A DNA stretch of 64,000 bases from Singulisphaera sp. GP187 (GTDB lineage Bacteria > Planctomycetota > Phycisphaerae > Phycisphaerales > SM1A02), in assembly GCA_945869475.1 (NCBI GenBank), contig CAMBOV010000005.1, positions 1 to 64,000 of the forward strand, read 5' to 3'. This document shows, in pieces, positions 1 to 64,000 of this stretch. How positions within the stretch are numbered: position 1 is the first letter of the stretch; every line of letters begins with the position of its first letter. The notes under the pieces are model-generated. The model was not told where the DNA came from and did no database searches. It saw only the letters and a list, made by a program, of their open reading frames with translations. The position numbers and the translations under genes are program-made.

Positions 1-2
1 TT

Positions 3-461
3 GCCCGTGCTTTAAACAACCTTGCAGCACTGCTTCGAGAACAAAACAAACTGGCAGAGGCAGAGCCATTATTTCGCGAAGCGCTCGAAATCAGGCGCAA
101 AGATCTCCCTGCTGGACATCCAGATATTGCCACTACTTTAAATAACCTGGGTGATTTGTTGAAATTACAAAACAAACTGGCAGAGGCAGAGCCACTATTG
201 CGCGAAGCGCTCGAAATCAGGCGCAAGGCTCTTCCTGCTGGACATCCAGCTATTGCCACTACTTTAAATAACCTGGGTGATTTGTTGAAATTACAAAACA
301 AGCTGGCAGAGGCAGAGCCACTATTGCGCGAAGCGCTCGAAATCAGGCGCAAGGCTCTTCCTGCTGGACATCCAGCTATTGCCACATCTTTAAACGACCT
401 TGCAGCACTGCTTCGAGAACAAAATAAACTGCCAGAGGCAGAGCCACTATTGCGCGAAGCA
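3..461 (+). repeat. 126-bp in-frame tandem repeats encoding TPRs
   Basis: About three and a half copies of a 126-bp unit (42 codons) follow one another with very few differences; the units starting near 138 and 264 are almost base-identical. Such identity points to recent duplication or gene conversion. The array is coding and has no spacers, so it is not a CRISPR. Confidence 0.85.
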
Positions 462-515
462 GCAGAAATTAATCGTACGAATGCTTTAAATGAGCAATCA
501 GTGAAGCCTAAGTAG
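3..515 (+). CDS. TPR-repeat protein, C-terminal part (5' end outside the window)
   Basis: The reading frame is already open at base 3 and closes with TAG at 513-515, so only the C-terminal ~170 residues are seen. They consist of four 42-residue tetratricopeptide repeats of the kinesin-light-chain type, each with the pattern LNNLxxLLxxQNKLAEAEPL followed by REALEIRRKxLPAGHP. TPRs of this class are protein-protein interaction scaffolds, and in planctomycetes they often form the C-terminus of membrane Ser/Thr kinases. Whether this gene begins with a kinase domain cannot be seen. Lysines are mostly AAA and leucines often TTA, unlike the genes after 6 kb. The tail after the last repeat is short and ends in basic residues. 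The repeat call is secure; the identity of the full protein is not. Confidence 0.8.
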   Translation, partial: ARALNNLAALLREQNKLAEAEPLFREALEIRRKDLPAGHPDIATTLNNLGDLLKLQNKLAEAEPLLREALEIRRKALPAGHPAIATTLNNLGDLLKLQNKLAEAEPLLREALEIRRKALPAGHPAIATSLNDLAALLREQNKLPEAEPLLREAAEINRTNALNEQSVKPK

Positions 516-702
516 TTTCTTATATGTTTTGTAAGAGTGTTTTTCGCTATGCCGCGTAGTGACGAAGCGCGCATCGGCGATATAGACCCCCAACCTGCCG
601 TGGATGGAAATGCCTGGCATGCGAGATGTTGTTGTCCACCAGTATTTTGGTATTGAAGTAAAAACATTTTGGAACGCCGCAACAGTGAGTGTGCCAAACG
701 TT

Positions 703-710
703 TTAAAAGT
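703..710. repeat. Left target-site duplication of the ISL3-type element (TTAAAAGT)
   Basis: The eight bases TTAAAAGT lie directly outside the left inverted repeat and recur exactly at 2117-2124 outside the right one. ISL3-family elements make 8-bp target duplications. Confidence 0.88.
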
Positions 711-2116
711 GGGGCTTCGGACTTTCGAGTGGGTGAATCCTGGCCAGTTTCTTGGATTTCAATCCAGTTGGACGCCGGAAAGCCCCCGACACCACACCAG
801 ATTGTTTCGGCGATCGCATTTCGAGGCGTTCAGCTTTTGGGGTCACGTCACCGTGTCGCGACCAGTTTGCATCGATGCAAGACAAAGACATCTACAAGAA
901 ATTCCTGGGCATAGACAAACCCTGGTTCATTTCTCAAGTCACCATGGACGACGCGGCGTTGACCATCCAAGTGCTCGTCGAGTTTCGCGGCGATCCGTGT
1001 TGCCCGCGATGCCGCAAGGCATGCGCGGGCTACGACTCTCGTCGACGCTCGTGGCGACATCTTGATAGTTGTCAATACAAAACATTTCTTGTCGCCGACA
1101 TTCCGCGTGTGGAATGCGCACAGCACGGTGTGATGCAAATCGACGCGCCGTGGGCGGATCGCGGTTCGCACTTCACGGCGCTCTTCGAGTGCGTTGTGAT
1201 CGACTGGCTGCGAGAGGCGAATCAATCCGCAGTCGGTCGCCAACTTCAACTGAGTTGGCACGAAGTCGACGGCATCATGTCGCGGGCTGTTGCGCGTGGA
1301 CTCGCACGCCGCGAAAAGATTTCGCCGACACGCATTGGAGTTGACGAAACATCTTTTCAGAAGCGCCACGAGTATGTGACGGTGGTGACAAACATCGACA
1401 ATTCCCGTGTGATTGCAGTGATGGACGGACGAACAGAAGAAAGTCTCGGCTCATTCTTGGGCGCGATGGACGAGCCACGCCGCAGCGCCATCAAGGTCGC
1501 AGCGATGGACATGTGGCCCGCGTACATCAACGCGGTGAAGCAGCACTTGCCCAACGCGAAGATCGCGTTTGATCGATTCCATATTGCAAAGCATCTTGGC
1601 GATGCGGTGAATGCTGTGCGCAAAGATGAGCACCGCGAACTTCTTGCCGAAGGCGACACAACACTTGCGAAGACGAAGTACGTGTGGCTGCAGAAGCCCA
1701 ACAGGATGAAACGCTCGCGACGGATGTTGTTGACGCAATTGATTTACTCATCGCTGCGCACCGCGCGTGCGTGGGCGTTGAAAGAGACCGCATCGAAGTT
1801 GTGGCATTACGTCAGTGAAACGTGGGCGCGTCGTGCGTGGAACGAATGGATCGGCTGGACGAAGAACTGCAAACTCGAACCGATGATTCGCGCGGCGCAG
1901 ATGGTGCAGAAACATCTGGACGGAATCATCAACGCGATCGTGTTGAAAACGACCAATGCTCTTGGCGAATCGATGAACGCAAAGATCCAAAAGATCAAGT
2001 CGCAGGCCTGCGGTTACCGCAATCGTCAACGCTTCCGCAACGCGATCATGTTCCACCTGGGCGGACTGGATTTGTACCCCCAAAAGTCACTTGCCCACAC
2101 AAAACCGTGAAGCGCC
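711..2116 (+). mobile_element. Complete ISL3-family insertion sequence, about 1.4 kb
   Basis: The element is bounded by imperfect terminal inverted repeats. The left end starts GGGGCTTCGGACTTTCGAGT at 711, and the right end, read on the minus strand from 2116, starts GGCGCTTCACGGTTTTGTGT; about two thirds of the first 25 positions agree. Both ends are flanked by the same 8 bases, TTAAAAGT. It carries one transposase gene that is intact. Length, ends, target duplication and transposase all fit ISL3. The identical target duplication indicates a recent insertion by simple transposition into the intergenic region between the TPR gene and the kinase gene, so no gene in the window is visibly interrupted. 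Confidence 0.9.
875..2110 (+). CDS. ISL3-family transposase
   Basis: The protein (about 411 residues from the ATG at 875) has the ISL3 transposase layout: an N-terminal zinc-binding region with CxxC (CPRC near residue 37) and a later Cys-x-x-His, a helix-turn-helix region, and the DDE catalytic domain with GVDETSF, then DMWPAYINAV and FDRFHIAKHL, and a late conserved TNALGESMNAKIQ segment containing the glutamate. The frame is open further upstream to 752, but the conserved protein starts at MQDKDIYKKF, and the longer form would run almost into the inverted repeat. The gene fills the element and stops just inside the right inverted repeat. It catalyses cut-and-paste transposition of the element. 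Nothing suggests inactivation. Confidence 0.9.
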   Translation: MQDKDIYKKFLGIDKPWFISQVTMDDAALTIQVLVEFRGDPCCPRCRKACAGYDSRRRSWRHLDSCQYKTFLVADIPRVECAQHGVMQIDAPWADRGSHFTALFECVVIDWLREANQSAVGRQLQLSWHEVDGIMSRAVARGLARREKISPTRIGVDETSFQKRHEYVTVVTNIDNSRVIAVMDGRTEESLGSFLGAMDEPRRSAIKVAAMDMWPAYINAVKQHLPNAKIAFDRFHIAKHLGDAVNAVRKDEHRELLAEGDTTLAKTKYVWLQKPNRMKRSRRMLLTQLIYSSLRTARAWALKETASKLWHYVSETWARRAWNEWIGWTKNCKLEPMIRAAQMVQKHLDGIINAIVLKTTNALGESMNAKIQKIKSQACGYRNRQRFRNAIMFHLGGLDLYPQKSLAHTKP

Positions 2117-2124
2117 TTAAAAGT
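2117..2124. repeat. Right target-site duplication of the ISL3-type element (TTAAAAGT)
   Basis: This is an exact copy of the eight bases at 703-710, directly outside the right inverted repeat. Confidence 0.88.
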
Positions 2125-2200
2125 GTTGATGTCTGGGTCACCCTAAACCCACCCCCTACTTTGCGCTGACCCGCCCCTTCGCACTACTCTCTGCTCTTCC

Positions 2201-5200
2201 ATGGGTGATGAAGACATAATCCCGCCACAGCCAAACTTGCCGCAAGACGGTGACGAAACGCTGCAATATCCAGATAAAGATGCTGTCGGCAGCTTCCTCA
2301 AAAAAACAAATGCCGCCGACACCACTTCGCTGGAAAAACCAGGCGACGAAATTGGTCCTTACAAACTGCTCACTCAAATTGGCGAAGGCGGCTTTGGAAC
2401 TGTGTGGATGGCCGAGCGCCGCAAACCATTTGTGCAGCGCGTAGCGCTGAAAATTATCAAAGCCGGCATGGATTCCAAAAATGTTCTTGCGCGCTTTGAT
2501 CAAGAGCGACAAGCGCTTGCGGTAATGAACCACCCAAACATTGCAAAAGTTCTTGACGGCGGATTAACGCCGGCGGGTCGCCCCTACTTCGCCATGGAAT
2601 ATGTCAAGGGCGAACCCATCACCAACTTCTGCGACAACCGAAAACTTTCGCTGAAGGATCGTTTGCAACTATTCACGCAAGTGTGCGACGCTATTCAGCA
2701 TGCGCACACAAAGGGAATTATTCACCGCGATCTGAAACCGGGAAATATTCTTGTGACTTCTGGCGAAGGCGACGCTGCGCAAGCAAAGGTGATTGACTTT
2801 GGCGTGGCCAAGGCGTTGACACAGCGCATGAGCGAGCAAACTATTTTCACCGAGACCGGCCAAATGATTGGCACGCCCGAGTACATGAGTCCCGAGCAGG
2901 CCGAACCTGACGCGAGCGACATTGACACTCGCAGTGATGTGTATTCCCTGGGCGTTGTGTTGTATGAACTTCTTTGCGGCGCGCTTCCATTTGAGAAAAA
3001 GGAACTTCGCAACAAGGCGTACCGCGAAATTCAGCGTATGGTCAGGGAGGACGATCCGCCAACTCCCGCGGCGCGACTGTCTTCTATTGCGAAAAGTGAC
3101 ACCGCGCTTTCTAGTCGCATTGCAACGGCGCGGCGTGAACTTCCGGTGTCGCTGAACCACGCACTGAAAAGTGAATTGGAATGGATTCCGCTGAAGGCGC
3201 TTCGCAAAGAACGCAATGAGCGCTACGAAACCCCCAGAGATTTGGCCGACGACATTCGCAACTATATAGATGGCAGGCCGCTGATCGCCGCGCCGATTTC
3301 AAAGGCGTACCGCATGCGCAAATATGTGCGGCGCAATCGCGGCCTTGTTGTTGCGGTGGGCGCGATTGTTTCCGCGCTGGTGATTGGTCTTGGTGTTGCT
3401 TCTTGGCAGTGGCGTGTGGCGGAGGCGCAAAAGCAAATTGCGGAAGCGCAAACAATTGAAGCCGATAGCGCGCGTGAATTAGCACAAGCAGAAACCGTCC
3501 GCGCGGAAGCGCAAACGAAAATTGCTGAAACACAAAAAACGGAAACAGAACAAGCCCTGAAGCAAATTAAGACCGAAGTTGCAATTGCATCAACGCGTCG
3601 CGGATTTGATGCGCTGAATGCAAACAACCCTTCGCTTGCGTTTGTAGAGAAAGACCAACTTAAACAAAGTGGTTGGGCCGATCGCTTTACCACTAGATTG
3701 TTGGGCTCGCTTCTTGACCAATCAATCGCTCTACTCAAAGGGCATGAGAACGTGGTCACTTTCGTCGCCTTCAGCCCAGATGGAAACACCATTGCTTCGG
3801 CATCTTTAGACAAAACCATCCGGCTTTGGGACCGCGCATCAGCAAAAGAGATTGCTGTACTGAAGGGGCATGAGAAAGAAGTCATTTCCGTCGCCTTCAG
3901 TCCAGATGGAAACACCATTGCTTCGGCATCTTTTGACAAAACCATCCGGCTTTGGGACCGCGCATCGGCAAAAGAAATTGCTGTACTCAAGGGGCATGAA
4001 GATTCTGTCATTTCCGTCGCCTTCAGCCCAGATGGAAACACCATTGCTTCGGCATCTTTAGACAAAACCATCCGGCTTTGGAACCGCGCATCAGCAAAGG
4101 AAATTGCTGTACTCAAAGGGCATGAAAATGAGGTCAATTCCGTCGCCTTCAGTCCAGATGGAAACAACATTGCTTCGGCATCTTTAGACAAAACCATCCG
4201 GCTTTGGGACCGCGCATCAGCAAATGAAATTGCTGTACTCAAAGGGCATGAAAGTTCTGTCAAGTGCGTCGCCTTCAGCCCAGATGGAAACACCATTGCT
4301 TCGGCATCTCGAGACAAAACCATCCGGCTTTGGGACCGCGCATCAGCAAAGGAGATTGCTGTACTCAAAGGGCATGAGGAAAGGGTCTATTGTGTCGCCT
4401 TCAGCCCAGATGGAAACACCATTGCTTCAGGTTCTTGGGACAAGACCATCCGGCTTTGGGACCGCGCATCAGCAAAAGAGATTGCTGTACTGAAGGGGCA
4501 TGAGAAAGAAGTCCTTTGCGTCGCCTTCAGCCCAGATGGAAAAATCATTGCTTCGGCATCTTTAGACAAAACCATCCGGCTTTGGGACCGCGCATCAGCA
4601 AAGGAAATTGCTGTACTCAAGGGGCATGAAAGTTATGTTGGTTCCGTCCCCTTCAGCCCAGATGGAAACACCATTGCTTCGGCATCTGTAGACAAGACCA
4701 TACGGCTTTGGGACCGCGCATCAGCAAAGGAAATTGCCGTACTCAAGGGGCATGAAAATGAGTTCAATTCCGTCGCCTTCAGCCCAGATGGAAACACCAT
4801 TGCTTCGGCATCTGTAGACAAGACCATACGGCTTTGGGACCGCGCATCAGCAAATGAAATTGCTGTACTCAAGGGGCATGAGAAAGAAGTCGCTTGCGTC
4901 GCCTTCAGCCCAGATGGAAACACCATTGCTTCGGCATCTTTAGACAAAACCATCCGGCTTTGGGACCGCGCATCAGCAAAAGAGATTGCTGTACTGAAGG
5001 GGCATGAGAAAGAAGTCCTTTGCTTCGCCTTCAGCCCAGATGGAAACACCATTGCTTCGGCGTCTAGTGACAAAACCATCCGGCTTTGGGACCGCGCATC
5101 TCTAAAGGAAATTGCTGTACTCACAGGGCATGAAAATATTGTCTATTTCGTCGCCTTCAGCCCAGATGGAAACACCATTGCTTCGGCATCTCGTGACACG

Positions 5201-5914
5201 ACCATCCGGCTTTGGGATGCGGTTGCTTTGCGGGATCGCTTTCCTGCGCTCCAAGCGCGGCGTGCGCAAATTGCCACGGCAAAGAAAAATCTTGCCGCTG
5301 ATCTTGCAAGTGCTGGCACAGATAGTGCCGCGCTAGAAAATCTAAAAACAACAGTGCTTGCAGATCCGGGCCTCACTGGTGATGCACGTATTGCAACAAT
5401 GATTGTGCTTCGAGAAACTGAATTGGCGATAGAAATTAGAGATCTGGAAAACCAAAATCGCATAAAGAACCAAATCACTTTGATACAGGGAGCTGCTCAA
5501 ACTGGGAACTTCACAGAAGCAGTGACACTGGCTGCATCATTGCCGATTGAACAGTTGGATGCCACGACTCTGAACGAACTTGCTTGGAAAATCACAACCG
5601 AATGGGAATCAAACGACCGCGTGCGTGATGTAAGGCTTGCTCTACGCATGGCGCAGAAATGTGTTGAATTGAATCTTGGAAATGAAGCGGCGAGCCTAGA
5701 TACGCTAGCTCGTGCGCACTGGGAACTTGGGGACAAAGTAAAAGCAATTGAAATTCAGCGCAAGGCGGTTGGGCATTTATTAGTGGATACCGAAGAGAAC
5801 TTGAAATGGAATTCAGAAATACGCGCGTCCCTTCATAAATATGAAACCGAGAATGCACCAACGCCAGCAGCAACGCCCACAGTTCAACCAGCAGCAACTC
5901 CCGCACCGCATTGA
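2201..5914 (+). CDS. Membrane Ser/Thr protein kinase with twelve WD40 repeats
   Basis: The 1237-residue protein starts with a Hanks-type kinase domain (about residues 54-330): glycine loop GEGGFG at 61-66, ATP lysine in VALK at 84, HRDLKPGN with the catalytic Asp at 177, DFG at 199-201, and GTPEYMSPEQ in the activation segment. One transmembrane helix follows at about 379-400, then an Ala/Glu-rich coiled coil. Residues ~508-1008 are twelve 42-residue WD40 repeats, and the C-terminal ~200 residues look TPR-like with a Pro/Ala tail. All kinase residues are present, so it should be active, with the kinase in the cytoplasm and the propeller(s) across the membrane. The repeats are almost identical except at a few positions. 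There is no clear Shine-Dalgarno site. The ligand and targets are unknown. Confidence 0.93.
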   Translation: MGDEDIIPPQPNLPQDGDETLQYPDKDAVGSFLKKTNAADTTSLEKPGDEIGPYKLLTQIGEGGFGTVWMAERRKPFVQRVALKIIKAGMDSKNVLARFDQERQALAVMNHPNIAKVLDGGLTPAGRPYFAMEYVKGEPITNFCDNRKLSLKDRLQLFTQVCDAIQHAHTKGIIHRDLKPGNILVTSGEGDAAQAKVIDFGVAKALTQRMSEQTIFTETGQMIGTPEYMSPEQAEPDASDIDTRSDVYSLGVVLYELLCGALPFEKKELRNKAYREIQRMVREDDPPTPAARLSSIAKSDTALSSRIATARRELPVSLNHALKSELEWIPLKALRKERNERYETPRDLADDIRNYIDGRPLIAAPISKAYRMRKYVRRNRGLVVAVGAIVSALVIGLGVASWQWRVAEAQKQIAEAQTIEADSARELAQAETVRAEAQTKIAETQKTETEQALKQIKTEVAIASTRRGFDALNANNPSLAFVEKDQLKQSGWADRFTTRLLGSLLDQSIALLKGHENVVTFVAFSPDGNTIASASLDKTIRLWDRASAKEIAVLKGHEKEVISVAFSPDGNTIASASFDKTIRLWDRASAKEIAVLKGHEDSVISVAFSPDGNTIASASLDKTIRLWNRASAKEIAVLKGHENEVNSVAFSPDGNNIASASLDKTIRLWDRASANEIAVLKGHESSVKCVAFSPDGNTIASASRDKTIRLWDRASAKEIAVLKGHEERVYCVAFSPDGNTIASGSWDKTIRLWDRASAKEIAVLKGHEKEVLCVAFSPDGKIIASASLDKTIRLWDRASAKEIAVLKGHESYVGSVPFSPDGNTIASASVDKTIRLWDRASAKEIAVLKGHENEFNSVAFSPDGNTIASASVDKTIRLWDRASANEIAVLKGHEKEVACVAFSPDGNTIASASLDKTIRLWDRASAKEIAVLKGHEKEVLCFAFSPDGNTIASASSDKTIRLWDRASLKEIAVLTGHENIVYFVAFSPDGNTIASASRDTTIRLWDAVALRDRFPALQARRAQIATAKKNLAADLASAGTDSAALENLKTTVLADPGLTGDARIATMIVLRETELAIEIRDLENQNRIKNQITLIQGAAQTGNFTEAVTLAASLPIEQLDATTLNELAWKITTEWESNDRVRDVRLALRMAQKCVELNLGNEAASLDTLARAHWELGDKVKAIEIQRKAVGHLLVDTEENLKWNSEIRASLHKYETENAPTPAATPTVQPAATPAPH
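3730..5220 (+). repeat. Twelve 126-bp tandem repeats encoding hypervariable WD40 blades
   Basis: Each unit follows the pattern VLKGHExxVxxVAFSPDGNT, then IASASxDKTIRLWDRASAKE. Between units most bases are identical, and even synonymous changes are few. Amino-acid changes cluster at unit positions 7, 8, 10, 11 and 26 (pairs at 7-8 include KE, DS, NE, SS, ER, SY; position 26 is L, F, R, W, V or S). In WD40 folds these lie on or near the top, ligand-binding face. Confidence 0.92.
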
Positions 5915-5929
5915 CCGCGCGCTTGCGCA

Positions 5930-6207
5930 TGTGTGGCCGACACGGTCGTTGGCGAATCGCTCTCGTACGGCCTTGAAACGCAGCCTGGACTCGTGCTGGT
6001 GATCGACGGCATCCCATCGCCGCGATCCTCGCCGATTCCTGTCCTTCTGATCTTGATCGCGATGGTCTTGTCGATGGAGATGATGGGATCACCATCCTGA
6101 CTGCATGGGGAACAAGTGGCGGCACGAGCGATGCCGATATCGACAACGATGGCACCGTAAACGGATGCGATCTGGGAGTGCTAATCGTCGCGTGGGGGGC
6201 GTGCGCT
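5930..6207 (+). pseudogene. Frameshifted remnant of a secreted protein with a dockerin-like tail
   Basis: No intact gene starts here, but two frames read as coding. About 5930-6010 gives VADTVVGESLSYGLETQPGL and a few more residues in the same frame as the upstream kinase, directly after its stop. About 6022-6207, one frame over, gives a typical planctomycete dockerin-like EF-hand pair: DLDRDGLVDGDDGITILTAW, then DADIDNDGTVNGCDLGVLIV and AWGAC. No start codon serves the second part, and it runs into the 3' end of scpA. It looks like the 3' end of a gene whose front part was replaced by the TPR/IS/kinase block. The dockerin similarity is clear; the history is inferred. Confidence 0.65.
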
Positions 6208-7039
6208 ACGAATTGCCTTCGGTCGTCGTCTCGTGCGTTGTGGTGGGCTCGTGCGTCAGCGTGCCAGGCTCTGGGCTCATTTGCAGTAGTTCAATTTCGA
6301 CGGGTGAGTCGGCGTCATCTTGTCGCACGGCCACGTGCTGTTGACGCGCGAGTTCGAGCAGCGCGAGAAAGAGTCCAATCATTTCGCCGCGCGATCGCCC
6401 ATCGAGCATCTGGTGCAGGGTCATGCGTTTGCGGTCAGCTCGCGCGAGGCGATCGACGAGGTCAGCCTGATGCAAACTGATCGGCGTGTCGTCGTACTCG
6501 ATGCGGTGATCGCCGAGTCGTGAGATGTCGACTGACTGCATGATCTTCTCGAACGACTCAACGAGATCGAGAACATGCGCATCTTCGATGTCGACAAAGA
6601 ACTCATCGTCGGTCGAATCCGATGCGAGCGCGCCGCCGTGCGCGCCAGCTCCGTAGCGACGGGCGCTTTCTTGACGCAGTCGATCGAGCGATCCGGCGGC
6701 CGTGCGAAACTGCTGATACGCCAACAATTGCTGCACGAGTTCAAAGCGCGGGTCATCCGATGATCGCTCACGCGCCGACGACTCGCGCGTCGAGGGCTGC
6801 TGCGGAGCGAGCGTGCGGCTTTTGATTTCGACGAGCGATGCAGCCATCACGAGAAACTCCCCTGCGAGCTCAACATCAATGCGGTGGATGTTTTTCAAAA
6901 AAGCGAAATACTGCTCGGTGATCATCGCAATTGGAATGTCGGAGATGTCGACCTCAGCCCGCCGCACCAAGAAGAGCAAGAGATCGAGCGGTCCCTGAAA
7001 ACTCGAGAGTCGAACTTCGTAGTCGTCTTGCAATGCCAT
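6206..7039 (-). CDS. scpA: Segregation and condensation protein A
   Basis: The 277-residue protein opens with the ScpA signature: EVRLSSFQGPLDLLLFLVRR, then EVDISDIPIAMITEQYFAFL, followed by LAGEFLVMAASLVEIKSRTL. ScpA is the kleisin that bridges the two heads of the SMC dimer and, with ScpB, forms the condensin that compacts and segregates the chromosome. The C-terminal winged-helix part (around residues 190-245) is present; the last ~30 residues are Thr/Glu-rich and probably disordered. It is divergently transcribed from the kdsD-like gene, with only 27 bp between the start codons, so the two promoters must overlap or sit inside the opposite gene. scpB is not in the window. Confidence 0.92.
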   Translation of the reverse strand: MALQDDYEVRLSSFQGPLDLLLFLVRRAEVDISDIPIAMITEQYFAFLKNIHRIDVELAGEFLVMAASLVEIKSRTLAPQQPSTRESSARERSSDDPRFELVQQLLAYQQFRTAAGSLDRLRQESARRYGAGAHGGALASDSTDDEFFVDIEDAHVLDLVESFEKIMQSVDISRLGDHRIEYDDTPISLHQADLVDRLARADRKRMTLHQMLDGRSRGEMIGLFLALLELARQQHVAVRQDDADSPVEIELLQMSPEPGTLTHEPTTTHETTTEGNS

Positions 7040-7066
7040 TCAGAGAGGCTATCCGCTACCCTTGGA

Positions 7067-8083
7067 ATGATGAAAGCCGAAGTCGGGATCGCCGAGTTGA
7101 ATTTCATGGCCGAGGTGATCGAGGCTGAATCGTCAGCTCTCACCGCGATGGCGCATGTGTTGCGCCGAGGATCCGACGAAGCTGCGGGATGGTGCCGCGC
7201 GCTCGACTTGCTCGAGCCATGCACTGGACACGTCGTCGTCTCTGGACTCGGAAAGTCCGGGCTCATCGGCGCTAAAATCTCAGCGACCTTGGCAAGTCTC
7301 GGGCAGCCATCCCACTTCATTCACCCCTCCGAAGCGGTGCACGGCGACCTTGGACGGATGCGCGCGGGAGACATCGCGCTCTTGCTCTCTTTCAGCGGCG
7401 AGACGGCCGAACTAGTCGATCTCGCGCTGCACCTCAAGGCGGATGGAGTCGCGCGCATCGGAATCTCCTGCCGACCAACAACCACACTCGCTCGACTCTG
7501 CGATGCGCACCTTGCGCTGGGCGACATCATCGAAGCATGTCCACTCAATCTCGCTCCAACAGCAAGCACCACGGCGATGCTCGCGGCCGGCGATGCACTC
7601 GCACTCGCGCTTGCGCGTCGGCGCAACTTTCGAGCGGATGATTTTCATCGCCACCATCCGGGCGGGATGCTCGGCGCGGGACTTCGTCAAATCACCGAGG
7701 CACTTCGCTTTCGCGTCGGTCACAACCTCAGCGTGCTGCGCGATTCACTCTCGGTGCGGGAGGCACTCGCCGCTGCGGGGCAGGGTCGTCGCGCGGGAGC
7801 GATCCTGTTGGTGGATGCCAATGGCCGACTCTCGGGCATCTTCACCGACGGCGATTTGCGCCGACTCGTTACGACGCAAGGGGCTGACGCGCTCGAGACT
7901 CCCGTCGCCACCGTAATGACCGCGCGTCCTGTTTCGCTCACCGTTGATGCACTCGTGCGCGATGCCGTGCGACTCGTGCAAGAGCGGCGGCTCGATGAAA
8001 TTCCAGTCGTTGATGGGGATGGCAAACCCGTCGGAATCGTTGACGTTCAAGATCTTGTTGCAATGCGTGTCGTCGAGGGGTGA
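7067..8083 (+). CDS. kdsD: Arabinose-5-phosphate isomerase (KdsD/KpsF family)
   Basis: The 338-residue protein has an N-terminal SIS sugar-isomerase domain (VVVSGLGKSGLIGAKISATL, then HPSEAVHGDLG, LLLSFSGETAE and a later HPGGMLG) and two C-terminal CBS domains. This is the full KdsD layout, and the length matches the family. The enzyme converts ribulose 5-phosphate to arabinose 5-phosphate, the first step to Kdo in lipopolysaccharide core. The frame stays open back into scpA, but the family N-terminus fits the ATG at 7067 (or the next codon, also ATG). The STAS gene follows after 4 bp, so the two are probably co-transcribed. Together with lpxI further on, it argues for a lipid A/Kdo outer membrane. 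Confidence 0.9.
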   Translation: MMKAEVGIAELNFMAEVIEAESSALTAMAHVLRRGSDEAAGWCRALDLLEPCTGHVVVSGLGKSGLIGAKISATLASLGQPSHFIHPSEAVHGDLGRMRAGDIALLLSFSGETAELVDLALHLKADGVARIGISCRPTTTLARLCDAHLALGDIIEACPLNLAPTASTTAMLAAGDALALALARRRNFRADDFHRHHPGGMLGAGLRQITEALRFRVGHNLSVLRDSLSVREALAAAGQGRRAGAILLVDANGRLSGIFTDGDLRRLVTTQGADALETPVATVMTARPVSLTVDALVRDAVRLVQERRLDEIPVVDGDGKPVGIVDVQDLVAMRVVEG

Positions 8084-8087
8084 AACT

Positions 8088-8432
8088 ATGGAAACCTATG
8101 CCATCGAAGTTGTCGGAGATCTCATGATTCTGCGGGCTGATGGAGGGCTCAACAGCGGCACCGCGGGGCAGCTCTCTGAAAAGATTGCCGCGCTCGTTGC
8201 GGGTGGAGTTCGCAGCATCATCGTCGATTGTTCGCAACTCGAAATCATCTCGAGCCTCGGGCTCAGCTCGCTGCTCATGTTGCACACGCGCATCAAGCGC
8301 GTTGGCGGCGAAGTGAAACTCTGCGGACTCAAGGGATCGATCGTGCAGGTCATCCGGATGACCAAACTTGATCGCATCTTCGAGCTCTATCCAGATATTG
8401 AAGCGGCGCGACTCGCCTTTCGACCGAAGTAG
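8088..8432 (+). CDS. STAS-domain protein (anti-sigma factor antagonist type)
   Basis: This 114-residue protein is a single STAS domain: a first strand and loop (LMILRADGGLNSG), then SIIVDCSQLEIISSLGLSSL, in which the serine of SSLGLSSL sits at the phosphorylation position of SpoIIAA-like antagonists, and the closing LDRIFELYPDIEAA helix. Such proteins bind anti-sigma factors or switch kinases in their unphosphorylated form. No partner kinase or phosphatase lies next to it. The start at 8088 is chosen because the domain begins there and it lies 4 bp after the kdsD stop; a preceding GGGGTGA may act as a weak ribosome-binding site. It ends 1 bp before the stop of the convergent dacB-like gene. 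Confidence 0.85.
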   Translation: METYAIEVVGDLMILRADGGLNSGTAGQLSEKIAALVAGGVRSIIVDCSQLEIISSLGLSSLLMLHTRIKRVGGEVKLCGLKGSIVQVIRMTKLDRIFELYPDIEAARLAFRPK

Positions 8433-8433
8433 C

Positions 8434-9978
8434 TCACCCACCAAGCGCAGGTCGCGCGCGCGCGCCAACAGCATCGGCCAGAATTTTCGCGACGCGGTCC
8501 TGCAACTTCTTCGCCTTGCCAACCGAGTCTTTCTCGCAGAGATTGTTCGCGAGCACGCTGAATGCGTAGCGGGTTCCATCGCGACCGGTGACGAATCCGC
8601 TGAGGCAACTCACCTTGTCGATGTATCCCGTCTTGCACGCTACGGTCGCGAGTGCGGGATCGATGTCTTTCATCCGCTTGCGCACGGTGCCTGACTTTCC
8701 GCCGACCGCGAGACTCTCGACAAAGGTCGGGCCGACTGCAGAGTCGTTCGCGAGCGCGGCGAGCCACGCGGTCATTCCGTCGGCGGTCACGCGATTACCG
8801 CGAGAGAGTCCAGAGCCATCCGAGATGACGAACGCATCAGCGAGTGTGCCGATGCGCTGCGTGATGACACTCTTCACACTTGTCGCGCCCGTGGTCCACG
8901 AACCTGCGCCGCCCGTGCGCGCGGCGGCGAGCCGTTTCATGAGACTCTCGGCGTACATGTTCTGGCTCTCAACGTTGCATCGCGTCACCACGACGCTGAG
9001 CGGCGTCTGAATCACCGGTCCAACCGCAGTTCCGCGAGGCGCTGGATCACTCGCACCGGCAGTGCGCGCGCGACCAACTGAAATGCCCGCGGTTGCGAGC
9101 CGACTCGCGAGACACTGCGAGAGAAAGAGTGCAGGATCACTCAACGCCACCGCGATCGGCGCAACATACGCCGTCTTCACGTTGCCGTAGATCGTGAGCT
9201 CGCCCGAGGTGCCATCGCGCGCAACCCACATCGTGTTGCGATCATTCTTACCCGTGCGACTCGTCGCTTTGTTCACGATCTTCACCCACGGCGCATGTGG
9301 ACTCATCGACGTAATCGTTGGAGCGCCTCCTGGCTTGGGCGCTGCGGTGAGTTGCAGTCCATTGCCGTGAAAGTTCACACCGCATGGAGGCGAGCAATAC
9401 TCTTCGTCGAGTTGATCTTTCGGCCAGAGTGGATGGGGTCCTTCACGAGCAAAGATGCGGTCGTCGACCACAATTTCACTGATGCTCTTGACGCCAGTCG
9501 CGCGCACCGCATCGACCCACGCCTGCAGCAGATGCTCGATCGTCATGCCCGTGTGGGCGACACCTTGCGCATCGATGTAACTCGACTCGGCAAGCAATTC
9601 TGGATCCCCCAGCGCAGGATCGCCATCTCCCACAACGATGAGTCGGTCTCCATCTCGCAGCAGCTGCGTGCGAAAGACAAAGTGTGGCGAGAGTCCAAGC
9701 AGCGCCGCGCCTGTGGTGAGCAACTTCATGTTGCTCGCGGGCACCATCGGTTCGTTGCCGTGCAGCGAGAGCACAGCCGTGCCACTTGCAACCTCGCGCA
9801 CACTCACGGCGATGACCGCCTTCTTGAGTCCGAGCGATGCGACCTCGCCTCGAATGGCGCTCGCCACGTCACGGACGGGCGCGGCTCCGGCCATCAACGC
9901 GCAGGTGGCGATGAACAGTGTTGCGAAGGGAAGGATCCGGCAGCGACCGGAGAAACGAGGGGGTGTGGCATCCAACAT
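8434..9978 (-). CDS. dacB: D-Ala-D-Ala carboxypeptidase/endopeptidase, PBP4 (DacB) family
   Basis: The 514-residue protein carries an N-terminal signal peptide (hydrophobic residues ~15-33) and the peptidase S13 motifs in order: SxxK as ASNMK (Ser82, Lys85), SxN as SQNMYAESLMK near residue 340, and KTG as KTGYIDK near residue 450, with the usual PBP4 insert domain between the first two motifs. Length and order match DacB/PBP4, a periplasmic low-molecular-weight penicillin-binding protein that trims or cleaves peptidoglycan cross-links. Planctomycetes were long thought to lack peptidoglycan, so an intact enzyme is informative. The gene lies downstream of rpsB-tsf on the same strand, but a strong terminator separates them, so it probably has its own promoter. 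Confidence 0.92.
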   Translation of the reverse strand: MLDATPPRFSGRCRILPFATLFIATCALMAGAAPVRDVASAIRGEVASLGLKKAVIAVSVREVASGTAVLSLHGNEPMVPASNMKLLTTGAALLGLSPHFVFRTQLLRDGDRLIVVGDGDPALGDPELLAESSYIDAQGVAHTGMTIEHLLQAWVDAVRATGVKSISEIVVDDRIFAREGPHPLWPKDQLDEEYCSPPCGVNFHGNGLQLTAAPKPGGAPTITSMSPHAPWVKIVNKATSRTGKNDRNTMWVARDGTSGELTIYGNVKTAYVAPIAVALSDPALFLSQCLASRLATAGISVGRARTAGASDPAPRGTAVGPVIQTPLSVVVTRCNVESQNMYAESLMKRLAAARTGGAGSWTTGATSVKSVITQRIGTLADAFVISDGSGLSRGNRVTADGMTAWLAALANDSAVGPTFVESLAVGGKSGTVRKRMKDIDPALATVACKTGYIDKVSCLSGFVTGRDGTRYAFSVLANNLCEKDSVGKAKKLQDRVAKILADAVGARARPALGG

Positions 9979-10028
9979 ACGGATGTGAGTTATCGGCGAA
10001 ACTCGCGAGCGAAAAGCAAAGCCGAGCG

Positions 10029-10056
10029 AAAAAAAAGACCACGCAGTTGCGTGGTC
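10029..10056 (-). terminator. Rho-independent terminator after rpsB-tsf
   Basis: A perfect 9-bp stem GACCACGCA / TGCGTGGTC with a 2-base loop lies at 10037-10056. Read on the minus strand it is followed by eight T residues (bases 10036-10029). It sits about 25 bp after the tsf stop. Confidence 0.92.
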
Positions 10057-10081
10057 TCTTGAGGTCGACGTTGTGAGTGCT

Positions 10082-10885
10082 TCAGCCGCCCATGCGGTAG
10101 CGAATGAACGCCGTGACTGTCACGCCCTTGGGCAAGAGTTCACGGATGCTCTTCTTCTCTTCTTTGACGTACTTCTGACCGAGCAGGGTCGTCTCTTCGA
10201 AGAACTTGCGAACCTTGCCTTCGGCCATTTTCTCAGCGATTTGCGCTGGTTTTCCAGAGGCTTCTGCCTCTTTTTGTGCCTCAGCACGCTTGGCTGCGAT
10301 GACATCTTCTGGAAGTCCATGCTCATCCACTGCCATTGGGGTTGGCACGGCCGCAGCGATGTGCTGGCAGATTCCAGTGGCGAGTTCTTCACTCATCTCG
10401 CCTTCGAACTGCAAGAGCACACCGAGCTTCCAGTCGTGGTGGATGTATTTGGCGAACGATCCACCCTCGAGGCGTGTGCCACGAGCGAATGAGATGTTCT
10501 CGCCAGTCTTGATGCGAACGACGTCGAGAAGCGCGGTCATCGGCGGTGTCATCACGATCTCGCCAGCTCCAGCAGCGAGCGACATCGTTGCCAATTCTGT
10601 CGCGAGCGCTCTGAACTCGTCGTTCTTCGCGGTGAAGTCAGTTTCAGATCGAAGTTCGACAATCGTTGCGTGCGATCCGTTGATGAGGGCCGTGATGCAA
10701 CCCTCGCCCGCGGCGCGGTCCGAACGAGTATCCATCTTGCCCTTCAAACGCTCGCGAAGCAGTGCTTCAGCCTTCGTCAAGTCGCCGCCGACCTCTGCGA
10801 GTGCGCTGCGACAATCACCAAAGCCAAGGCCAGTGCGATTGCGCAGTGCCATGACAACCTTTGCGTCAATATTTACGGTGCTCAT
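10082..10885 (-). CDS. tsf: Translation elongation factor Ts
   Basis: The 267-residue protein begins MSTVNIDAKVVMALRNRTGL and carries the EF-Ts N-terminal UBA-like domain, then the diagnostic ELRSETDFTAKNDEF motif with the Thr-Asp-Phe-x-Ala/Lys-Asn residues that contact EF-Tu, and a C-terminal IRYRMGG close. EF-Ts is the guanine nucleotide exchange factor that recharges EF-Tu. It lies 34 bp after rpsB on the same strand, the usual bacterial rpsB-tsf pair, and the pair ends at the strong terminator just downstream. The frame is open upstream of 10885, but the conserved protein begins at this ATG. No strong Shine-Dalgarno site is visible. Confidence 0.96.
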   Translation of the reverse strand: MSTVNIDAKVVMALRNRTGLGFGDCRSALAEVGGDLTKAEALLRERLKGKMDTRSDRAAGEGCITALINGSHATIVELRSETDFTAKNDEFRALATELATMSLAAGAGEIVMTPPMTALLDVVRIKTGENISFARGTRLEGGSFAKYIHHDWKLGVLLQFEGEMSEELATGICQHIAAAVPTPMAVDEHGLPEDVIAAKRAEAQKEAEASGKPAQIAEKMAEGKVRKFFEETTLLGQKYVKEEKKSIRELLPKGVTVTAFIRYRMGG

Positions 10886-10919
10886 TCGAAATTCTTTCTC
10901 AGTAAAAAGTGCCGAGCGA

Positions 10920-11792
10920 TTAGGCAGTCGCGCCAGGTGCTGACTCGCCAGGAGTTGCGCCAGTTGCTGCACCCGTTGGTTCAAGAGTGCCGGCGGATGG
11001 AAGTCCACCGCCGACTTCATCAACACGGAACCGACTTCGCACGCTTCGACGGCGAGGCGCCGCTTCACGATCGCCTGCGTCGCCTGCCGCTTCGCCTGTT
11101 GGAGCTGAGGTCTGGCGCTGCGTCTTGCCTTCCATCACCGATGCGGTGAGTTCGCGCAGGATCAAGTCGATCGAGCGCATCGAGTCATCGTTGCCTGGAA
11201 TCGGAATGTCTGAGTAATCAGGATCGCCATCGGTGTCGATGAGACAAATCGTTGGAATGCCGAGGTTTTTCGCCTCGCGCACTGCGTTCATCTCGCGGTT
11301 GACGTCGACGACGACCATCGCCGCCGGAAGTCGCGACATGCTGCGCACACCGTTGAGATTGCGGTAGATCTTCTTGAGTTCGCGTGTGAGTTGCGACTCC
11401 ATCTTCTTGGAGTAGCTCTTCATGCCGCCGCCTGCGACCAATGCTTCGAGTTCTTCGAGTCGCTTGAGACGATCGCGAACGGTGCGAAAGTTTGTAAGCA
11501 ATCCACCGAGCCATCGCTCAGTGATGTATGGCATCTCGCATGCAGCGCAGTGCGTTTCGATCGCGCCGCGCGCTTGGCGCTTGGTGCCGACGAAGAGCAC
11601 TTCGCGTCCTTCGCCGACAGTCTTGCAGATGAACTTCTTCGCCAACAGCAGACCCTTGATGGTCTCGCGGATATCGATGATGTGAATTTGGTTCTTGACA
11701 CCCTGGATATAGGGAGCCATCTTTGGATTCCAATTCGATCGTCGTTGACCGAAGTGGATGCCTGCTTCAATGAGTTCGTTGACAAGTGACAT
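10920..11792 (-). CDS. rpsB: 30S ribosomal protein S2 with a C-terminal extension
   Basis: The 290-residue protein starts [20 protein letters not shown] and contains the S2 signatures [40 protein letters not shown] and [16 protein letters not shown]2 binds the 30S head-body junction and is needed for S1 docking. The last ~70 residues are an extra Ala/Gly/Thr/Arg-rich tail beyond the globular domain. The frame continues upstream past 12,700, but that extension lies antisense to the phosphohexomutase gene and is not real. An AAAGG lies about 9 bases before the ATG. A terminator-like hairpin in its leader suggests attenuation. Confidence 0.96.
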
Positions 11793-11898
11793 GGTTCGAA
11801 ACCTTTCTTGAAACCTCCAGTGTGTGGAGGCAGCGACACCCGAATGAACGGCCGGTGAGCCTTGCGGCGCCGCGCACTCGATAAGGGCGCTTGCGTGG

Positions 11899-11938
11899 AA
11901 AAACAAAAGAAGCTCGCGACTCACCGAAGTCAGGAGCT
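11899..11938 (-). terminator. Terminator-like hairpin in the rpsB leader (possible attenuator)
   Basis: On the minus strand AGCTCCTGACT pairs with AGTCGCGAGCT (9 of 11 bases) around a 6-base loop, followed directly by a T-rich stretch TTCTTTTGTTTTT. There is no minus-strand gene upstream for it to terminate; it lies about 105 bp before the rpsB start, so it is best read as a leader attenuator or the end of a short leader RNA. The rest of 11793-12032 holds no other feature I can support. Confidence 0.6.
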
Positions 11939-12032
11939 CCCACCATCCCGTTCGAACGCACATTCGAGCCGAAGTGGGGGATCGGGAGCCTACTCGAGAC
12001 CCCCGCACATCTGCAACTAGTATCGGGCTCCT

Positions 12033-13433
12033 ATGCTCGAAAAGGTTTTTAAGGCGTATGACGTGCGGGCCACCTATCCCAGTCCGCTCAATGAGCTCGT
12101 GGCGTGGCGAATTGGCTACGGCGCGGCGCGTTGGCTGACCGAACGAGCGCAGAAAGATGGCAACGACCATCCACGGATGCGCCACATCGTCGTCGGCCGC
12201 GATATGCGCAAGAGTTCGCCCGAGCTCGCCGCGGCATTGAAGCAGGGCATTCGCGACTTCGGAGCGACGGTGATCGATGTCGGCATGGTCGACACGCCGA
12301 TGACCTATTTCGCGATCAATCACCTGCGATGTGCAGGCGGAATCGAAGTCACTGCGAGCCACAATCCAGCGCACTACAACGGATTCAAGGTCAGTCGTGT
12401 GCAGGCGAAGCCGGTGGGAACTGGCAGCGGCCTCGAGGTCATTCGTCAATACGCAGAAGCGTGCGACCCCGGAACGATTGAACCGCGCGCAGGTCGTGAA
12501 GAACAGATCGATCTGTGGATGCAGTATCGCGATCATCTCTTGCGCCTTCTCGATCCATCGGTGCTCGATGGTTCGTGCACTCTTCGCATCGCAATCGATG
12601 CGAGCAATGGGATGGCCGGCACGATGGCTCCGAAGGTTCTGCGCGGCGTCGCAGGACTCGACATGCAAGAGATCAACTACGACAACTCGTCGGGTGAATT
12701 CGTGCATGAGCCCAATCCACTCGTTGAAGCGAATCTTGAAACGGTGCGCCGTGCCGTCATCGCTGGAAAGAAAGACTTCGGCGTCTGCTTCGATGGCGAT
12801 GCAGATCGCTGCGTTGTGCTCGACGAAAACGGGGTGACTGTTGGTTGTGACTTACTGCTCGCAGCGCTCGCGACCGAAGCACTCAAGATCGCGCCAGGCG
12901 CGGCGGTCGTCTACGACTTGCGTTCGTCACGCAGTGTGCGTGAGGCGATCGTTGAAGCGGGCGGAGTGCCCGTCGAGAGTCGTGTCGGCCACGTCTTTAT
13001 GAAGGCACGGCTCGCAGAGACTGGCGCACCCATCGGCGGCGAACTCTCTGGACACTTCTATTTCGCTGACATGTTCAACACCGATAGTGGAGTGCGTGCC
13101 TTTCTCGCCGTTGCGTCGCTGATCGCACGCGCGAAGAAGCCGCTTTCGCAGATCATCCGTCCGTTTCAGAGATATCAACAGTCCGGCGAGATCAACTTTG
13201 AGAACGAAGACAAACTCGGCGCGCTCGCGGCACTTCGCAAGGCTTTTCCGCAGGGGATTTTTACTGAACTTGATGGACTCAGCCTCGATGCGGGATCGTG
13301 GTGGTGCAATGTTCGACTCAGCAACACCGAGCCGCTGCTTCGACTCAATCTCGAAGCGCAGGATGCCGCCACCGTCGCGCGTCAGGTACAGGCGCTCACG
13401 CCACTGCTCGGCCGCCGTGCCGAGAATCACTGA
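12033..13433 (+). CDS. manB: Phosphomannomutase/phosphoglucomutase
   Basis: The 466-residue protein has all four alpha-D-phosphohexomutase motifs: the phosphoserine loop [11 protein letters not shown] (Ser109), the metal loop FDGDADR near residue 252, the sugar loop [10 protein letters not shown] near 330, and the phosphate loop [14 protein letters not shown] near 430. It interconverts mannose 6-phosphate and mannose 1-phosphate (and/or the glucose pair), feeding sugar nucleotides for cell-surface polysaccharides. The symbol is a family assignment; algC or pmm would be as good. It starts shortly after the divergent rpsB leader and is followed 36 bp later by a small uncharacterised gene on the same strand. 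Confidence 0.92.
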
Positions 13434-13469
13434 CGAGCCCCTCCTCGCCCTTGCTACCCTCTCGAACCA

Positions 13470-13883
13470 ATGCAGCAGACTGAATCTGATACCGCGCGCG
13501 TCGTCGTCATTTCGAGTTCTGAGGGACGCATCGTCGTCTCGATTCCCCACACCGAGTACGAGGTTGAACTCACCATCGGGCCAGGTGGCGCAGCGAAGGC
13601 ACTCGTTGGAAAGCACATCCGTGGAGTGGTGCACGCGCGCGCGCTCAAGATGCACCGCGCCACCGCAGGCGGTGTCTTCATCGAACCCGTGCATGGCCAT
13701 CCGCGCAGTGTGCAGGGTCGCATCCTCGCGACGGACATCGTGAACAATAAAGTTCTCGCGCATGTCGTGCTTCCGATGTGGGTGAGCGTTCCACAAGGTC
13801 AGGCTGCATCGGATTTCTCAACGGGCGACCTCGTCAACTTTTACGTTGAGAGTGGAACGACCTTTACGCCAACCGCTGGGTAG
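13470..13883 (+). CDS. Uncharacterised 137-residue protein
   Basis: I do not recognise this family. The protein has no signal peptide or membrane segment. It is rich in beta-branched residues and short strands, for example RVVVISSSEGRIVVSIPHTE, then ELTIGPGGAAKALVGKHIRG and a later HVVLPMWVSVPQG, so it is probably an all-beta fold. Cysteines are absent and there are several histidines in the middle (HARALKMHRATAGG). The start ATG at 13470 lies 36 bp after the phosphohexomutase stop on the same strand, so co-transcription is likely. Codon use matches neighbouring core genes, which supports it being real. Confidence 0.75.
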   Translation: MQQTESDTARVVVISSSEGRIVVSIPHTEYEVELTIGPGGAAKALVGKHIRGVVHARALKMHRATAGGVFIEPVHGHPRSVQGRILATDIVNNKVLAHVVLPMWVSVPQGQAASDFSTGDLVNFYVESGTTFTPTAG

Positions 13884-13920
13884 TGCGGCCGCAAAGTTCG
13901 TCTGGGGCGCTGGCGCCGGC

Positions 13921-13982
13921 CTCATGCCGCCTCATGGCGCCTCATGCCGGCCTCATGGCGCCGCATGGCGCCTCATGGCGCC
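13921..13982. repeat. Imperfect ~10-bp tandem repeat (CCTCATGGCG)
   Basis: Six or so copies of a 10-11 bp unit, CCTCATGGCG or CCTCATGCCG, follow one another. The right end covers the stop codon of the minus-strand gene at 13973; each CTCATGG unit offers a TCA (TGA on the minus strand) in one frame. Confidence 0.85.
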
Positions 13983-15181
13983 GTGGCGATCGCACTCAAG
14001 ACGCGCTTGCGAGTGCCTGGACCGTCGAACACTGCAACTTCTCCCGCGCCGATTCGATCGACGCCGATGCGCACGAGTTGTGATCCGCTGCCACTTCGCA
14101 TGCTGATGGCTCCACCGTCGGCGTCGCTCGCAGCTCCAGCGATAATCACAGCCTTGCCCTCTGTGTTCGCAAGATTGAGCAGGCCTCCCGTTGCGGATGA
14201 GCCGAGCCCTGCGACGCGCGCGCCACTCTGCAAGAACGCGATGATCGCAGTGTTTTCTGGCGTCGCTTCAATCACGACGACCGGAGTCTTGTTCGCGCCA
14301 GCGCTCGCTCCAAAGAGCGCGAGGCGGGCGCCGACTTCAGTGCGAGCGTGCGCTTGAATCGCTTCTGAACCATCTGGCGCGAAGAGCGTCAATGTGCCGC
14401 CACTCTCAGCGGTCGTTGACTCGAGCAATGCCGCGCGCGATCCGCCGCGAGATGCGCAGCCGATCGATCCACCCGTCGGCAGTGCCATCACTTGTGCAGC
14501 GACTGTGCCATCGATCTGCGAGACACGCATGATTCCTCCGTCACCCTCAACTGCTCCGAGCGCGACAAGTTCTTGTCCAGCTGCGCTTCGCACGCTGAGT
14601 CCCGCGGCGGTGCCGGCGAGCGTCGCCGCGATTCGTGGACGCCCTTCACCATCTGCGATGGCCAGTGCGGGTCCACCGCCTTCGGCGCGCAAAACGGCTG
14701 AGCCACTCGCATCTGGCATCACGACTTCAACGCGTCCGCCTTGCGCCGTTGCGTAGACGCCTGCGATGCCGTGTCCGGCCGAGTCCCACACGGCGAGGTC
14801 GCCGCCATCGTTGTTCGATCCCAAGCGCACGACATTTGTGCCAGAATTTCCCCAGATATCAAGCTGACCGCCGCTCGAGCCAATGCCCGCAAGCAGCACG
14901 ACCTTGTCATTCTGGTCAACGACTTCGAAGCGGCGGGCGCGAATGACATCGGGAGTGCGCGCGGATTGCGTCGCTGCTTGCGTCGCAGCAACGGTGGCGA
15001 CTGCCACAAGTCCGAGCGTCGATAGAGTCGCGACGAACTTGTAGGTGCGCGCGCGGGTCTGCGTTGTGTGCAGGTGGGCGAGTTGCCCCTCGAGCCGTTG
15101 CATCCGCAGTGTGAGCGCGTCGTGTGGAGTCGTTGCATCCGATGAGTTGGTGGTGTTGTTCATGTCGTTCATATGGTTCAT
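13973..15181 (-). CDS. Membrane-anchored coiled-coil protein with a long beta-repeat domain
   Basis: The 402-residue protein begins with a short disordered Asn/Met/Thr segment, a coiled coil (residues ~22-45, LTLRMQRLEGQLAHL), one transmembrane helix (about 50-70) and then some 330 residues of short repeating beta units, each ending in a Gly-rich turn such as VVLLAGIGSSGGQLDIW, GTNVVRLGSNNDGGDLAVWD and VVVIEATPENTAII. The unit is roughly 20-30 residues and suggests a beta-solenoid or fibre outside the membrane, reminiscent of surface-fibre stalks. I do not know a named family for it. The ATG at 15181 is preceded by AGGAAAG. It is divergent from the Gfo/Idh/MocA gene 32 bp away. Confidence 0.8.
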   Translation of the reverse strand: MNHMNDMNNTTNSSDATTPHDALTLRMQRLEGQLAHLHTTQTRARTYKFVATLSTLGLVAVATVAATQAATQSARTPDVIRARRFEVVDQNDKVVLLAGIGSSGGQLDIWGNSGTNVVRLGSNNDGGDLAVWDSAGHGIAGVYATAQGGRVEVVMPDASGSAVLRAEGGGPALAIADGEGRPRIAATLAGTAAGLSVRSAAGQELVALGAVEGDGGIMRVSQIDGTVAAQVMALPTGGSIGCASRGGSRAALLESTTAESGGTLTLFAPDGSEAIQAHARTEVGARLALFGASAGANKTPVVVIEATPENTAIIAFLQSGARVAGLGSSATGGLLNLANTEGKAVIIAGAASDADGGAISMRSGSGSQLVRIGVDRIGAGEVAVFDGPGTRKRVLSAIATAP

Positions 15182-15213
15182 GGGGCTTTCCTTGTGATCG
15201 TTAGGATACGACG

Positions 15214-16410
15214 ATGGCAAAAGCACGCACTGTGAAAGGGCGCACAAACACGCTTGGAGTCGCGCTGATTGGAACGAAGTTCATGGGGCGCGCGCACTCG
15301 ATTGCGTGGGCGAACGCTCCGAAGTTCTTCGATCTTCCGCTCGCCGTGCAGATGGTGTGGACGGCCGGACGTGATGCATCTGAGACACATGAGTTCGCGC
15401 GCAAGTGGGGGTGGCACGCATCGACGATCGATTGGCAGGAGGCCGTCCAGAGCGAGCAGGTGCAGCTCGTCGATATCGCGACTCCAAACGATCTGCACTG
15501 CGAGATGGCGCTCGCCGCACTCGAGGCTGGACGCCATGTCACCTGCGAAAAGCCGCTCGCGGGATCGCTCGACGATGCGCGTGCGATGCGAACTGCGGCA
15601 CGCAAGGCAGCTAAGCGCGGAGTGAAGACCTTTGTCTGGTTCAACTACCGACGAGCGCCTGCGGTGGCCTTCGCCCACCAACTTGTTGCGCAAGGGCGCA
15701 TCGGCCGCATCTTTCACATTCGCGCCGCCTACTTGCAAGACTGGGGAGGGGCATCAACGCCGCTGGTGTGGAGATTTCAAGCGGCGCATGCGGGCAGCGG
15801 AGCGCACGGCGATCTCAACGCGCACATCATCGACATGGCGCGCTTCATCACCGGCGAAGAGGTCACGCAAGTTGTTGGATCGCTCGAAGAGACGTTTATC
15901 AAAGAACGAGCCGTGATCGCTGATGCGAAGGCGCGCGGTCGCAAGACGATGGGTCGCTCGACGGTCGACGATTGCGTCCTTTTTCTCGCGCGCATGAGCG
16001 GCGGCGCAGTGGCATCGTTCGAAGCGACGCGACTCGCCACGGGCAACAAGAACAAGAACTCGATCGAAATCAACGGAGAACTTGGCTCGATTCGCTTCAA
16101 CTTTGAGCGAATGAACGAACTCGAATTCTGGGATGAGTCGCGTCCACCGGCGCAGCGCGGGTGGACGAACATTCTCTGCACGGAGGGGGTGCATCCCTAC
16201 ATGTCGAACTATTGGCCGAGCGGACATCTCATTGGGTATGAGCATGGTTTCGTCAGTCACGCTGCGGATATCGCACGCGTGCTCGGCGGCGCAAAGAGCG
16301 AGGTGGCTCTTGCAGACTTCGAGGATGCATGGAAAACGCAGCGAGTGCTCGAAGCCGCCATTCGAAGCGCGCGGTTGCGCCGTCCCATTGCACTCTCAGA
16401 GATCGACTGA
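15214..16410 (+). CDS. Gfo/Idh/MocA-family NAD(P)-dependent oxidoreductase
   Basis: The 398-residue protein has the family's N-terminal Rossmann domain (LGVALIGTKFMGRAHSIAWA), the cofactor-adjacent VDIATPNDLHCEMALAALEA, and the active-site EKPLAG motif with Lys in HVTCEKPLAGSLDDAR, followed by the alpha/beta C-terminal domain (GSGAHGDLNAHIIDMARFIT). These enzymes oxidise or epimerise sugars, inositols or related polyols; the substrate cannot be read from sequence. The usual GxGxxG is GTKFMG. It ends 3 bp before the squalene-hopene cyclase start, so the two probably form an operon, though a shared function is not established. Confidence 0.92.
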   Translation: MAKARTVKGRTNTLGVALIGTKFMGRAHSIAWANAPKFFDLPLAVQMVWTAGRDASETHEFARKWGWHASTIDWQEAVQSEQVQLVDIATPNDLHCEMALAALEAGRHVTCEKPLAGSLDDARAMRTAARKAAKRGVKTFVWFNYRRAPAVAFAHQLVAQGRIGRIFHIRAAYLQDWGGASTPLVWRFQAAHAGSGAHGDLNAHIIDMARFITGEEVTQVVGSLEETFIKERAVIADAKARGRKTMGRSTVDDCVLFLARMSGGAVASFEATRLATGNKNKNSIEINGELGSIRFNFERMNELEFWDESRPPAQRGWTNILCTEGVHPYMSNYWPSGHLIGYEHGFVSHAADIARVLGGAKSEVALADFEDAWKTQRVLEAAIRSARLRRPIALSEID

Positions 16411-16413
16411 GCG

Positions 16414-18480
16414 ATGACGACGTCTGCTTCTCAACTGCCTTGTGACGTCCTAGCGACACTTACCGAAGCGACGACGCGAGCCGCTGCTGCGCTCTGCGCG
16501 CTGCAACGAAACGATGGCCATTGGTGCGGCGAACTCGAGGGAGACTCGATTCTGCAATCGGAATATCTCTTGATGAAATGGATTCTCTCGCAAGAGAACG
16601 CTGCGATGGCTGACGGACGCGAGGGCACGGCGGTGCTCGCCAAGATCACGAAGTATCTGCGATCGCAGCAGCGCGACGATGGTGGATGGGGGCAGTATCC
16701 AGGCTCGGCGGCGTGCCTCAGCTCGACGGTGAAGGGATACTTCGCTCTCAAACTTGGGGGCGAAAGCGCCGATGCGCCGCACATGCGCAAAGCGCGAGCG
16801 TGTGTGCACGCGCTCGGTGGCGCCGAGCAGTGCAACTCGTTTTCGAATTTCTATCTCGCGGCGCTCGGGCAGATTCCGTGGTCGGCGGTGCCGACGATTC
16901 CACCCGAACTTGTCTATCTACCTCGGTGGTTTTTCTTTCACCTCTCGAAGGTAAGCGCGTGGAGTCGCACGATGATTCTTCCACTCGCCATCGTGAGCGC
17001 GCTGCGTCCCACGCGCGCCCTCACGCCGGCGCAGGGGATCGACGAGCTCTTCGTCTGCCAGCGCCAACGCGCGAAGCTCTACGCGCGAAAGGATGGTTCA
17101 CGATTCTGGCGAGCGGTCTTCGGTGGTGTCGACCGGGCGCTCAAGGTCGCGCATCAGTTCGTCGCCGGCACGCCGTGGCGCGACCGGGCCGTTGCCGATG
17201 CATTTGTCTGGATCATGCGCCGCGCGAGTCAGGAGCATCCTGTGCCGACGCAAGGAGTCGGCGCGATCTTTCCTCCGATGGTCTATGTGCAAGTCGTCAT
17301 GCATGCGCTGCGCATCGAGCGCCATGATGCGCGCGTCGTCGCGGCTGAGCGCGACCTCGACGCGTTCTTCATCGAGCGCGACGAGACGATTCATATTCAG
17401 CCCTGTTTCTCGCCCGTCTGGGATACGGGCATCGCGCTCTATGCACTGAACGATTGCGGACTCGACGCGCGCCACACTGCGCTCGCACGTGCTGCGTCCT
17501 GGCTGGTGCAGAAAGAGTGCACGTTTCGCGGGGATTGGGCGGACAACTGCCCAGCTAAAACCCCTGGCGGCGGGTGGTTCTTCGAGTATCAGAATGGGTG
17601 GTATCCAGATTGCGATGACACAGCGATGGTGGCGATGGCGCTGATGCGCACCGGTGGTCTCGCGGCAGAGGCCGCGGCGCGCCGAGGCGTCGCGTGGATT
17701 CTCGCGATGCAGAACGATGACGGAGGATGGGCGGCGTTCGATCGCACGAGAAGCCGTCCAATTCTTGAATGTGTTCCATTCGCCGATCACAACGCGATGC
17801 AAGACCCATCGTGTCCAGACATCACAGGACGGGTGCTCGAGTGTCTCGCGTGGCATGGGATGCGCGTGGGTGAGAGCGCGGTCGATCGCGCGCTTGCGTA
17901 CATCGAGTCGAAGCAAGAACCCGAAGGATGTTTCTTCGGCCGGTGGGGAGTGAACTACATCTATGGAACCTGGCAGTCGGTGATCGGTCCCATTCGATGT
18001 GGTGTGCCGCGCGAGAGCGCGTGGATTCAACGGGCGGGGGCGTGGATTCGCTCAATCCAGCAGGAAAGCGGGGCGTTTGGCGAGAGCGCAGATTCCTATC
18101 TCGACCCGACGCTCAAAGGCAAGGGTGTCGCGACCGCATCGCAGACCGCATGGGCGGCGATGATTCTGCAAGACATATATGGCGAGCATGATCGCTCACT
18201 CGAACGAGCGTTGATGTGGTTAGCGCAGACGCAACTCGATGAAGAAGCGGCGGCTGACCGTGCGCGCAATCCAGATGGTGACCTTGCGGGATCGTGGTGC
18301 GAACAAGAGTTCACTGGCACAGGCTTTCCAAAGGTCTTCTACCTGCGATACCACCTTTACCGTTTGTACTTTCCGTTGATGGCGCTGGGACGATTCGTGC
18401 GCGCCCGCACTGCTCAGAACGGCGCAGGCGATTCGCTTGCGAGTCGCGCACCAGTCGCTGGATGTGTCACCACGAGTTGA
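16414..18480 (+). CDS. shc: Squalene-hopene cyclase
   Basis: The 688-residue protein is a class II triterpene cyclase. It has the acid motif DxDD as DCDD (residues 399-402), repeated QW motifs (for example QRNDGHWCGEL, QQRDDGGWGQYPG, QNDDGGWAAFD, QESGAFGESADSYLD) and the closing FTGTGFPKVFYLRYHLYRLY. The enzyme cyclises squalene to hopene at the membrane, the first step to hopanoids. Length and motif order are normal. It overlaps the convergent pseudouridine synthase gene by 67 bp at its 3' end. A GT2 glycosyltransferase at 36.3 kb could be hopanoid-related, but no other hopanoid gene lies adjacent. Confidence 0.93.
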   Translation: MTTSASQLPCDVLATLTEATTRAAAALCALQRNDGHWCGELEGDSILQSEYLLMKWILSQENAAMADGREGTAVLAKITKYLRSQQRDDGGWGQYPGSAACLSSTVKGYFALKLGGESADAPHMRKARACVHALGGAEQCNSFSNFYLAALGQIPWSAVPTIPPELVYLPRWFFFHLSKVSAWSRTMILPLAIVSALRPTRALTPAQGIDELFVCQRQRAKLYARKDGSRFWRAVFGGVDRALKVAHQFVAGTPWRDRAVADAFVWIMRRASQEHPVPTQGVGAIFPPMVYVQVVMHALRIERHDARVVAAERDLDAFFIERDETIHIQPCFSPVWDTGIALYALNDCGLDARHTALARAASWLVQKECTFRGDWADNCPAKTPGGGWFFEYQNGWYPDCDDTAMVAMALMRTGGLAAEAAARRGVAWILAMQNDDGGWAAFDRTRSRPILECVPFADHNAMQDPSCPDITGRVLECLAWHGMRVGESAVDRALAYIESKQEPEGCFFGRWGVNYIYGTWQSVIGPIRCGVPRESAWIQRAGAWIRSIQQESGAFGESADSYLDPTLKGKGVATASQTAWAAMILQDIYGEHDRSLERALMWLAQTQLDEEAAADRARNPDGDLAGSWCEQEFTGTGFPKVFYLRYHLYRLYFPLMALGRFVRARTAQNGAGDSLASRAPVAGCVTTS

Positions 18481-19079
18481 TCGGCGTGCAAGCAGAGTCG
18501 CGCAGAGAGCGCGCGGATCGCCTCGGATGCGTAGAGATCATCTCCAAGAATTGGATGCCCCAGCGTCTGCAGATGCAGTCGAAGTTGATGGGATCGACCT
18601 GTCGTCGGCGAGAGCCAGAGGCGCGCAACGGCAACGCCACTGGGTGTGATGAATCGATCGACGACTCGGTAGTTCGTCACGCTGGGGCGTCCAAGGATGT
18701 GATCGATTTTCTGCCTGGGTGCGCGCTCGAAATCTTTGGCAATCGGTAAATCGATCGTTCCCGAATCACACACTGGATGGCCTGCAACGACCGCGCAGTA
18801 GCGTTTCTCAACGGTGCGCGCTTCGAACTGCATCGAGAGTGCGCGGTGGGTCTCGCCGTCACGCGCCATCACGATGAGTCCACTCGTGTCGCGGTCGAGT
18901 CGGTGCACGATGCGCGCTCCAGCGAATGCAGTTGCAACACGCACGGCGAGGCAGTCGGCTTTTTCGGGGCCGATGCCCGGAACTGAAAGCAATCCCGTTG
19001 TCTTATTGAGCACGATGAGCCACGCATCGATGTGCACTACGCTGTAACCCTGTTCTACGATCTGCGGTTCGTCACTCAC
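18414..19079 (-). CDS. RluA-family pseudouridine synthase
   Basis: The 221-residue protein contains the RluA catalytic motif IVHRLDRDTSGLIVMA with Asp62, then VEKRYCAVVAG and TTGRSHQLRLHLQTLGHPIL, all typical of the family. It isomerises uridine to pseudouridine in rRNA or tRNA. There is no N-terminal S4 domain, as in RluA, RluE or TruC-type members. Which RNA site it modifies cannot be told. The last 67 bp are antisense to the end of shc. The gene is divergent from the PD40 protein, with 16 bp between start codons. Confidence 0.9.
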   Translation of the reverse strand: MSDEPQIVEQGYSVVHIDAWLIVLNKTTGLLSVPGIGPEKADCLAVRVATAFAGARIVHRLDRDTSGLIVMARDGETHRALSMQFEARTVEKRYCAVVAGHPVCDSGTIDLPIAKDFERAPRQKIDHILGRPSVTNYRVVDRFITPSGVAVARLWLSPTTGRSHQLRLHLQTLGHPILGDDLYASEAIRALSARLCLHADQLVVTHPATGARLASESPAPF

Positions 19080-19095
19080 TTCGACTTATTGTGCC

Positions 19096-20286
19096 ATGAT
19101 TTCATTCCTCCCATTTGCCGTCTTCATCACGCTTCTCGCACAGTCACCCGCAGTTCTGCCGGCGCCGCCGGTGACTCCGCCGCCGGTGACTCCGCCGGCA
19201 GTGACTCAAGACCCTTCAGTGTGGAAGGCCGCTGAGAGTGCGCAGCTCACGAAGCAGACACAGCTGACATTTCCAGAGCAGTTCGTGAAGGCAGGCGAGG
19301 CGTATTTTTCTCCCGAAGGAAATCGCATCATCTTTCAAGCCGTTGAGCAACCAGAGAATGGTCAGCCACCGGCAGATTTCTATTCGATGTACGTCGCCGA
19401 TCTCGCAGTGAATGCAGCGGGCGATCCAGCGCTCAAGAATATTCAGCGGGTGAGTCCTCCGGGTTCAGCAAATACCTGTGGATGGTTTGACGCCTCGCGC
19501 CCCAACACCGTCGTCTTTGGATCGACGCTCGTCGCACCCAAGGTCTCAGATGCTCCGGGATACCAACGCGGCACAGGTCGCTACAAGTGGCAGTTTCCCC
19601 CTGAAATGCGCGTGGTTGAAGTCGATCTCACGCACGCCGCGGCGATCGCTGCGGGCACTGAGCAACCCAAAGTTCTCGCTGGCGATGGTCTCGCGTACAC
19701 AGCTGAGTGCACGACCTCGGTTGATGGAGTGCATCTTCTTTTCTGCACGCTTGCACAGGGCGCAGGCGGTGCAGGCGGCGCAGGCGATCTTGCTGTGAAG
19801 AATTTGCAGACGGGCAAAGTGACCTCGCTGGTTGCAGCGCAGGGATATGACGGAGGACCATTCTTCTCGCCCGACGAACGTCAACTCTGCTATCGATCCG
19901 ATCGCAACAACGACAGCCTCTTGCAGGTCTTCATCTGCGACATCGTGCGCGACGAGAGCGGCGCGATTTCGGGCACGACCAACGAGCGCAAGTTGACTGA
20001 CAACGCGCATGTCAATTGGGCCCCGTACTGGCATCCAACTGGATTGCGACTCGTCTACGCGTCGAGCGAAGTCGGGCATACGAACTATGAGATTTTCTCG
20101 GTGGAAGCCCCCACGAGCGCCGGTGGTGCGCCGCCGACACGAACGCGCGTCACCCAGGCTGACGGGGCGGATGTGCTTCCAGTCTTCAACGCCAACGGAT
20201 CGAAAATGATGTGGACGAGTCAGCGCGGCGCCGGTCGCTCGAGCCAACTCTGGATTGCAGACGTCGTCACGGCGCACACGCGATGA
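19096..20286 (+). CDS. Secreted PD40/TolB-like beta-propeller protein
   Basis: The 396-residue protein has a signal peptide (MISFLPFAVFITLLAQSPAV), a Pro/Val/Thr linker, and then PD40 (WD40-like) propeller blades, recognisable in QLTFPEQFVKAGEAYFSPEG, GGPFFSPDERQLCYRSDRNN, HVNWAPYWHPTGLRLVYASS and ADVLPVFNANGSKMMWTSQR. The fold is that of TolB and related periplasmic sensors or scaffolds. Without Tol-Pal genes nearby it should not be called TolB. The stop codon overlaps the nadB start (ATGA), so it is translationally coupled to nadB although their functions look unrelated. Confidence 0.85.
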   Translation: MISFLPFAVFITLLAQSPAVLPAPPVTPPPVTPPAVTQDPSVWKAAESAQLTKQTQLTFPEQFVKAGEAYFSPEGNRIIFQAVEQPENGQPPADFYSMYVADLAVNAAGDPALKNIQRVSPPGSANTCGWFDASRPNTVVFGSTLVAPKVSDAPGYQRGTGRYKWQFPPEMRVVEVDLTHAAAIAAGTEQPKVLAGDGLAYTAECTTSVDGVHLLFCTLAQGAGGAGGAGDLAVKNLQTGKVTSLVAAQGYDGGPFFSPDERQLCYRSDRNNDSLLQVFICDIVRDESGAISGTTNERKLTDNAHVNWAPYWHPTGLRLVYASSEVGHTNYEIFSVEAPTSAGGAPPTRTRVTQADGADVLPVFNANGSKMMWTSQRGAGRSSQLWIADVVTAHTR

Positions 20287-21935
20287 GCATTTTCGACGAG
20301 CGCCGGTATCTGATTCCCTTTCGCAGCCAACTGCTGCCGCAACTCTTCACAGACACGCTGATCGTCGGAAGTGGCGTCGCGGGACTTCGCGCTGCGCTCG
20401 AGGCGGCGCAACATGGTGATGTCTTCGTGCTCGCGAAGGATTCGGTGGAGCACTCGAACTCTGTGTGGGCCCAAGGTGGAATCGCCGCGGCGATCGATGA
20501 GCGCGATTCAACTGAATCGCACTTCGACGACACGATGACCGCCGGCGTTGGACTCTGCGAACCCGCGGCCGTTCGGATTCTGGTTGAAGAGGGTCCCAAA
20601 GAGATCGAACGGTTGATTGAATTGGGAATGCGCGTCGACCGAAAGCATGATGGATCGATGTCGCTCGGACTCGAAGGCGGCCATGGCCACGCGCGCATTC
20701 TGCATTCGGATGGCGATGCAACAGGTCGCGAACTCATGCGTGCGTTGACGGCCGCTGTGCGCGCGACCGCTGGCATTCGGCTCTTCGACAACTGCTTTGC
20801 GATTGATCTCTGCACCGATTCGAAGGGTCGAGTCGTGGGTGCGTTGACGTGGCATCCACGGTATGGATTGCAGATGGTGTGGGCGCGCGCAACGATTCTT
20901 GCTGCGGGTGGAGCGGGGCAGGTCTACCGCGAGACGTCCAATCCGCGGGTCGCAACTGGAGACGCAATCGCGATGGCGTGGCGCGCAGGAGCGATCGTGC
21001 GAGACCTTGAATTTATGCAGTTTCATCCCACGACGTTGTACGTCGCAGGAGCGCCGCGCCATCTCGTGAGTGAGGCGGTGCGCGGCGAGGGTGCGGTTGT
21101 CGTCGACCGAGCGGGCGTGCGCATCATGAAGGGGCGCCATCCCAGAGAAGATCTGGCTCCGCGCGATGTCGTGACGCGTGCGATCGTCGAACATCTTGCG
21201 CACACGGGAGATTCGCACGCATTTCTCGATGCACGCGTCCTTGGCAGCGAAGGATTCGCGGCGCGCTTTCCTGGTCTCGCAGCGATGCTTGGCGGGTACG
21301 GCATCGATGCAGGAAAGGATCTCATTCCGATTCATCCGGCGGCGCACTACACAATCGGCGGCGTCCAATCGGATCTCGATGGTCGCACAAATCGCGCGGG
21401 GCTCTATGCGTGCGGCGAGGTTGCATCCAATGGAGTGCATGGAGCAAATCGATTGGCGAGCAATAGCTTGCTCGAGGGACTCGTCTTCGGTCGGCGCGTT
21501 GTTGCGGCGGCGCTGAAGGATGAGCTTCCTGATCCAGTGCCGATGCAGTGGGAGAGTCGCGTGCGAACATCGGTCGCGGGAGAACTCGATCTCAGTGACG
21601 TGCGCTCGAGTCTTCGCAGCGCGATGTGGAGAAATGTCGGAATCGTGCGCGATGGAGCCAAGTTGCGCGATTGCCTCGATATGTTTTCATTCTGGGGTCG
21701 ATACGCACTTGGGTCGGTCTTCGAGACTCCCGAAGGTTGGGAGACGCAGAACTTGCTCACCGTCGGCCACCTGATGACGCGCGCGGCCGCTGAGCGTCGC
21801 GAAACACGCGGAACCCACGTGCGAATCGACTGGCCACGCGAAGATCCCGCAGGCGCGTTTCACCTCAGTTGGCAACTCGGCGAAGATTCGCCGAGGCGAA
21901 CCGCAGTTGGCGACGAGGCATCGACTCGATCATGA
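20283..21935 (+). CDS. nadB: L-aspartate oxidase
   Basis: The 550-residue flavoprotein has the FAD dinucleotide loop LIVGSGVAGLRAALEAAQHG (about residues 27-46), NSVWAQGGIAAA, GHARILHSDGDATGRELMRA, the fumarate-reductase-like HPAAHYTIGGVQSD and LYACGEVASNGVHGANRLAS. It oxidises L-aspartate to iminoaspartate, the first step of de novo NAD synthesis. NadB is distinguished from succinate dehydrogenase by its length and the EGGHGHARI region. The ATG at 20283 overlaps the upstream stop; a longer open frame starts inside the PD40 gene and is not credible. nadA and nadC are not in the window. The downstream lipoprotein start overlaps its stop (ATGA). Confidence 0.93.
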   Translation: MSIFDERRYLIPFRSQLLPQLFTDTLIVGSGVAGLRAALEAAQHGDVFVLAKDSVEHSNSVWAQGGIAAAIDERDSTESHFDDTMTAGVGLCEPAAVRILVEEGPKEIERLIELGMRVDRKHDGSMSLGLEGGHGHARILHSDGDATGRELMRALTAAVRATAGIRLFDNCFAIDLCTDSKGRVVGALTWHPRYGLQMVWARATILAAGGAGQVYRETSNPRVATGDAIAMAWRAGAIVRDLEFMQFHPTTLYVAGAPRHLVSEAVRGEGAVVVDRAGVRIMKGRHPREDLAPRDVVTRAIVEHLAHTGDSHAFLDARVLGSEGFAARFPGLAAMLGGYGIDAGKDLIPIHPAAHYTIGGVQSDLDGRTNRAGLYACGEVASNGVHGANRLASNSLLEGLVFGRRVVAAALKDELPDPVPMQWESRVRTSVAGELDLSDVRSSLRSAMWRNVGIVRDGAKLRDCLDMFSFWGRYALGSVFETPEGWETQNLLTVGHLMTRAAAERRETRGTHVRIDWPREDPAGAFHLSWQLGEDSPRRTAVGDEASTRS

Positions 21936-22666
21936 AGCCCGCACGTGCGATCTGGGCAGTCGTCGCACTGAGCACGCTGAGCCTCATGATTGCGACTGTC
22001 GGCTGCGAAGAGCAGAAGACCGTGCACGTCAAGCGGGGGAGCGCGATGCTCGGACTCGAGGGTGATGTCGGCGATGAAAAAGTTCTCGAGGATGGCACAC
22101 GCGTCATCGTCGTTGGCGATTTGCCGTCCACAAAAAAATCGGCGACGGTCCATGATGGATATGCAATTCGTCGCATCGAGCCGCAACTGCCGCCTGAGCC
22201 TGCCACTGGTTTTTACAGCAATCCAGGACCTCCTGTTGCAGTGAAACCGAAGCCAAAGCAAGAGACCCCCAAAGATTTTCAGACACGTGAAGAGAGCAAG
22301 AGTGGCGAGGTGATCCTGCGAGCGATCATGCCTGAGCAAGTCATGGGGCACTTGCTCGACGCACTCAAGAGCGAGCAGTATGGACCGCTCTACGCGCAGA
22401 TGCTTTCAGATCAGACTCGGCAGGCGTATGACCGCGCTGGAGGTGAGGCGACATTCGTCGCGTGGGCGACGGCGAATCGAGAGCCGCTGCTCATCTTTCT
22501 CAACCGGATGGGTTCAAATTGGAGCGGTGCCGAAGTGATGACTGAACAAGTCACGCCGTCGCGGTTGCGATATCGACTCGACCGGCGCAACATCCCAAAC
22601 ATCCGCTTCGAGATGATCGAAGTCACGATGGAGCAGGGTGGATGCCGCCTCGCCATGGTGAGGTAG
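21932..22666 (+). CDS. Uncharacterised lipoprotein
   Basis: The 244-residue protein has a lipoprotein signal peptide with the lipobox IATVGC, so it should be anchored in a membrane facing the periplasm. A disordered Pro/Lys-rich linker (VAVKPKPKQETPKDF) leads to a C-terminal alpha/beta domain of about 130 residues: VMGHLLDALKSEQYGPLYAQ, then DQTRQAYDRAGGEATFVAWA and LRYRLDRRNIPNIRFEMIEV. This resembles the shape of small NTF2-like or DUF4878-type domains, but I cannot assign one. The ATG at 21932 overlaps the nadB stop, so it is translated with nadB. Convergent with the PrpD-like gene. Confidence 0.8.
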   Translation: MKPARAIWAVVALSTLSLMIATVGCEEQKTVHVKRGSAMLGLEGDVGDEKVLEDGTRVIVVGDLPSTKKSATVHDGYAIRRIEPQLPPEPATGFYSNPGPPVAVKPKPKQETPKDFQTREESKSGEVILRAIMPEQVMGHLLDALKSEQYGPLYAQMLSDQTRQAYDRAGGEATFVAWATANREPLLIFLNRMGSNWSGAEVMTEQVTPSRLRYRLDRRNIPNIRFEMIEVTMEQGGCRLAMVR

Positions 22667-22705
22667 CAGCGCGCCGCGGACAAACGTGTCCCGCTGCGCG
22701 GGCAC

Positions 22706-24247
22706 TCACTCAAACGAGCCGCGATCGAGCAAGTCGACGTCGTAGATTGAGCGCAACTGTTTCGACGAGAGTTGTTCAAGCTGCTCGAGCGCCTTGATCG
22801 TGCGCTTTGGTTTCTCGACGCCGAGGCGTCCAAGCAACTGAAACTTTCGTTCGAGGATGCCCGCAAGATCTGCGGTGGTATTGCGCGCGTGGCCTGCGGG
22901 ATACATGATGAGTCCGCTTTCGTACTTCTGACCACCACCCATCTCGATGACGATCGACGTCGGAATGCCATCGGGATAGCGCTGGTCATAGTCAGCGCCA
23001 CCGTGCTTGAATGCGACCTTGGACATGAGCTCGCGCGTGCGCGCATCGCTGATCGCTTCACTGCTGTAGTCGTAGGGCGCGAGCATGATTTCTTTCCACC
23101 ACTCGTCGCTGTTCGCAGGAAGACCATCGCCGCCGGCGATCTCGTGCGTGTCGATCGCTTTGCGAAGCAGGGTCGAGACGATGTAGAGCATTGAATGATC
23201 AGCCGACTGGCGGGTCTTTGGATCGCGCTTGGCAGGATCTCCGATGATTCCAAAGGCGGGCTCGTACGCGCTGATCCGAATCGTGGCGATGTCGGCGTTG
23301 TCGCGCAACAGCGTCGGATGGGCCACAAGAAGATCGATGACTCCCTGCAATGCGCCCGCCGATTGGTGCTCGTAAAGCCCCAACTTGAAATGCATTCCCA
23401 TGACGGCGAAATCCTCGCCAGAAAATCCAAGCACGAGATCGAAGGGACTATCGCCCTTGGTCTTTTCAAACTGTCGAAACATGCACTCAGGATTGCGAAA
23501 GATGTCGCGCGGTCCAAGAAATCCGCGCATTGAACGCAGCATCGAGAGGACAGCGACTTCGGCGCTGATCGCGGCCGAGGCACCCTTCGAATCAGAGAGT
23601 TGTTTTCCTGCGCGGATCGCCCGCCAGGGGATGTAGTGCGCAACGACCATGCCGATGGCACTCTCAATCTCTTCAGCGGTTGCTCCGACCATCGCGCCGT
23701 AGACCGCCGCACTCGCGATCGCGCCGTGCACCACGTGATCGATCTTGTATGTCTTGAGACTGAAAACTTCGGCGAGGCGTCCGCGAATCTCATCGATCGC
23801 GATCATGCCGCGCAGCGCAGTCGCGCCATCGAGCCCTGCGACCTGTGCGGCGGCAATGGCCACTGGATAGAAGTCGTTGTGGCCAAACTCGCCGGCAGTG
23901 TGGCCGAGCGCAGGGTTGTAACCAAAGTTCGTTCCGTTGGAATCCCACTCGCGAACTGCGGCACAATTTGCGACGACTGCCTTCTCAGGCGCGACGCGTT
24001 GGCGCGATCCAAAGACACACGCGCCACTCTTCTTCGACCGGTAGCCCAGCGCCTCTTCGCGCAAGACGCGCGGAGCGTTGGTGCCCATTGCGAGCGCCGA
24101 GACTCCGCAGAGAACGCTGTCGGTGTGAAAAAGTGTTGTGCGCACTCTCACACTCGCCGCGGGGTCGCCGCTGAGCATGAAGTCGATGGCGTATTGGCCA
24201 ATGCCGAGTGCTTGATTGGTCGTGCGTGGAAGCGTTGTTGCAGTCAT
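22706..24247 (-). CDS. MmgE/PrpD-family protein (2-methylcitrate dehydratase-like)
   Basis: The 513-residue protein has the MmgE/PrpD layout: the helical N-terminal domain with AAVREWDSNGTNFGYNPALG and HTAGEFGHNDFYPVAIAAAQ, then HYIPWRAIRAGKQLSDSKGA and the C-terminal alpha/beta domain with HSMLYIVSTLLRKAID and KYESGLIMYPAGHARN. PrpD dehydrates 2-methylcitrate in the propionate-oxidising methylcitrate cycle; relatives act on other citrate-like substrates. The other methylcitrate genes (prpB, prpC) are not adjacent. Upstream on the same strand is a B12-binding/GTPase protein related to methylmalonyl-CoA mutase chaperones, so both genes touch propionyl-CoA chemistry, which supports but does not prove the role. 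Confidence 0.85.
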   Translation of the reverse strand: MTATTLPRTTNQALGIGQYAIDFMLSGDPAASVRVRTTLFHTDSVLCGVSALAMGTNAPRVLREEALGYRSKKSGACVFGSRQRVAPEKAVVANCAAVREWDSNGTNFGYNPALGHTAGEFGHNDFYPVAIAAAQVAGLDGATALRGMIAIDEIRGRLAEVFSLKTYKIDHVVHGAIASAAVYGAMVGATAEEIESAIGMVVAHYIPWRAIRAGKQLSDSKGASAAISAEVAVLSMLRSMRGFLGPRDIFRNPECMFRQFEKTKGDSPFDLVLGFSGEDFAVMGMHFKLGLYEHQSAGALQGVIDLLVAHPTLLRDNADIATIRISAYEPAFGIIGDPAKRDPKTRQSADHSMLYIVSTLLRKAIDTHEIAGGDGLPANSDEWWKEIMLAPYDYSSEAISDARTRELMSKVAFKHGGADYDQRYPDGIPTSIVIEMGGGQKYESGLIMYPAGHARNTTADLAGILERKFQLLGRLGVEKPKRTIKALEQLEQLSSKQLRSIYDVDLLDRGSFE

Positions 24248-24335
24248 GTGAAGTCCTTTAGAGTGCGCAGTGTGGTTCGCAGTTTCGAGCGTGGGAGTCT
24301 AGTAAAAGCGCTCGGTGATGCAGCCGCGCGATCCG

Positions 24336-25463
24336 CTAGCCGTTGGTCAACAACGCTTCATACAACTCGATGATGCCCTTGCCTTGCGTTGCGATCGTCT
24401 CGTAAATCTTTCGTCCACCAGCGACATCGAGAAGTTCGCGCACCAACTGCGCCTCGCCCGCGTGATCGGCTTTGTTGGCAACGAAGATATCGGCGATTTC
24501 GAGAATCCCAGCTTTATCCATCTGCACGCTGTCACCCATGCCCGGAACAGTGACGACGACGGTGCGATCGACGTGATGGCGAATCGCGACATCATTCTGT
24601 CCCGCGCCGACCGTTTCGATGATGAGCGACTCGTACCCGGCGGCGCCGACGAGTCCAACGAGTTGATCGAGTGCGCGGTAGTCCTCGCCAACGATCGCGA
24701 GGCTTCGATAGAAGACGTTGTCGTCGACGGCATTGAAATCAACACGCAATCGGTCGCCGAGTAACGCCCCGCCCGTGATTGGACTCATCGGATCAAACGC
24801 AATCACCGCGATGCGCTGCCCTCGGCGAACTCCCTCAGATGCCATCGCCGCCACAAGAGTGCTCTTGCCCGCGCCTGGCGCGCCGGTGATTCCTATGACT
24901 CGTGTTGGACGCTTGCGCGGAGTGTTCGCGGGCAAGTTGCCAGCGCTCGCCATCGAGAGCAGTCGTGAAAGTTTCGCCGTGACGTTCGCACTGGCTTCGA
25001 GGGGTTGATAGTCGCGCACGGTTTCGCGCACGCTCTCAACAATCTGATCCATGCTCGTGCCCGTGTGATAGACACGAGCCACGCCACTCTCGATCAGTGC
25101 CGCGACATCCTCTTGTGGAACGATTCCGCCGACGTTCACCTTGATATCGGGTCTCCCAACGGCGCGCAATTGTTCGAGCAATTTAGGAACGAGCACGAGA
25201 TGCGAATTGCTCATCATCGACGCGGCCACGCAGTCAACATCTTCGTCGCGGGCTCCGATGGCGAGTCCGCGAGGAGTCTGCCAGAGTCCCGAATAAATCA
25301 CATGCACGCCGCTATCGCGCAAGACGCGCGCAATGAGTTTCACGCCGCGGTCGTGGCCATCGAGACCCATCTTTCCAAGCAGCACGCGCGGTCGGTGGGG
25401 GAGATCCGAGCAGCGATCCCGTTTCTCAATTGCCGTTGTCGGATCCGTCAGTCCCCGCGCCAT
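24336..25463 (-). CDS. Fusion of a B12-binding domain and a MeaB/ArgK-type GTPase
   Basis: The 375-residue protein starts with a cobalamin-binding domain (residues ~24-155) that has the base-off signature DxHxxG as DGHDRG (His37) plus SGLWQTP and NVGGIVPQEDV. It is followed by a G3E-type GTPase (residues ~187-375) with Walker A GAPGAGKST (194-202), the MeaB-like DPMSPITGGALLGDR, ETVGAGQND and base-recognition NKAD. This is the N-terminal two thirds of the IcmF architecture without the mutase catalytic domain. MeaB proteins load and protect adenosylcobalamin on acyl-CoA mutases. The GTPase part is shorter than free-standing MeaB. Its ATG overlaps the stop of the upstream membrane protein gene. 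Confidence 0.88.
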   Translation of the reverse strand: MARGLTDPTTAIEKRDRCSDLPHRPRVLLGKMGLDGHDRGVKLIARVLRDSGVHVIYSGLWQTPRGLAIGARDEDVDCVAASMMSNSHLVLVPKLLEQLRAVGRPDIKVNVGGIVPQEDVAALIESGVARVYHTGTSMDQIVESVRETVRDYQPLEASANVTAKLSRLLSMASAGNLPANTPRKRPTRVIGITGAPGAGKSTLVAAMASEGVRRGQRIAVIAFDPMSPITGGALLGDRLRVDFNAVDDNVFYRSLAIVGEDYRALDQLVGLVGAAGYESLIIETVGAGQNDVAIRHHVDRTVVVTVPGMGDSVQMDKAGILEIADIFVANKADHAGEAQLVRELLDVAGGRKIYETIATQGKGIIELYEALLTNG

Positions 25464-26179
25464 CAGTTCGAATCTTTCGGCGAAGTGTCGCCCACAGACG
25501 CGTCACTCGCAGCGACAACCTCTTCCGGAGGCTTCACTCTCGTGGCATCGAGATTCCACATGTCGGGGGTGAAGCGATTCGCGATCCGACCAATAATGAG
25601 ATGGGCGTCTTGCAAGTGGTAGTCGTCGATTTTCACGCGCTCGCCGTTCGTGCCGTGCACCGTGGCGATCGACTTGCTCATCCAGCGCGACATGTCGATC
25701 GACTGAATCTGCTCGCCCGTCAACGACAGTCCGTTGAACGTGAGCGTGCCATCATTGTCGAGTTCGAGCCGCTGCTTACGCAGCCTGACGATTTCGAACA
25801 CCAACCATGGAACTCCCAGCACACCGCATCCAATGATGTAGACCCACAGTTGAAGTGGACGGTCGTACGCGGGAACTGGTTCTGGCGTCGAGTCTTTAAA
25901 ACTCGAAAGGACTTCTTTCGCCTCTGAGTACGAGCGGATCTCACCTTCGGTCAACGCGGTCGTTGCAGCCTTCGCTTCAAGTTGATCGAATACTTCTTTG
26001 TTGCTCGCAAAGAGCGCGAAATCGCGTTCATGGTCGGGGATACGAACCCAATAGTCATACGCCCCCCAGACTGCGAGCACGAGTGAGAGAATCCCATATG
26101 CGCCCAGCCAGAGAACCCGTTTCTTTTTCGCTGTTGCAACGAGTGCCATCCCACCAATCCTAGCGAGTTCTTGCTGCAT
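25463..26179 (-). CDS. Uncharacterised membrane protein with two transmembrane helices
   Basis: The 238-residue protein has a first transmembrane helix at about residues 22-42 (VLWLGAYGILSLVLAVWGAY), a charged loop rich in Glu/Lys/Ala, a second helix at about 110-130 (LWVYIIGCGVLGVPWLVFEI), and a soluble C-terminal part of ~100 residues with a PH-like feel (LELDNDGTLTFNGLSLTG then QIQSIDMSRWMSKSIATVHG). I do not recognise a named family. The stop codon overlaps the start of the B12-binding/GTPase gene (ATGA), so the two are translationally coupled. Confidence 0.75.
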   Translation of the reverse strand: MQQELARIGGMALVATAKKKRVLWLGAYGILSLVLAVWGAYDYWVRIPDHERDFALFASNKEVFDQLEAKAATTALTEGEIRSYSEAKEVLSSFKDSTPEPVPAYDRPLQLWVYIIGCGVLGVPWLVFEIVRLRKQRLELDNDGTLTFNGLSLTGEQIQSIDMSRWMSKSIATVHGTNGERVKIDDYHLQDAHLIIGRIANRFTPDMWNLDATRVKPPEEVVAASDASVGDTSPKDSN

Positions 26180-26292
26180 TGCTGACGGTCTTGACGATCA
26201 TCGAGCGATCTCGACTTAAAGACTCGCACGTGCGAAAGAGAAATCGAGAAAGATCAATTTGCGTCACGCTCGGTGCGGAGTACCTTGAGACG

Positions 26293-28461
26293 ATGCGATC
26301 AATCACTTTTGGATGGACCCTCATGGCTGCCGCCTCGTTTGCGACCGCCAGCGGGGCGCGCGGCGAGTGCATCGGCGATTTCAATGGTGATCTCATGGTC
26401 ACTGCCGAGGACCTCGGCATCCTGCTCGCGAATTGGGCGACTTCTGGTGATGGAGACGCCAATGGCGACGGATACGTCGATGGCGAAGATCTCACGCTTT
26501 TCTTCTCGAATTGGGCAGCCGTTTGTCCAGGATCGGCCACGGAGATTCGCCTCGCGTGTCAACCACTTGTCGCTGCACCGTATGCCTCATTCGTTCGCAC
26601 CTTTCTCGCAGGCGCGGCGGTGACCATCGCCGTCGACCCGACACTGACTGCGGTCACTGCTGGGCAAGTCGCCGATCTTTTCGTGGTCGATGCGCGAACA
26701 GCGGTCCAGTGGGAGAGCAACCCAGCGCTCGTCGATGTGCGCGGAGTCTCGCAGGCGATCACCTACGCAGCAGGAACAGTCGAGCAGAACCGATTCACGG
26801 TGGCGGATGGCTCAACGCTTTCTGCCAACGGTGGACTTGCCGTGGGTCGCGGCTACGACCTCGTGATCGATCAAGATCGCGATGGCACCTTGTCCGTCGG
26901 CGATCTTGTTGACGGCAGCGATGATCGCTGCGCACTGTGGATCACCCGCGATCCTGGAAGTGTGGGTTCCTACCCGGTGACAACTCTGAGCAGCTACACC
27001 GCAAGCGGTGCGACGACTGGATTCACTCTCGCGCGACTCTGGTACCCCACGGCGATTGCCACGCTCGGACAGCGGCCGCTCGTTGTGATCTCGCACGGCA
27101 ATGGGCACAACTACGCCTGGTATGACTACCTCGGCACACACTTGGCGAGTTGGGGGTACATCGTCATCAGCCATCAGAACAACACCGTGCCCGGAATCGA
27201 AACTTCCTCGACGACAACCTTGCAACACACCGCGGCGATCATCGCGCAGCAGGCGACTGTTGCAGGCGGCGCGATCAACGGAAAAATCGACACATCTCGC
27301 ATCGGATGGATCGGTCATAGCCGCGGCGGCGAGGGAATCGTGCGTGCGTACGACCGTATCTTCGATACGCCATCGACGGCCGTTGGGTACACGCTCAGCA
27401 GCATCCAGTTTCTCTGCGCGATCGCGCCCACGGACTTCTTGGGAGTCGGCAGCGCGAATCCACACGCCGCAAATTTCATGCTGCTCTGGGGTGCAGCGGA
27501 TGGCGATGTGAGCGGTATCCCAACAAACTCGGTTGCCTGGTCGTTCGATCTCGCAGAGCGCAGCACGGGTGTGCGCAACACGATGATCGTGCACGGCGCC
27601 GATCACAACGACTTCAATTCGGGCACACTCAACGATTTTGTCGGTCCCGCGGGTACTGAGATCGGTGCGATTGAGGCGAAGGACGTCGCCAAACCTTTCA
27701 TCCTCGCGGGGCTGAAGTATCACCTCGAGAGTGAACTCGGTCTGGGTGAATTTTTCTGGCGACCGAGCGCGAGCCTTCGTCCAGCAGACATCGCGCCGAC
27801 GACAATTCTCGTGAAAGAGTTTGTCGTGCCTGCGACGTCGAACCCCATCGTCATCGACAATTTTCAAACGCAGTCCTCGACAACACTCTCGAGTTCTGGT
27901 GGCGCCGTCAGCGCAACGGTCGCGAACATTTCTGAGGCGCTCGCTCGCGACACAGATGGAACTTTCACGTGGAGCACGGGCAATCCTCACAATGGATCGG
28001 TGCGTGACACTGCAAGCGATACGCAGCGGATGATTGCGTGGGATTGGACCTCACCCCAGTCGATGGAGTGGGCCGTCCTGCCAACGCTCTCAGATGTGAG
28101 CGAGCACGCCTACATCGAGGTGCGCGTCGGGCAGGGCAGTCGCCATCCCAATTCAGTCACCCTCAATGGTGGCGCAACGTTTTCGGTCGTGTTGCGTGAT
28201 GGCGCTGGAATCGAAGCGCGCGTCTCGTCGAACGGTTCGGGCGAGGCGGTCAATCGTCCCTATCAACGAACCGGCAGCGGCACGGGTGCAGGATGGCAAA
28301 CCGAACTTCGCACGATTCGCTTGCGATTGCGGGATTTTCAGGCGCTTGGAAGTGGATTGAATCTGCAAACGATCGCCGCTGTGCGACTCGAAGTTGGCGG
28401 CACCTCTGGATCCTCGATCGGTCGATTTATCTTGGATGACTTGCAATTCACGAAAGAATGA
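26293..28461 (+). CDS. Secreted alpha/beta-hydrolase with an N-terminal dockerin-like EF-hand pair
   Basis: The 722-residue protein has a signal peptide (residues 1-24), a dockerin-like pair of calcium loops (GDFNGDLMVTAEDLGILLAN and DANGDGYVDGEDLTLFFSNW), and an alpha/beta-hydrolase domain of the chlorophyllase/PET-hydrolase group: oxyanion region PLVVISHGNGHNYAWYDYLG, nucleophile elbow GHSRGG (Ser343), a candidate acid in LLWGAADGD and the histidine in HGADHNDF. The C-terminal ~200 residues look like a beta-sandwich. Carrying the dockerin-like part at the N-terminus instead of the C-terminus is unusual. It probably hydrolyses an ester outside the cytoplasm; the substrate is unknown. The ATG at 26293 fits the signal peptide. 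Confidence 0.85.
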   Translation: MRSITFGWTLMAAASFATASGARGECIGDFNGDLMVTAEDLGILLANWATSGDGDANGDGYVDGEDLTLFFSNWAAVCPGSATEIRLACQPLVAAPYASFVRTFLAGAAVTIAVDPTLTAVTAGQVADLFVVDARTAVQWESNPALVDVRGVSQAITYAAGTVEQNRFTVADGSTLSANGGLAVGRGYDLVIDQDRDGTLSVGDLVDGSDDRCALWITRDPGSVGSYPVTTLSSYTASGATTGFTLARLWYPTAIATLGQRPLVVISHGNGHNYAWYDYLGTHLASWGYIVISHQNNTVPGIETSSTTTLQHTAAIIAQQATVAGGAINGKIDTSRIGWIGHSRGGEGIVRAYDRIFDTPSTAVGYTLSSIQFLCAIAPTDFLGVGSANPHAANFMLLWGAADGDVSGIPTNSVAWSFDLAERSTGVRNTMIVHGADHNDFNSGTLNDFVGPAGTEIGAIEAKDVAKPFILAGLKYHLESELGLGEFFWRPSASLRPADIAPTTILVKEFVVPATSNPIVIDNFQTQSSTTLSSSGGAVSATVANISEALARDTDGTFTWSTGNPHNGSVRDTASDTQRMIAWDWTSPQSMEWAVLPTLSDVSEHAYIEVRVGQGSRHPNSVTLNGGATFSVVLRDGAGIEARVSSNGSGEAVNRPYQRTGSGTGAGWQTELRTIRLRLRDFQALGSGLNLQTIAAVRLEVGGTSGSSIGRFILDDLQFTKE

Positions 28462-29183
28462 CGCGCATGAAACGACGCACAACCAGCCTCATTTTCACAA
28501 CTCGCATCGCGCTGTTCGCAAGCCTCACTCTAGCGATGCCCGCGGGAATGACGGCTGCGGCGCAGCAGGTTGCGATGCCGGTCATATCGGTTATGCCGGC
28601 GCTTCCGGTGACGCCTTCGACTGCGGCTGGCGTGAAAGTGATTTCGATGCAGGGGGTCGTGCTCGCTGAGTCGTATGCGACTGACTTTCGTAGCGAGCAT
28701 CCACAAGTCTCTGGTGGATGGATCATCGTCATCGAAGCTGACAAAGCAGTGCTTGCGCCGCGTGCACTCGCCGAGCCTCTCGTCCTTGCGAGTGGCGCAA
28801 AGTGGATCGAGTCGGTTGAGTGGTTCAATCATGGATTCGCTAGTGGTCACCGCGTGTGCTTTGTTCCATCGCCGGTGGGTGAGAAGGGCGCGCTCGCCCG
28901 TGACACAGAAGGAATGCGCATCTGGTTTGGAACGCCCAGACTGCCCGAGTCAGTTGACGCGGCGATGCTCGAGCAAGAGCGCGCTCTCGCAGATGCCGCG
29001 AAGATTCAACCCACGCCGCCTGTGACGACGGCCGCAACAGTGCAGCTCGCCAATCGTGATGCATTGATCGCTTCGGCGCGCGAGTTGATTGCGCAGTACG
29101 CACCCGATGAAGTTCAATCGGAGAGCGCCACGCCTGCTGCGCCAGTGGCGCCAGTCGCCCCAGTCGCCCCAGTCGCCAAGTAA
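28458..29183 (+). CDS. Uncharacterised secreted protein with an Ala-Pro-Val tail
   Basis: The 241-residue protein has a signal peptide (residues ~12-36, TTRIALFASLTLAMPAGMTA) and a central domain of mixed strands (KVISMQGVVLAESYATDFRS, SGGWIIVIEADKAVLAPRAL). Its tail is four APV repeats encoded by a 9-bp tandem repeat. I do not recognise the family. The start overlaps the stop of the hydrolase gene (ATGA), so the two are coupled; a second in-frame ATG at 28467 is an alternative start. The last 70 bp overlap the convergent membrane protein gene, and the shared segment is the repeat itself. Confidence 0.75.
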   Translation: MTRMKRRTTSLIFTTRIALFASLTLAMPAGMTAAAQQVAMPVISVMPALPVTPSTAAGVKVISMQGVVLAESYATDFRSEHPQVSGGWIIVIEADKAVLAPRALAEPLVLASGAKWIESVEWFNHGFASGHRVCFVPSPVGEKGALARDTEGMRIWFGTPRLPESVDAAMLEQERALADAAKIQPTPPVTTAATVQLANRDALIASARELIAQYAPDEVQSESATPAAPVAPVAPVAPVAK

Positions 29184-30367
29184 CTCTCGCACGACCGTTC
29201 GACATCAAGTCCGCACTCGGGGCAGGGGTGTCCCATTTCGAGTGTGCGCACATCGTGTTGGCACCGAGCGCAGTTGGCATCGCGGAAGGCGATGAGCACG
29301 CGAAAACCACATGTTTTACAGGGTGATTCACCTGTTTCGAACGTCGAACGTTTTCCACAGCGCGGACAGGTGATCTCAGCGCCGGTAATCACCCACGGTC
29401 GCGAGGCGCGCCTGCCGAGTTGCCAGAGCACGACGACCGCGAGCGCAAGGCACCCTTCGACAATCGACACAGCGGCGAGCATCCGTCCGAGCTGATCGAT
29501 CGAAAGCCATTGCGTAGTTTTCGGGGCGGTTGTCATTGCAGAGGCGATGCCACCCATGACCATCGCGAGAAGCGCGATCACCGGCAGCAGCCGTCGTTCG
29601 ATGCGGCCGAGTGCAAGAGCCGTGCCGAGTGAGTAGAGCGCGAGTCCAACCGAAATTCCCGTCAACAGAAGGGGGTAGGAAAATGTCGCGGGCACCGCCT
29701 GATTGATCGTTGCTTCAAGAACGATCGGTTGCCAGAGTGCCGCGCAGATCACGGTCGCAACGATCCCGGCAAGTGACAGGATGCTGCGCAGACCTCGTGT
29801 CCCCGCGACCCATCCAGCGAAGCAGGCTGCTGCGGCGATTCCACCGAGCACGAGCACCGCCCATTCGCCAAAGAGATTGCCACGAAAGTTGCTCGAGATT
29901 CCACCCGAGAGGTTCGACGAGAAAAGTGCGCCGATGATCACGAGGGTCGATCCACCTGTGAAGAGCACCGAGCCCAGTGCAACCGATCGAAATCTCACCA
30001 CCGAGTGGTCGAGCAGTTTCAGCGGGATGACTGCCGCGAACATGCCCAGAAAAAGGAGCGTCTGCGAGATGAGGATGACTTCTTCATCGAAGGGGCGTCC
30101 GATGAGGTCATTCCACGCAAGAGCGATCCCGCCGAGTGCGCTGAGCGTGACGATGGTCATCCAGACTCGGCCACTGAGAAGCACTGCATACCCCTCACGC
30201 TTGGGAAGCACAGGAATGAAAAGCGCGCTTGCCACGGCGATGATCGCGCTGGTGAAGACCATCCGCACGCCGAAACTTGTTGGGATGAAGACTGATCCGG
30301 CCCCGCCGACGGCCGCGAGAATGAGGAAGCAGAGCATCGACCGCAGGACCGTGGTTCGCAGTGCCAT
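29114..30367 (-). CDS. Polytopic membrane protein with C-terminal zinc ribbons
   Basis: From the ATG at 30367 the protein has 417 residues, with about ten hydrophobic helices (for example VVLRSMLCFLILAAVGGAGS is preceded by a short N-terminus; later VFTSAIIAVASALFIPV and LFLGMFAAVIPLKLL). After the last helix come three to four CxxC pairs, CPRCGKRS, CKTCGFRV, CARCQHDV and CPECGLDV, which should form two zinc ribbons, then an ATG-repeat tail. The family is not recognised; membrane proteins with terminal zinc ribbons are common in planctomycetes. The frame is open to 30466, but the upstream part covers the clpC terminator, so the shorter start is preferred. Confidence 0.75.
   Translation of the reverse strand: MALRTTVLRSMLCFLILAAVGGAGSVFIPTSFGVRMVFTSAIIAVASALFIPVLPKREGYAVLLSGRVWMTIVTLSALGGIALAWNDLIGRPFDEEVILISQTLLFLGMFAAVIPLKLLDHSVVRFRSVALGSVLFTGGSTLVIIGALFSSNLSGGISSNFRGNLFGEWAVLVLGGIAAAACFAGWVAGTRGLRSILSLAGIVATVICAALWQPIVLEATINQAVPATFSYPLLLTGISVGLALYSLGTALALGRIERRLLPVIALLAMVMGGIASAMTTAPKTTQWLSIDQLGRMLAAVSIVEGCLALAVVVLWQLGRRASRPWVITGAEITCPRCGKRSTFETGESPCKTCGFRVLIAFRDANCARCQHDVRTLEMGHPCPECGLDVERSCESYLATGATGATGATGAAGVALSD
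29139..29177. repeat. 9-bp tandem repeat shared by two convergent gene ends
   Basis: Four copies of GCCCCAGTC (or GCGCCAGTG) plus a partial one lie in a row. On the plus strand they encode Ala-Pro-Val repeats, on the minus strand Ala-Thr-Gly repeats, so one slippage event changes both protein tails in frame. Confidence 0.88.
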
Positions 30368-30390
30368 CCAAAGAGCGTAGCAGTCGGTGC

Positions 30391-30423
30391 ACAAAGAAAA
30401 CTCTCGGCGCGAGGCCGAGAGTT
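30391..30423 (-). terminator. Rho-independent terminator after clpC
   Basis: A perfect 10-bp stem AACTCTCGGC / GCCGAGAGTT with loop GCGAG lies at 30399-30423; read on the minus strand it is followed by TTTTCTTTGT. It lies about 60 bp after the clpC stop. Confidence 0.9.
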
Positions 30424-30480
30424 GGGGGTGCATTGCGGGTTGAAGCGACCGAGTCGCGTCGAACAAGTGCGTCGCGCGAC

Positions 30481-33033
30481 TTACGCCTTCGCAGGAGGTG
30501 TTTCAGGCTGCGGCGCTGGCTCGACCAACGATGGTGCCGAAGAGTCGACGACGAAGGCGAGGTAATCCTTGCCTTCAGGTCGTGTGCCCCTGATCGTGTC
30601 GCCAGCCTTGAATTCGCCAGTGAGCAAGTATTCGGCGAGCGGATCTTCGATGTACGAACCGATCGCACGGCGGAGGGGACGCGCACCGAAGTCTGGGTTG
30701 TAACCCTTGTCGATGAGGAAGTCCTTCGCAGCTTGATCGAGCAGCAGAGCCATCTGTCGTTCGGCGAGTCGTTCGCGCACCTTGGCGAGTTCGATATCGA
30801 TGATCAGCACGAGGTCGTCTTTGACGAGCGGACGGAAGACGATCGTCTCATCAAGGCGATTGATGAACTCTGGACGGAAGAACTTCTCAGACTCCGCCAA
30901 GAGTGCCTTCTTGATGCGTTCGTAGTCTTGCACTTCGGCGCGCTTGGTGAATCCAAAGGTTGATCCACCCTTGATGATGTCTGCGCCGATGTTGCTCGTC
31001 ATGATGACGATGGTGTTCTTGAAGTCGACTTGCCGTCCAAAGGAATCGGTGAGTCTGCCTTCTTCCATCACTTGCAGCAACATATTGAAGACATCGGGAT
31101 GGGCCTTCTCGACTTCGTCCAAGAGAACGACTGAGTAGGGGCGTCGTCGAATCTTCTCGGTGAGCTGTCCACCCTCTTCATAACCGACGTATCCAGGAGG
31201 GGCGCCGACGAGTCGCGAGACTGCGTGCTTCTCCATGTATTCGCTCATGTCGAGATAGATCATCGCATCGGGATCGCCGAACATGAACTCAGCGATGGTC
31301 TTGGCGAGCAGTGTTTTTCCCACGCCTGATGGACCAACGAAGAGGAACGAACCCATCGGACGCTTTGGATCTTTAAGTCCAGCGCGTGCCTTGCGGATCG
31401 CACGTGAGACGGCCTTGACCGCTTCATCTTGGCTGACAACTTTTCGGTGCAACTCAACTTCGAGTTGCATGAGTCGTTCTGATTCGCCCTTGGCCAACCG
31501 AGTCAATGGAACGCCCGTCATCTTTGCAACGACTTCGCGGATGACCTCTTCGTCGACGATCGCTTCGGTTTCGTTGATCCGGTCGCGCCACGACTGCTGG
31601 AGTTTCTCTTTCTCCTTGCGCAACTTCTCAGCTTGGTCGCGCAACTCTGCGGCGCGTTCATAGTCGGCACCCTTGACGGCTTCATCCTTGTCGATGGCGA
31701 GTCTCTCAACGCGCTCCTCGAGTTCGGTGAGGTCCGGCGGCTTGGTCATGCTCTTGAGGCGAAGACGCGCACCCGCTTCGTCGAGTACGTCGATCGACTT
31801 GTCGGGCTGCACGCGTCCGGTGATGTACCGCCCCGACAACTCAACGGCGCTGCGCAGTGCGTCGTCGGTGTACTTCACACGGTGATGCGCGGCGTATTTG
31901 TCGCGCAATCCCCTGAGAATCTCAATGGTTTGAGCAGCCGTTGGCGGCTCGACGGTGATCGACTGAAAGCGTCGCTCGAGCGCCGCGTCCTTCTCGATGT
32001 ACTTGCGGTACTCGTCGAAGGTCGTCGCACCGATGCATTGAATCTCGCCTCGTGAGAGTGCAGGCTTGAGCACGTTGGATGCATCGATCGCGCCTTCAGC
32101 ACCACCAGCGCCAACGAGTGTGTGCAACTCATCGATGAAGAGGATGATGTTCTTGGCTCGACGCACTTCGTTCATGACAGCCTTGATGCGCTCTTCGAAT
32201 TGACCGCGGTATTTCGTTCCTGCAACCATCGCGGCAAGATCAAGCACAACGAGTCGCTTGTCGTACAAAATGTCTGGGACGCTCTGATTGACGATCGCTT
32301 GCGCGAGTCCCTCAGCGATCGCAGTCTTTCCGACGCCTGCTTCACCGAGCAGCACTGGATTGTTCTTCGTGCGGCGGCAGAGCACCTGGATGAGTCGTTC
32401 GATTTCGTTGTGCCGTCCAATGACTGGATCGAGTTCGTTGGCGCGCGCGAGTTCGGTGAGGTCGCGACCGAATGAATCGAGAGCAGGGGTCTTGCTCTTT
32501 GTCGCCCGCCTTGTCGAACCCTCGCCGCGGTCGCCAGGACCTGGTTCCCCCGCGTTTTCTGGTGGAGTCTGCGGTTGCGCTTCTTCTTGGTCGACGCCAG
32601 CGCCCAAGAGGTTGAGCACTTCTTCACGAACCTCTTCGAGCTTCAGTCCAAGGTTGACGAGCACCTGCGCTGCGACGCCATCTTGCTCGCGCAAGAGTCC
32701 GAGCAGCAAATGTTCGGTGCCGACATAGTTGTGGTTGAGGTTGCGCGCTTCTTCGATTGCATACTCGAGCACCTTCTTCGAGCGGGGAGTTTGTGGCAGC
32801 TTGCCCATCGTCACCATCTCAGGTCCGCTCTTGACGAGCTTCTCGACTTCGAGGCGCACTTTGCGCAGGTCGATGCCGAGGTTCTTGAGAACATTGGCTC
32901 CAACGCCAGATGCTTCTTTGACGAGACCGAGCAGGATGTGTTCGGTTCCGATGTATTCGTGGTTGAAGCGCTGCGCTTCTTGGTTAGCGAGCGCCATCAC
33001 TTTTCGGGCACGGTCGGTCAAACGTTCAAACAT
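30481..33033 (-). CDS. clpC: ATP-dependent Clp protease ATP-binding subunit ClpC
   Basis: The 850-residue AAA+ protein has the double Clp N-domain ([20 protein letters not shown] and [20 protein letters not shown]), a first ATPase module with Walker [10 protein letters not shown] and [20 protein letters not shown], the UvrB/C-like middle segment typical of ClpC ([20 protein letters not shown]), and a second module with [13 protein letters not shown] and [17 protein letters not shown]-like residues ([18 protein letters not shown]). ClpC unfolds proteins for ClpP and, in other bacteria, works with the McsAB system. It has one of the few perfect Shine-Dalgarno sites here, AGGAGG, a few bases before the ATG. 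It is followed by a strong terminator, so it is probably monocistronic. Confidence 0.95.
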
Positions 33034-33194
33034 GCAAACCTCCTAGATATGGGCGAATGCCGAATCCTACGAACGACGGGGAGAAACCGCCATCACCCTG
33101 AGCATTCGGCATGCCATCGAGCAGACAATCGGTTTCATTTGGGCGGGACTCCAACAAAGTGGTCGATATTGTTGCGATTCTCTTGTGCAATCGC

Positions 33195-33932
33195 TTAGCG
33201 CTCGATTTCGAAGGCAACTTCCACCCGGCCATCGGTGAGTTTTACGACCCGATCCGCGCGCGCGGCGACGGCAGGATCATGAGTCACCATCACCACGGTG
33301 AGTCCCCGTGCATGCCGTTCTGACAGTAGGTCGAGAATGCCCTCGCCGGTCTTCACGTCAAGGTTTCCAGTGGGTTCGTCTGCGAGTAGCACCTTGGGAG
33401 TGTTGGCGAGCGCTCGTGCGATCGCAACGCGTTGGCGCTCACCACCTGAGAGTTGTGCAGGACGGTGGGTTAGTCGGTGTCCGAGTCCAAACGACTCAAG
33501 CAGCGCGCGCGCCGAGTCGCGCGCCTCGTCAGCGCGAGTGCCCAGCCACGGAAACCAATTGCCAACCATCGCAGGCAACATCGCATTTTCGAGCACATCG
33601 AGTTCAGGGAGCAAGTGATAGAACTGAAAGACGAATCCGATATCGCGATTTCGATACGCATCGAGTCGTGCGCCGTGAGTCGTCGCGATGGGTGCTCCCT
33701 GAAAGCAAATCTCGCCACGTCCGCGATCGGGTTTGTCGAGTCCACCCATCACATGCAAGAGCGTGCTCTTGCCAGAACCTGATGATCCGAGCACCGCGAC
33801 CCACTCGCCTTGCACGACTTCGAGGTCGGCTCCGCGCAGCACTTCGACTGGAATCGCGCCGAACGAATAGGTCTTGTGAACTCCTCGCGCACTCAAGAGG
33901 GCGGGGGCCTGGGCGGCGGCGGCGTCACCCAT
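33195..33932 (-). CDS. lolD: ABC transporter ATP-binding protein, LolD/MacB type
   Basis: The 245-residue protein has Walker [11 protein letters not shown]-loop [20 protein letters not shown], signature [15 protein letters not shown], Walker [13 protein letters not shown] and the H-loop THDP. The DEPTGNLD stretch and overall length place it in the LolD/MacB/FtsE group. With the LolC/E-type permease it would extract lipoproteins from the inner membrane toward the outer membrane, or export another hydrophobic substrate. The ATG at 33932 overlaps the permease stop by 8 bp, so the pair is coupled; the permease gene comes first. The frame extends to 33992, but the shorter form fits the family. The lolD symbol is a family-level assignment. 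Confidence 0.88.
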
Positions 33933-35565
33933 AGCGCAGCGCCTCCACCGGATCGATATCTGCAGCTTTCGCCGCTGGGATGGCCGCACCAATCACGCTG
34001 AAGAGAACTCCGCCAAGCGCCGTGCTCCACGCCGTCGTCCAATCGACTTGATCTGGAACGATCGTGAAGTAGTAGACGCTTGGATCCCAAATCAAAGTGC
34101 CGTGATGCAGCGCGAGTGCGGTCGCGATGAGTGCAAGCACGCTCGTTCCCAGCAGCCAGAGCAGGATCGCAAGCAGTTTGCCGCGCCAGATTGCGCGGAT
34201 GAGTGCAAGCGCGCAGAGACCCGAGAGCACGTAGGTGCCGATCCAAATTGCTTGCGGAGCATCGCTGCCAATCGCTTCGTGGATCGCATTGATGTTGCGA
34301 ATGACGCCCCACGCCATGAGCACACCAAGCGCGCTGCCAACAACGCCGATGATGAATCCATAGCGCAGAAAAATCCAGAGCACGCCAGCGCGCGAGGCGC
34401 CGACGCTGCGCAGAATGCCGATATCGCGCGTCTTTTCGATGACGATTGCCCAGAAAATCGAAAGGATGAGTCCTGCGCAGACGAGGTAGATCAATGAGAA
34501 AAGCACGCGCATCATCTCGCGCTCTTTTTCAACTGGCGTGATGAGATCGCGCAACTGTTGCTCCCAGGTGAGCACGTTGATGAACTCGGGCATCGTGGCG
34601 GTGCGCAGTGGATCTGCTGCGATACGCGCGGCGAATGCCTGATAGGCAACCTCGACTTGATCGCGCAAGGCGTTCGCCGTCGTGCCGCTCTTGGCTCGCA
34701 CCAGCAACTTGGTGACACGCGCTGGGGTCATGCCGATCAGTGGATAGCGGCCTTGCGCATCAGGTTCAGCGTCGAGATCGAAGAGCGGAGCCTCATCGAG
34801 CCGCAAGAGCCGCTGTCCTTCTTTCAGTGGGATGTAGACGCGATTCTTGTCGACTTCATACACGCCCGTCTGCACTTCGTTGACGACCGGAAAAATCTGC
34901 TCACGCGGTTCGGCAATCTTGCCCTGCGACGAGACCGGAACAACCGTGAGCGTCACATCGAAGTCAGGCATGAACCATCCGTAGCGGGGCAGATACGAGC
35001 CGTCGCGTTGGCGGGCATTTCCCACAGAAACATGCATTCCAAGGGCGATTCCAGGTGTGCCCGTGCGCGACTCGGTGAGGGTCTTGCCATCGTGAAGAAT
35101 GCTCGCGTCAAGACGGCGGCGTGGATCATCAGCAGCCATCGCTTGCGCCGCGTCACTGTCGACTGGGGGTTTCCAGTAGAGGTCGTTGGCGTACTCGGTC
35201 ACAGTTGCGAGGCTCGCAGGATCGACCGCCCAGACTTGCACGTGGGTGATCTCTTTCTGATCTCCGCGGGGATAGGGCATGCGCAAGAGTCCAATGGTGT
35301 CGATGAGCGCCGAGGCACCTTGCACGGATGGAAGTCCTTGAAGATCAGCGACGAATTCGTCGCCGTAGGGCATGCCGCCGATTCCAGTCGAGACGATGAC
35401 GTCTCCGACGATTTGCCGTCCAGAATCTTTGAGCATGTTGAGAAAGCCAGTCATCACGGAGACAACTGTGACCACGAGTGCGACGCAGAGCGCGACTGCA
35501 GCGATCGCGATGAACGGGATCAGTCGAGAAGTGAGATAGCGATTTGAAAGCAGCGCGGCGTACAC
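33925..35565 (-). CDS. lolC: LolC/LolE-type ABC transporter permease
   Basis: The 546-residue membrane protein has an N-terminal helix (TSRLIPFIAIAAVALCVALV), a large periplasmic domain of ~300 residues, then three C-terminal helices of the FtsX domain (LIYLVCAGLILSIFWAIVIE with KTRDIGILRSVGASRAGVLW, and FSVIGAAIPAAKAADIDPVE). The order and the ExKTRDIGILR(S)xGAS motif are those of LolC, LolE and MacB permeases. The last loop helix seems to be interrupted by an extra pair of hydrophobic segments (ALCALALIRAIW and LLAILLWLLGTSVLALIATA), making it longer than E. coli LolC. It precedes and overlaps the ATP-binding gene. nnrE lies 9 bp upstream on the same strand. Confidence 0.88.
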   Translation of the reverse strand: MYAALLSNRYLTSRLIPFIAIAAVALCVALVVTVVSVMTGFLNMLKDSGRQIVGDVIVSTGIGGMPYGDEFVADLQGLPSVQGASALIDTIGLLRMPYPRGDQKEITHVQVWAVDPASLATVTEYANDLYWKPPVDSDAAQAMAADDPRRRLDASILHDGKTLTESRTGTPGIALGMHVSVGNARQRDGSYLPRYGWFMPDFDVTLTVVPVSSQGKIAEPREQIFPVVNEVQTGVYEVDKNRVYIPLKEGQRLLRLDEAPLFDLDAEPDAQGRYPLIGMTPARVTKLLVRAKSGTTANALRDQVEVAYQAFAARIAADPLRTATMPEFINVLTWEQQLRDLITPVEKEREMMRVLFSLIYLVCAGLILSIFWAIVIEKTRDIGILRSVGASRAGVLWIFLRYGFIIGVVGSALGVLMAWGVIRNINAIHEAIGSDAPQAIWIGTYVLSGLCALALIRAIWRGKLLAILLWLLGTSVLALIATALALHHGTLIWDPSVYYFTIVPDQVDWTTAWSTALGGVLFSVIGAAIPAAKAADIDPVEALRYG

Positions 35566-35574
35566 AGTCCCTCA

Positions 35575-36255
35575 TTATTCCACGGTTTGATGCTCTTGTG
35601 TGACGGGCGCTCCGCCGATTGGCACGATTGAGACCGCCCCGAGATAGTGCCGAGCGCTGTCACTCGCAAATCCAGCCTTTTCGCAGACCATTGTGAGCGT
35701 CTGCGTCGCTCGCACGGCGGAGGTTGCGCAGCCCAGAGGCTGGCCGGTGTCGCAGTCCAATCCGCTTGGAATGTCGATCGCGACGATACGGCTGCCGCGC
35801 AACCCTTGTGCGTTGATCCACTCGATCGCAGCGAGTTCGTCACCGACTGGGGCGCGGGTGAGTCCAGTACCGAAGATTGCATCGATGAGGATGGTTGGTT
35901 CATCGCCGCGCCCAAGCGCGTTGATCGACTCGAAAGGATCGACGCGCCCAAGCGCCGCGGCGGCATCGCGCATGATGCGCGCATCTGAGCCGATGCGTGC
36001 GGGCGCGACCTCGATCGCACGAGCGCGAAATCCCCAGCTCTGCAGAGTGCGAACGATCGCGTAGCCATCGCCTCCGTTGTTGCCACTGCCGCAGAGGGCG
36101 ATGATGTTCGTTGTGCGCGAACTCAGCATGGCGCGAATGAGCGCGGCGCATTCAACCGCAGCATGCGTCATCAGCACGATCGACGGCAGACCGAGATCCT
36201 GTGAACACGCGCGGTCATACTCAATCGACTGCGCGCGCGAGAATCGGATCGTCAC
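35575..36255 (-). CDS. nnrE: NAD(P)H-hydrate epimerase
   Basis: The 226-residue protein is a YjeF_N domain: GSGNNGGDGYAIVRTLQSWG, VDPFESIN region, DAIFGTGLTRAPVGDELAAI and IVAIDIPSGLDCDTGQPLG. It epimerises the R and S forms of hydrated NAD(P)H so that the dehydratase can repair them. The dehydratase domain (YjeF_C) that is often fused to it in bacteria is missing here, so it must be encoded elsewhere. The gene is followed after 9 bp by the LolC-type gene on the same strand and is divergent from the GT2 gene 50 bp away. Confidence 0.9.
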   Translation of the reverse strand: MTIRFSRAQSIEYDRACSQDLGLPSIVLMTHAAVECAALIRAMLSSRTTNIIALCGSGNNGGDGYAIVRTLQSWGFRARAIEVAPARIGSDARIMRDAAAALGRVDPFESINALGRGDEPTILIDAIFGTGLTRAPVGDELAAIEWINAQGLRGSRIVAIDIPSGLDCDTGQPLGCATSAVRATQTLTMVCEKAGFASDSARHYLGAVSIVPIGGAPVTQEHQTVE

Positions 36256-36305
36256 GCGCGAAGAGTAGTCGCGGTCGCTGCGTACAGAATCGCTAGTCTG
36301 CGCCG

Positions 36306-37541
36306 ATGCATGGCATCGCGCTCGCTCTTGTCTGGTGCTTCGGTTCGCTCTCCGTTGTGGGCGGCGTGTACTGGACCATTGTCGCGTGGCGGGTGCGCCG
36401 CGATGGCAAGAATCGTCCGAGTTTGACCGAGGGACTCACCGGATCGCTCGCGCACTGGCCCGCAGTTTCAGTAATCATTCCAGCGCACAATGAAGAGGGG
36501 CACGCTCCAGATTTGCTTCGATCGTTGCTTGCCCAGGACTATCTCGGCGAGCTCGAAGTCATCTTTGTGCTTGATCGTTGCACCGATGGCACGCTTGTCG
36601 CGCTCGAACGAGTGCGCGCCGATCACGCGGCGGGGGTTCGAGCGATCAAGGTTTCGTTGATCGAGAACACGCATTGCCCAGACGAGTGGGCTGGAAAGTG
36701 CAACGCCGCGCACCAAGGCGCACTCGTGGCGACCGGCGAGATTCTGCTCTTCACCGATGCCGACACGACCTTCGAGCCTGGAGTGATTCGTGCTTCAGTG
36801 AAACTGCTGCACGATCGCGGTCTTGCGCTGTTGTCGGTCTTGAGCACAGTGAGTGTGCGACATTTCTTTGAGGCCGTTGCGCAACCCGTCGCGGCGCTGC
36901 AGTTGATGAAGCTCTATCCCATCGCTCGGGTCAACGACATCGAGAATCCGATGCCATTTGCCAATGGCCAGTTCATGATGTTTTCACGCGAGGCATACGA
37001 GGCGATTGGAGGGCATGCCGCAGTGAAGGACGCGCTGCTTGAAGATCTCGCCTTTGCTAAACAGATCGTTCGCATCATCAAGCGCAAAGCTGGACTCTTT
37101 CTCTCGGACGGTCTCGTGCACGTGCAGATGTACGAAACGTACGCGCAGTTTCGTGAGGGATGGCGGCGCATTTTTATCGAGGCGTGCCACCGAAATCCGC
37201 GGCGAATGCGCCGATATGGGCTTGAATGCATGGGGCTCGGTACCGGAGTCGCGGGTGTCGCACTCGCGTCGATCGTCGGTGGGGCAGCGGCGTTGTCGCT
37301 CGATGATCGACCACTCGCACTTGTGGGATTCACCCTCGGCGCACTCGCACTCATCATTCAGCAACTCACGTTGATGCGCATCTATCAACTCGTGGGCGTT
37401 CCGCGCATCGCGACGCTCGCCTATCCGTTTGCATCACTCGCCGTCGCGCGCATCTTGTGGCGAGGGGCGAAAGACCTTCGACGCAGTGCGCCGGTGCGAT
37501 GGGGCGGGCGTGAGTATCGGCTCGAACCCACTGAGCGTTGA
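36306..37541 (+). CDS. Membrane glycosyltransferase, family 2
   Basis: The 411-residue protein has an N-terminal helix, the GT2 fold start VSVIIPAHNEEGHAPDLLRS, the metal motif LFTDADTTFEPG (DxD), the acceptor-side NGQFMMFSREAYEAIGGH, the catalytic EDLAFAKQI and a QxxRW-like segment replaced by QFREGWRRIFIE, followed by two or three C-terminal helices. It adds a sugar from a nucleotide sugar to a lipid or surface glycan at the inner membrane. The arrangement resembles HpnB, a hopanoid-associated glycosyltransferase, and the genome has squalene-hopene cyclase, but this link is only a suggestion. surE follows on the same strand. Confidence 0.87.
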   Translation: MHGIALALVWCFGSLSVVGGVYWTIVAWRVRRDGKNRPSLTEGLTGSLAHWPAVSVIIPAHNEEGHAPDLLRSLLAQDYLGELEVIFVLDRCTDGTLVALERVRADHAAGVRAIKVSLIENTHCPDEWAGKCNAAHQGALVATGEILLFTDADTTFEPGVIRASVKLLHDRGLALLSVLSTVSVRHFFEAVAQPVAALQLMKLYPIARVNDIENPMPFANGQFMMFSREAYEAIGGHAAVKDALLEDLAFAKQIVRIIKRKAGLFLSDGLVHVQMYETYAQFREGWRRIFIEACHRNPRRMRRYGLECMGLGTGVAGVALASIVGGAAALSLDDRPLALVGFTLGALALIIQQLTLMRIYQLVGVPRIATLAYPFASLAVARILWRGAKDLRRSAPVRWGGREYRLEPTER

Positions 37542-37595
37542 GACGCAGCGGTAGCGGCACTCGCTGACCCACCGTTGCACTATCGTGCGCAGTCC

Positions 37596-38387
37596 ATGAA
37601 GATTCTCCTGACCAACGACGATGGAATCACCGCTCCGGGAATTGCTGCGCTCTACGACGCAATTGCCTCGCTTGGCGAGATCTTCGTGATCGCTCCAGCG
37701 GGGGTTCAATCGGCGATGAGCCACGGGATCACCTTTCACAAACCACTCTTGACGCGCGAAGTGCAAGTCAACGAGCGCATGCATGGCACAGCACTCGAAG
37801 GCACACCCGCCGACTGTGTCAAAGTTGGACTTCGAACGATGTGGGGCGAGCGATTCGGCGCGGGAAGCCGTCCTGATCTTGTCATCAGTGGGATGAACAG
37901 CGGTGCGAACGTCGGCATCAATGTGATTTACTCAGGCACCGTCGCCGCCGCCATTGAAGCGGCTTTTCTCGGGGTTCCTGCGATTGCGGTGAGTTTGCAT
38001 CTCGGTGGATCGGGTCGCATCGCCTGGCAACGCGCCGCCGAGATTGCGCGACACGCGATCGACCGGGTGATCGCCCATCCACTCGATGCACACCGGGTGA
38101 TTTCGATCAACATCCCGCGCACCGAATCGCCAGATGCACCGATGCCTGCGATTCGCGTCGTGCGCATGAACACTGCGGCGGGCATCGATCGTCACGAACG
38201 ACGCGAGTCGCCTGAGGGTCACGCCTACTACTGGCCCACCGGAAATGGGATGGAGTTCGCACACACCGCAGAGGGAAGCGATGTCGAAGCGCTCATGCAG
38301 CGCAACGTCACGATCACCCCGCTCTGGTACGACCTCACCGATGATGCATCGCTCGCGACGTGGCAGAGTCGCTTGCACGCAACGTGA
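37596..38387 (+). CDS. surE: 5'/3'-nucleotidase SurE
   Basis: The 263-residue protein starts with the SurE hallmark MKILLTNDDGITAPGIAALY, whose Asp-Asp pair binds the metal, followed by VIAPAGVQSAMSHGITFHKP, ALEGTPADCVKVGL and DLVISGMNSGANVGINVIYS with the later GTVAAAIEAAFLGVPAIAVS. SurE dephosphorylates nucleoside monophosphates and is linked to stationary-phase survival. The upstream ATG at 37575 would add seven residues; the start at 37596 fits the family exactly. The pcm gene that often accompanies surE is not here. No promoter could be assigned. Confidence 0.94.
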   Translation: MKILLTNDDGITAPGIAALYDAIASLGEIFVIAPAGVQSAMSHGITFHKPLLTREVQVNERMHGTALEGTPADCVKVGLRTMWGERFGAGSRPDLVISGMNSGANVGINVIYSGTVAAAIEAAFLGVPAIAVSLHLGGSGRIAWQRAAEIARHAIDRVIAHPLDAHRVISINIPRTESPDAPMPAIRVVRMNTAAGIDRHERRESPEGHAYYWPTGNGMEFAHTAEGSDVEALMQRNVTITPLWYDLTDDASLATWQSRLHAT

Positions 38388-38429
38388 GTGCGGCGTCTCG
38401 TCCGCGGGACGCCCCGTTCACCCTCGCCG

Positions 38430-39635
38430 TCAATTCAAGATGAATCGAACGCGAAATGGCAGCGTCTTGCCGGGCGGAAGTTTGTCGAGTTGCGATCCCT
38501 TGGCGCGCCAGCGGTAGAGCGCGTCGAGAACCGGTCCATCAATATCGGGGTAGCCGCTTGATTGCAAGATGCGGCAGGTCACTGGCACTCCATCGCGGCC
38601 GAAGATGATTTCACAAATAGGATTCTGCGGAAAGGTCGTGAGCCGCGTGAGAATCGGAAGTTCAGGCCTTCGCGTCTTGACTTCAACGCCTTTGCGCGCA
38701 AGTGGTTTTCCATTTCGCCAGGTCGAAGGCGGCGCATCAACAATGCTCGTCGCATCTGATTCGCGGTCTGATTTTTCACCTTGCGCTTGACTCGTGCCTG
38801 GCGCGCCAGGAGGTCCGGGCACTGGTGCGACCACTGGGCTCGTTGCGCCATTTGCCGCGGCTTGCTCAGTCGTTGGCTGAGTTGCAGGCGTTGGCGGCGT
38901 CGGCGGTGTCGCTTCGCGCGCGACCGCATCTGGAGTGTTTGTCGGCTTGATCTCTGCGGTAGGCGCTGGATCTTTCGATGGATTTGGCTGCACATTGGGA
39001 CGATCGATCGCTGCGGGCATCTCTCCATCGGGAGTTGTCGGAGCAGTCGGCAGATCACTGATTGGAGTCGGCTGCGCGGCGAATCCCTTCTGATCACTCG
39101 GTGCTGGCGTCGGCGCTGGACTCGCAGCACTCACGGCTTCGACCGCTGGAGTTGGTGGCACTTGATTTTCAGGTTGCGGCGGCTGCGGCGCAGGCTGCGC
39201 CGGCTGTGCAGGTTCTGCGGGTTGCGGTGGTTGCTGAGTTGGATCTGGCTTGTTCTCGCCTGCGGCGAGCGCGCCTCCGCCCGCGGCATCTTGCTCAGTG
39301 AAGGCTGCTTGATCGACTTCACCGTGCGCGGCGATGTGCTCTTTGTATTCGTCGTAGCCGATCCATGTCATCCCCTCATCTGATCCATTTTCAACTCCGG
39401 GAATAAGTTCTTCTTCGCGGGATGCTTGATCTGCGGCTTCTTTGAGCGCCTTTTCGACTCGCTCGCGTTGACGGCGTTCGCTCTCGCTGCTTCCGTCGAG
39501 AGCCGAGTCGAGCGGACTCTTTCCGCCAACTCCCCACGATGCAGTCAACATTGGAAAGCCGACGGCCATGTGCAAGACGAGGGCGATGAGTGCCCCCCAG
39601 TAGAGCGGCGTATTGATGTTGCGCGAGGCGATCAC
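38430..39635 (-). CDS. TonB-like energy transducer
   Basis: The 401-residue protein has one N-terminal transmembrane helix (WGALIALVLHMAVGFPML), a coiled coil (ERRQRERVEKALKEAADQA), about 230 residues rich in Pro, Ala, Gln and Thr that could span the periplasm, and a C-terminal TonB-type domain with ICEIIFGRDGVPVTCRILQS, SGYPDIDGPVLDALYRWRAK and LPFRVRFILN. TonB transmits the proton-motive force to outer-membrane receptors or, as TolA-like variants, to envelope constriction. Its start overlaps the exbD stop (ATGA). No TonB-dependent receptor is in the window. The proline-rich spacer is unusually long. Confidence 0.8.
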   Translation of the reverse strand: MIASRNINTPLYWGALIALVLHMAVGFPMLTASWGVGGKSPLDSALDGSSESERRQRERVEKALKEAADQASREEELIPGVENGSDEGMTWIGYDEYKEHIAAHGEVDQAAFTEQDAAGGGALAAGENKPDPTQQPPQPAEPAQPAQPAPQPPQPENQVPPTPAVEAVSAASPAPTPAPSDQKGFAAQPTPISDLPTAPTTPDGEMPAAIDRPNVQPNPSKDPAPTAEIKPTNTPDAVAREATPPTPPTPATQPTTEQAAANGATSPVVAPVPGPPGAPGTSQAQGEKSDRESDATSIVDAPPSTWRNGKPLARKGVEVKTRRPELPILTRLTTFPQNPICEIIFGRDGVPVTCRILQSSGYPDIDGPVLDALYRWRAKGSQLDKLPPGKTLPFRVRFILN

Positions 39636-40084
39636 GGGGTGATCGTAGGTAACGCGGGCTGCGTGGCGTCATCGTCGAGGGGCTTGCCGACAAAGTTCAC
39701 CTGCAACCCACATCCGCGCAACTTGTCCCAAATGCTCTGCATAACAGGTGCGCGGTCGACCGTGCCCTGCCCATCGGCCACTGCGATGTACACAATGGTT
39801 TTGGCGTCTTCTTTCTTCGACTCGGCGACTCGTCCTGCAATATCGGTCAATTCGCAGGGAATTCGGTTGTAGTAGAGCTTTCCGTCGAGCGCGATCGAGA
39901 TGGTCGCCGCCGTTGCAGGGGTCGCCTTCTGTCCGCTCTGAAACTTTCGAAGTTCCATCGGGATGACACTCACGCGCACCGCGAGCGCCTGCGAGTAGAT
40001 GAAGAATGAGAGCAAGAACATCATCACATCGATGAGTGGGATCAACTCGATGCGTGGTTCATGGGATGTACGGCGAATTCTCAT
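39632..40084 (-). CDS. exbD: ExbD/TolR-family biopolymer transport protein
   Basis: The 150-residue protein has a short cytoplasmic start, a single transmembrane helix with the functional aspartate (RIELIPLIDVMMFLLSFFIY), and a periplasmic domain that includes ISIALDGKLYYNRIP and IVYIAVADGQGTVDRAPVMQ, as in ExbD/TolR. Together with ExbB and TonB it forms the proton-driven motor. It is coupled to the downstream tonB-like gene by an ATGA overlap. ExbB is missing from the immediate neighbourhood: the next gene upstream is a STAS protein 18 bp away. Confidence 0.9.
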   Translation of the reverse strand: MRIRRTSHEPRIELIPLIDVMMFLLSFFIYSQALAVRVSVIPMELRKFQSGQKATPATAATISIALDGKLYYNRIPCELTDIAGRVAESKKEDAKTIVYIAVADGQGTVDRAPVMQSIWDKLRGCGLQVNFVGKPLDDDATQPALPTITP

Positions 40085-40102
40085 GCAACTCTCGAAGTCG
40101 AA

Positions 40103-40441
40103 CTAAAGCCCGAGTTGCGCGGCGGCGAGCGCTGTTGAGACGTCGTCGGTGAACTTGAAGAGTCGATCGAGTCCCGTCATCAAGAGCACCGACCACACTG
40201 AGTCGCGCACTCCGCACAAGTGCAGCGAGCCATGATTCGCGATCACAGCTTTGCGCAACTGAAGCAATTGCGCAAGATTGGACGAGTTGAGATAGGTCAC
40301 GGCGCGCATGTCGAGCACGACGTGAAACGGGGTCGACTCTTGTTCGAGGCGCCTAAAGAGGGTGTCGAGATCCTCGCGAAGGACGGGTTCATCGGCCATC
40401 TCACCAAGAATCACGTTGTCAGACCAATCGCTCAGCGGCAT
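40103..40441 (-). CDS. STAS-domain protein
   Basis: The 112-residue protein is a STAS domain with FHVVLDMRAVTYLNSSNLAQ, where the serine pair after LN matches the phosphorylation site of anti-sigma factor antagonists, followed by LHLCGVRDSVWSVLLMTGLD and a closing helix. It differs from the STAS protein at 8.1 kb in most positions. The frame continues far upstream antisense to or inside gyrA, but the domain starts at this ATG. It lies 25 bp after the gyrA stop and 18 bp before exbD, all on one strand, so transcripts may run through gyrA, this gene, exbD and the TonB-like gene. The partner kinase is unknown. Confidence 0.82.
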   Translation of the reverse strand: MPLSDWSDNVILGEMADEPVLREDLDTLFRRLEQESTPFHVVLDMRAVTYLNSSNLAQLLQLRKAVIANHGSLHLCGVRDSVWSVLLMTGLDRLFKFTDDVSTALAAAQLGL

Positions 40442-40466
40442 ATTTTCGATCCTATCACGAGTCGTT

Positions 40467-43112
40467 TCAGGAAGAAGGCAATGCCGGTGGGTCGACGGGC
40501 CCACCAGCCGTCTCAACAGCCGTCTCAACAGCCGTCGCCACTGATTCATCGGCCTCGAAGCAGGCCGCGCCCACGAGAGCGTCGCCCTCCTGCAACTTAA
40601 TGACGCGAACGCCAAGCGTGTTGCGACCAATGAGTCGCACCTCGCTCGCGCGGATGCGCACGATCATTCCGCCGCGTGAGACGAACATCAGGTCGTCGGT
40701 TTCGAGGGTCGAATGCACGGCGACGACGAGTCCATTTCGCTTGTCGGTCTTGATGTCGATGCGCCCCTTGCCGCCGCGAGTCTGCGCGCGTGTCTGGCCA
40801 TCTTCTTGTTGCACGAGGTACTCGACCATCGGCGTGCGCTTTCCAAACCCAGTTTCGGTGCAGGTAAAAAGCGTCGCCTGATCGTCGCAGCGCACGAGTC
40901 CAACGACGGCATCGTCAGCCGCGAGGTCGATTCCTGCGACGCCTGCTGCACCACGACCCATGACGCGCGCATCGTTCTCGTCGAATCGAATCGACATTCC
41001 CTGTGCGGTTGCGAGCAAGACATGATCATTGCCTCGAGTCTGGACGGCCGTGATGAGTCGATCGCCTTCGTTCAATCCGACGGCGATGATGCCGCTGCGA
41101 TTGACGTTGCGAAACTCTTTCAGCGACGAACGTTTGACGCGACCGCTCGAGGTGGCGAAGAAGAGGTAGTCCTCGCTTCGTTCGAAATCTTTGATCGGCA
41201 AGTAGGCGATGACGCGCTCGCCCTCTTTCAGTTCGACGACGTTGTTGATCGCGCGACCCTTGGCCGTGCGCGACATCTCTGGAATCTGCCAGACCTTCAT
41301 GCGGTAGACCCGACCGGTGTTGGTGAAACACAAGAGGTCGTCGTGCGTGCTCGCGATGAAGACGCGCACGATGTAGTCGCCATCCTTTGCATCTGAGCCT
41401 CGCACGCCGACGCCGCCGCGACCTTGCGTGCGAAAGGTTCCAACGGGCGAGCGTTTCACGAAGCCCTCGTGGCTCACGGTGATCGCAACGTCATGCTCTT
41501 GGATGAGTTCGGCGAGGTCGAAATCGCCTGCTTCGTCCGTCTCGATCGTGGTGCGCCGATCATCCGAAAATTTCGCGCCAATCTCGAGAATGTCTTTGCG
41601 CACAACTTGCAGCACGAGCGAAGGATCGCCGAGCATCTTTTCGTACTCGTCGATCTCGGCGAGAAGCGCGGCGAACTCGCTTGCGAGTTTTTCGATTTCG
41701 AGTCCGACAAGTTGAATCAGACGCAGCGCGCCAATCGCGTCTGCCTGCACGCGTGTGAGCTTGATGCCCTCTCCGACGCGGCTCGCCTCGGCGATGCGCT
41801 GCGGCACGAGATGGCTGCTTGGATGGTTCTCTGCGATGCGAAAGGCCCGCTGCATCAGGGTTTCGATCGCCTCTTCGCGCGTGCGTGAGGCACGGATGAT
41901 CGCGATGACCGCATCGATATCGCAGACGGCATAGACCAATCCCTCGAGGCGATGCGCTTGTTGACGCGCTTGACGCAAGAGAAACTCAGTACGCCGGCGA
42001 ATGACCGTGCAGCGATGGTCGATGTAGCTCGTGATGAGCGTGCGAAAGGGAAGGGTGCGAGGTTGACCATTCACAAGCGCGATGTTGATGATGCTGTAGG
42101 TGGTCTGCAGCGGCGTGAACTCATAGAGCTGTCGTTCGACGACGGCTGGGTCGGCACCCTTGCGAAGCACCACGAGAATGCGCGTCTGTGCATCGCGGCC
42201 CGAGTGGTTGCGCACGTCGACGATGTCTGGAATGCGATCATCCTTTTTCGCATCGACGATGCGCTCGATGAGCAGACTCTGCACCACCTGATATGGAATC
42301 TCTTCGATGATGATCGTGTTGCGACCATCCTTTGTTTCATGTCGCACGCGACCGCGCACCGTGAGACGGCCTCGCCCTGTGGCGTAGGCCTCGGCGATGC
42401 CGCGCCGTCCGACGATCGCTCCGCCGGTTGGAAAATCTGGCCCAGGAACGATGGCGAGCAGTCCAGCGAGATCAATGCCTGGATTGTCAATCGTCGCGAC
42501 GATCGCGCGCACAATCTCAGCGAGGTTGTGCGGGGGCATCGAGCTTGCCATGCCGACGGCGATGCCTGACGATCCGTTCACCAGCAGGTTTGGAAACTTG
42601 CCAGGAAGAACCATCGGCTCAACGAGTCGATCATCGTAATTCGGCTTGAAATCAACCGTTTCTTTGTCGAGATCTTCGAGCATCGCGACGGCCGGTCCGG
42701 TCATTCGTGCTTCGGTGTATCGCATCGCAGCAGGGGGATCGCCTTCGATCGAACCGAAGTTTCCTTGTTTGTCGATGAGCAGCGCGCGCGTCTTCCACGA
42801 CTGTCCGAGATTGACCAGTGTTGGATAGATCACCGACTCGCCGTGCGGGTGGTAATTACCACTTGTATCGCCGCAAATCTTCGCGCACTTAATCTGCTTG
42901 CGCCCGGGCGAGAGGTTGAGATCGTGCATCGCAACGAGGATGCGTCGCTGCGAGGGTTTCAACCCATCGCGCACATCAGGCAGGGCGCGATCGGTAATCG
43001 TGCTCATCGCGTAGACGAGATACGACTCGTGAAGTTCACGGTCGATCGTCTTGTCGATCACGTTTCCGAGCGTCGAAAATCCGTCGGGAGGAGGAGGTGG
43101 AACAGCAGTCAC
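40467..43112 (-). CDS. gyrA: DNA gyrase/topoisomerase IV subunit A
   Basis: The 881-residue type IIA topoisomerase subunit has the winged-helix/tower N-terminal part (LPDVRDGLKPSQRRILVAMH, SGNYHPHGESVIYPTLVNLG, catalytic Tyr132 in AAMRYTEARMT) and the C-terminal beta-pinwheel with repeats such as LLCFTNTGRVYRMKVWQIPE and YLFFATSSGRVKRSSLKEF. With GyrB it introduces negative supercoils. At the GyrA box the sequence is QGRGGVG instead of QRRGGKG, so the call between gyrase and topoisomerase IV is not absolute. At the E. coli 83/87 quinolone positions it has Ser and Pro. It starts with GTG. gyrB is not in the window. Confidence 0.93.
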   Translation of the reverse strand: MTAVPPPPPDGFSTLGNVIDKTIDRELHESYLVYAMSTITDRALPDVRDGLKPSQRRILVAMHDLNLSPGRKQIKCAKICGDTSGNYHPHGESVIYPTLVNLGQSWKTRALLIDKQGNFGSIEGDPPAAMRYTEARMTGPAVAMLEDLDKETVDFKPNYDDRLVEPMVLPGKFPNLLVNGSSGIAVGMASSMPPHNLAEIVRAIVATIDNPGIDLAGLLAIVPGPDFPTGGAIVGRRGIAEAYATGRGRLTVRGRVRHETKDGRNTIIIEEIPYQVVQSLLIERIVDAKKDDRIPDIVDVRNHSGRDAQTRILVVLRKGADPAVVERQLYEFTPLQTTYSIINIALVNGQPRTLPFRTLITSYIDHRCTVIRRRTEFLLRQARQQAHRLEGLVYAVCDIDAVIAIIRASRTREEAIETLMQRAFRIAENHPSSHLVPQRIAEASRVGEGIKLTRVQADAIGALRLIQLVGLEIEKLASEFAALLAEIDEYEKMLGDPSLVLQVVRKDILEIGAKFSDDRRTTIETDEAGDFDLAELIQEHDVAITVSHEGFVKRSPVGTFRTQGRGGVGVRGSDAKDGDYIVRVFIASTHDDLLCFTNTGRVYRMKVWQIPEMSRTAKGRAINNVVELKEGERVIAYLPIKDFERSEDYLFFATSSGRVKRSSLKEFRNVNRSGIIAVGLNEGDRLITAVQTRGNDHVLLATAQGMSIRFDENDARVMGRGAAGVAGIDLAADDAVVGLVRCDDQATLFTCTETGFGKRTPMVEYLVQQEDGQTRAQTRGGKGRIDIKTDKRNGLVVAVHSTLETDDLMFVSRGGMIVRIRASEVRLIGRNTLGVRVIKLQEGDALVGAACFEADESVATAVETAVETAGGPVDPPALPSS

Positions 43113-43164
43113 AGCGAACTCGAAAGGCTACCAATTTTGACGAATCTTTGGCGCGTGTGCGAGG

Positions 43165-43743
43165 TCAATTCGACGGAAAAAGATGCGCCAAATGTTCGGT
43201 GTTTCCACCTCCACCTTCGATGGGACTTGGGCAGTCGCCTGCGACCCGCACGCCGAGTGCAGCCATCTCACGGAGCACCCGGGCGACGACGAGTGCAGCC
43301 ACGTCGGCGGGCAAGATTCCCTTGACGAGCGCTTTGCGTTCGTCGCCGTGTGACTCATAGTGCGGCTTGATCAGCGAGACAATGTGTCCCCTGGGACGAA
43401 GCCAGCGAAGTGCCACCGGAATCGAGTGCAGTTGCTTGGTCCACGCCATGTCGAGCACGACCAGATCGACTCCACCCGCTGGCGGCGCGGCATACAAGAC
43501 GTTGGTTCGCTCGCGAACCTCGACACGTGGATCGTTGCGCAACTTCCACTCGAGCATGCCATATCCCGTGTCGAGTGCGATCACTCTGGTCGCGCCACCT
43601 TGCAAGAGGCAATCGGTAAAACCTCCAGCATTGCAGCCGAAATCGGCGCATTCCAGTCCTGTGACGTCGATCGCGAACGCCTCGAGGGCGCGGGCGAGTT
43701 TCAGTCCAGCTCGGGAGACGAAGGGCACGGGTTCGCTTCTCAC
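43165..43743 (-). CDS. TlyA/FtsJ-like rRNA 2'-O-methyltransferase without S4 domain
   Basis: The 192-residue protein carries the TlyA methyltransferase core: FVSRAGLKLARALEAFAIDV, the SAM loop CADFGCNAGGFTDCLLQGGA, VIALDTGYGMLEWKLRNDPR, VDLVVLDMAWTKQ and LIKPHYES, ending with a glutamate in GGGGNTEH. These give the K-D-K-E tetrad expected of 2'-O-methyltransferases. Typical TlyA proteins start with an S4 RNA-binding domain of ~60 residues that is absent here, and the LDMAW replaces the usual LDVSF. It probably methylates rRNA, but the site is uncertain. The upstream gene lpxI overlaps by ATGA. Confidence 0.85.
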   Translation of the reverse strand: MRSEPVPFVSRAGLKLARALEAFAIDVTGLECADFGCNAGGFTDCLLQGGATRVIALDTGYGMLEWKLRNDPRVEVRERTNVLYAAPPAGGVDLVVLDMAWTKQLHSIPVALRWLRPRGHIVSLIKPHYESHGDERKALVKGILPADVAALVVARVLREMAALGVRVAGDCPSPIEGGGGNTEHLAHLFPSN

Positions 43744-44582
43744 ACGCCAAGCAGCACGACGCCGAGGCGATTGGCAATCGCGATCATCTGTGGCTTCTCG
43801 AGCATGATCACCCGACCCGATCCGAGCACGAGCATCCGTCCCCCAGCCTGTGCGAGTCGCTCGACCGTCGCGACGCCGACGGTCGGAACATCGGCACGCA
43901 TGTCATGCGAATCGTGTGCGGTTTTGAGAAGCAGCCATCCACCGCTCTTGCAGAGTGACGAGGTTCGATCGATCATCGCGTCGGTGCCTTCCATCGCCTC
44001 GACGGCGATCACATCGCATGCGCGAACGGTGATGCCTTGGCCGACTCCCAGATTTGCGATGGAGCCGAGAATCGGCCAACCGAATGCAACGTCGCGCGAT
44101 TGCGAGGCACTCGGTTGCACGGAGCCCATCACTCCGAGAGTTGCGAGGTGGGAAGGAATGTAGGTGGTCGAATCGATGAGGCGCACTCCAGAGTTTGCGA
44201 GTTCATCGGCGACGGCGCTGAGCAGCACGTGGCTTCGTCGATCGAAACGCAGACGCCGATAGTAGAGCAGGACCGCACGCAGATCGGGCAGCTGTCGCAA
44301 GAGTCGCAGAGGCTCATACATCTGCGCCTTTCCCACGCGCCCAACCATGACAGTCTCGTGGATTTCAGCGCGGCGAAGAAGACGAATCCACTTGCCGATC
44401 TGAAAGGTGCCCGCAGTGTGAAAGACATCGCAGTGGTCGGGAAGGGTCACGTCGAATTGATCGCGCAAGCCGACGCACACGACCCGTCGACCACTCGCGC
44501 GAATTCCATCGGCGACAAGAATCGGCAGCAATCCGCTGCCTGCAATCATTCCAACCTGCATGTGATCGACGGGTGGGTGCAT
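43740..44582 (-). CDS. lpxI: UDP-2,3-diacylglucosamine diphosphatase LpxI
   Basis: The 280-residue protein matches LpxI (formerly DUF1009) throughout: GMIAGSGLLPILVADGIRAS at the N-terminus, FQIGKWIRLLRRAEIHETVM, MVGRVGKA, the middle SAVADELANSGVRLIDSTTY, and the family hallmark DVIAVEAMEGTDAMIDR followed by LLLKTAHDSHDMRADVPTVG. It hydrolyses UDP-2,3-diacylglucosamine to lipid X in lipid A synthesis, replacing LpxH. With KdsD it indicates a lipid A outer membrane. It precedes the TlyA-like gene with an ATGA overlap and follows a LOG-family gene by 3 bp, so the three probably form an operon. Confidence 0.92.
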   Translation of the reverse strand: MHPPVDHMQVGMIAGSGLLPILVADGIRASGRRVVCVGLRDQFDVTLPDHCDVFHTAGTFQIGKWIRLLRRAEIHETVMVGRVGKAQMYEPLRLLRQLPDLRAVLLYYRRLRFDRRSHVLLSAVADELANSGVRLIDSTTYIPSHLATLGVMGSVQPSASQSRDVAFGWPILGSIANLGVGQGITVRACDVIAVEAMEGTDAMIDRTSSLCKSGGWLLLKTAHDSHDMRADVPTVGVATVERLAQAGGRMLVLGSGRVIMLEKPQMIAIANRLGVVLLGV

Positions 44583-44585
44583 GCG

Positions 44586-45233
44586 TTAGCTCGCGCCGTC
44601 ACCCGTGGCAGAGTTGCCCCGTCCGTGCATCGGCAAGAGTGCCCTTGCGTCGTGATCGCTCGGCGCGGGTGAGCTCATCGCGCAGTGCAGTCGCTGCGCG
44701 AGCGCGAGTGGATCGTTTTCCATCCAGAGAAGATCGCGCGCGGCAGAGCGCACGAATCCATGATTGACTCCGTGCGTGACGAGTTGCAAGAGAGGCTCTG
44801 CGAATCCGCAGGTGTTCAAGAGTCCAATCGGTTTGGAATGCCGGCCGATGACCCGTCCAACAAGTGTTTCAAAGAACTCTTCCCACGTGCCCAGACCGCC
44901 GGCGAGAATCGCGAATCCCTCGCCGCGCTCTTCGAGTTGGTGCTTGCGCGTGCGCATCGAGTCGACAACGATGAGTTCATCGCAGCCATTCCAACCCTGT
45001 TCGAGCGCGAGAAACTGCTCCGTGATGATGCCTGTCACATGCGCCCCTGAGGTCTGCGCTGCCCGCGCAACTTCGCCCATCAATCCGATGCCACCGCCGC
45101 CGTAGACGAGGTTCATTCCGCACTGACCGATCGCTTGGCCGAAATGGCGCGCCGAATCGAGGAAGAGGGGATCGAGTCCGCGCGCGCTCGCGCAGTAGAC
45201 GGTGATCGTTGGGCGGGGCGCAGGAGCAGTCAT
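44586..45233 (-). CDS. LOG-family protein (cytokinin riboside phosphoribohydrolase-like)
   Basis: The 215-residue protein has the Rossmann-like LOG fold: ITVYCASARGLDPLFLDSAR, LVYGGGGIGLMGEVARAAQ, SMRTRKHQLEERGEGFAILA and the GGxGTxxE motif as AGGLGTWEEFFE. LOG proteins cleave the base from nucleoside 5'-monophosphates; many bacterial members have a general nucleotide-salvage or unknown role and were misnamed lysine decarboxylases. The usual Pro before GG is Ala. The Ser/Asp/His-rich last 25 residues are poorly conserved. It is first in the LOG-lpxI-tlyA-like run and is divergent from the O-antigen ligase-like gene. Confidence 0.88.
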   Translation of the reverse strand: MTAPAPRPTITVYCASARGLDPLFLDSARHFGQAIGQCGMNLVYGGGGIGLMGEVARAAQTSGAHVTGIITEQFLALEQGWNGCDELIVVDSMRTRKHQLEERGEGFAILAGGLGTWEEFFETLVGRVIGRHSKPIGLLNTCGFAEPLLQLVTHGVNHGFVRSAARDLLWMENDPLALAQRLHCAMSSPAPSDHDARALLPMHGRGNSATGDGAS

Positions 45234-45255
45234 GCGCTCCTACGATAGCGACGAG

Positions 45256-47481
45256 ATGAACGAGACTGAGTTGCCACTCGCCGACCGAATTTCGATGGGC
45301 GCAATTCTTGTCGCGGTCGGCGCGCGCGCGATGCTTTCGTTCGCTCCCATCGCAGTCTTCGACATGGATCCTGCAATCGAGGCGTCGGCTTTCGTCGGTG
45401 CGCTTCCGGCAGAAAGCGTGCTGCTCGACGCACTCGCACTCGGCGGCGCGTCGTGGCTTCTCGTTCGACGCGCGCTCAGTTCACGGGGGATGGGCATCGG
45501 CGCACTCGTGGTTGCGCTGCTGTGCCTTCCTGCGATCGCGCTGCTCATCCTGCACGCAGTGGGCGACGCTGAACAACTCTGGCGAGCATCGACGTGGATC
45601 GGCGCAATCGCGCTCGCGATCGCTGTCGTGGCGCAGGCGAATCTCGACTCGGGCGTCGTGCTTCGGCGCGCCGCTCTCGCTGCACTCGGCGGATTCGCAG
45701 TGGTCATGGCTGTTCGCGGGCTCTCGCAACTCTCTGCAGAGCACCCCGCGATGGTGCAGTACTACCAAGCGACGCGTGCGACTTTTCTGACAGCGCACGG
45801 GTGGTTGCCAGAGTCAGCGCAAGCTCTCGCATATGAGCGCCGGTTGATGCAGAACGAAGCGAGTGGATGGTTTGGATTCTCAAACGTCTTTGCAACGGTC
45901 GCTGTCGCATCGTCGGTGTTGATGGCGAACATCGCGATCGGCCGCGGCTCGCTCGCACTTCGGTTGTGGCTCGCGGTCGCTGCGTTTCTCTGCGCGGCAC
46001 TCGTCGTCGTGAGTGGATCAAAGGGCGGAGTCGCATCGCTCATGATTGGTGTGATCGTCTCAGTCTTCTTGCGCCGCAAGACCATCGGGGTCTCGTTCTT
46101 GCTCGTTGCACTTCCGCTGGCAGCGATCGCAGGAGTTGTTGTGCGCGGTCTCGCGGGCGCGCAGTGGGCTGAACAGAGTCTTCTCTTTCGTTGGTACTAC
46201 CTCGTTGGAGCGGCGAAGACTTTTTTCAGCGAGCCGTGGACGGGCGTTGGTCCCGCGGGTTTTCAGCGGGCTTTCTTGCAGTTTCGACCGACCGAGTGCG
46301 TCGAAGAGGTGCTGAGCGCCCACGGCGCATTCGCTGACTGGATGATCGCCGTCGGGCTCGCGGGGCTTGGTCTCATCGCAGCGCAGTTGTTGCTCGTGTG
46401 GTGGGGGCGGCCACGGTCTGAGGGCGCTGCGACTGTGGCGACAACGCCGCCCAGCACAGGAGTCGCCGAACTCGCCGTCGCGTCGGTGGTTTTCGCATCG
46501 GTGATCTCGATCGCATTTGAAGCGTCGGCGATTGACGATGCGGGTGTGTTGCTTTGGCGACTCGGCGGTCTCGCACTCGGCGCGGCGACGGCGTGGGTTC
46601 TGGTGCGACTCATGGCGCAGCGACCCGACGAGTCGCACAACTCAATTGCAATTGGACTCTCGGCGATGAGTGTTGTTGTCTTGACGCACGGGCAGATCGA
46701 TATGGTTTTCTGGCTCCCAGGAAGCGCGATGTGGGGATGGCTCACACTCGCCCTCGCTGCGGCGTGGAACAGTCGCCGCGTTGAAGCAGCGCAGGGGAGT
46801 GGTGAGCGCAAGATCTGCGCGGCCGTGGCAGCACTCTTCGCGGCAGTCGCAGTTGCACTCGTTGCGTTCGTGCGTCCGGCGCTCGCGCGACAAGACAACG
46901 TCGCCATGAGCGGTGCGATGCTGATCAACAGTGAGGCGCAGGCGAACTCGACGCAGCGCCTCGCGCAGGCACGCGCCAACGCGGCGCAGTCGCTCGCGGA
47001 TGCGTCGCAATCGTGGCCAGTTCGGGGCGCGTACGCCGTCTGTGCTGCGCAACAGTGGCTCACCGCGGCGTCGGCCGATCCAACTCCTGCGCAGGCTGCT
47101 GAGTGGTTGCTCGCCGCGCGCGTTTCGGTCGACGGGCTTGCGCGACTCGATTCGCAGGCGTTTTCTGCACTCTTGGTGCAATCGACGGTTGCGATCCGCC
47201 AGGCAGAACTCACAGGCGCATCATGGGATGGCGCCGCGCGCGCTCTCGACGCGCTGCTCGCACTCAACGATCGCCACACCGAAAGTTGGTTGCGACTCGC
47301 GGTGGTGCGTGAGCAGATGGGCGATCGTGTCGGCGCGCGTGCAGCGTTGAAGCGTGCGCTTGAGTCGGATGCGACCTTCGCGCTCGATCCACTTCGACAG
47401 TTTTCGGTCGAGCGACGCAGTGAGATCGAAGCGCATATGCGCGCGCTCGAGGCGTCGGCAGGCAAACCGCCTCTGCGGTGA
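45256..47481 (+). CDS. O-antigen ligase/polymerase-like membrane protein
   Basis: The 741-residue protein has ten or more transmembrane helices in the first ~530 residues and the Wzy/WaaL signature region SGSKGGVASLMIGVIVSVF, then a large periplasmic loop with FSEPWTGVGPAGFQRAFLQF and VLSAHGAFADWMIAVG. The C-terminal ~200 residues are soluble, helical and TPR-like (ANSTQRLAQARANAAQSL; LAVVREQMGDRVGARAALKR). Such enzymes join or polymerise O-antigen or other surface glycans. The start at 45256 lies 22 bp from the divergent LOG gene; an in-frame GTG/ATG further up would overlap that gene. No other O-antigen gene is nearby. Confidence 0.82.
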   Translation: MNETELPLADRISMGAILVAVGARAMLSFAPIAVFDMDPAIEASAFVGALPAESVLLDALALGGASWLLVRRALSSRGMGIGALVVALLCLPAIALLILHAVGDAEQLWRASTWIGAIALAIAVVAQANLDSGVVLRRAALAALGGFAVVMAVRGLSQLSAEHPAMVQYYQATRATFLTAHGWLPESAQALAYERRLMQNEASGWFGFSNVFATVAVASSVLMANIAIGRGSLALRLWLAVAAFLCAALVVVSGSKGGVASLMIGVIVSVFLRRKTIGVSFLLVALPLAAIAGVVVRGLAGAQWAEQSLLFRWYYLVGAAKTFFSEPWTGVGPAGFQRAFLQFRPTECVEEVLSAHGAFADWMIAVGLAGLGLIAAQLLLVWWGRPRSEGAATVATTPPSTGVAELAVASVVFASVISIAFEASAIDDAGVLLWRLGGLALGAATAWVLVRLMAQRPDESHNSIAIGLSAMSVVVLTHGQIDMVFWLPGSAMWGWLTLALAAAWNSRRVEAAQGSGERKICAAVAALFAAVAVALVAFVRPALARQDNVAMSGAMLINSEAQANSTQRLAQARANAAQSLADASQSWPVRGAYAVCAAQQWLTAASADPTPAQAAEWLLAARVSVDGLARLDSQAFSALLVQSTVAIRQAELTGASWDGAARALDALLALNDRHTESWLRLAVVREQMGDRVGARAALKRALESDATFALDPLRQFSVERRSEIEAHMRALEASAGKPPLR

Positions 47482-47485
47482 GATT

Positions 47486-47508
47486 GTGCCCTGATGCGGG
47501 CACTTTCC
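47486..47508 (+). terminator. Weak terminator-like hairpin after the O-antigen ligase-like gene
   Basis: A 6-bp GC-rich stem GTGCCC / GGGCAC with loop TGATGC lies 5 bp after the stop and is followed only by TTTCC. It may end the transcript but is not a strong terminator. Confidence 0.4.
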
Positions 47509-47542
47509 GACCGGAGACGAGGGTGAATCGCACGAGGAACGA

Positions 47543-47570
47543 TTGACTTCGCGTGCGGTGGGTGTACTTT
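47543..47570 (+). promoter_or_regulatory. Candidate promoter for the two FGE-domain genes
   Basis: TTGACT at 47543-47548 is separated by 16 bp from TACTTT at 47565-47570. The -35 is close to consensus, the -10 only partly. It lies 60 bp before the start with the AGGAG site. No better candidate was seen in the 148-bp gap. Confidence 0.35.
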
Positions 47571-47629
47571 GAAGCAGGCTTGTTTTGATCGAAGTTCGGT
47601 TGTTTGGGGTTCTTCCAGGAGTTCGTCTA

Positions 47630-49135
47630 ATGAAGATTCATCACTTTGGCTCGTCGTGTGCCGTTGTCACAATGGCGCTCTGTTGCCTCGCACTCGCGGC
47701 GCTCTCACTCAGTCCGGCGGTGACCCCCGTTCACGCGCAAGGGTGCGCGAGCGACATCACTGGCGATGGTCAGATCAACGGCGCAGACCTCTCTCAGTTG
47801 CTGGCGGACTGGGGTTCATGCCCAGGGGTGATCACATCCGTGACTCCACTGCAAGGGTCGGTCTTGGGCGGTACTCAAATCACGATCAACGGAACAAGCC
47901 TCTCTGGAACAACTGCAGTGAAGATTGGCGGAGTTGCATGCAGCAACTTGCAAGTTCTATCACCGACATTGGTCAAGGCAGTCACGCCGGCAGGCGCAGC
48001 TGGTGAAGCGTCGATTGCGATTGTCTCTGCCGCTGGCTCAACTCTCGCTCCAACGCCATTTTCGTATGTGCTTCAGTCGATCACTTCGGTCTCGCCAGAT
48101 AATGGCAGTTATTCTGGCGGTACTGCGATCACGATCACGGGGACATTGCTCAATGGTGCGATCAGCGTCAAAGTTGGTGGAGTGCCTGCGACCAATGTGG
48201 TTGCAGTCAATTCGACGACGGTGACTGCAGTGACTCCTGCTGGATCGGTCGGTCCGGCGACCGTCGAGGTCACAGCTGCGAAGGGAATAGCAATTGCAAC
48301 GAATGCGTTTACATATATCCCCATCGTTGTTCCCGCGTGGGCAACGCTCTTGGAAGCACTGCCAGATGCGGCGGTTGTGACTGATGCAAATCTTCGTGCG
48401 GCGATTGTGGCAAGTGGATTTGCGTGGAGAATCAAAGACACTTCAAGCAACATCGAAATGCTGTTGGTTCCTGCGGGGATATTCACGATGGGATGCAGTG
48501 CTGGCGATACGGAGTGTGGCGGCGATGAAAGCCCTGCGCATCAAGTGACTTTGACGAATGCTTTTTATATGGGCAAGACTGAAGTGACACAGGCTCAGTG
48601 GCAGGCAAAGATGGGGAGTAATCCGAGTTCCCATTCTGGATACTCTGACAGCCCTACGCGTCCTGTCAACAACGTCTCTTGGAACATGATTGCATCAGGA
48701 TCTACTTCTTTTATGCCTCTCACAGGCTTGCGCTTACCGACTGAAGCCGAATGGGAATATGCGTATCGCGCCGGGACGACTACGGCGTTTCACAGTTTTC
48801 CTGGATATACGAGTGGTACAAACGACGACACTCTTCTTGGCAACATTGCGTGGTACGGCGATACCCAAACCCACGCCGTGGGCGGCAAGTATGCCAACGC
48901 CTTAGGCCTTCACGATATGTCAGGCAATGTTTGGGAGTGGTGCCAAGATTGGTATGTCGCTTATTCATCAGGAAGCGTGACCAACCCCACAGGACCCACG
49001 ACTGGTTCGTACCGTTTGGTGCGCGGCGGCGCCTATTACTACGGGTCCGGCAGGTGCCGCGCGTCCTGGCGCGGACCCGAAACGCCTAATATCGGCAACA
49101 ACGACCACGGCTTCCGCGTCGCGCGGAACCCGTAA
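47630..49135 (+). CDS. Secreted IPT/TIG plus FGE-sulfatase (lectin-fold) protein, likely DGR target 1
   Basis: The 501-residue protein has a signal peptide (cleavage after VHA at ~36), one dockerin-like EF-hand (DITGDGQINGADLSQLLADW), two IPT/TIG domains (about 68-148 and 150-232), and an FGE-sulfatase domain from ~270: MLLVPAGIFTMGCSAGD, FYMGKTEVTQAQWQAKMGSN, GLRLPTEAEWEYAYRAGTTT and MSGNVWEWCQDWY, ending RGGAYYYG...GFRVARNP. In FGE-fold proteins this last segment is the ligand face and is the variable region of many diversity-generating retroelements. The start is fixed by AGGAG eight bases before the ATG; an upstream in-frame ATG would precede the signal peptide. It probably displays a binding domain at the cell surface. 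Stop and next start overlap (TAATG). Confidence 0.9.
   Translation: MKIHHFGSSCAVVTMALCCLALAALSLSPAVTPVHAQGCASDITGDGQINGADLSQLLADWGSCPGVITSVTPLQGSVLGGTQITINGTSLSGTTAVKIGGVACSNLQVLSPTLVKAVTPAGAAGEASIAIVSAAGSTLAPTPFSYVLQSITSVSPDNGSYSGGTAITITGTLLNGAISVKVGGVPATNVVAVNSTTVTAVTPAGSVGPATVEVTAAKGIAIATNAFTYIPIVVPAWATLLEALPDAAVVTDANLRAAIVASGFAWRIKDTSSNIEMLLVPAGIFTMGCSAGDTECGGDESPAHQVTLTNAFYMGKTEVTQAQWQAKMGSNPSSHSGYSDSPTRPVNNVSWNMIASGSTSFMPLTGLRLPTEAEWEYAYRAGTTTAFHSFPGYTSGTNDDTLLGNIAWYGDTQTHAVGGKYANALGLHDMSGNVWEWCQDWYVAYSSGSVTNPTGPTTGSYRLVRGGAYYYGSGRCRASWRGPETPNIGNNDHGFRVARNP
49031..49132 (+). other. Predicted variable region 1 (VR1)
   Basis: These 34 codons before the stop align without gaps to 50623-50724 of the next gene. 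Constant codons (TCC, TGC CGC GCG, CGC, TTC CGC GTC, CCG) alternate with fully changed ones. This is the position of variable repeats in FGE-type DGR target proteins. Confidence 0.7.
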
Positions 49136-50727
49136 TGCGCACATCATTTCAAATCTGCATTCTCTCGCTCGTCGCATTGATCATCGGCGTCGCAGCGCCA
49201 AGAGTAAATGCGCAGTGCACTGGCGATGTCTATCCAAACGAGTTTGTTGACGCTGCCGATCTTGCTCAACTCCTGGCGGATTGGGGTCCGTGCACAAACT
49301 GCCAAGGTGATATCGATCGTGACGGTGCGGTGACTGGGGACGATCTTGGACAACTGCTTAGTGGATGGGGTCCATGTGCGCCATTCATTGAATCCGTTGC
49401 ACCAGCCCAAGGATCGATTGTTGGAGGAACACCCATCACAATTTCAGGTGCATACTTCACGAGTGCGACAAGCGTGTTAATCGGTGGCGCACTAGCGACA
49501 AATTTGGTCGTGGTCTCGTCAACAACGATCACAGCTGTGACTCCAGCGCATGCTGCGGGCTCTGTCAGCATCACTATCACGACGCCAAGTCGCATATCGA
49601 CATTTCAGAATGCGTTTTTGTATGCGTCGTCATCCATTCTTTCGGTTTTTCCAAACATGGGAGTGGTTGGCGGCGGTGCGCTCATCACCATTTCGGGGAA
49701 TTATCTTGGTGGTGCAACCAGTGTGACCATCGGCGGTGCGCCTGCGACAAACTTGGTTGTGGTTTCACCGACAACGATCACGGCGGTGACTCCAACAGGA
49801 ACACTTGGTCCAGCAGATGTGATTGTGACAACACCAGCAGGAACTCTCACCTCATTGAGCGGTTTTACCTATGTTTCCATCGTCGTTCCCGCTTGGGCAA
49901 CGCTGTTGGAGGTAACGCCGGATACGGCAGTTGTGACCGATGCGAATCTCCGCGCAGCGATCATCGCTTCGGGTTTGCCATGGCGCGTGCGAGACAACTC
50001 AAGCAATATCGAAATGTTTTTGGTTCCAGCTGGGACATTCACGATGGGATGCAGCGCGTCGACTGCGTATACGTGCAATTCCGACGAGAACCCGACGCAT
50101 CAAGTGACTCTGACGCAGGCTTTCTATATGGGCCGCTATGAAGTGACTCAGGCTCAGTGGACAGCGAAGATGGGGAGCAATCCGAGTCAATTCCAAGGAA
50201 GCTTTTATCCCGATGCGGCGAATCGTCCTGTCGAAAGAGTCTCTTGGAACATGATTGCATCAGGGCCTACTTCTTTTATGTCTCTCACAGGTTTGCGCTT
50301 ACCAACTGAAGCCGAATGGGAATATGCGTATCGCGCCGGAACAACAACGGCGTTTCACAGCTATCCAACGCAGCCAACTGGTTTCGACGACGACACACTT
50401 CTTGGCAACATTGCGTGGTACTGGGGAAACAATGGCTTACAAGGATCTACTACCTATGGAACGAAACCCGTCGGCGGCAAGCTTGCCAACGCGCTTGGCT
50501 TGCACGACATGTCAGGCAATGTGTGGGAGTGGTGCCAGGATTGGTATGGGCCTTATTCATCAGCAAGCGTGACCAACCCCACAGGGCCCGCGACTGGCAC
50601 GGACCGTTTGTTGCGCGGCGGCCTCTGGGGCGGCAACTCCAACTCCTGCCGCGCGTCGCGGCGCTACTTCACCGCGCCCGCCGACATCTACTTCGGCATC
50701 GGGTTCCGCGTCGTGAGGACTCCGTAG
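49135..50727 (+). CDS. Secreted IPT/TIG plus FGE-sulfatase (lectin-fold) protein, likely DGR target 2
   Basis: The 530-residue protein is a paralogue of the preceding one: signal peptide (cleavage after VNA at ~26), a degenerate and an intact EF-hand (QGDIDRDGAVTGDDLGQLLS), two IPT/TIG domains (~84-165 and ~166-250), and an FGE-sulfatase domain with MFLVPAGTFTMGCSAS, GLRLPTEAEWEYAYRAGTTT and MSGNVWEWCQDWYGPYSS. The end RLLRGGLWGGNSNSC...GFRVVRTP is the lectin-fold binding face. The two proteins are closely related in the FGE body but differ in most surface residues of the last 34 codons. It starts with an ATG inside the stop of the upstream gene, so the pair is coupled. FGE enzymatic activity is not expected; surface recognition is likely. 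Confidence 0.9.
   Translation: MRTSFQICILSLVALIIGVAAPRVNAQCTGDVYPNEFVDAADLAQLLADWGPCTNCQGDIDRDGAVTGDDLGQLLSGWGPCAPFIESVAPAQGSIVGGTPITISGAYFTSATSVLIGGALATNLVVVSSTTITAVTPAHAAGSVSITITTPSRISTFQNAFLYASSSILSVFPNMGVVGGGALITISGNYLGGATSVTIGGAPATNLVVVSPTTITAVTPTGTLGPADVIVTTPAGTLTSLSGFTYVSIVVPAWATLLEVTPDTAVVTDANLRAAIIASGLPWRVRDNSSNIEMFLVPAGTFTMGCSASTAYTCNSDENPTHQVTLTQAFYMGRYEVTQAQWTAKMGSNPSQFQGSFYPDAANRPVERVSWNMIASGPTSFMSLTGLRLPTEAEWEYAYRAGTTTAFHSYPTQPTGFDDDTLLGNIAWYWGNNGLQGSTTYGTKPVGGKLANALGLHDMSGNVWEWCQDWYGPYSSASVTNPTGPATGTDRLLRGGLWGGNSNSCRASRRYFTAPADIYFGIGFRVVRTP
50623..50724 (+). other. Predicted variable region 2 (VR2)
   Basis: These 34 codons are in register with VR1. Eleven aligned codon pairs are NNC in both copies but differ at base 1 and/or 2 (for example TAC/GGC, ATC/GAC, AAC/TTC), the pattern produced when AAC codons of a template are mutagenised at adenines. 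The GC content is visibly higher than in the gene body. Confidence 0.7.
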
Positions 50728-50741
50728 TTTCATCTACCCTT

Positions 50742-50785
50742 GCAGGCTCCGCCAAGCGGAGCCTGCTTCCATTTTCCATTTTCTC
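50742..50785 (+). terminator. Strong hairpin with T-rich tail after VR2 (terminator or DGR cruciform)
   Basis: A perfect 11-bp stem GCAGGCTCCGC / GCGGAGCCTGC with a CAA loop spans 50742-50766, 14 bp after the stop, and is followed by a T-rich stretch. It can end the transcript. DGRs also carry a hairpin just behind the variable region that helps homing, and this one is in that place. Confidence 0.85.
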
Positions 50786-50865
50786 TTTTTCATTTTTACT
50801 TCTTCTGTCTTAGTCCGCGGCCTTCGCCGCGGAGGCGTGAAATCGTGGTCCCCCTTCGGCTGTGG

Positions 50866-50897
50866 GCAAAAATCGCCCGCTTGCGGGCGATTTTTGC
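50866..50897. terminator. Perfect 15-bp hairpin with A/T ends, bidirectional terminator-like
   Basis: GCAAAAATCGCCCGC pairs with GCGGGCGATTTTTGC around a 2-base loop. Its five A:T pairs at the open end give a U-tract in either direction. A smaller hairpin CCGCGGC / GCCGCGG lies ~35 bp before it. Between 50898 and 51028 there is no gene; one frame reads as a short start-less peptide, and two TTTGATCAA copies lie just before 51029. Confidence 0.8.
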
Positions 50898-51028
50898 TCG
50901 CAGGCTGTGAAGGCTGTCGCATCGAGTCTGCGCATCTCGATGTGCTCACCAATCGTCGTTTGCAGGTTGACGCGGGTCTTCAAGTCGAACTCGCAAACCA
51001 GGTGGGACTGGTTTGATCAATTTGATCA

Positions 51029-51282
51029 ATGAGCGAAAGGCGTTGGGCCAAACGGCGAAAGCCTGATCTCTCGCGTTTTCTGCTCGACCTCGTGCCTGCA
51101 TGCTTTCGCCTCGCGGCAGAACTCGCCAACGAATGCTGGCGACCAGACGAATCTACAGCGTTCTACATTCGAGAGCCCAAGCCGCGAATGATCAGCGCAG
51201 CACCAATCTGCGACCGCGTGGCACATCACGCGATTGTCTCGCTGCTCGAACCGCACTTCGAGTGGCGGTTTGTCGCGCACAT
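51029..51282 (+). pseudogene. N-terminal fragment of a DGR-type reverse transcriptase
   Basis: The frame gives about 84 residues matching the start of retroelement reverse transcriptases of the diversity-generating kind: FRLAAELANECWRPDE, then FYIREPKPRMISAAPICDRV and AHHAIVSLLEPHFEWRFVAH. The Bordetella phage Brt protein has the corresponding EPKPRLISA...DRLVQHAL...APIFE segment. The similarity stops at about 51281, before the palm domain, so the catalytic YxDD is absent and the fragment cannot be active. The frame closes at 51337. It lies 300 bp downstream of the second FGE protein, the usual order in DGR cassettes. The family call is good; DGR versus group II-intron RT rests on context and the ISAAP motif. 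Confidence 0.72.
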
Positions 51283-51381
51283 TCGTTCGCCAGGGCTCGA
51301 ATCGCTGAAGATGCGGACTACCACGGGGTACGGGTGACCTTTCGTGGTCAACGTGGAAAGACCACCCTCCCCATCGGTTTG
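51283..51381 (+). pseudogene. Possible fragment of an AbiEii-type nucleotidyltransferase
   Basis: One frame over from the RT fragment, 51283-51381 reads ARIAEDADYHGVRVTFRGQR followed by GKTTLPIG. This resembles the middle of AbiEii/DUF1814 toxins (IREDADYxGVRVxF, then GKxxIPxQIDIGFGD). The piece has no start and stops matching 10 bp before the end of the convergent STAS-kinase gene. It suggests that a second defence-type gene was fused to the RT remnant by deletion. The match is short. Confidence 0.45.
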
Positions 51382-51390
51382 ACCCCCAAA

Positions 51391-52587
51391 TCAGGTCCCA
51401 CCCGCCTCCACCAAAATCTTCGGCAGCAGCAACTCCCGAACCTGCTGGCTGAACTGATCGCGCATGTGCGGCAAATAGTTGATCGCACACACAATCCGGA
51501 GCGATGCCAGGAAGTATCGGTTGGCATCAAAAAAAGCGCGCTCGTTCGCTGGGCGACCCGCGAAGTAGTGCGCCGCGAAACTGTTCCAAAATTGCACGCC
51601 TTGCGCGGGGTCAATCTTGGTGGCAAGCGCGCAGATGCCCAGCTCTGGTAGGCCGTAGATCAAGTACAGCAGACCGATGTCGAAGTAGTTGCTTCCAATC
51701 GAGAAATCGCCCATGTCGATGATCACCAGTTCGCCGTCCTGCTCCATGATGTTGCTCGAGTGCAGGTCGAAGTGCACGCATGTGTCCGCATCCGGAATCA
51801 CTTCCAGACGCTCTAAGAGCAGGGCGATCTGCGCCGGTTCGAACACCCCGTGCAGCTGGTTGATGTAAGCGCGAATGCGATCCTTCAGTCGAGGTAGTAC
51901 TTCGGCGTCACCCGTAGCGGCGTGCAGGCTCGTGGCTAAGTCGGCAAGCCGCTTTGCGTGCCGGTCGATCTGCTGCGGTTCGCGCCGGATCACAGCACTG
52001 AAGAGCTCAGCGTTGAGCAACTCGAACACGATCCCCGAGCGCGTGCCGCAGGTGACCACGTCGTAGGAGACAGCGGTTGGAATGCCCAGCACGAACGCGG
52101 CCTGCGCGTAGCGCTTCTCAAGCTCGGCCATGCTGAGGTCAACGCCATCCTTGTAGAGCTTCACCACCGTTTCGTTGTCGAGGCGGAAGCACTCGCCGCA
52201 TACGCCCGAGGAGAGAAGCTCACGACCTTCGATCGAGATCTCGCGTGCAGTCCGAGCGACCGTGATGACCTTGGAGATACCGGTCATATCGAAGACATCT
52301 CGCATCGCCGGCGAAAGGTTGCGCGCAATGAACTTGCCGCCCGCGGCAGCCATGCGCCGGTGCGCCATCAAGAGGGTCCGGATGCCCGCACTTGAGATGT
52401 AGGGGCACTTAGTGAAATCGACCACGATTTCCTGCAATCCCGTGACATCGAGGTGGGCCTCAAGTTCCGGCGCGGTGTTGGTGTCAAGGTTGCCGTTGAC
52501 GACGACGATTCGCCGGTCGCGTTGCGTGTCGGTGGTGATCTGCATCGAGGGGGTGATGCTACGGGGTGCGTCGTGAGCGGTATTCAT
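51391..52587 (-). CDS. STAS domain fused to an aminoglycoside-phosphotransferase-like kinase
   Basis: The 398-residue protein begins with a STAS domain (MQITTDTQRDRRIVVVNGNL, then IVVDFTKCPYISSAGIRTLL with the phospho-acceptor serines), followed by an APH/choline-kinase-like domain: ETVVKLYKDG (ATP lysine), SGIVFELLNAELFSAVI, the Brenner motif VHFDLHSSNIM and the metal aspartate in VIIDMGDFSIG. I recognise the layout as that of the TIGR02172 family. It may be a self-contained switch in which the kinase acts on the STAS domain or a small molecule. Starts at 52587, 52545 or 52629 are possible. The gene is bordered by gene fragments on one side and an inverted repeat on the other, which suggests arrival by transfer. 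Confidence 0.8.
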   Translation of the reverse strand: MNTAHDAPRSITPSMQITTDTQRDRRIVVVNGNLDTNTAPELEAHLDVTGLQEIVVDFTKCPYISSAGIRTLLMAHRRMAAAGGKFIARNLSPAMRDVFDMTGISKVITVARTAREISIEGRELLSSGVCGECFRLDNETVVKLYKDGVDLSMAELEKRYAQAAFVLGIPTAVSYDVVTCGTRSGIVFELLNAELFSAVIRREPQQIDRHAKRLADLATSLHAATGDAEVLPRLKDRIRAYINQLHGVFEPAQIALLLERLEVIPDADTCVHFDLHSSNIMEQDGELVIIDMGDFSIGSNYFDIGLLYLIYGLPELGICALATKIDPAQGVQFWNSFAAHYFAGRPANERAFFDANRYFLASLRIVCAINYLPHMRDQFSQQVRELLLPKILVEAGGT

Positions 52588-52670
52588 CCGATCACGTGGG
52601 TGACATATGTGCCCGAACACTTGGGTCACCTTTGCGACCGGTCTGTACGGCGCCCTGCCCGGCGGTATCG

Positions 52671-52717
52671 CTGTAGGTGAAATAGAAGCCCTTGCAGAGC
52701 TTCGATCTCACCTACAG
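52671..52717. repeat. 47-bp inverted repeat at the dsbD 3' end
   Basis: CTGTAGGTGA at 52671-52680 is repeated inverted at 52708-52717, with a second inner pair GAAGC / GCTTC. The right arm covers the dsbD stop codon. There is no T-run, so it is not a classical terminator. The adjacent 52595-52670 segment, between the STAS-kinase start and this repeat, carries no gene I recognise. Confidence 0.6.
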
Positions 52718-54670
52718 GCGGGGCGTAGGCGGCGTAGGCGGCGCCCGCGCCTCATCGATCGCGCGGGTGATCTGCGAGGGCGTGTACGCGTCGCTCTTGA
52801 AAACTTCGCGGCCATCGGGCGCAAGAATCACAATGAGCGGAATCGTGAGTCGCGCATACGACGTGAGCAGCGCCCGTCCAGCTTCGTTGTTGCCGGTGAG
52901 GTCGACCTTGATCGCTCTCACTCCACCTGCGTCGAGTCGTTCGAGCACCGATGAACTCTCGAGCACGGTCTTTTCGAGCGTCTTGCAATTGAGGCACCAC
53001 TCCGCGGTGAAATCGATCAGCACGACGTCGCCATCCTTCAGTGCGGCGGCGAGGCGCTGCGGTGTGTAGGGAATCCAATCAATCGCGCCATCGTCGGTCA
53101 TGCGAATGCCAATGGCGCCGCTGATGAGTGCGATGACGAGCCCGAGCGCGCAAAAAGTCGCGCGAAATGTGAATCGCTTCGTCAAGCGGATCGTGCGCCA
53201 GATCAGCCAGACGCCAGCGCCGACGCCCAACATCGAAACGAACCACCAGTAGTGGTCGCTCGGCGGATCGGGCGGTGCGACCATCCATCCTGAGAGTCCG
53301 GCTCCCACGAAATACGCAGCGGCCGCGAGCAACAAGAGCCCCATCGTTTGCTTCACGAGATCACTCGCGGGTCCGCTCTTTGGCACGTGGCTGACGAGTT
53401 GTGGAAACGCGCTCAGTACGAAGTAGGGGAGGGCCATCCCACTGCCGATCGCACCGAAAACAACGAGCACAACCCACGGAGCTTGCGTCGCGGCCCACGC
53501 TGCCGCGGCGCCCATCAGCGGCGCAGTGCATGGAGTTGAGAGCACCGCCGTCATGACGCCAAAGCCGACCGATCCTGCGAGAGTGTCATGGCGAAAGTCG
53601 ATTCCAGCGATGGACTGCGGAAGTTGCACGACAAAGAATCCGCACATTCCAAATGCCATCACTGCGATGATCACGCCGACAGCGACGGTGAAGAGTGGGT
53701 ACTGAAAAAGTTGGCTTGAACTTGTGAAGCCGCTGATCAGTGCGACGGCGCATCCCAGTGCGATCCAGAAAAAGACCACGCCGAGTGAGAGCGCGGTGCC
53801 CAGTGCGAGGCAGCGTCGACGATTGCCAGCAGAGCGAGCGAGTGACATGATCTTGAGTGGGATCACCGGCAGCACGCACGGGGTGAAATTCAAGAGCAAT
53901 CCGCCCAATGCGGCGACGGCGAGCAGCAAGGCGAACCCGCTTCCGCGCGGATCGATCGAGAAGCGAAAGTCAAAGACGTCGAACTCAACGACTGCTGACA
54001 TTGAATCGCCCCCGTGAACCGCTGCGAACAGGGTTGAGTCGAAGGTCGAGAAGATGTCGGGTGGGGTTCCAGCCGCGGCTCCTTTGACAACCTCAACGGT
54101 GAGCGGAATCTCGACGGTCGATGGAGCGACGCAATTCGTTGCCGTGCACGCTTGAAACTCGATGGTGAGCGTGAGGGTTTGCGCGCCACTGGCGGCATCT
54201 GCAGCGACCGAAATGGGCACAAAAACAACCGTTTTTCCTTCAAAGACTGGATAGCTCTGCTCGCCTTCGCCGACATCCGCCTTCACTTGGTGGTAGGCAG
54301 GCCACTGCGCGTGCACGTCGACGGGATCGCCCCCAAACGCATCACTCCCGAGCCACTTCGACCCAACCACCCCAGAAACTCGCAGCGCCGGCGAGTACTT
54401 TTCGAGCCGCACAGTTGTCAAGACCGCGCCGTCGAACTCGGCGACTCCCTCAGGAAAAGGGCGCGCGTTAGTCCAGATGTGCCATCCCGGTTGAATCGTG
54501 AGCAGGATCGCGACGGGAAGGTCTGCCCCCGGAGCGACTTGAACAGTGGACGCCACCACCTCGATCGCCACCACACTTTCCGAGGTCGCCATGCCACTCT
54601 GAGCCGCGCAGGGACGCGCCAAGACGAGTGCGAGAACGAGGGCGAACAGGAGTGAGGTCGCAAGGCGCAT
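52712..54670 (-). CDS. dsbD: Thiol:disulfide interchange protein DsbD
   Basis: The 652-residue protein has a signal peptide (MRLATSLLFALVLALVLARP), an N-terminal periplasmic DsbD-alpha-like domain (ILLTIQPGWHIWTNARPFPE; FQACTATNCVAPS), eight transmembrane helices with the two transport cysteines in NFTPCVLPVIPLKIMSLA and VLSTPCTAPLMGAAAAW, and a C-terminal thioredoxin-like domain with the CxxC as EWCLNCKTLEKTVL. It carries electrons from cytoplasmic thioredoxin to periplasmic thiol proteins. The frame is open to 54823, but the signal peptide fixes the start at 54670. The tail is a short Pro/Thr repeat whose stop lies in an inverted repeat. It is divergent from the nusA promoter. Confidence 0.93.
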   Translation of the reverse strand: MRLATSLLFALVLALVLARPCAAQSGMATSESVVAIEVVASTVQVAPGADLPVAILLTIQPGWHIWTNARPFPEGVAEFDGAVLTTVRLEKYSPALRVSGVVGSKWLGSDAFGGDPVDVHAQWPAYHQVKADVGEGEQSYPVFEGKTVVFVPISVAADAASGAQTLTLTIEFQACTATNCVAPSTVEIPLTVEVVKGAAAGTPPDIFSTFDSTLFAAVHGGDSMSAVVEFDVFDFRFSIDPRGSGFALLLAVAALGGLLLNFTPCVLPVIPLKIMSLARSAGNRRRCLALGTALSLGVVFFWIALGCAVALISGFTSSSQLFQYPLFTVAVGVIIAVMAFGMCGFFVVQLPQSIAGIDFRHDTLAGSVGFGVMTAVLSTPCTAPLMGAAAAWAATQAPWVVLVVFGAIGSGMALPYFVLSAFPQLVSHVPKSGPASDLVKQTMGLLLLAAAAYFVGAGLSGWMVAPPDPPSDHYWWFVSMLGVGAGVWLIWRTIRLTKRFTFRATFCALGLVIALISGAIGIRMTDDGAIDWIPYTPQRLAAALKDGDVVLIDFTAEWCLNCKTLEKTVLESSSVLERLDAGGVRAIKVDLTGNNEAGRALLTSYARLTIPLIVILAPDGREVFKSDAYTPSQITRAIDEARAPPTPPTPRL

Positions 54671-54716
54671 CTTTTCATCGTAACGGGGCGCGTCGAGTCG
54701 CATTGCGAAGACCAAC

Positions 54717-54745
54717 TTGAAAAATATGCATTGCTCGGCTATAAT
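54717..54745 (+). promoter_or_regulatory. Strong sigma-70-type promoter ahead of the nusA leader
   Basis: TTGAAA (54717-54722) and TATAAT (54740-54745) are separated by exactly 17 bp. The -35 matches 5 of 6 and the -10 matches 6 of 6 consensus bases. Transcription should start near 54752. Confidence 0.88.
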
Positions 54746-54751
54746 CGCGCT

Positions 54752-55025
54752 TCCTGCGGGGTTGGACCTCACAGGTGCCCGTCCGTCCTTTGTCCGCCGT
54801 ATCCATGAGAGCGACCACATCAATGCATTGCGACTCAGCGAATCTGGTTCATATGGTCCGTGTCACATCGGCACTTCGAAACTGCGTATGACGCGTCTTT
54901 GCGTCCATCCGCTGTTCGTTTCGGCAGAGGCGATCGTTTCGTCGGAGGCCCCACTGGGCTGATCGACGCCACGAGCGCAGTCGGACGGGTCATGGTTGCA
55001 CCGCGCAACCGTGACCCTTTTTTTT
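54752..55025 (+). ncRNA. Leader RNA or small RNA between promoter and terminator, upstream of nusA
   Basis: A transcript from the strong promoter would run ~275 nt to a rho-independent terminator at 54987-55025. It has no credible open reading frame, and I see none of the landmarks of tmRNA, SRP RNA or RNase P RNA. It could be the nusA leader with a regulated terminator, or an independent small RNA. No function is claimed. Confidence 0.55.
54987..55025 (+). terminator. Rho-independent terminator 28 bp before nusA
   Basis: GGGTCATGGTTGC (54987-54999) pairs with GCAACCGTGACCC (55005-55017) with one G-T pair, loop ACCGC, followed by eight T residues (55018-55025). Read-through would be needed to express nusA from the promoter at 54717. 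Confidence 0.9.
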
Positions 55026-55053
55026 CGCGGTGACAATTTGAAAGGATCCTCCC

Positions 55054-56391
55054 ATGAATGAAATTATCCGCCTCCTCGACTCCGTTGCACGAGACCGAAA
55101 CATTGACCGCGAACTCTTGGTTCAAGACCTCGAACTCGCGATGGTGAGTGCTGCACGCAAGCACTTCAACTCAGAAGATCCCGACGAGTTCGGGTGCGAG
55201 ATCGACCGACTCGCGGGCGGCATCGTCTTGTGGCGCAACAATGAAGATGCGACGCGTGAAGTGATTCCGCTCGAGCGCCTCGGTCGAATTCCAGCTCAAA
55301 CGGCGAAGCAAGTCATGATTCAGCGCTTCCGAGAAAACGAGCGCATTTCGCTTCTCGATGAGTTCTCGAAGCGCCAAGGTGAATTGGTCACCGGTGTTGC
55401 GCAGCGATACGAAGGCAATGCGCTCATTGTGCAACTCGAACGAGCCGAAGGATTTATGCCCAAGAGTGAGCAGATTCCGGGTGAGCAGTTTCAGGCAGGC
55501 GATCGTGTGCGCTGCATCTTGCTCGATGTGCGCGACGCAGGAAGCCAAGTGAAAATCGTCATGAGCCGCGCGCATCCCGACTTCATCCGCCGACTCTTTG
55601 AATCTGAAGTGCCCGAGGTTGCCGAGCGAACCATCGAGATCAAAGCGATGTCGCGCGAGCCAGGATTCAGAACAAAGCTTGCAGTCTCGTCGGTTGACTC
55701 GAAGGTCGATGCCGTCGGCGCCTGCGTCGGAGTGCGTGGATCGCGCATCCGCAACATCGTCGACGAACTCGGTGGCGAGAAGATCGACATCGTGCGCTGG
55801 AATGAGTCGAGCCAAGTGCTCATCGCAAACGCGCTCAAGCCAGCCGAAGTCGAAGAGGTCAGCCTCTGCTTCGAACTCGGACGAGCGACGATCATTGTGC
55901 GCGACGACCAGTTGTCGCTCGCGATCGGCCGCCGAGGTCAAAACGTGCGACTCGCGGCGCGATTGACCGGATGGGACGTCGACATTCTCACTCCGCCAGA
56001 ATTCGAGAAGGGATTGCAAACTCTGCAGGCTGCCGTCAAGGCTGTCGAGGGCGCGACCGATGAGATGCTCGACCGGATGGGTGCGCTTGGCATGATCAGC
56101 GTCTTCGATGTCGAAGAAATCGGCGAGCCATCGCTCGTTGCTGACTGTGGCATGTCCGAAGAGTTGGCCGTGCGCGTCGTCGATGCCTGTTCGGATCGCG
56201 CGAAGGTCGTCGCCGAAGAGATGCAGAACGAACGTGCTGCAGCTGAATTGTTGCAAGCTGAAGAGGGTGCTGTTGTCGATGCACTTCTTGGAACGCGCAG
56301 CGCCTCTGGAGCTGCTGCGCCGGTGATCGATGCAGGTAGCGAAGCCGCTGCGGACAGCATCCTTGGTATCGGCGGGTCAGGCGCGGGCTAA
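55054..56391 (+). CDS. nusA: Transcription termination/antitermination factor NusA
   Basis: The 445-residue protein has the NusA order: N-terminal RNA polymerase-binding domain (MNEIIRLLDSVARDRNIDRE, ending near 125), an S1 domain with GELVTGVAQRYEGNALIVQL and AEGFMPKSEQIPGEQFQAGD, two KH domains (GACVGVRGSRIRNIVDELGG and LSLAIGRRGQNVRLAARLTG) and a helical C-terminal part (LDRMGALGMISVFDVEEIGE). NusA controls pausing, termination and antitermination. An AAAGGATCC lies ~10 bases before the ATG. It is the first gene of nusA-infB-rbfA; rimP, usually upstream, is missing here and its place is taken by the leader RNA. Confidence 0.96.
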   Translation: MNEIIRLLDSVARDRNIDRELLVQDLELAMVSAARKHFNSEDPDEFGCEIDRLAGGIVLWRNNEDATREVIPLERLGRIPAQTAKQVMIQRFRENERISLLDEFSKRQGELVTGVAQRYEGNALIVQLERAEGFMPKSEQIPGEQFQAGDRVRCILLDVRDAGSQVKIVMSRAHPDFIRRLFESEVPEVAERTIEIKAMSREPGFRTKLAVSSVDSKVDAVGACVGVRGSRIRNIVDELGGEKIDIVRWNESSQVLIANALKPAEVEEVSLCFELGRATIIVRDDQLSLAIGRRGQNVRLAARLTGWDVDILTPPEFEKGLQTLQAAVKAVEGATDEMLDRMGALGMISVFDVEEIGEPSLVADCGMSEELAVRVVDACSDRAKVVAEEMQNERAAAELLQAEEGAVVDALLGTRSASGAAAPVIDAGSEAAADSILGIGGSGAG

Positions 56392-56479
56392 CGCGCGAAT
56401 GGTTGGTGTGTCGGTCTCGCTTCTTTGTTCATGGATCGTTTCTTGTCTGGTGTGTCGTGTTCATTTATTGGAGTAACTC

Positions 56480-59254
56480 GTGGCAGTGAAGTCATTGAAG
56501 AAAGTTCGAATCACCCAAGTGGCAAAGGACCTCGGCGTCACCACGAAGGACATCATTGAGAAATGCATTCGTGAAGGCGTTGAAGACGTCACGACACCGC
56601 AGGCGTCCATCCCGCTCGGATTGGCTGAGACGATCAAGGAGTGGTTCGGCGGAGGTGGTGCGACGACCGCGACCGAAACAGCGCAAAGCGTCGATCTCGC
56701 TGAGGCCAAGAAACGTGCTGTAAAACTCGCCCCCAAGCGCAAGGGCAAACTAGGCGAGCCTGAAGTCGCGAGTGTTCCTGTCGTCGTGATCGCAGCGCCG
56801 ACCTCGGTAGCGCTGACCGCGGTTGCGGCGAGCTCGGTCGCTCCACCCGCTGTTGTTGTGCCAGCTCAACGCCCGGCAGTTGCCGTTCTCGTCGCACCCG
56901 TCGCTCCGGTGCAGAAGTCCGCGGCCATCATTCTTCCGCCGCGTGTTGTTGCACCTGTTGCGCAGGTTGCACCTGTTGCGCATGTCGCGCCGCACAAGCC
57001 AGTCGTTGCACCCAATCCACTCATCCCAGTCAAGCCAGCGGCGATGAATGTTCCGACGCGACCGGTGCGAGAGAAGCCCACGAGTGAGATGTTGCAGCAG
57101 CCAACGAAGACCAGCCTTTCAGGCCCGAAGGTCATTCGCATCGATAAGGCAGATGTGCTTCCAACTCCGCGTGCACGATTCACCCCACAGGGGGGGGCAG
57201 GCGGGGCAGGCGGCGCTGGCGCTGGCACGGCGGGTCGGCGCGTCGGCGGATTCACACCCGGTGCGACGAAGCGACCCCGTCCAACAGATGCCGGTCGGTC
57301 AGGACGCTCGGGCGACTCAGGTGGAGGCGGCGGAACTCGATCGACGAAGGATGAGGAAGAGCGAAAGAATCGAATCGCCGGCGCCGATGGATTCTTTCGC
57401 AAGCACAAGCCAACCTTGGGCCGTTCTGGAGGACACACGGCGCGCGTGGTCGTTGCCAAGCCGCAGGGTCCAGTGAAAGTTCCAGATCCGGTCTCGGTGA
57501 AAGAACTCTCGCTGCTCACGGGCGTCAAGGTCACGGAGATTCTGAAGAAGTCATTGCTCGCGGGAAACATGATCTCGATCAACAGCGCGCTCGACGCAAC
57601 GCAATCTGCAGAGCTCATGATGGAGTTCGGCATCGAGCTCGAGGTGAAGGCATCCAAGACAGCTGCCGATGAGATCGAAGAAGGATTCGCGACGCGCGAA
57701 CGATCGGACGAGCGTCCACGATCTGCGGTTGTGACGATTCTTGGTCATGTTGATCACGGCAAGACGACATTGCTCGATCGAATTCGAAGCACGAACATCG
57801 CTGCGGGCGAAGCGGGTGGAATCACCCAGTCGACGCGTGCATTCCAGGTCGAAGTGAAAGTCGGCGATCAACCCCGCACGATCACATTCATCGATACTCC
57901 AGGTCACGAAGCCTTTACGGCGATGCGTGCGCGCGGTGCGAAGGTGACCGATGTTGTCGTGCTTGTCATCGACGCGGTTGACGGCGTCATGCCGCAGACC
58001 ATCGAGAGCATCAACCACATCAAGGCCGCGAAGGTCTCGGTCATTGTGGCGCTCAACAAGATCGACCGGCCAGAATTTGACGAGAAGAATCTGCAGCGAA
58101 TCTATGGAGAACTTGCCAAGTACGAGCTGAATCCAGTGCCGTGGGGCGGATCGGTCGAAGTCGCGCTCGTCAGCGGACTCAAAGGCACAGGCCTTCCAGA
58201 ACTGCTCGAACTCATCGCATTGCAAGCTGACGTTCTCGAACTGAAGGCCGACTGGGGAGGTCACGCGCGGGGCACGGTGCTCGAAGCGCGCATGGAAGAG
58301 GGCCGAGGCTCGGTTGCGCAGTTGCTCGTGCAAGAGGGTGTGTTGAACCGCGGCGACTTCGTCGTGGTCGGACGAGCCTTCGGACGCGTTCGTGACATCG
58401 TCAACGATCGTGGCGCACGCATTCAGTCGGCGGATCCAACGGCCACGGTCGCGATCTCTGGACTTGATCTCTTGCCAGACGCTGGCGATAAGTTCTATGT
58501 CGTCGAGTCGCTCGCTGCTGCCGAACAGGCGGCGAAGGAACGACGGGCGTTGGAACGCGCTCGCGAACTCTCGGCTCCGAAGGTCACGCTCGACAACATC
58601 TTCGAGGCGATGGCGAACTCGAAGAAGAAAGAGCTGCCACTCGTCGTCAAGGGCGATGTGCAAGGTTCGGTTGAGACGCTCAAGATGGTGCTTGGACGCA
58701 TCAAGGCTGAGGATGTCTCAATTTCGATCAAGCACGCCGGCGTCGGTGGAATCAACGAGAGCGACGTCGAACTCGCCGCGACCACCGGGGCAGTCGTGGT
58801 CGGATTCAACGTCACAAGTAACGCAAAGGCGCGGCAGCTCGCCGAAGTTCGCAAGATCGACATTCGTCTCTACGAAGTGATCTATCAACTCACCGACGAC
58901 ATGGAAAAAGCCGTGCGCGGACTGCTCGAGCCCGAGGTGCGTCTGCAAGTGCTCGGCCATGCCGACGTACGTGCGGTCTACAAGATCACCAAGGTTGGAG
59001 CGATCGCAGGGTGTTATGTCACCGACGGAGTCGTCGAGCGAAACGCACAGATTCGTGTCACGCGTGATGGCATCGTCGTTGAAAAGGATCGCCGTCTCGA
59101 GCAACTCAAGCGATTCAAAGAGGATGCACGCGAGGTGCGCTCTGGAAACGAGTGCGGCATGAAGATCAACGGCTACGACGACATTCGCGAGGGCGACGTG
59201 CTCGAGTGCTATCGCACGATCACGGTTCGACCACTAGGTGGCGGAAATGCGTGA
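56480..59254 (+). CDS. infB: Translation initiation factor IF-2
   Basis: The 924-residue protein starts from GTG with GGAG upstream. It has an N-terminal IF2_N module ([20 protein letters not shown]), a ~280-residue Ala/Pro/Val/Gly-rich linker, a second IF2_N module ([20 protein letters not shown]), and the GTPase with G1 [13 protein letters not shown]2 [12 protein letters not shown] (Thr and the family's GxITQ), G3 DTPGHEAF and G4 NKID, then domains II-IV ending [18 protein letters not shown]-2 places initiator tRNA on the 30S subunit. The glycine run GGAGGAGGAGAG in the linker is encoded by a G-rich stretch (about 57190-57230). Its stop overlaps the rbfA start. Confidence 0.95.
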
Positions 59255-59741
59255 GCCTCGGGCTGAAAAGCGCTCTGACTCTCGGTCTGACTCTCGCTCT
59301 GGGCCTCGGTCTGAGCCTCGGTCTGCGTCTCGCTCCAAAGGTCCGCGACTTCCTCCAGGCGTTTCGTTCTCGGCCGATGGATCGATGCGCGATGAAGCGC
59401 CGAGTTCGCGTCCCGCGCAGGTCGCGAGTGTCTTGCAACGAGCGTTGCAGGAGCGCATCGTGCGCGGACTCTCAGACCCTCGCATGCAGGGAATGGTTTC
59501 GATTCAAGAGGTGCTCATGAGCCCCGACCTGCTCAGTGCACGCGTCAAGGTCTCGGTGCTTCCTGCAGATCGCGGTCCACTTTCAGTGGCGGCCCTCCGA
59601 AGCGCCGTGGGATTCTTTCGTGCATCGCTTCGCGAATCGACCAGTCTTCGGCGCGTCCCAGACCTGAAGTTCGAACTCATCGTTCCAACAGAAATTCCAT
59701 CTTCGTTTTCTAGCACCCCAATCGTCGAGGACCCCTCGTGA
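59247..59741 (+). CDS. rbfA: Ribosome-binding factor A with an Arg/Ser-repeat N-terminus
   Basis: The 164-residue protein contains the RbfA KH-like core: QVASVLQRALQERIVRGLSD followed by PRMQGMVSIQEVLMSPDL and ARVKVSVLPADRG, then VGFFRASLRESTSLRRVPDL and KFELI. RbfA matures the 16S rRNA 5' end in the 30S subunit. About 40 extra residues at the N-terminus are rich in Arg and Ser and are encoded by 12-bp tandem repeats. It overlaps infB by 8 bp (start ATG at 59247, with AGGTGG upstream; a GTG at 59238 is the alternative). The next gene starts inside its stop. Confidence 0.9.
   Translation: MREPRAEKRSDSRSDSRSGPRSEPRSASRSKGPRLPPGVSFSADGSMRDEAPSSRPAQVASVLQRALQERIVRGLSDPRMQGMVSIQEVLMSPDLLSARVKVSVLPADRGPLSVAALRSAVGFFRASLRESTSLRRVPDLKFELIVPTEIPSSFSSTPIVEDPS
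59274..59333 (+). repeat. Five 12-bp tandem repeats in the rbfA 5' end
   Basis: Five copies of TCTGACTCTCGG and close variants follow one another in frame and encode SDSR/SGPR/SEPR-type units of the RbfA tail. Confidence 0.88.
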
Positions 59742-60484
59742 CCGAAAAGAAACCAGCGTTCAATATCAACCGCCTCAATTCGCTCGTGAAGAAGTACAGC
59801 GCGAAGGCTCGCACCGAGGAGCCCAATGCGACCGACCTCTTGGGGTTGATGATTCACTCGTCGCTTCTCTACGACGCGACGACCGAGATGGCGGATACCG
59901 CGATTCAGCGCATTCGAAGTCGTAATGTCGACTTCAATGAGTTTCGTGTGAATCTTGTCGATGAGATGGTGACGACGGTTGGCGTGAAGTACCGAGAGGG
60001 ATTCGAACGAATGCGTCATCTGCGCATGTCGCTCTTTGATCTCTATCGCCGTCATCACCGCGTCGGTCTCGAGCAACTCGTCGGCAAGCCCAAGCGCGAC
60101 GTTCGCACCTACCTCGAGAATCTCGAAGGGATGCCTTCATATGTGGTTGCGCGCGTCATGCTGCTGGGATTCGAGGTGCCACTGGTCCCAATCGATCTGA
60201 CGACGGTCGATCTGCTTGTGCACTACGAGGTGCTCACTGAAACAGTGAAGCCGAGCGAATTGACTGAGATCTTCTACAAGAAGTTCAGCAGCGACCGAGC
60301 GACGTTGATGCATTTCGCACTCGTCGCCGCAGCAGACGCCTTTCACAATTCGGGCAAGGCCGACACGGCACGCATTGAGCGTGAGAGTGTGAAGAAGCCA
60401 TCCGGTGCTGCGGCAGCGTCTGTCGCCGCATCGGCCAAGAAGAAGGCGAAGGCTGCCTCCAAGAGCAAAGCCAAGTCGCACTGA
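59738..60484 (+). CDS. Helix-hairpin-helix (endonuclease III-like) protein without catalytic lysine
   Basis: The 248-residue protein starts with GTG inside the rbfA stop. Residues ~45-180 resemble the HhH-GPD glycosylase fold: FEVPLVPIDLTTVDLLVHYE aligns with the FG.P.I.VDTHV.R region of endonuclease III and LENLEGMPSYVVARVMLLGF with its LPGVGRKTAN hairpin. The catalytic Lys is replaced by Tyr (GMPSYVV) and no iron-sulfur cysteine cluster is present, so it is probably a non-catalytic DNA-binding relative. The last ~35 residues are Lys/Ala-rich (AKKKAKAASKSKAKSH), like bacterial histone H1-type tails. It is co-transcribed with rbfA. The fold assignment is moderate, the function unknown. Confidence 0.65.
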   Translation: MTEKKPAFNINRLNSLVKKYSAKARTEEPNATDLLGLMIHSSLLYDATTEMADTAIQRIRSRNVDFNEFRVNLVDEMVTTVGVKYREGFERMRHLRMSLFDLYRRHHRVGLEQLVGKPKRDVRTYLENLEGMPSYVVARVMLLGFEVPLVPIDLTTVDLLVHYEVLTETVKPSELTEIFYKKFSSDRATLMHFALVAAADAFHNSGKADTARIERESVKKPSGAAAASVAASAKKKAKAASKSKAKSH

Positions 60485-60536
60485 GCGAGCCACGTCACAC
60501 GAAGCCGAATCGCGCACACTCGCTGAGACTCTCCAC

Positions 60537-61262
60537 ATGGCTGGACATAGTGCATGGAAGAACATCAAGCGCCGCAAGGCGGTCGTCGACGCCAAGCGCG
60601 GAAAGGTGTGGTCCAAATGCGGTCGTGCGATCAGTGTTGCGGCGCGTGCGGGAGGAGGAGATGTGCGATTCAATTCTGGACTTCGCCTCGCGATCGATGA
60701 GGCGAAGGCGGCAAACATGCCTCGCGACACGATCGAGAAGGCCGTCAAGAAGGGGGTTGGTGGACTCGACGGCGAGACCTTTCACACGATTCGATACGAG
60801 GGGTATGGCGCTGGAGGAGTCGCGGTGATCGTCGAGTGCTTGACCTCGAACCTCAATCGAACTGCCGGAGATATCCGCGTGATCTTCGACAAGAATGGCG
60901 GCAATTTGGGGGTTCCCGGATCGGTCGCGTTCAGTTTTCACTTGCTCGGCGTGATCGTTCTCGATGGCGCGACACTCAGTGAAGAGCAGATGGTTGACCT
61001 CGCCATTGGGGCCGGTGCCCAAGACGTTGTTGCCGAGGATGGCATCTGGCAGATCACGACACATCCTGGATCGCTCGCCGCGGTGCGCGACGCTCTCGAA
61101 GCGGCGGGAGCACCAGCCACGGATGCGCAGGTTGCGTGGGTTCCATCCACCACAATTGATGCAGCGGGGGAGCATGCAGAGCAGATCACGAAACTCACAG
61201 ATGCCCTTGAAGAGCACGACGACGTGCAGAAGGTCTTTACCAATGCGAACTATCTCGAGTGA
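60537..61262 (+). CDS. yebC: YebC/PmpR-family transcriptional regulator
   Basis: The 241-residue protein matches YebC/TACO1: MAGHSAWKNIKRRKAVVDAK (variant of AGHSKWANIKHRK), SGLRLAIDEAKAANMPRDTI, EKAVKKGVGG, YEGYGAGGVAVIVECLTSNL, NRTAGDIRVIFDKNGGNLG and a closing DDVQKVFTNANY. Members bind DNA or help translate proline-rich stretches at the ribosome. The ATG at 60537 fits the family; the frame is open back into the HhH gene. In many bacteria yebC sits beside ruvC; here it follows the HhH protein by 52 bp. Confidence 0.93.
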   Translation: MAGHSAWKNIKRRKAVVDAKRGKVWSKCGRAISVAARAGGGDVRFNSGLRLAIDEAKAANMPRDTIEKAVKKGVGGLDGETFHTIRYEGYGAGGVAVIVECLTSNLNRTAGDIRVIFDKNGGNLGVPGSVAFSFHLLGVIVLDGATLSEEQMVDLAIGAGAQDVVAEDGIWQITTHPGSLAAVRDALEAAGAPATDAQVAWVPSTTIDAAGEHAEQITKLTDALEEHDDVQKVFTNANYLE

Positions 61263-61761
61263 CCTCGTACGAATCGTGGCGTTCTGTGTCTGTTGCGCAA
61301 TCGCGTTGAGCGGATGCACGATGACGTCGCGCGACTATCCCGGTGTCGCTCCTGACGCGCTCTGGAAGGCCGCCGTCGGCGCGGCAGAGAGTCCGCGCTA
61401 CACCGACTGGATGGTCACTGAGAACGGCGTCTTCGTTGATGAGCCCGGCAAGCGCATCGAGATCTACCGTGAGTTGACGCGAGATCACGCTCCTCTTGGA
61501 GCTGCGTTGCAGCGCCAGAGTGAAATCTGGACATTCTCGGTGCGCGTACAGACCGACGATCGCATTCCGAAGGTCGTGATCGACACGCGCAGCACTCTGC
61601 GCTCACGTGGCTTCTGGAAGCAGACCGATCACTTCTTTGGTGAGATTGATTCTCGGTTGGCGCAGCGCCCACCGGTCGCGCCAGTGAGTGGAGAGACTCC
61701 CGCAGCGGCGGAAGGTGCAGCGGCGAAAGGTGCAGCGCAACCGCCGATGCAGGCGCCCTGA
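61243..61761 (+). CDS. Uncharacterised lipoprotein
   Basis: The 172-residue protein has a lipoprotein signal (VAFCVCCAIALSGC, Cys at ~25). The mature part has a small alpha/beta domain with APDALWKAAVGAAESPRYTD, RIEIYRELTRDHAPLG and IWTFSVRVQTDDRIPKVVID, and ends in an Ala/Gly/Pro tail (GAAAKGAAQPPMQAP). I do not recognise the family. The ATG at 61243 lies within the last 20 bp of yebC in another frame, so the two genes overlap and are probably coupled. A second signal-compatible start was not found. Confidence 0.78.
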   Translation: MRTISSDLVRIVAFCVCCAIALSGCTMTSRDYPGVAPDALWKAAVGAAESPRYTDWMVTENGVFVDEPGKRIEIYRELTRDHAPLGAALQRQSEIWTFSVRVQTDDRIPKVVIDTRSTLRSRGFWKQTDHFFGEIDSRLAQRPPVAPVSGETPAAAEGAAAKGAAQPPMQAP

Positions 61762-61864
61762 GCGGGCTTCGAAGCCTTCGTGCGTACCCCCTATTTACGG
61801 GCAGAATCCGCCCAAAAACGGTCGAGTGTTGCCCGTCACCAGTGGGAGAGGCGTCAGCGCCCTG

Positions 61865-62629
61865 CTAGGCGGGTTTCGAATCTGAACTCAGACCGGCACT
61901 CGTGAGCGCCTTTCGGGCAATGGCGGCGATGATCATCATCACGACGACAAGGGTGCACAGTCCGATGGCCAGAGCGATCCATCCCTTTTCATTGACGAGT
62001 TGTTGAATGTCGCGCGCGCCCGTTGCTGCAGCAGTCGCAGCCGCGGTGCATGTCACGATCGTGCGGGGGAGCATCCCAATGGCTGTACCAGCGAGCAGCG
62101 GCAGGGCTCGCACTCCAGCGGCGCCCATCGCAAGATTGGCGAAGGCGAACGGAGAATTCGGTGGAAGTCGCAAGAGGGTAATCAAGAAAAACGTCTTTCC
62201 TTGATTCGCGTCGACGAGTGCATTGCGAATGACTGCGCCGCGGGGATTACGGTCGACGAGTGCGACGATCGCGCCCCCGCTGATGGATCGCGCGAGAAAG
62301 AATCCGATCGCGGCTCCTGCGACCAATCCGCACATCGATGCGGCTGACCCGAGCGTCGCGCCGAAGACCCATCCTCCAAGAATGGCTTGTGCATAGGTTG
62401 GAAGGACTCCGATGCCCGAGGTAACGGCGAAGACCAATGTGAAGATGATGAGTCCATCTTCAGGGCGCTCGCGCAGCCAATCGCCAACGGGACCGATGCG
62501 CGCGATCAGCCAGAATCCCATGAGTGGGGGAACGGTGATCCAGAGCCCCCCAAGCACGAAGACTGCGCGTCGGCGCCAGAGTGCGAGGTGATGAAAGCGA
62601 TCGAGAAGTTGCGTGGTGTGTTCGTTCAT
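61865..62629 (-). CDS. TVP38/TMEM64 (VTT-domain) family membrane protein
   Basis: The 254-residue protein has about six hydrophobic helices and the VTT features: GVLPTYAQAILGGWVFGATL followed by ASMCGLVAGAAIGFFLARS, and FFLITLLRLPPNSPFAFANL with MGAAGVRALPLLAGTAIGML. Family members (DedA/VTT superfamily) are thought to move lipids across membranes or act as proton-linked transporters. The ATG at 62629 fits; the frame continues into the next gene. It lies 29 bp after the TauE-family gene, so they may be co-transcribed. The 103-bp gap before it (61762-61864) holds no clear feature. Confidence 0.82.
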   Translation of the reverse strand: MNEHTTQLLDRFHHLALWRRRAVFVLGGLWITVPPLMGFWLIARIGPVGDWLRERPEDGLIIFTLVFAVTSGIGVLPTYAQAILGGWVFGATLGSAASMCGLVAGAAIGFFLARSISGGAIVALVDRNPRGAVIRNALVDANQGKTFFLITLLRLPPNSPFAFANLAMGAAGVRALPLLAGTAIGMLPRTIVTCTAAATAAATGARDIQQLVNEKGWIALAIGLCTLVVVMMIIAAIARKALTSAGLSSDSKPA

Positions 62630-62658
62630 GAACGGCGGGGGAGTTCTTGTGCGCGACT

Positions 62659-63579
62659 CTATCGTCCGATGCCGAGCATGCGCAGCGAGAGTGCGACGCA
62701 GAGCAGTGCGAACGTAACAGCGAGTTGTCGCGCGGGAAGTTTGTGTACGAAGGATGCTCCCACCATCGCGCCGAAAAATGCGCCTGGGGCGAGGCCGCTT
62801 GCAATCCAGAGCGCGGCCGTGATCGTGAGCGGATCGCCCGCGGGTGATCGCACGTGCGAGAGTGTCGAGAATTTCAACAGCATGCCGACGATCACCGTGG
62901 GAAGAATCATGAATGCGCTTGTTGCAATGGTCGTGCGCAGCGAGAAGCCGTTGACAGTTCGCATGAGTGGAACAGCGATGACGCCTCCGCCGATGCCGAG
63001 CAGTCCTGCGAGCGCCCCCATGAGCGTTCCGACGATGGTCGCGGGGCCCCATCCGGTGCGGGGCATGGGTTCAGGCACGAGCGCGGTCGGTCGCGCCGTT
63101 GATGGCACAGTTGATGGCGCAGTTGAATGCGCAGTTGAACGCGTCGCGACCTGCCGCCACACTTCAGCGCCGGCGACGTAGAGCAGAAACGCTGCGAAGA
63201 TTCGCTCGAGGAGGACGGGGTCTGTGATCGAGTTCGAAATCCACACGCCACCCGCAACAGCGATGATCGAGATCGGAATCGTGCGCCATGCGAATCCCCA
63301 CTCGATCGCGCGCGCGCGAATGTGGCGTGGAATGCTGCCGAGGCTCACCAAGATCGCCGCGACAAGACTCGCCGCTTGGTAGAGATGTGGATCGCTGCCC
63401 TGCACGAGCGTGAGCAGCGGAATGATCACGATTCCACCGCCGATGCCAAAGAGCCCGCCGAACACTCCGCCGATTGTGCCGATGACGAGCGTCAGAATAA
63501 GGGTGGTGGGATCCAATAGTGGCTCGCGAGTGACGATAGAGAAAAAGGGGCAGAATTGTCGAGGCGCGCGCGCGACCAC
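62659..63579 (-). CDS. Sulfite exporter TauE/SafE-family membrane protein
   Basis: The 306-residue protein has eight or so hydrophobic segments and the duplicated TauE motif: IGGVFGGLFGIGGGIVIIPL in the first half and MGALAGLLGIGGGVIAVPLM in the second. Family members export sulfite, sulfonates or other organic anions; the substrate is unknown. Between the halves is a Ser/Thr/Ala/Pro linker (ATRSTAHSTAPSTVPSTA) encoded by a 12-bp repeat around 63105-63145. The GTG start at 63579 is uncertain: the hydrophobic core begins near residue 25, and a TTG at 63516 is an alternative. Divergent from the ComM-like gene by 13 bp. Confidence 0.85.
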   Translation of the reverse strand: MVARAPRQFCPFFSIVTREPLLDPTTLILTLVIGTIGGVFGGLFGIGGGIVIIPLLTLVQGSDPHLYQAASLVAAILVSLGSIPRHIRARAIEWGFAWRTIPISIIAVAGGVWISNSITDPVLLERIFAAFLLYVAGAEVWRQVATRSTAHSTAPSTVPSTARPTALVPEPMPRTGWGPATIVGTLMGALAGLLGIGGGVIAVPLMRTVNGFSLRTTIATSAFMILPTVIVGMLLKFSTLSHVRSPAGDPLTITAALWIASGLAPGAFFGAMVGASFVHKLPARQLAVTFALLCVALSLRMLGIGR

Positions 63580-63592
63580 GTAGGTTCGCGGT

Positions 63593-64000
63593 GTGCATGC
63601 GCTCGTTCACGCCTTCATGCTTCGCGGAATCGACGCACTTTCGTGCGAGGTCGAAGTGCACATTTCGCCCCATGGATTGCCGCAAATCTGCGTGGTAGGG
63701 CTTCCCGACGCGGCGATCCGAGAGTCGGTCGAGCGCGTGCGCCGTGCGATCGAGGCGTCGGGATACGAGGTGCCGCGCCACCACGTGGTTGTGAATCTCG
63801 CGCCTGCTGGGACGCGCAAAGAGGGATCGGTGTATGACCTTCCCATCGCGATGGGAGTGCTCTTCGCCGCGGGCACTGCCGAGCCCAAGCGAGCCGAGGC
63901 ACCCAATGCGAGTGGATGGTTGATCGCAGGCGAACTGGCACTTGATGGACGGCTGCGCCCGATTCGCGGTGCTGTCAGCGCGGCACTCTTGGCGCGAGCA
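63593..64000 (+). CDS. ComM/YifB-like Mg-chelatase-family ATPase, N-terminal part (runs off the window)
   Basis: The frame starts with GTG at 63593 and stays open to the end, giving 136 residues. They match the N-terminal ChlI domain of ComM/YifB: LRGIDALSCEVEVHISPHGL, then VVGLPDAAIRESVERVRRAI, VVVNLAPAGTRKEGSVYDLP, IAMGVLF and GWLIAGELALDGRLRPIRGA. ComM is a helicase that drives branch migration during natural transformation; the ATPase motifs would lie beyond the window. A later ATG at 63617 would shorten the protein by eight residues. Nothing else for competence is nearby. Confidence 0.9.
   Translation, partial: MHALVHAFMLRGIDALSCEVEVHISPHGLPQICVVGLPDAAIRESVERVRRAIEASGYEVPRHHVVVNLAPAGTRKEGSVYDLPIAMGVLFAAGTAEPKRAEAPNASGWLIAGELALDGRLRPIRGAVSAALLARA

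Follow-up and report, generated by a model that had tools for sequence, protein, structure and literature searches.

Tandem lectin-fold genes beside the probable remains of a diversity-generating retroelement in a draft Phycisphaerales genome

In a draft genome listed as Singulisphaera sp. GP187 (GTDB order Phycisphaerales), two tandem genes with lectin-like C-terminal domains and divergent 3' ends are followed by a fragment of a reverse transcriptase (RT). Are these the remains of a diversity-generating retroelement (DGR), and which copy of such an element wrote the gene ends? The stretch of DNA analysed, hereafter the window, comprises 64,000 nucleotides of contig CAMBOV010000005.1, and the assembly has 32 contigs and is 96.7% complete. 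Comparative analyses indicate that the variable regions (VRs) have a DGR origin and that the cassette is broken. The probability of this reading, leaving aside any writing in trans, is put at about 0.9. The features of the locus are listed in Table 1.

Table 1. Features of the target genes and of the decayed cassette, in window coordinates (TR, template repeat; G007, a genome of the same genus).
Feature	Position	Strand	Remarks
Target gene 1	47630..49135	+	501 aa; N-terminus looks secreted (by eye); 2 TIG stretches; FGE-sulfatase (C-type-lectin-like) domain at the C-terminus
VR of gene 1	49013..49132	+	old, eroded; differences from G007 TR in text
Target gene 2	49135..50727	+	530 aa; 2 TIG stretches and FGE-sulfatase domain
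VR of gene 2	50605..50724	+	fresh; differences from G007 TR in text
VR 3' end common to gene 2, C1, C11, C15	50704..50727	+	TTC CG[C/T] GTC GTG AGG ACT CCG TA[A/G]; candidate initiation-of-mutagenic-homing end
Hairpin 1, just 3' of target stop	50742..50766	+	11-bp perfect stem, 3-nt loop; DNA fold z -6.1
Hairpin 2	50814..50833	+	8-bp stem
Hairpin 3, strongest, terminator-like	50860..50903	+	21-nt arms, 90% complementary
avd remnant with internal deletions	about 50918..51009	+	readable pieces RIESAHLDVL, NRRLQV, GLQVELANQV
DGR RT remnant	51029..51283	+	start region, ~26 residues missing, then KRRKPD...FVAH; no palm domain, no catalytic motif
Non-RT remainder of the open frame, 3' of the breakpoint	51284..51337	+	matches stop at query residue 85-86 or earlier

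The first-pass annotation described two paralogues ending in FGE-sulfatase domains, with additional IPT/TIG and dockerin-like domains. Both open reading frames are real and overlap at TAATG. Pfam searches identified the FGE-sulfatase domain in gene 1 and gene 2 (E 2.2e-41 and 4.6e-45, respectively), and also the TIG stretches of both proteins; however, no dockerin family was returned for either protein at E<=0.1, so that the dockerin-like label is a judgement by eye alone. In Treponema denticola TvpA, the VR lies at the C-terminal end of the fold. The best solved-structure match to gene 2 is 2y3c, the variable protein 1 of T. denticola (E 4.5e-28), and FGE/C-type-lectin folds of DGR variable proteins are described in the portions of PMC4891356, PMC5006420, and PMC6328139 used here. 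Unlike TvpA, the targets here are joined to TIG domains, stand two in tandem, and have machinery that is broken in cis. An AlphaFold model of gene 2 was of low quality (pLDDT 43.6, two sequences) and was set aside. Both proteins are probably secreted lectin-fold binding proteins; they are probably still made, carrying the last tips that they received.

The two proteins share 61% identity overall, and 18 of the last 40 residues are the same; the N-terminal part is likewise of low conservation. A tandem pair colinear with genes 1 and 2 is present on C62 of the same-genus genome G020. The bodies of genes 1 and 2 have 343/439 and 393/481 residues identical to this pair, respectively; at the 18 codons with adenine in the TR codon, the tails have 0/18 and 3/18 residues the same. 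Thus, the tails are not conserved in these orthologues. Conserved tails, and an RT that clusters with group II introns (see below), had been named beforehand as the two results that would refute a DGR; both were checked, and neither refuted it.

Adenine specificity was assessed with the TR of G007 as the reference, not a TR of the same genome. The gene 2 VR differs from it at 23/34 adenine sites and 3/80 other sites (Fisher p=7e-13); the gene 1 VR differs at 21/34 and 16/80 sites, respectively (p=2.5e-5). Two FGE paralogues from elsewhere in this genome served as controls and showed no such bias (21/34 adenine sites vs 39/80 others, p 0.22; 20/34 vs 41/80, p 0.54). In G020, the target and the TR of that genome differ at 14/33 adenine sites and 1/81 other sites. 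This adenine bias bears out the earlier view that the tails are hypervariable. Gene 2 carries a genuine VR of a DGR. Gene 1 is an older, eroded target rather than a current VR; of the two tails that had been read as VRs, only that of gene 2 is fresh.

Three more VR-bearing targets were found elsewhere in the genome, on C1, C11, and C15. When these three VRs are aligned with that of gene 2, 33/34 columns with a TR adenine are variable, compared with 6/80 of the others. Gene 2 and C1 have VRs that are equal at 80/80 non-adenine sites, including 38/38 third positions, and before the 3' end the gene 2 VR departs from the G007 TR at 2/75 non-adenine sites, both shared with C1. Upstream of the VR, 113/212 residues of the two proteins are identical, which indicates that the C1 target is a distant FGE relative and not an unrelated gene. 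In the 300 bases before the VR, 59% of the aligned columns are the same (shuffled 52%); in the last 60 bases, the value is 46% vs 49% for shuffled sequences with gaps, and 14/60 without gaps. The C15 VR region has 98.2% identity over 227 nt to a VR of G019 and is the same at the variable sites, so that not every VR here was under rewriting. By the non-adenine sites, the VRs of gene 2, C1, and C11 are young, that of C15 is older, and that of gene 1 is the oldest. The C15 stretch resembling G019 lies at a contig end; an assembly chimera is possible. The VR comparison set contained 46 VR-like sequences from chosen loci (52 regular-expression rows minus five TRs and one edge-cut row), including an FGE tail of G010, which is possibly no VR; one codon skip was allowed, affecting four rows. 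Similar-looking VR pairs from different species were chosen by eye.

Judged from its nearest relatives, the downstream open reading frame derives from a genuine DGR RT, of which it retains a piece. The piece shares 63-71% identity over residues 7-85 with the type-1 RTs of the same-genus genomes G007, G013, G020, and G022. Of the open frame at 51029-51337, only about 51038-51283 is RT; the last 16-17 residues lie outside all RT matches. The DGR-like fragment that had been reported is real, but it fills only part of the open frame, and an N-terminal stretch is missing too. The absence of the palm domain and the catalytic motif agrees with the earlier statement that the cassette is dead in cis. 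Compared with the G007 RT, 62/204 bases differ (12, 11, and 39 at the three codon positions); these changes are mostly at third positions, and much of the divergence may thus predate the decay. For comparison, G000 and G007 share 79% identity at a housekeeping gene. Eight RTs that are intact or nearly so (from 8 of 14 loci, the rest being type 2, truncated, or not chosen) have 42 invariant residues in common, and 6 of these are changed in the piece. The type-1 RT of G022 has one stop further on.

The RT family was also assessed with the complete G007 RT. In phmmer searches, it matched 8ub7 at 2.9e-39 and the best group II intron RT, 6ar1, at 1.8e-21. The former is presumably the DGR RT of Bordetella phage BPP-1, although its table entry reads 'Reverse transcriptase' only. 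In contrast, NCBIfam returned no DGR-RT family for the piece or for the G007 RT and ranked a group II maturase first, below the cut-off (16.6 bits for the piece and 135.4 for G007; cut-off 300). PHROGs and PADLOC labelled both as plain RT. An origin of the N-terminal gap via a pair of 10-base repeats was rejected, as the repeat is absent from G020 and G007 and occurs once in G013. No synteny could be traced through the gene that follows the RT piece; of the 19 genomes searched, 5 others contain homologues of this gene, which are only 53-54% or 33-34% identical.

Five inverted repeats lie between the gene 2 VR and the RT piece, and three of them folded as hairpins. A hairpin close behind the VR is a feature of DGRs. 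The predicted hairpin 1 has this position; the gene 1 VR has no hairpin behind it, because the gene 1 stop overlaps the gene 2 start. The 59 bases after the gene 2 stop are 98-100% identical to the sequence trailing one VR in G018 and two in G007. Downstream of gene 2 and ahead of the RT piece lie eroded pieces of avd, which the first reading of the sequence had passed over. For the accessory protein Avd, this genome contains no more than remnants, some in the window and others on C15.

Intact cassettes were found in same-genus relatives. G007, G013, and G020 contain a complete RT with Avd before it and a TR at its 3' end, and the type-1 order is target-VR, avd, RT, TR. A second type in G021 has the order VR, TR, avd, RT, which is also that of the BPP-1 DGR. 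The RT frames are unbroken for type 1 in G007, G013, and G020, and for type 2 in G007, G021, and G022. The relatives share RT homology (residues 9-338 of the G007 RT to 8ub7) and Avd homology (G020) with the BPP-1 element; unlike in BPP-1, the TR follows the RT in type 1. The intact G020 Avd matched the NCBIfam model DivGenRetAVD at 2.8e-16 and 59.7 bits, under the model cut-off of 80. The order target, hairpin, RT had been called canonical. The hairpin does stand behind the target; however, the intact type-1 order places avd before the RT and the TR after it.

In the draft genome itself, no complete RT was found, only the fragment. A scan of contigs with the RT piece gave no relative, but a genome search with it did. 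On C6, a faint RT-like similarity (E 0.456, interrupted by two stops) was judged to be chance. Pattern searches with up to 3 mismatches gave four VRs and no TR; a matching TR was found in relatives such as G007.

These features suggest the following history. The locus is very probably what remains, at the target end, of a broken DGR of the Avd type, and the last 40 codons of genes 1 and 2 were very probably rewritten by mutagenic retrohoming. By analogy with the known DGR family, the RT would copy a template RNA and misread its adenines, and the cDNA would replace the 3' end of the target. The avd and RT genes in cis were destroyed, with deletions. For gene 2, as for the C1 and C11 targets, the last writing would have come in trans from a different DGR copy, whose TR was almost identical to that of G007; this copy would since have been lost, or be missing from the assembly. 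Since the gene 2 VR has no private non-adenine change and the neighbouring RT is broken and diverged, this writing in trans is rather probable on sequence comparison. Selection on the VR scaffold, or a very recent loss of the RT in cis, could also keep the non-adenine sites unchanged. The cis machinery is dead, as had been proposed, but the gene 2 VR was probably written from elsewhere.

Whether a DGR persists in this organism bears on the state of the VRs. There is about an even chance that it was lost from the lineage altogether, which would leave all VRs frozen and the binding repertoire fixed. The draft lacks a complete RT and a TR, two separate avd-RT copies have decayed, and the C15 VR agrees with that of G019; however, an absence from a draft is weak evidence, and the VRs of gene 2 and C1 contain no private non-adenine change, so that any loss must be recent. 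It is somewhat less probable that the DGR is intact, with only its RT-TR piece unassembled, and that the window locus is one of several remote targets still diversified in trans. The fresh VRs on C5, C1, and C11 and the fragmented draft are consistent with this account. Moreover, 11 of the 17 RT-piece matches in other genomes are within 1 kb of a contig end, which indicates that the RT piece is easily lost from assemblies. On the other hand, 12 of the 19 genomes searched have a VR or TR, and 7 of these 12 (drafts 70-97% complete) lack both a complete RT and a TR; the second decayed avd-RT copy on C15 also argues against an intact element. Ordinary divergence of two FGE paralogues beside an unrelated group II intron RT fragment is very improbable: the sub-threshold NCBIfam ranking and the differing tails of two non-DGR FGE paralogues would suit it, but phmmer does not place the RT closest to maturases, those paralogues lack adenine specificity, the gene 2 and C1 VRs are homogenised to a template, relatives contain TRs and Avd, and the orthologue tails differ.

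Degenerate and trans-diversified DGR loci have already been published for Thiohalocapsa PB-PSB1 (PMC10907252), and the present locus adds a new, well-documented case. In the portions of that paper used here, several DGR loci per genome are described, some with missing or pseudogenised machinery; VRs match a distant TR at all non-adenine sites, the TR there being in the genome; trans diversification is inferred; and the targets have C-type-lectin ends. However, Thiohalocapsa keeps one complete locus per class, whereas none is assembled here, and its target domains include NACHT, TIR, CHAT, and kinase, compared with TIG and FGE here. No paper joining 'diversity-generating retroelement' with 'Phycisphaer' was found in the literature searched.

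The locus is a readable record of the aftermath when a hypermutation machine breaks. The non-adenine sites act as a clock from the end of writing and so allow VRs within a genome to be placed in order of age. Intact, decayed, and RT-less genomes coexist in the genus, which makes trans diversification and selection on settled variants testable. VRs without an RT could escape surveys that begin from the RT. Tentatively, the DGR machinery in this genus may be transient while its targets persist: cassettes would multiply as a target with an avd-RT piece, the machinery would decay or give way to a DGR with a different TR, and the VR proteins would outlive it as a settled repertoire, the window representing a fossil cis RT beside a VR later rewritten in trans. 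One VR-bearing gene pair shares 95% identity over 1081 nt across species in which a housekeeping locus is 82% identical.

The two tandem target genes of the window overlap at TAATG. In both encoded proteins, Pfam places an FGE-sulfatase domain at the C-terminus and finds two TIG stretches. The top solved match of the gene 2 protein was variable protein 1 of Treponema denticola (2y3c, E 4.5e-28), which outranked all formylglycine-generating enzymes among the matches listed; this protein is a target of a diversity-generating retroelement (DGR). Three hairpins, eroded pieces of the accessory gene avd, and a reverse transcriptase (RT) piece lie behind gene 2. The RT piece was named as RT by PHROGs (E 1.1e-15) and PADLOC (E 1.8e-6), and its Pfam search gave nothing at E≤0.1. 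The 59 bases past the gene 2 stop are 98-100% identical to those behind the variable regions (VRs) of the related genomes G018 and G007; this stretch may be a 3' module that is functional or mobile. The minus-strand gene beyond the RT piece appears by eye to have a STAS-like N-terminus and a kinase or phosphotransferase-like part; its nearest homologues in the genus, in four other genomes, are only 53-54% identical.

Coordinates of the features discussed (window positions unless a contig is named)
Feature	Position	Strand	Remark
Gene 1	47630-49135	+	501 aa protein
Gene 2	49135-50727	+	530 aa protein
59-base stretch	50728-50786		past gene 2 stop
Hairpin 1	50742-50766	+	3' of gene 2
Hairpin 2	50814-50833	+	3' of gene 2
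Hairpin 3	50860-50903	+	3' of gene 2
Eroded avd pieces	about 50918-51009	+	3' of gene 2
RT piece	about 51038-51283	+	3' of gene 2
STAS-like gene	51391-52629	-	
Housekeeping control	55054-56391		
Zeta-toxin-like ORF with VR-like end	around C15:67374-67433	-	in L017 (G000:C15:67248-68846)

The RT piece was matched in 16 of the 181 genomes of the family, its own (G000) included (E≤1e-4). G020, G013, and G007, all of the same genus, share the order avd, RT, and an AAC-rich template repeat (TR) at the RT 3' end; in the first two, avd is preceded by a target end that bears a VR. The G020 Avd matched NCBIfam DivGenRetAVD (2.8e-16; 59.7 bits, under the cut-off of 80) and Pfam bAvd (1e-6; 29.6 bits, under the cut-off of 40). 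The G007 RT matched 8ub7 at 2.9e-39, versus 1.8e-21 for the best group II RT; in NCBIfam, a group II maturase ranked first at 135.4 bits, under its cut-off of 300. A second DGR type was also found in the genus, at L056 (G021:C15), L057 (G007:C90), and L061 (G022:C25). The type-2 RTs are 43-44% identical to the type-1 RT of G007, and the order in G021 is VR, TR, avd, RT.

The FGE search of the own genome gave 11 matches. Tail reading of these, together with a pattern search (≤3 mismatches), identified four VRs, in gene 2 and at C1:471631, C11:4372, and C15:68748. The same pattern, which is able to match such a TR, found no TR of this VR type in the genome at ≤3 mismatches. The PF00078 search of the genome gave 0 matches, and the complete G007 RT as query matched only the window piece; C15 also carries avd and RT pieces. 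The zeta-toxin-like ORF on C15 (GPNGSGKTS motif, by eye) terminates in sequence that resembles a VR 3' end with its downstream flank (matching the window at 85% over 62 nt), giving the look of a VR end fused to the ORF. L021 (G000:C6:109835-112728) holds three tandem FGE-sulfatase genes; the tails of the two tested, L003 and L006, showed no adenine signature.

Differences of tails from the G007 TR over 114 nt (34 A and 80 other sites), and non-A deviation from the nearest TR over the first 108 nt
Tail	A differences	Other differences	Deviation
Gene 2	23	3	2/75, same two bases as C1
C1	23	3	2/75
C11	21	2	1/75
C15	15	7	6/75
Gene 1	21	16	14/75
Control L003	21	39	
Control L006	20	41	

The own VRs fit the G020 TR less well (gene 2 differs at 23/33 A and 14/81 other sites), which indicates that the missing TR was of the G007 type. 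The G020 target differs from its own TR at 14/33 A and 1/81 other sites.

The first-pass annotation had called the final 34 codons of the two genes hypervariable relative to each other, and the orthologue comparison supports its reading of them as DGR targets. A tandem pair on G020:C62 is colinear with genes 1 and 2 (80.5% identical over 3018 aligned columns). In the protein bodies, 343/439 residues are identical for gene 1 and 393/481 for gene 2, whereas the 18 VR codons with A in the TR agree at only 0/18 and 3/18; the other 22 VR codons agree at 18 and 19. Both genes were therefore targets. The homology ends just past the gene 2 stop, and the remaining ~420 nt of that contig gave no match to the avd-RT wreck.

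At non-A sites, the gene 2 VR is identical to that of C1 (80/80) and nearly so to that of C11 (78/80). Common descent of the gene 2 and C1 targets might account for this identity; however, only 59% of columns align in the 300 bases ahead of the VR (shuffled 52%), and 113/212 residues are identical in the proteins ahead of it. The two are distant FGE relatives, and copying from one template explains the VR identity far better. Genes 1 and 2 agree at 87% of columns in the 120 bases ahead of the VR, whereas the gene 1 VR agrees with each of gene 2, C1, and C11 at 66/80 non-A sites, so the gene 1 VR was not refreshed from that template. Relatives of the C1 target in G022:C14 and G018:C78 bear type-2 VRs, and the own C1 VR is type 1; it seems that a target can change its template from one species to another.

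The RT piece differs from the G007 RT at 62/204 bases, versus 36/204 between the G007 and G020 RTs; the G007 RT differs from RTs of other genera at 60-66 bases. For the housekeeping control, presumably NusA-like, G000 and G007 share 79% identity. The gene 2 VR thus looks younger than the adjoining RT wreck and was probably written in trans once the cis RT had broken. The G007 VRs deviate at 0-2 sites from their own TRs. In G020, the range is 0-19 and the RT is unbroken, so old VRs also survive alongside working machinery.

PMC10907252 describes degenerate DGR loci in Thiohalocapsa PB-PSB1, with machinery absent or pseudogenised and VRs equal to a TR elsewhere at every non-adenine site. Several VRs per DGR are common according to PMC6642488 (271/948 non-redundant DGRs), and PMC8144416 sorts DGRs as active or inactive using reads. 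A limited literature search, which carries little weight, found no paper containing both "diversity-generating retroelement" and "Phycisphaer". Given these published cases, the window locus is a well-resolved new case of a known phenomenon.

Across the genus, the pattern search found a VR or TR in 12/19 genomes (47 matches), and an RT was found at E≤1e-80 in 5/19. Type-1 RTs occur in G007, G013, G020, and, with one stop, G022; type-2 RTs occur in G007, G021, and G022. In seven genomes (G000, G011, G017, G018, G019, G023, and G024; 18/47 matches), VRs occur in the absence of any complete RT or AAC-rich match. The C15 tail shares 98.2% identity with G019:C184 in a stretch of 227 nt that lies at the end of a contig. 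Target genes L127 (G019:C268) and L088 (G022:C74) have nearly the same VR and are 95.3% identical over 1081 nt, versus 82.2% at a housekeeping locus, which might reflect a frozen VR or gene transfer. G019 and G020 are 97% identical at the housekeeping locus, so similarity of this pair is unremarkable. Pieces of avd without an adjoining complete RT were found in G010, G015, G013, G007, and G000, in the first two after an FGE target. At those two loci, L113 (G010:C36) and L114 (G015:C36), avd matches only to about residue 66 and is followed by a stray FGE fragment.
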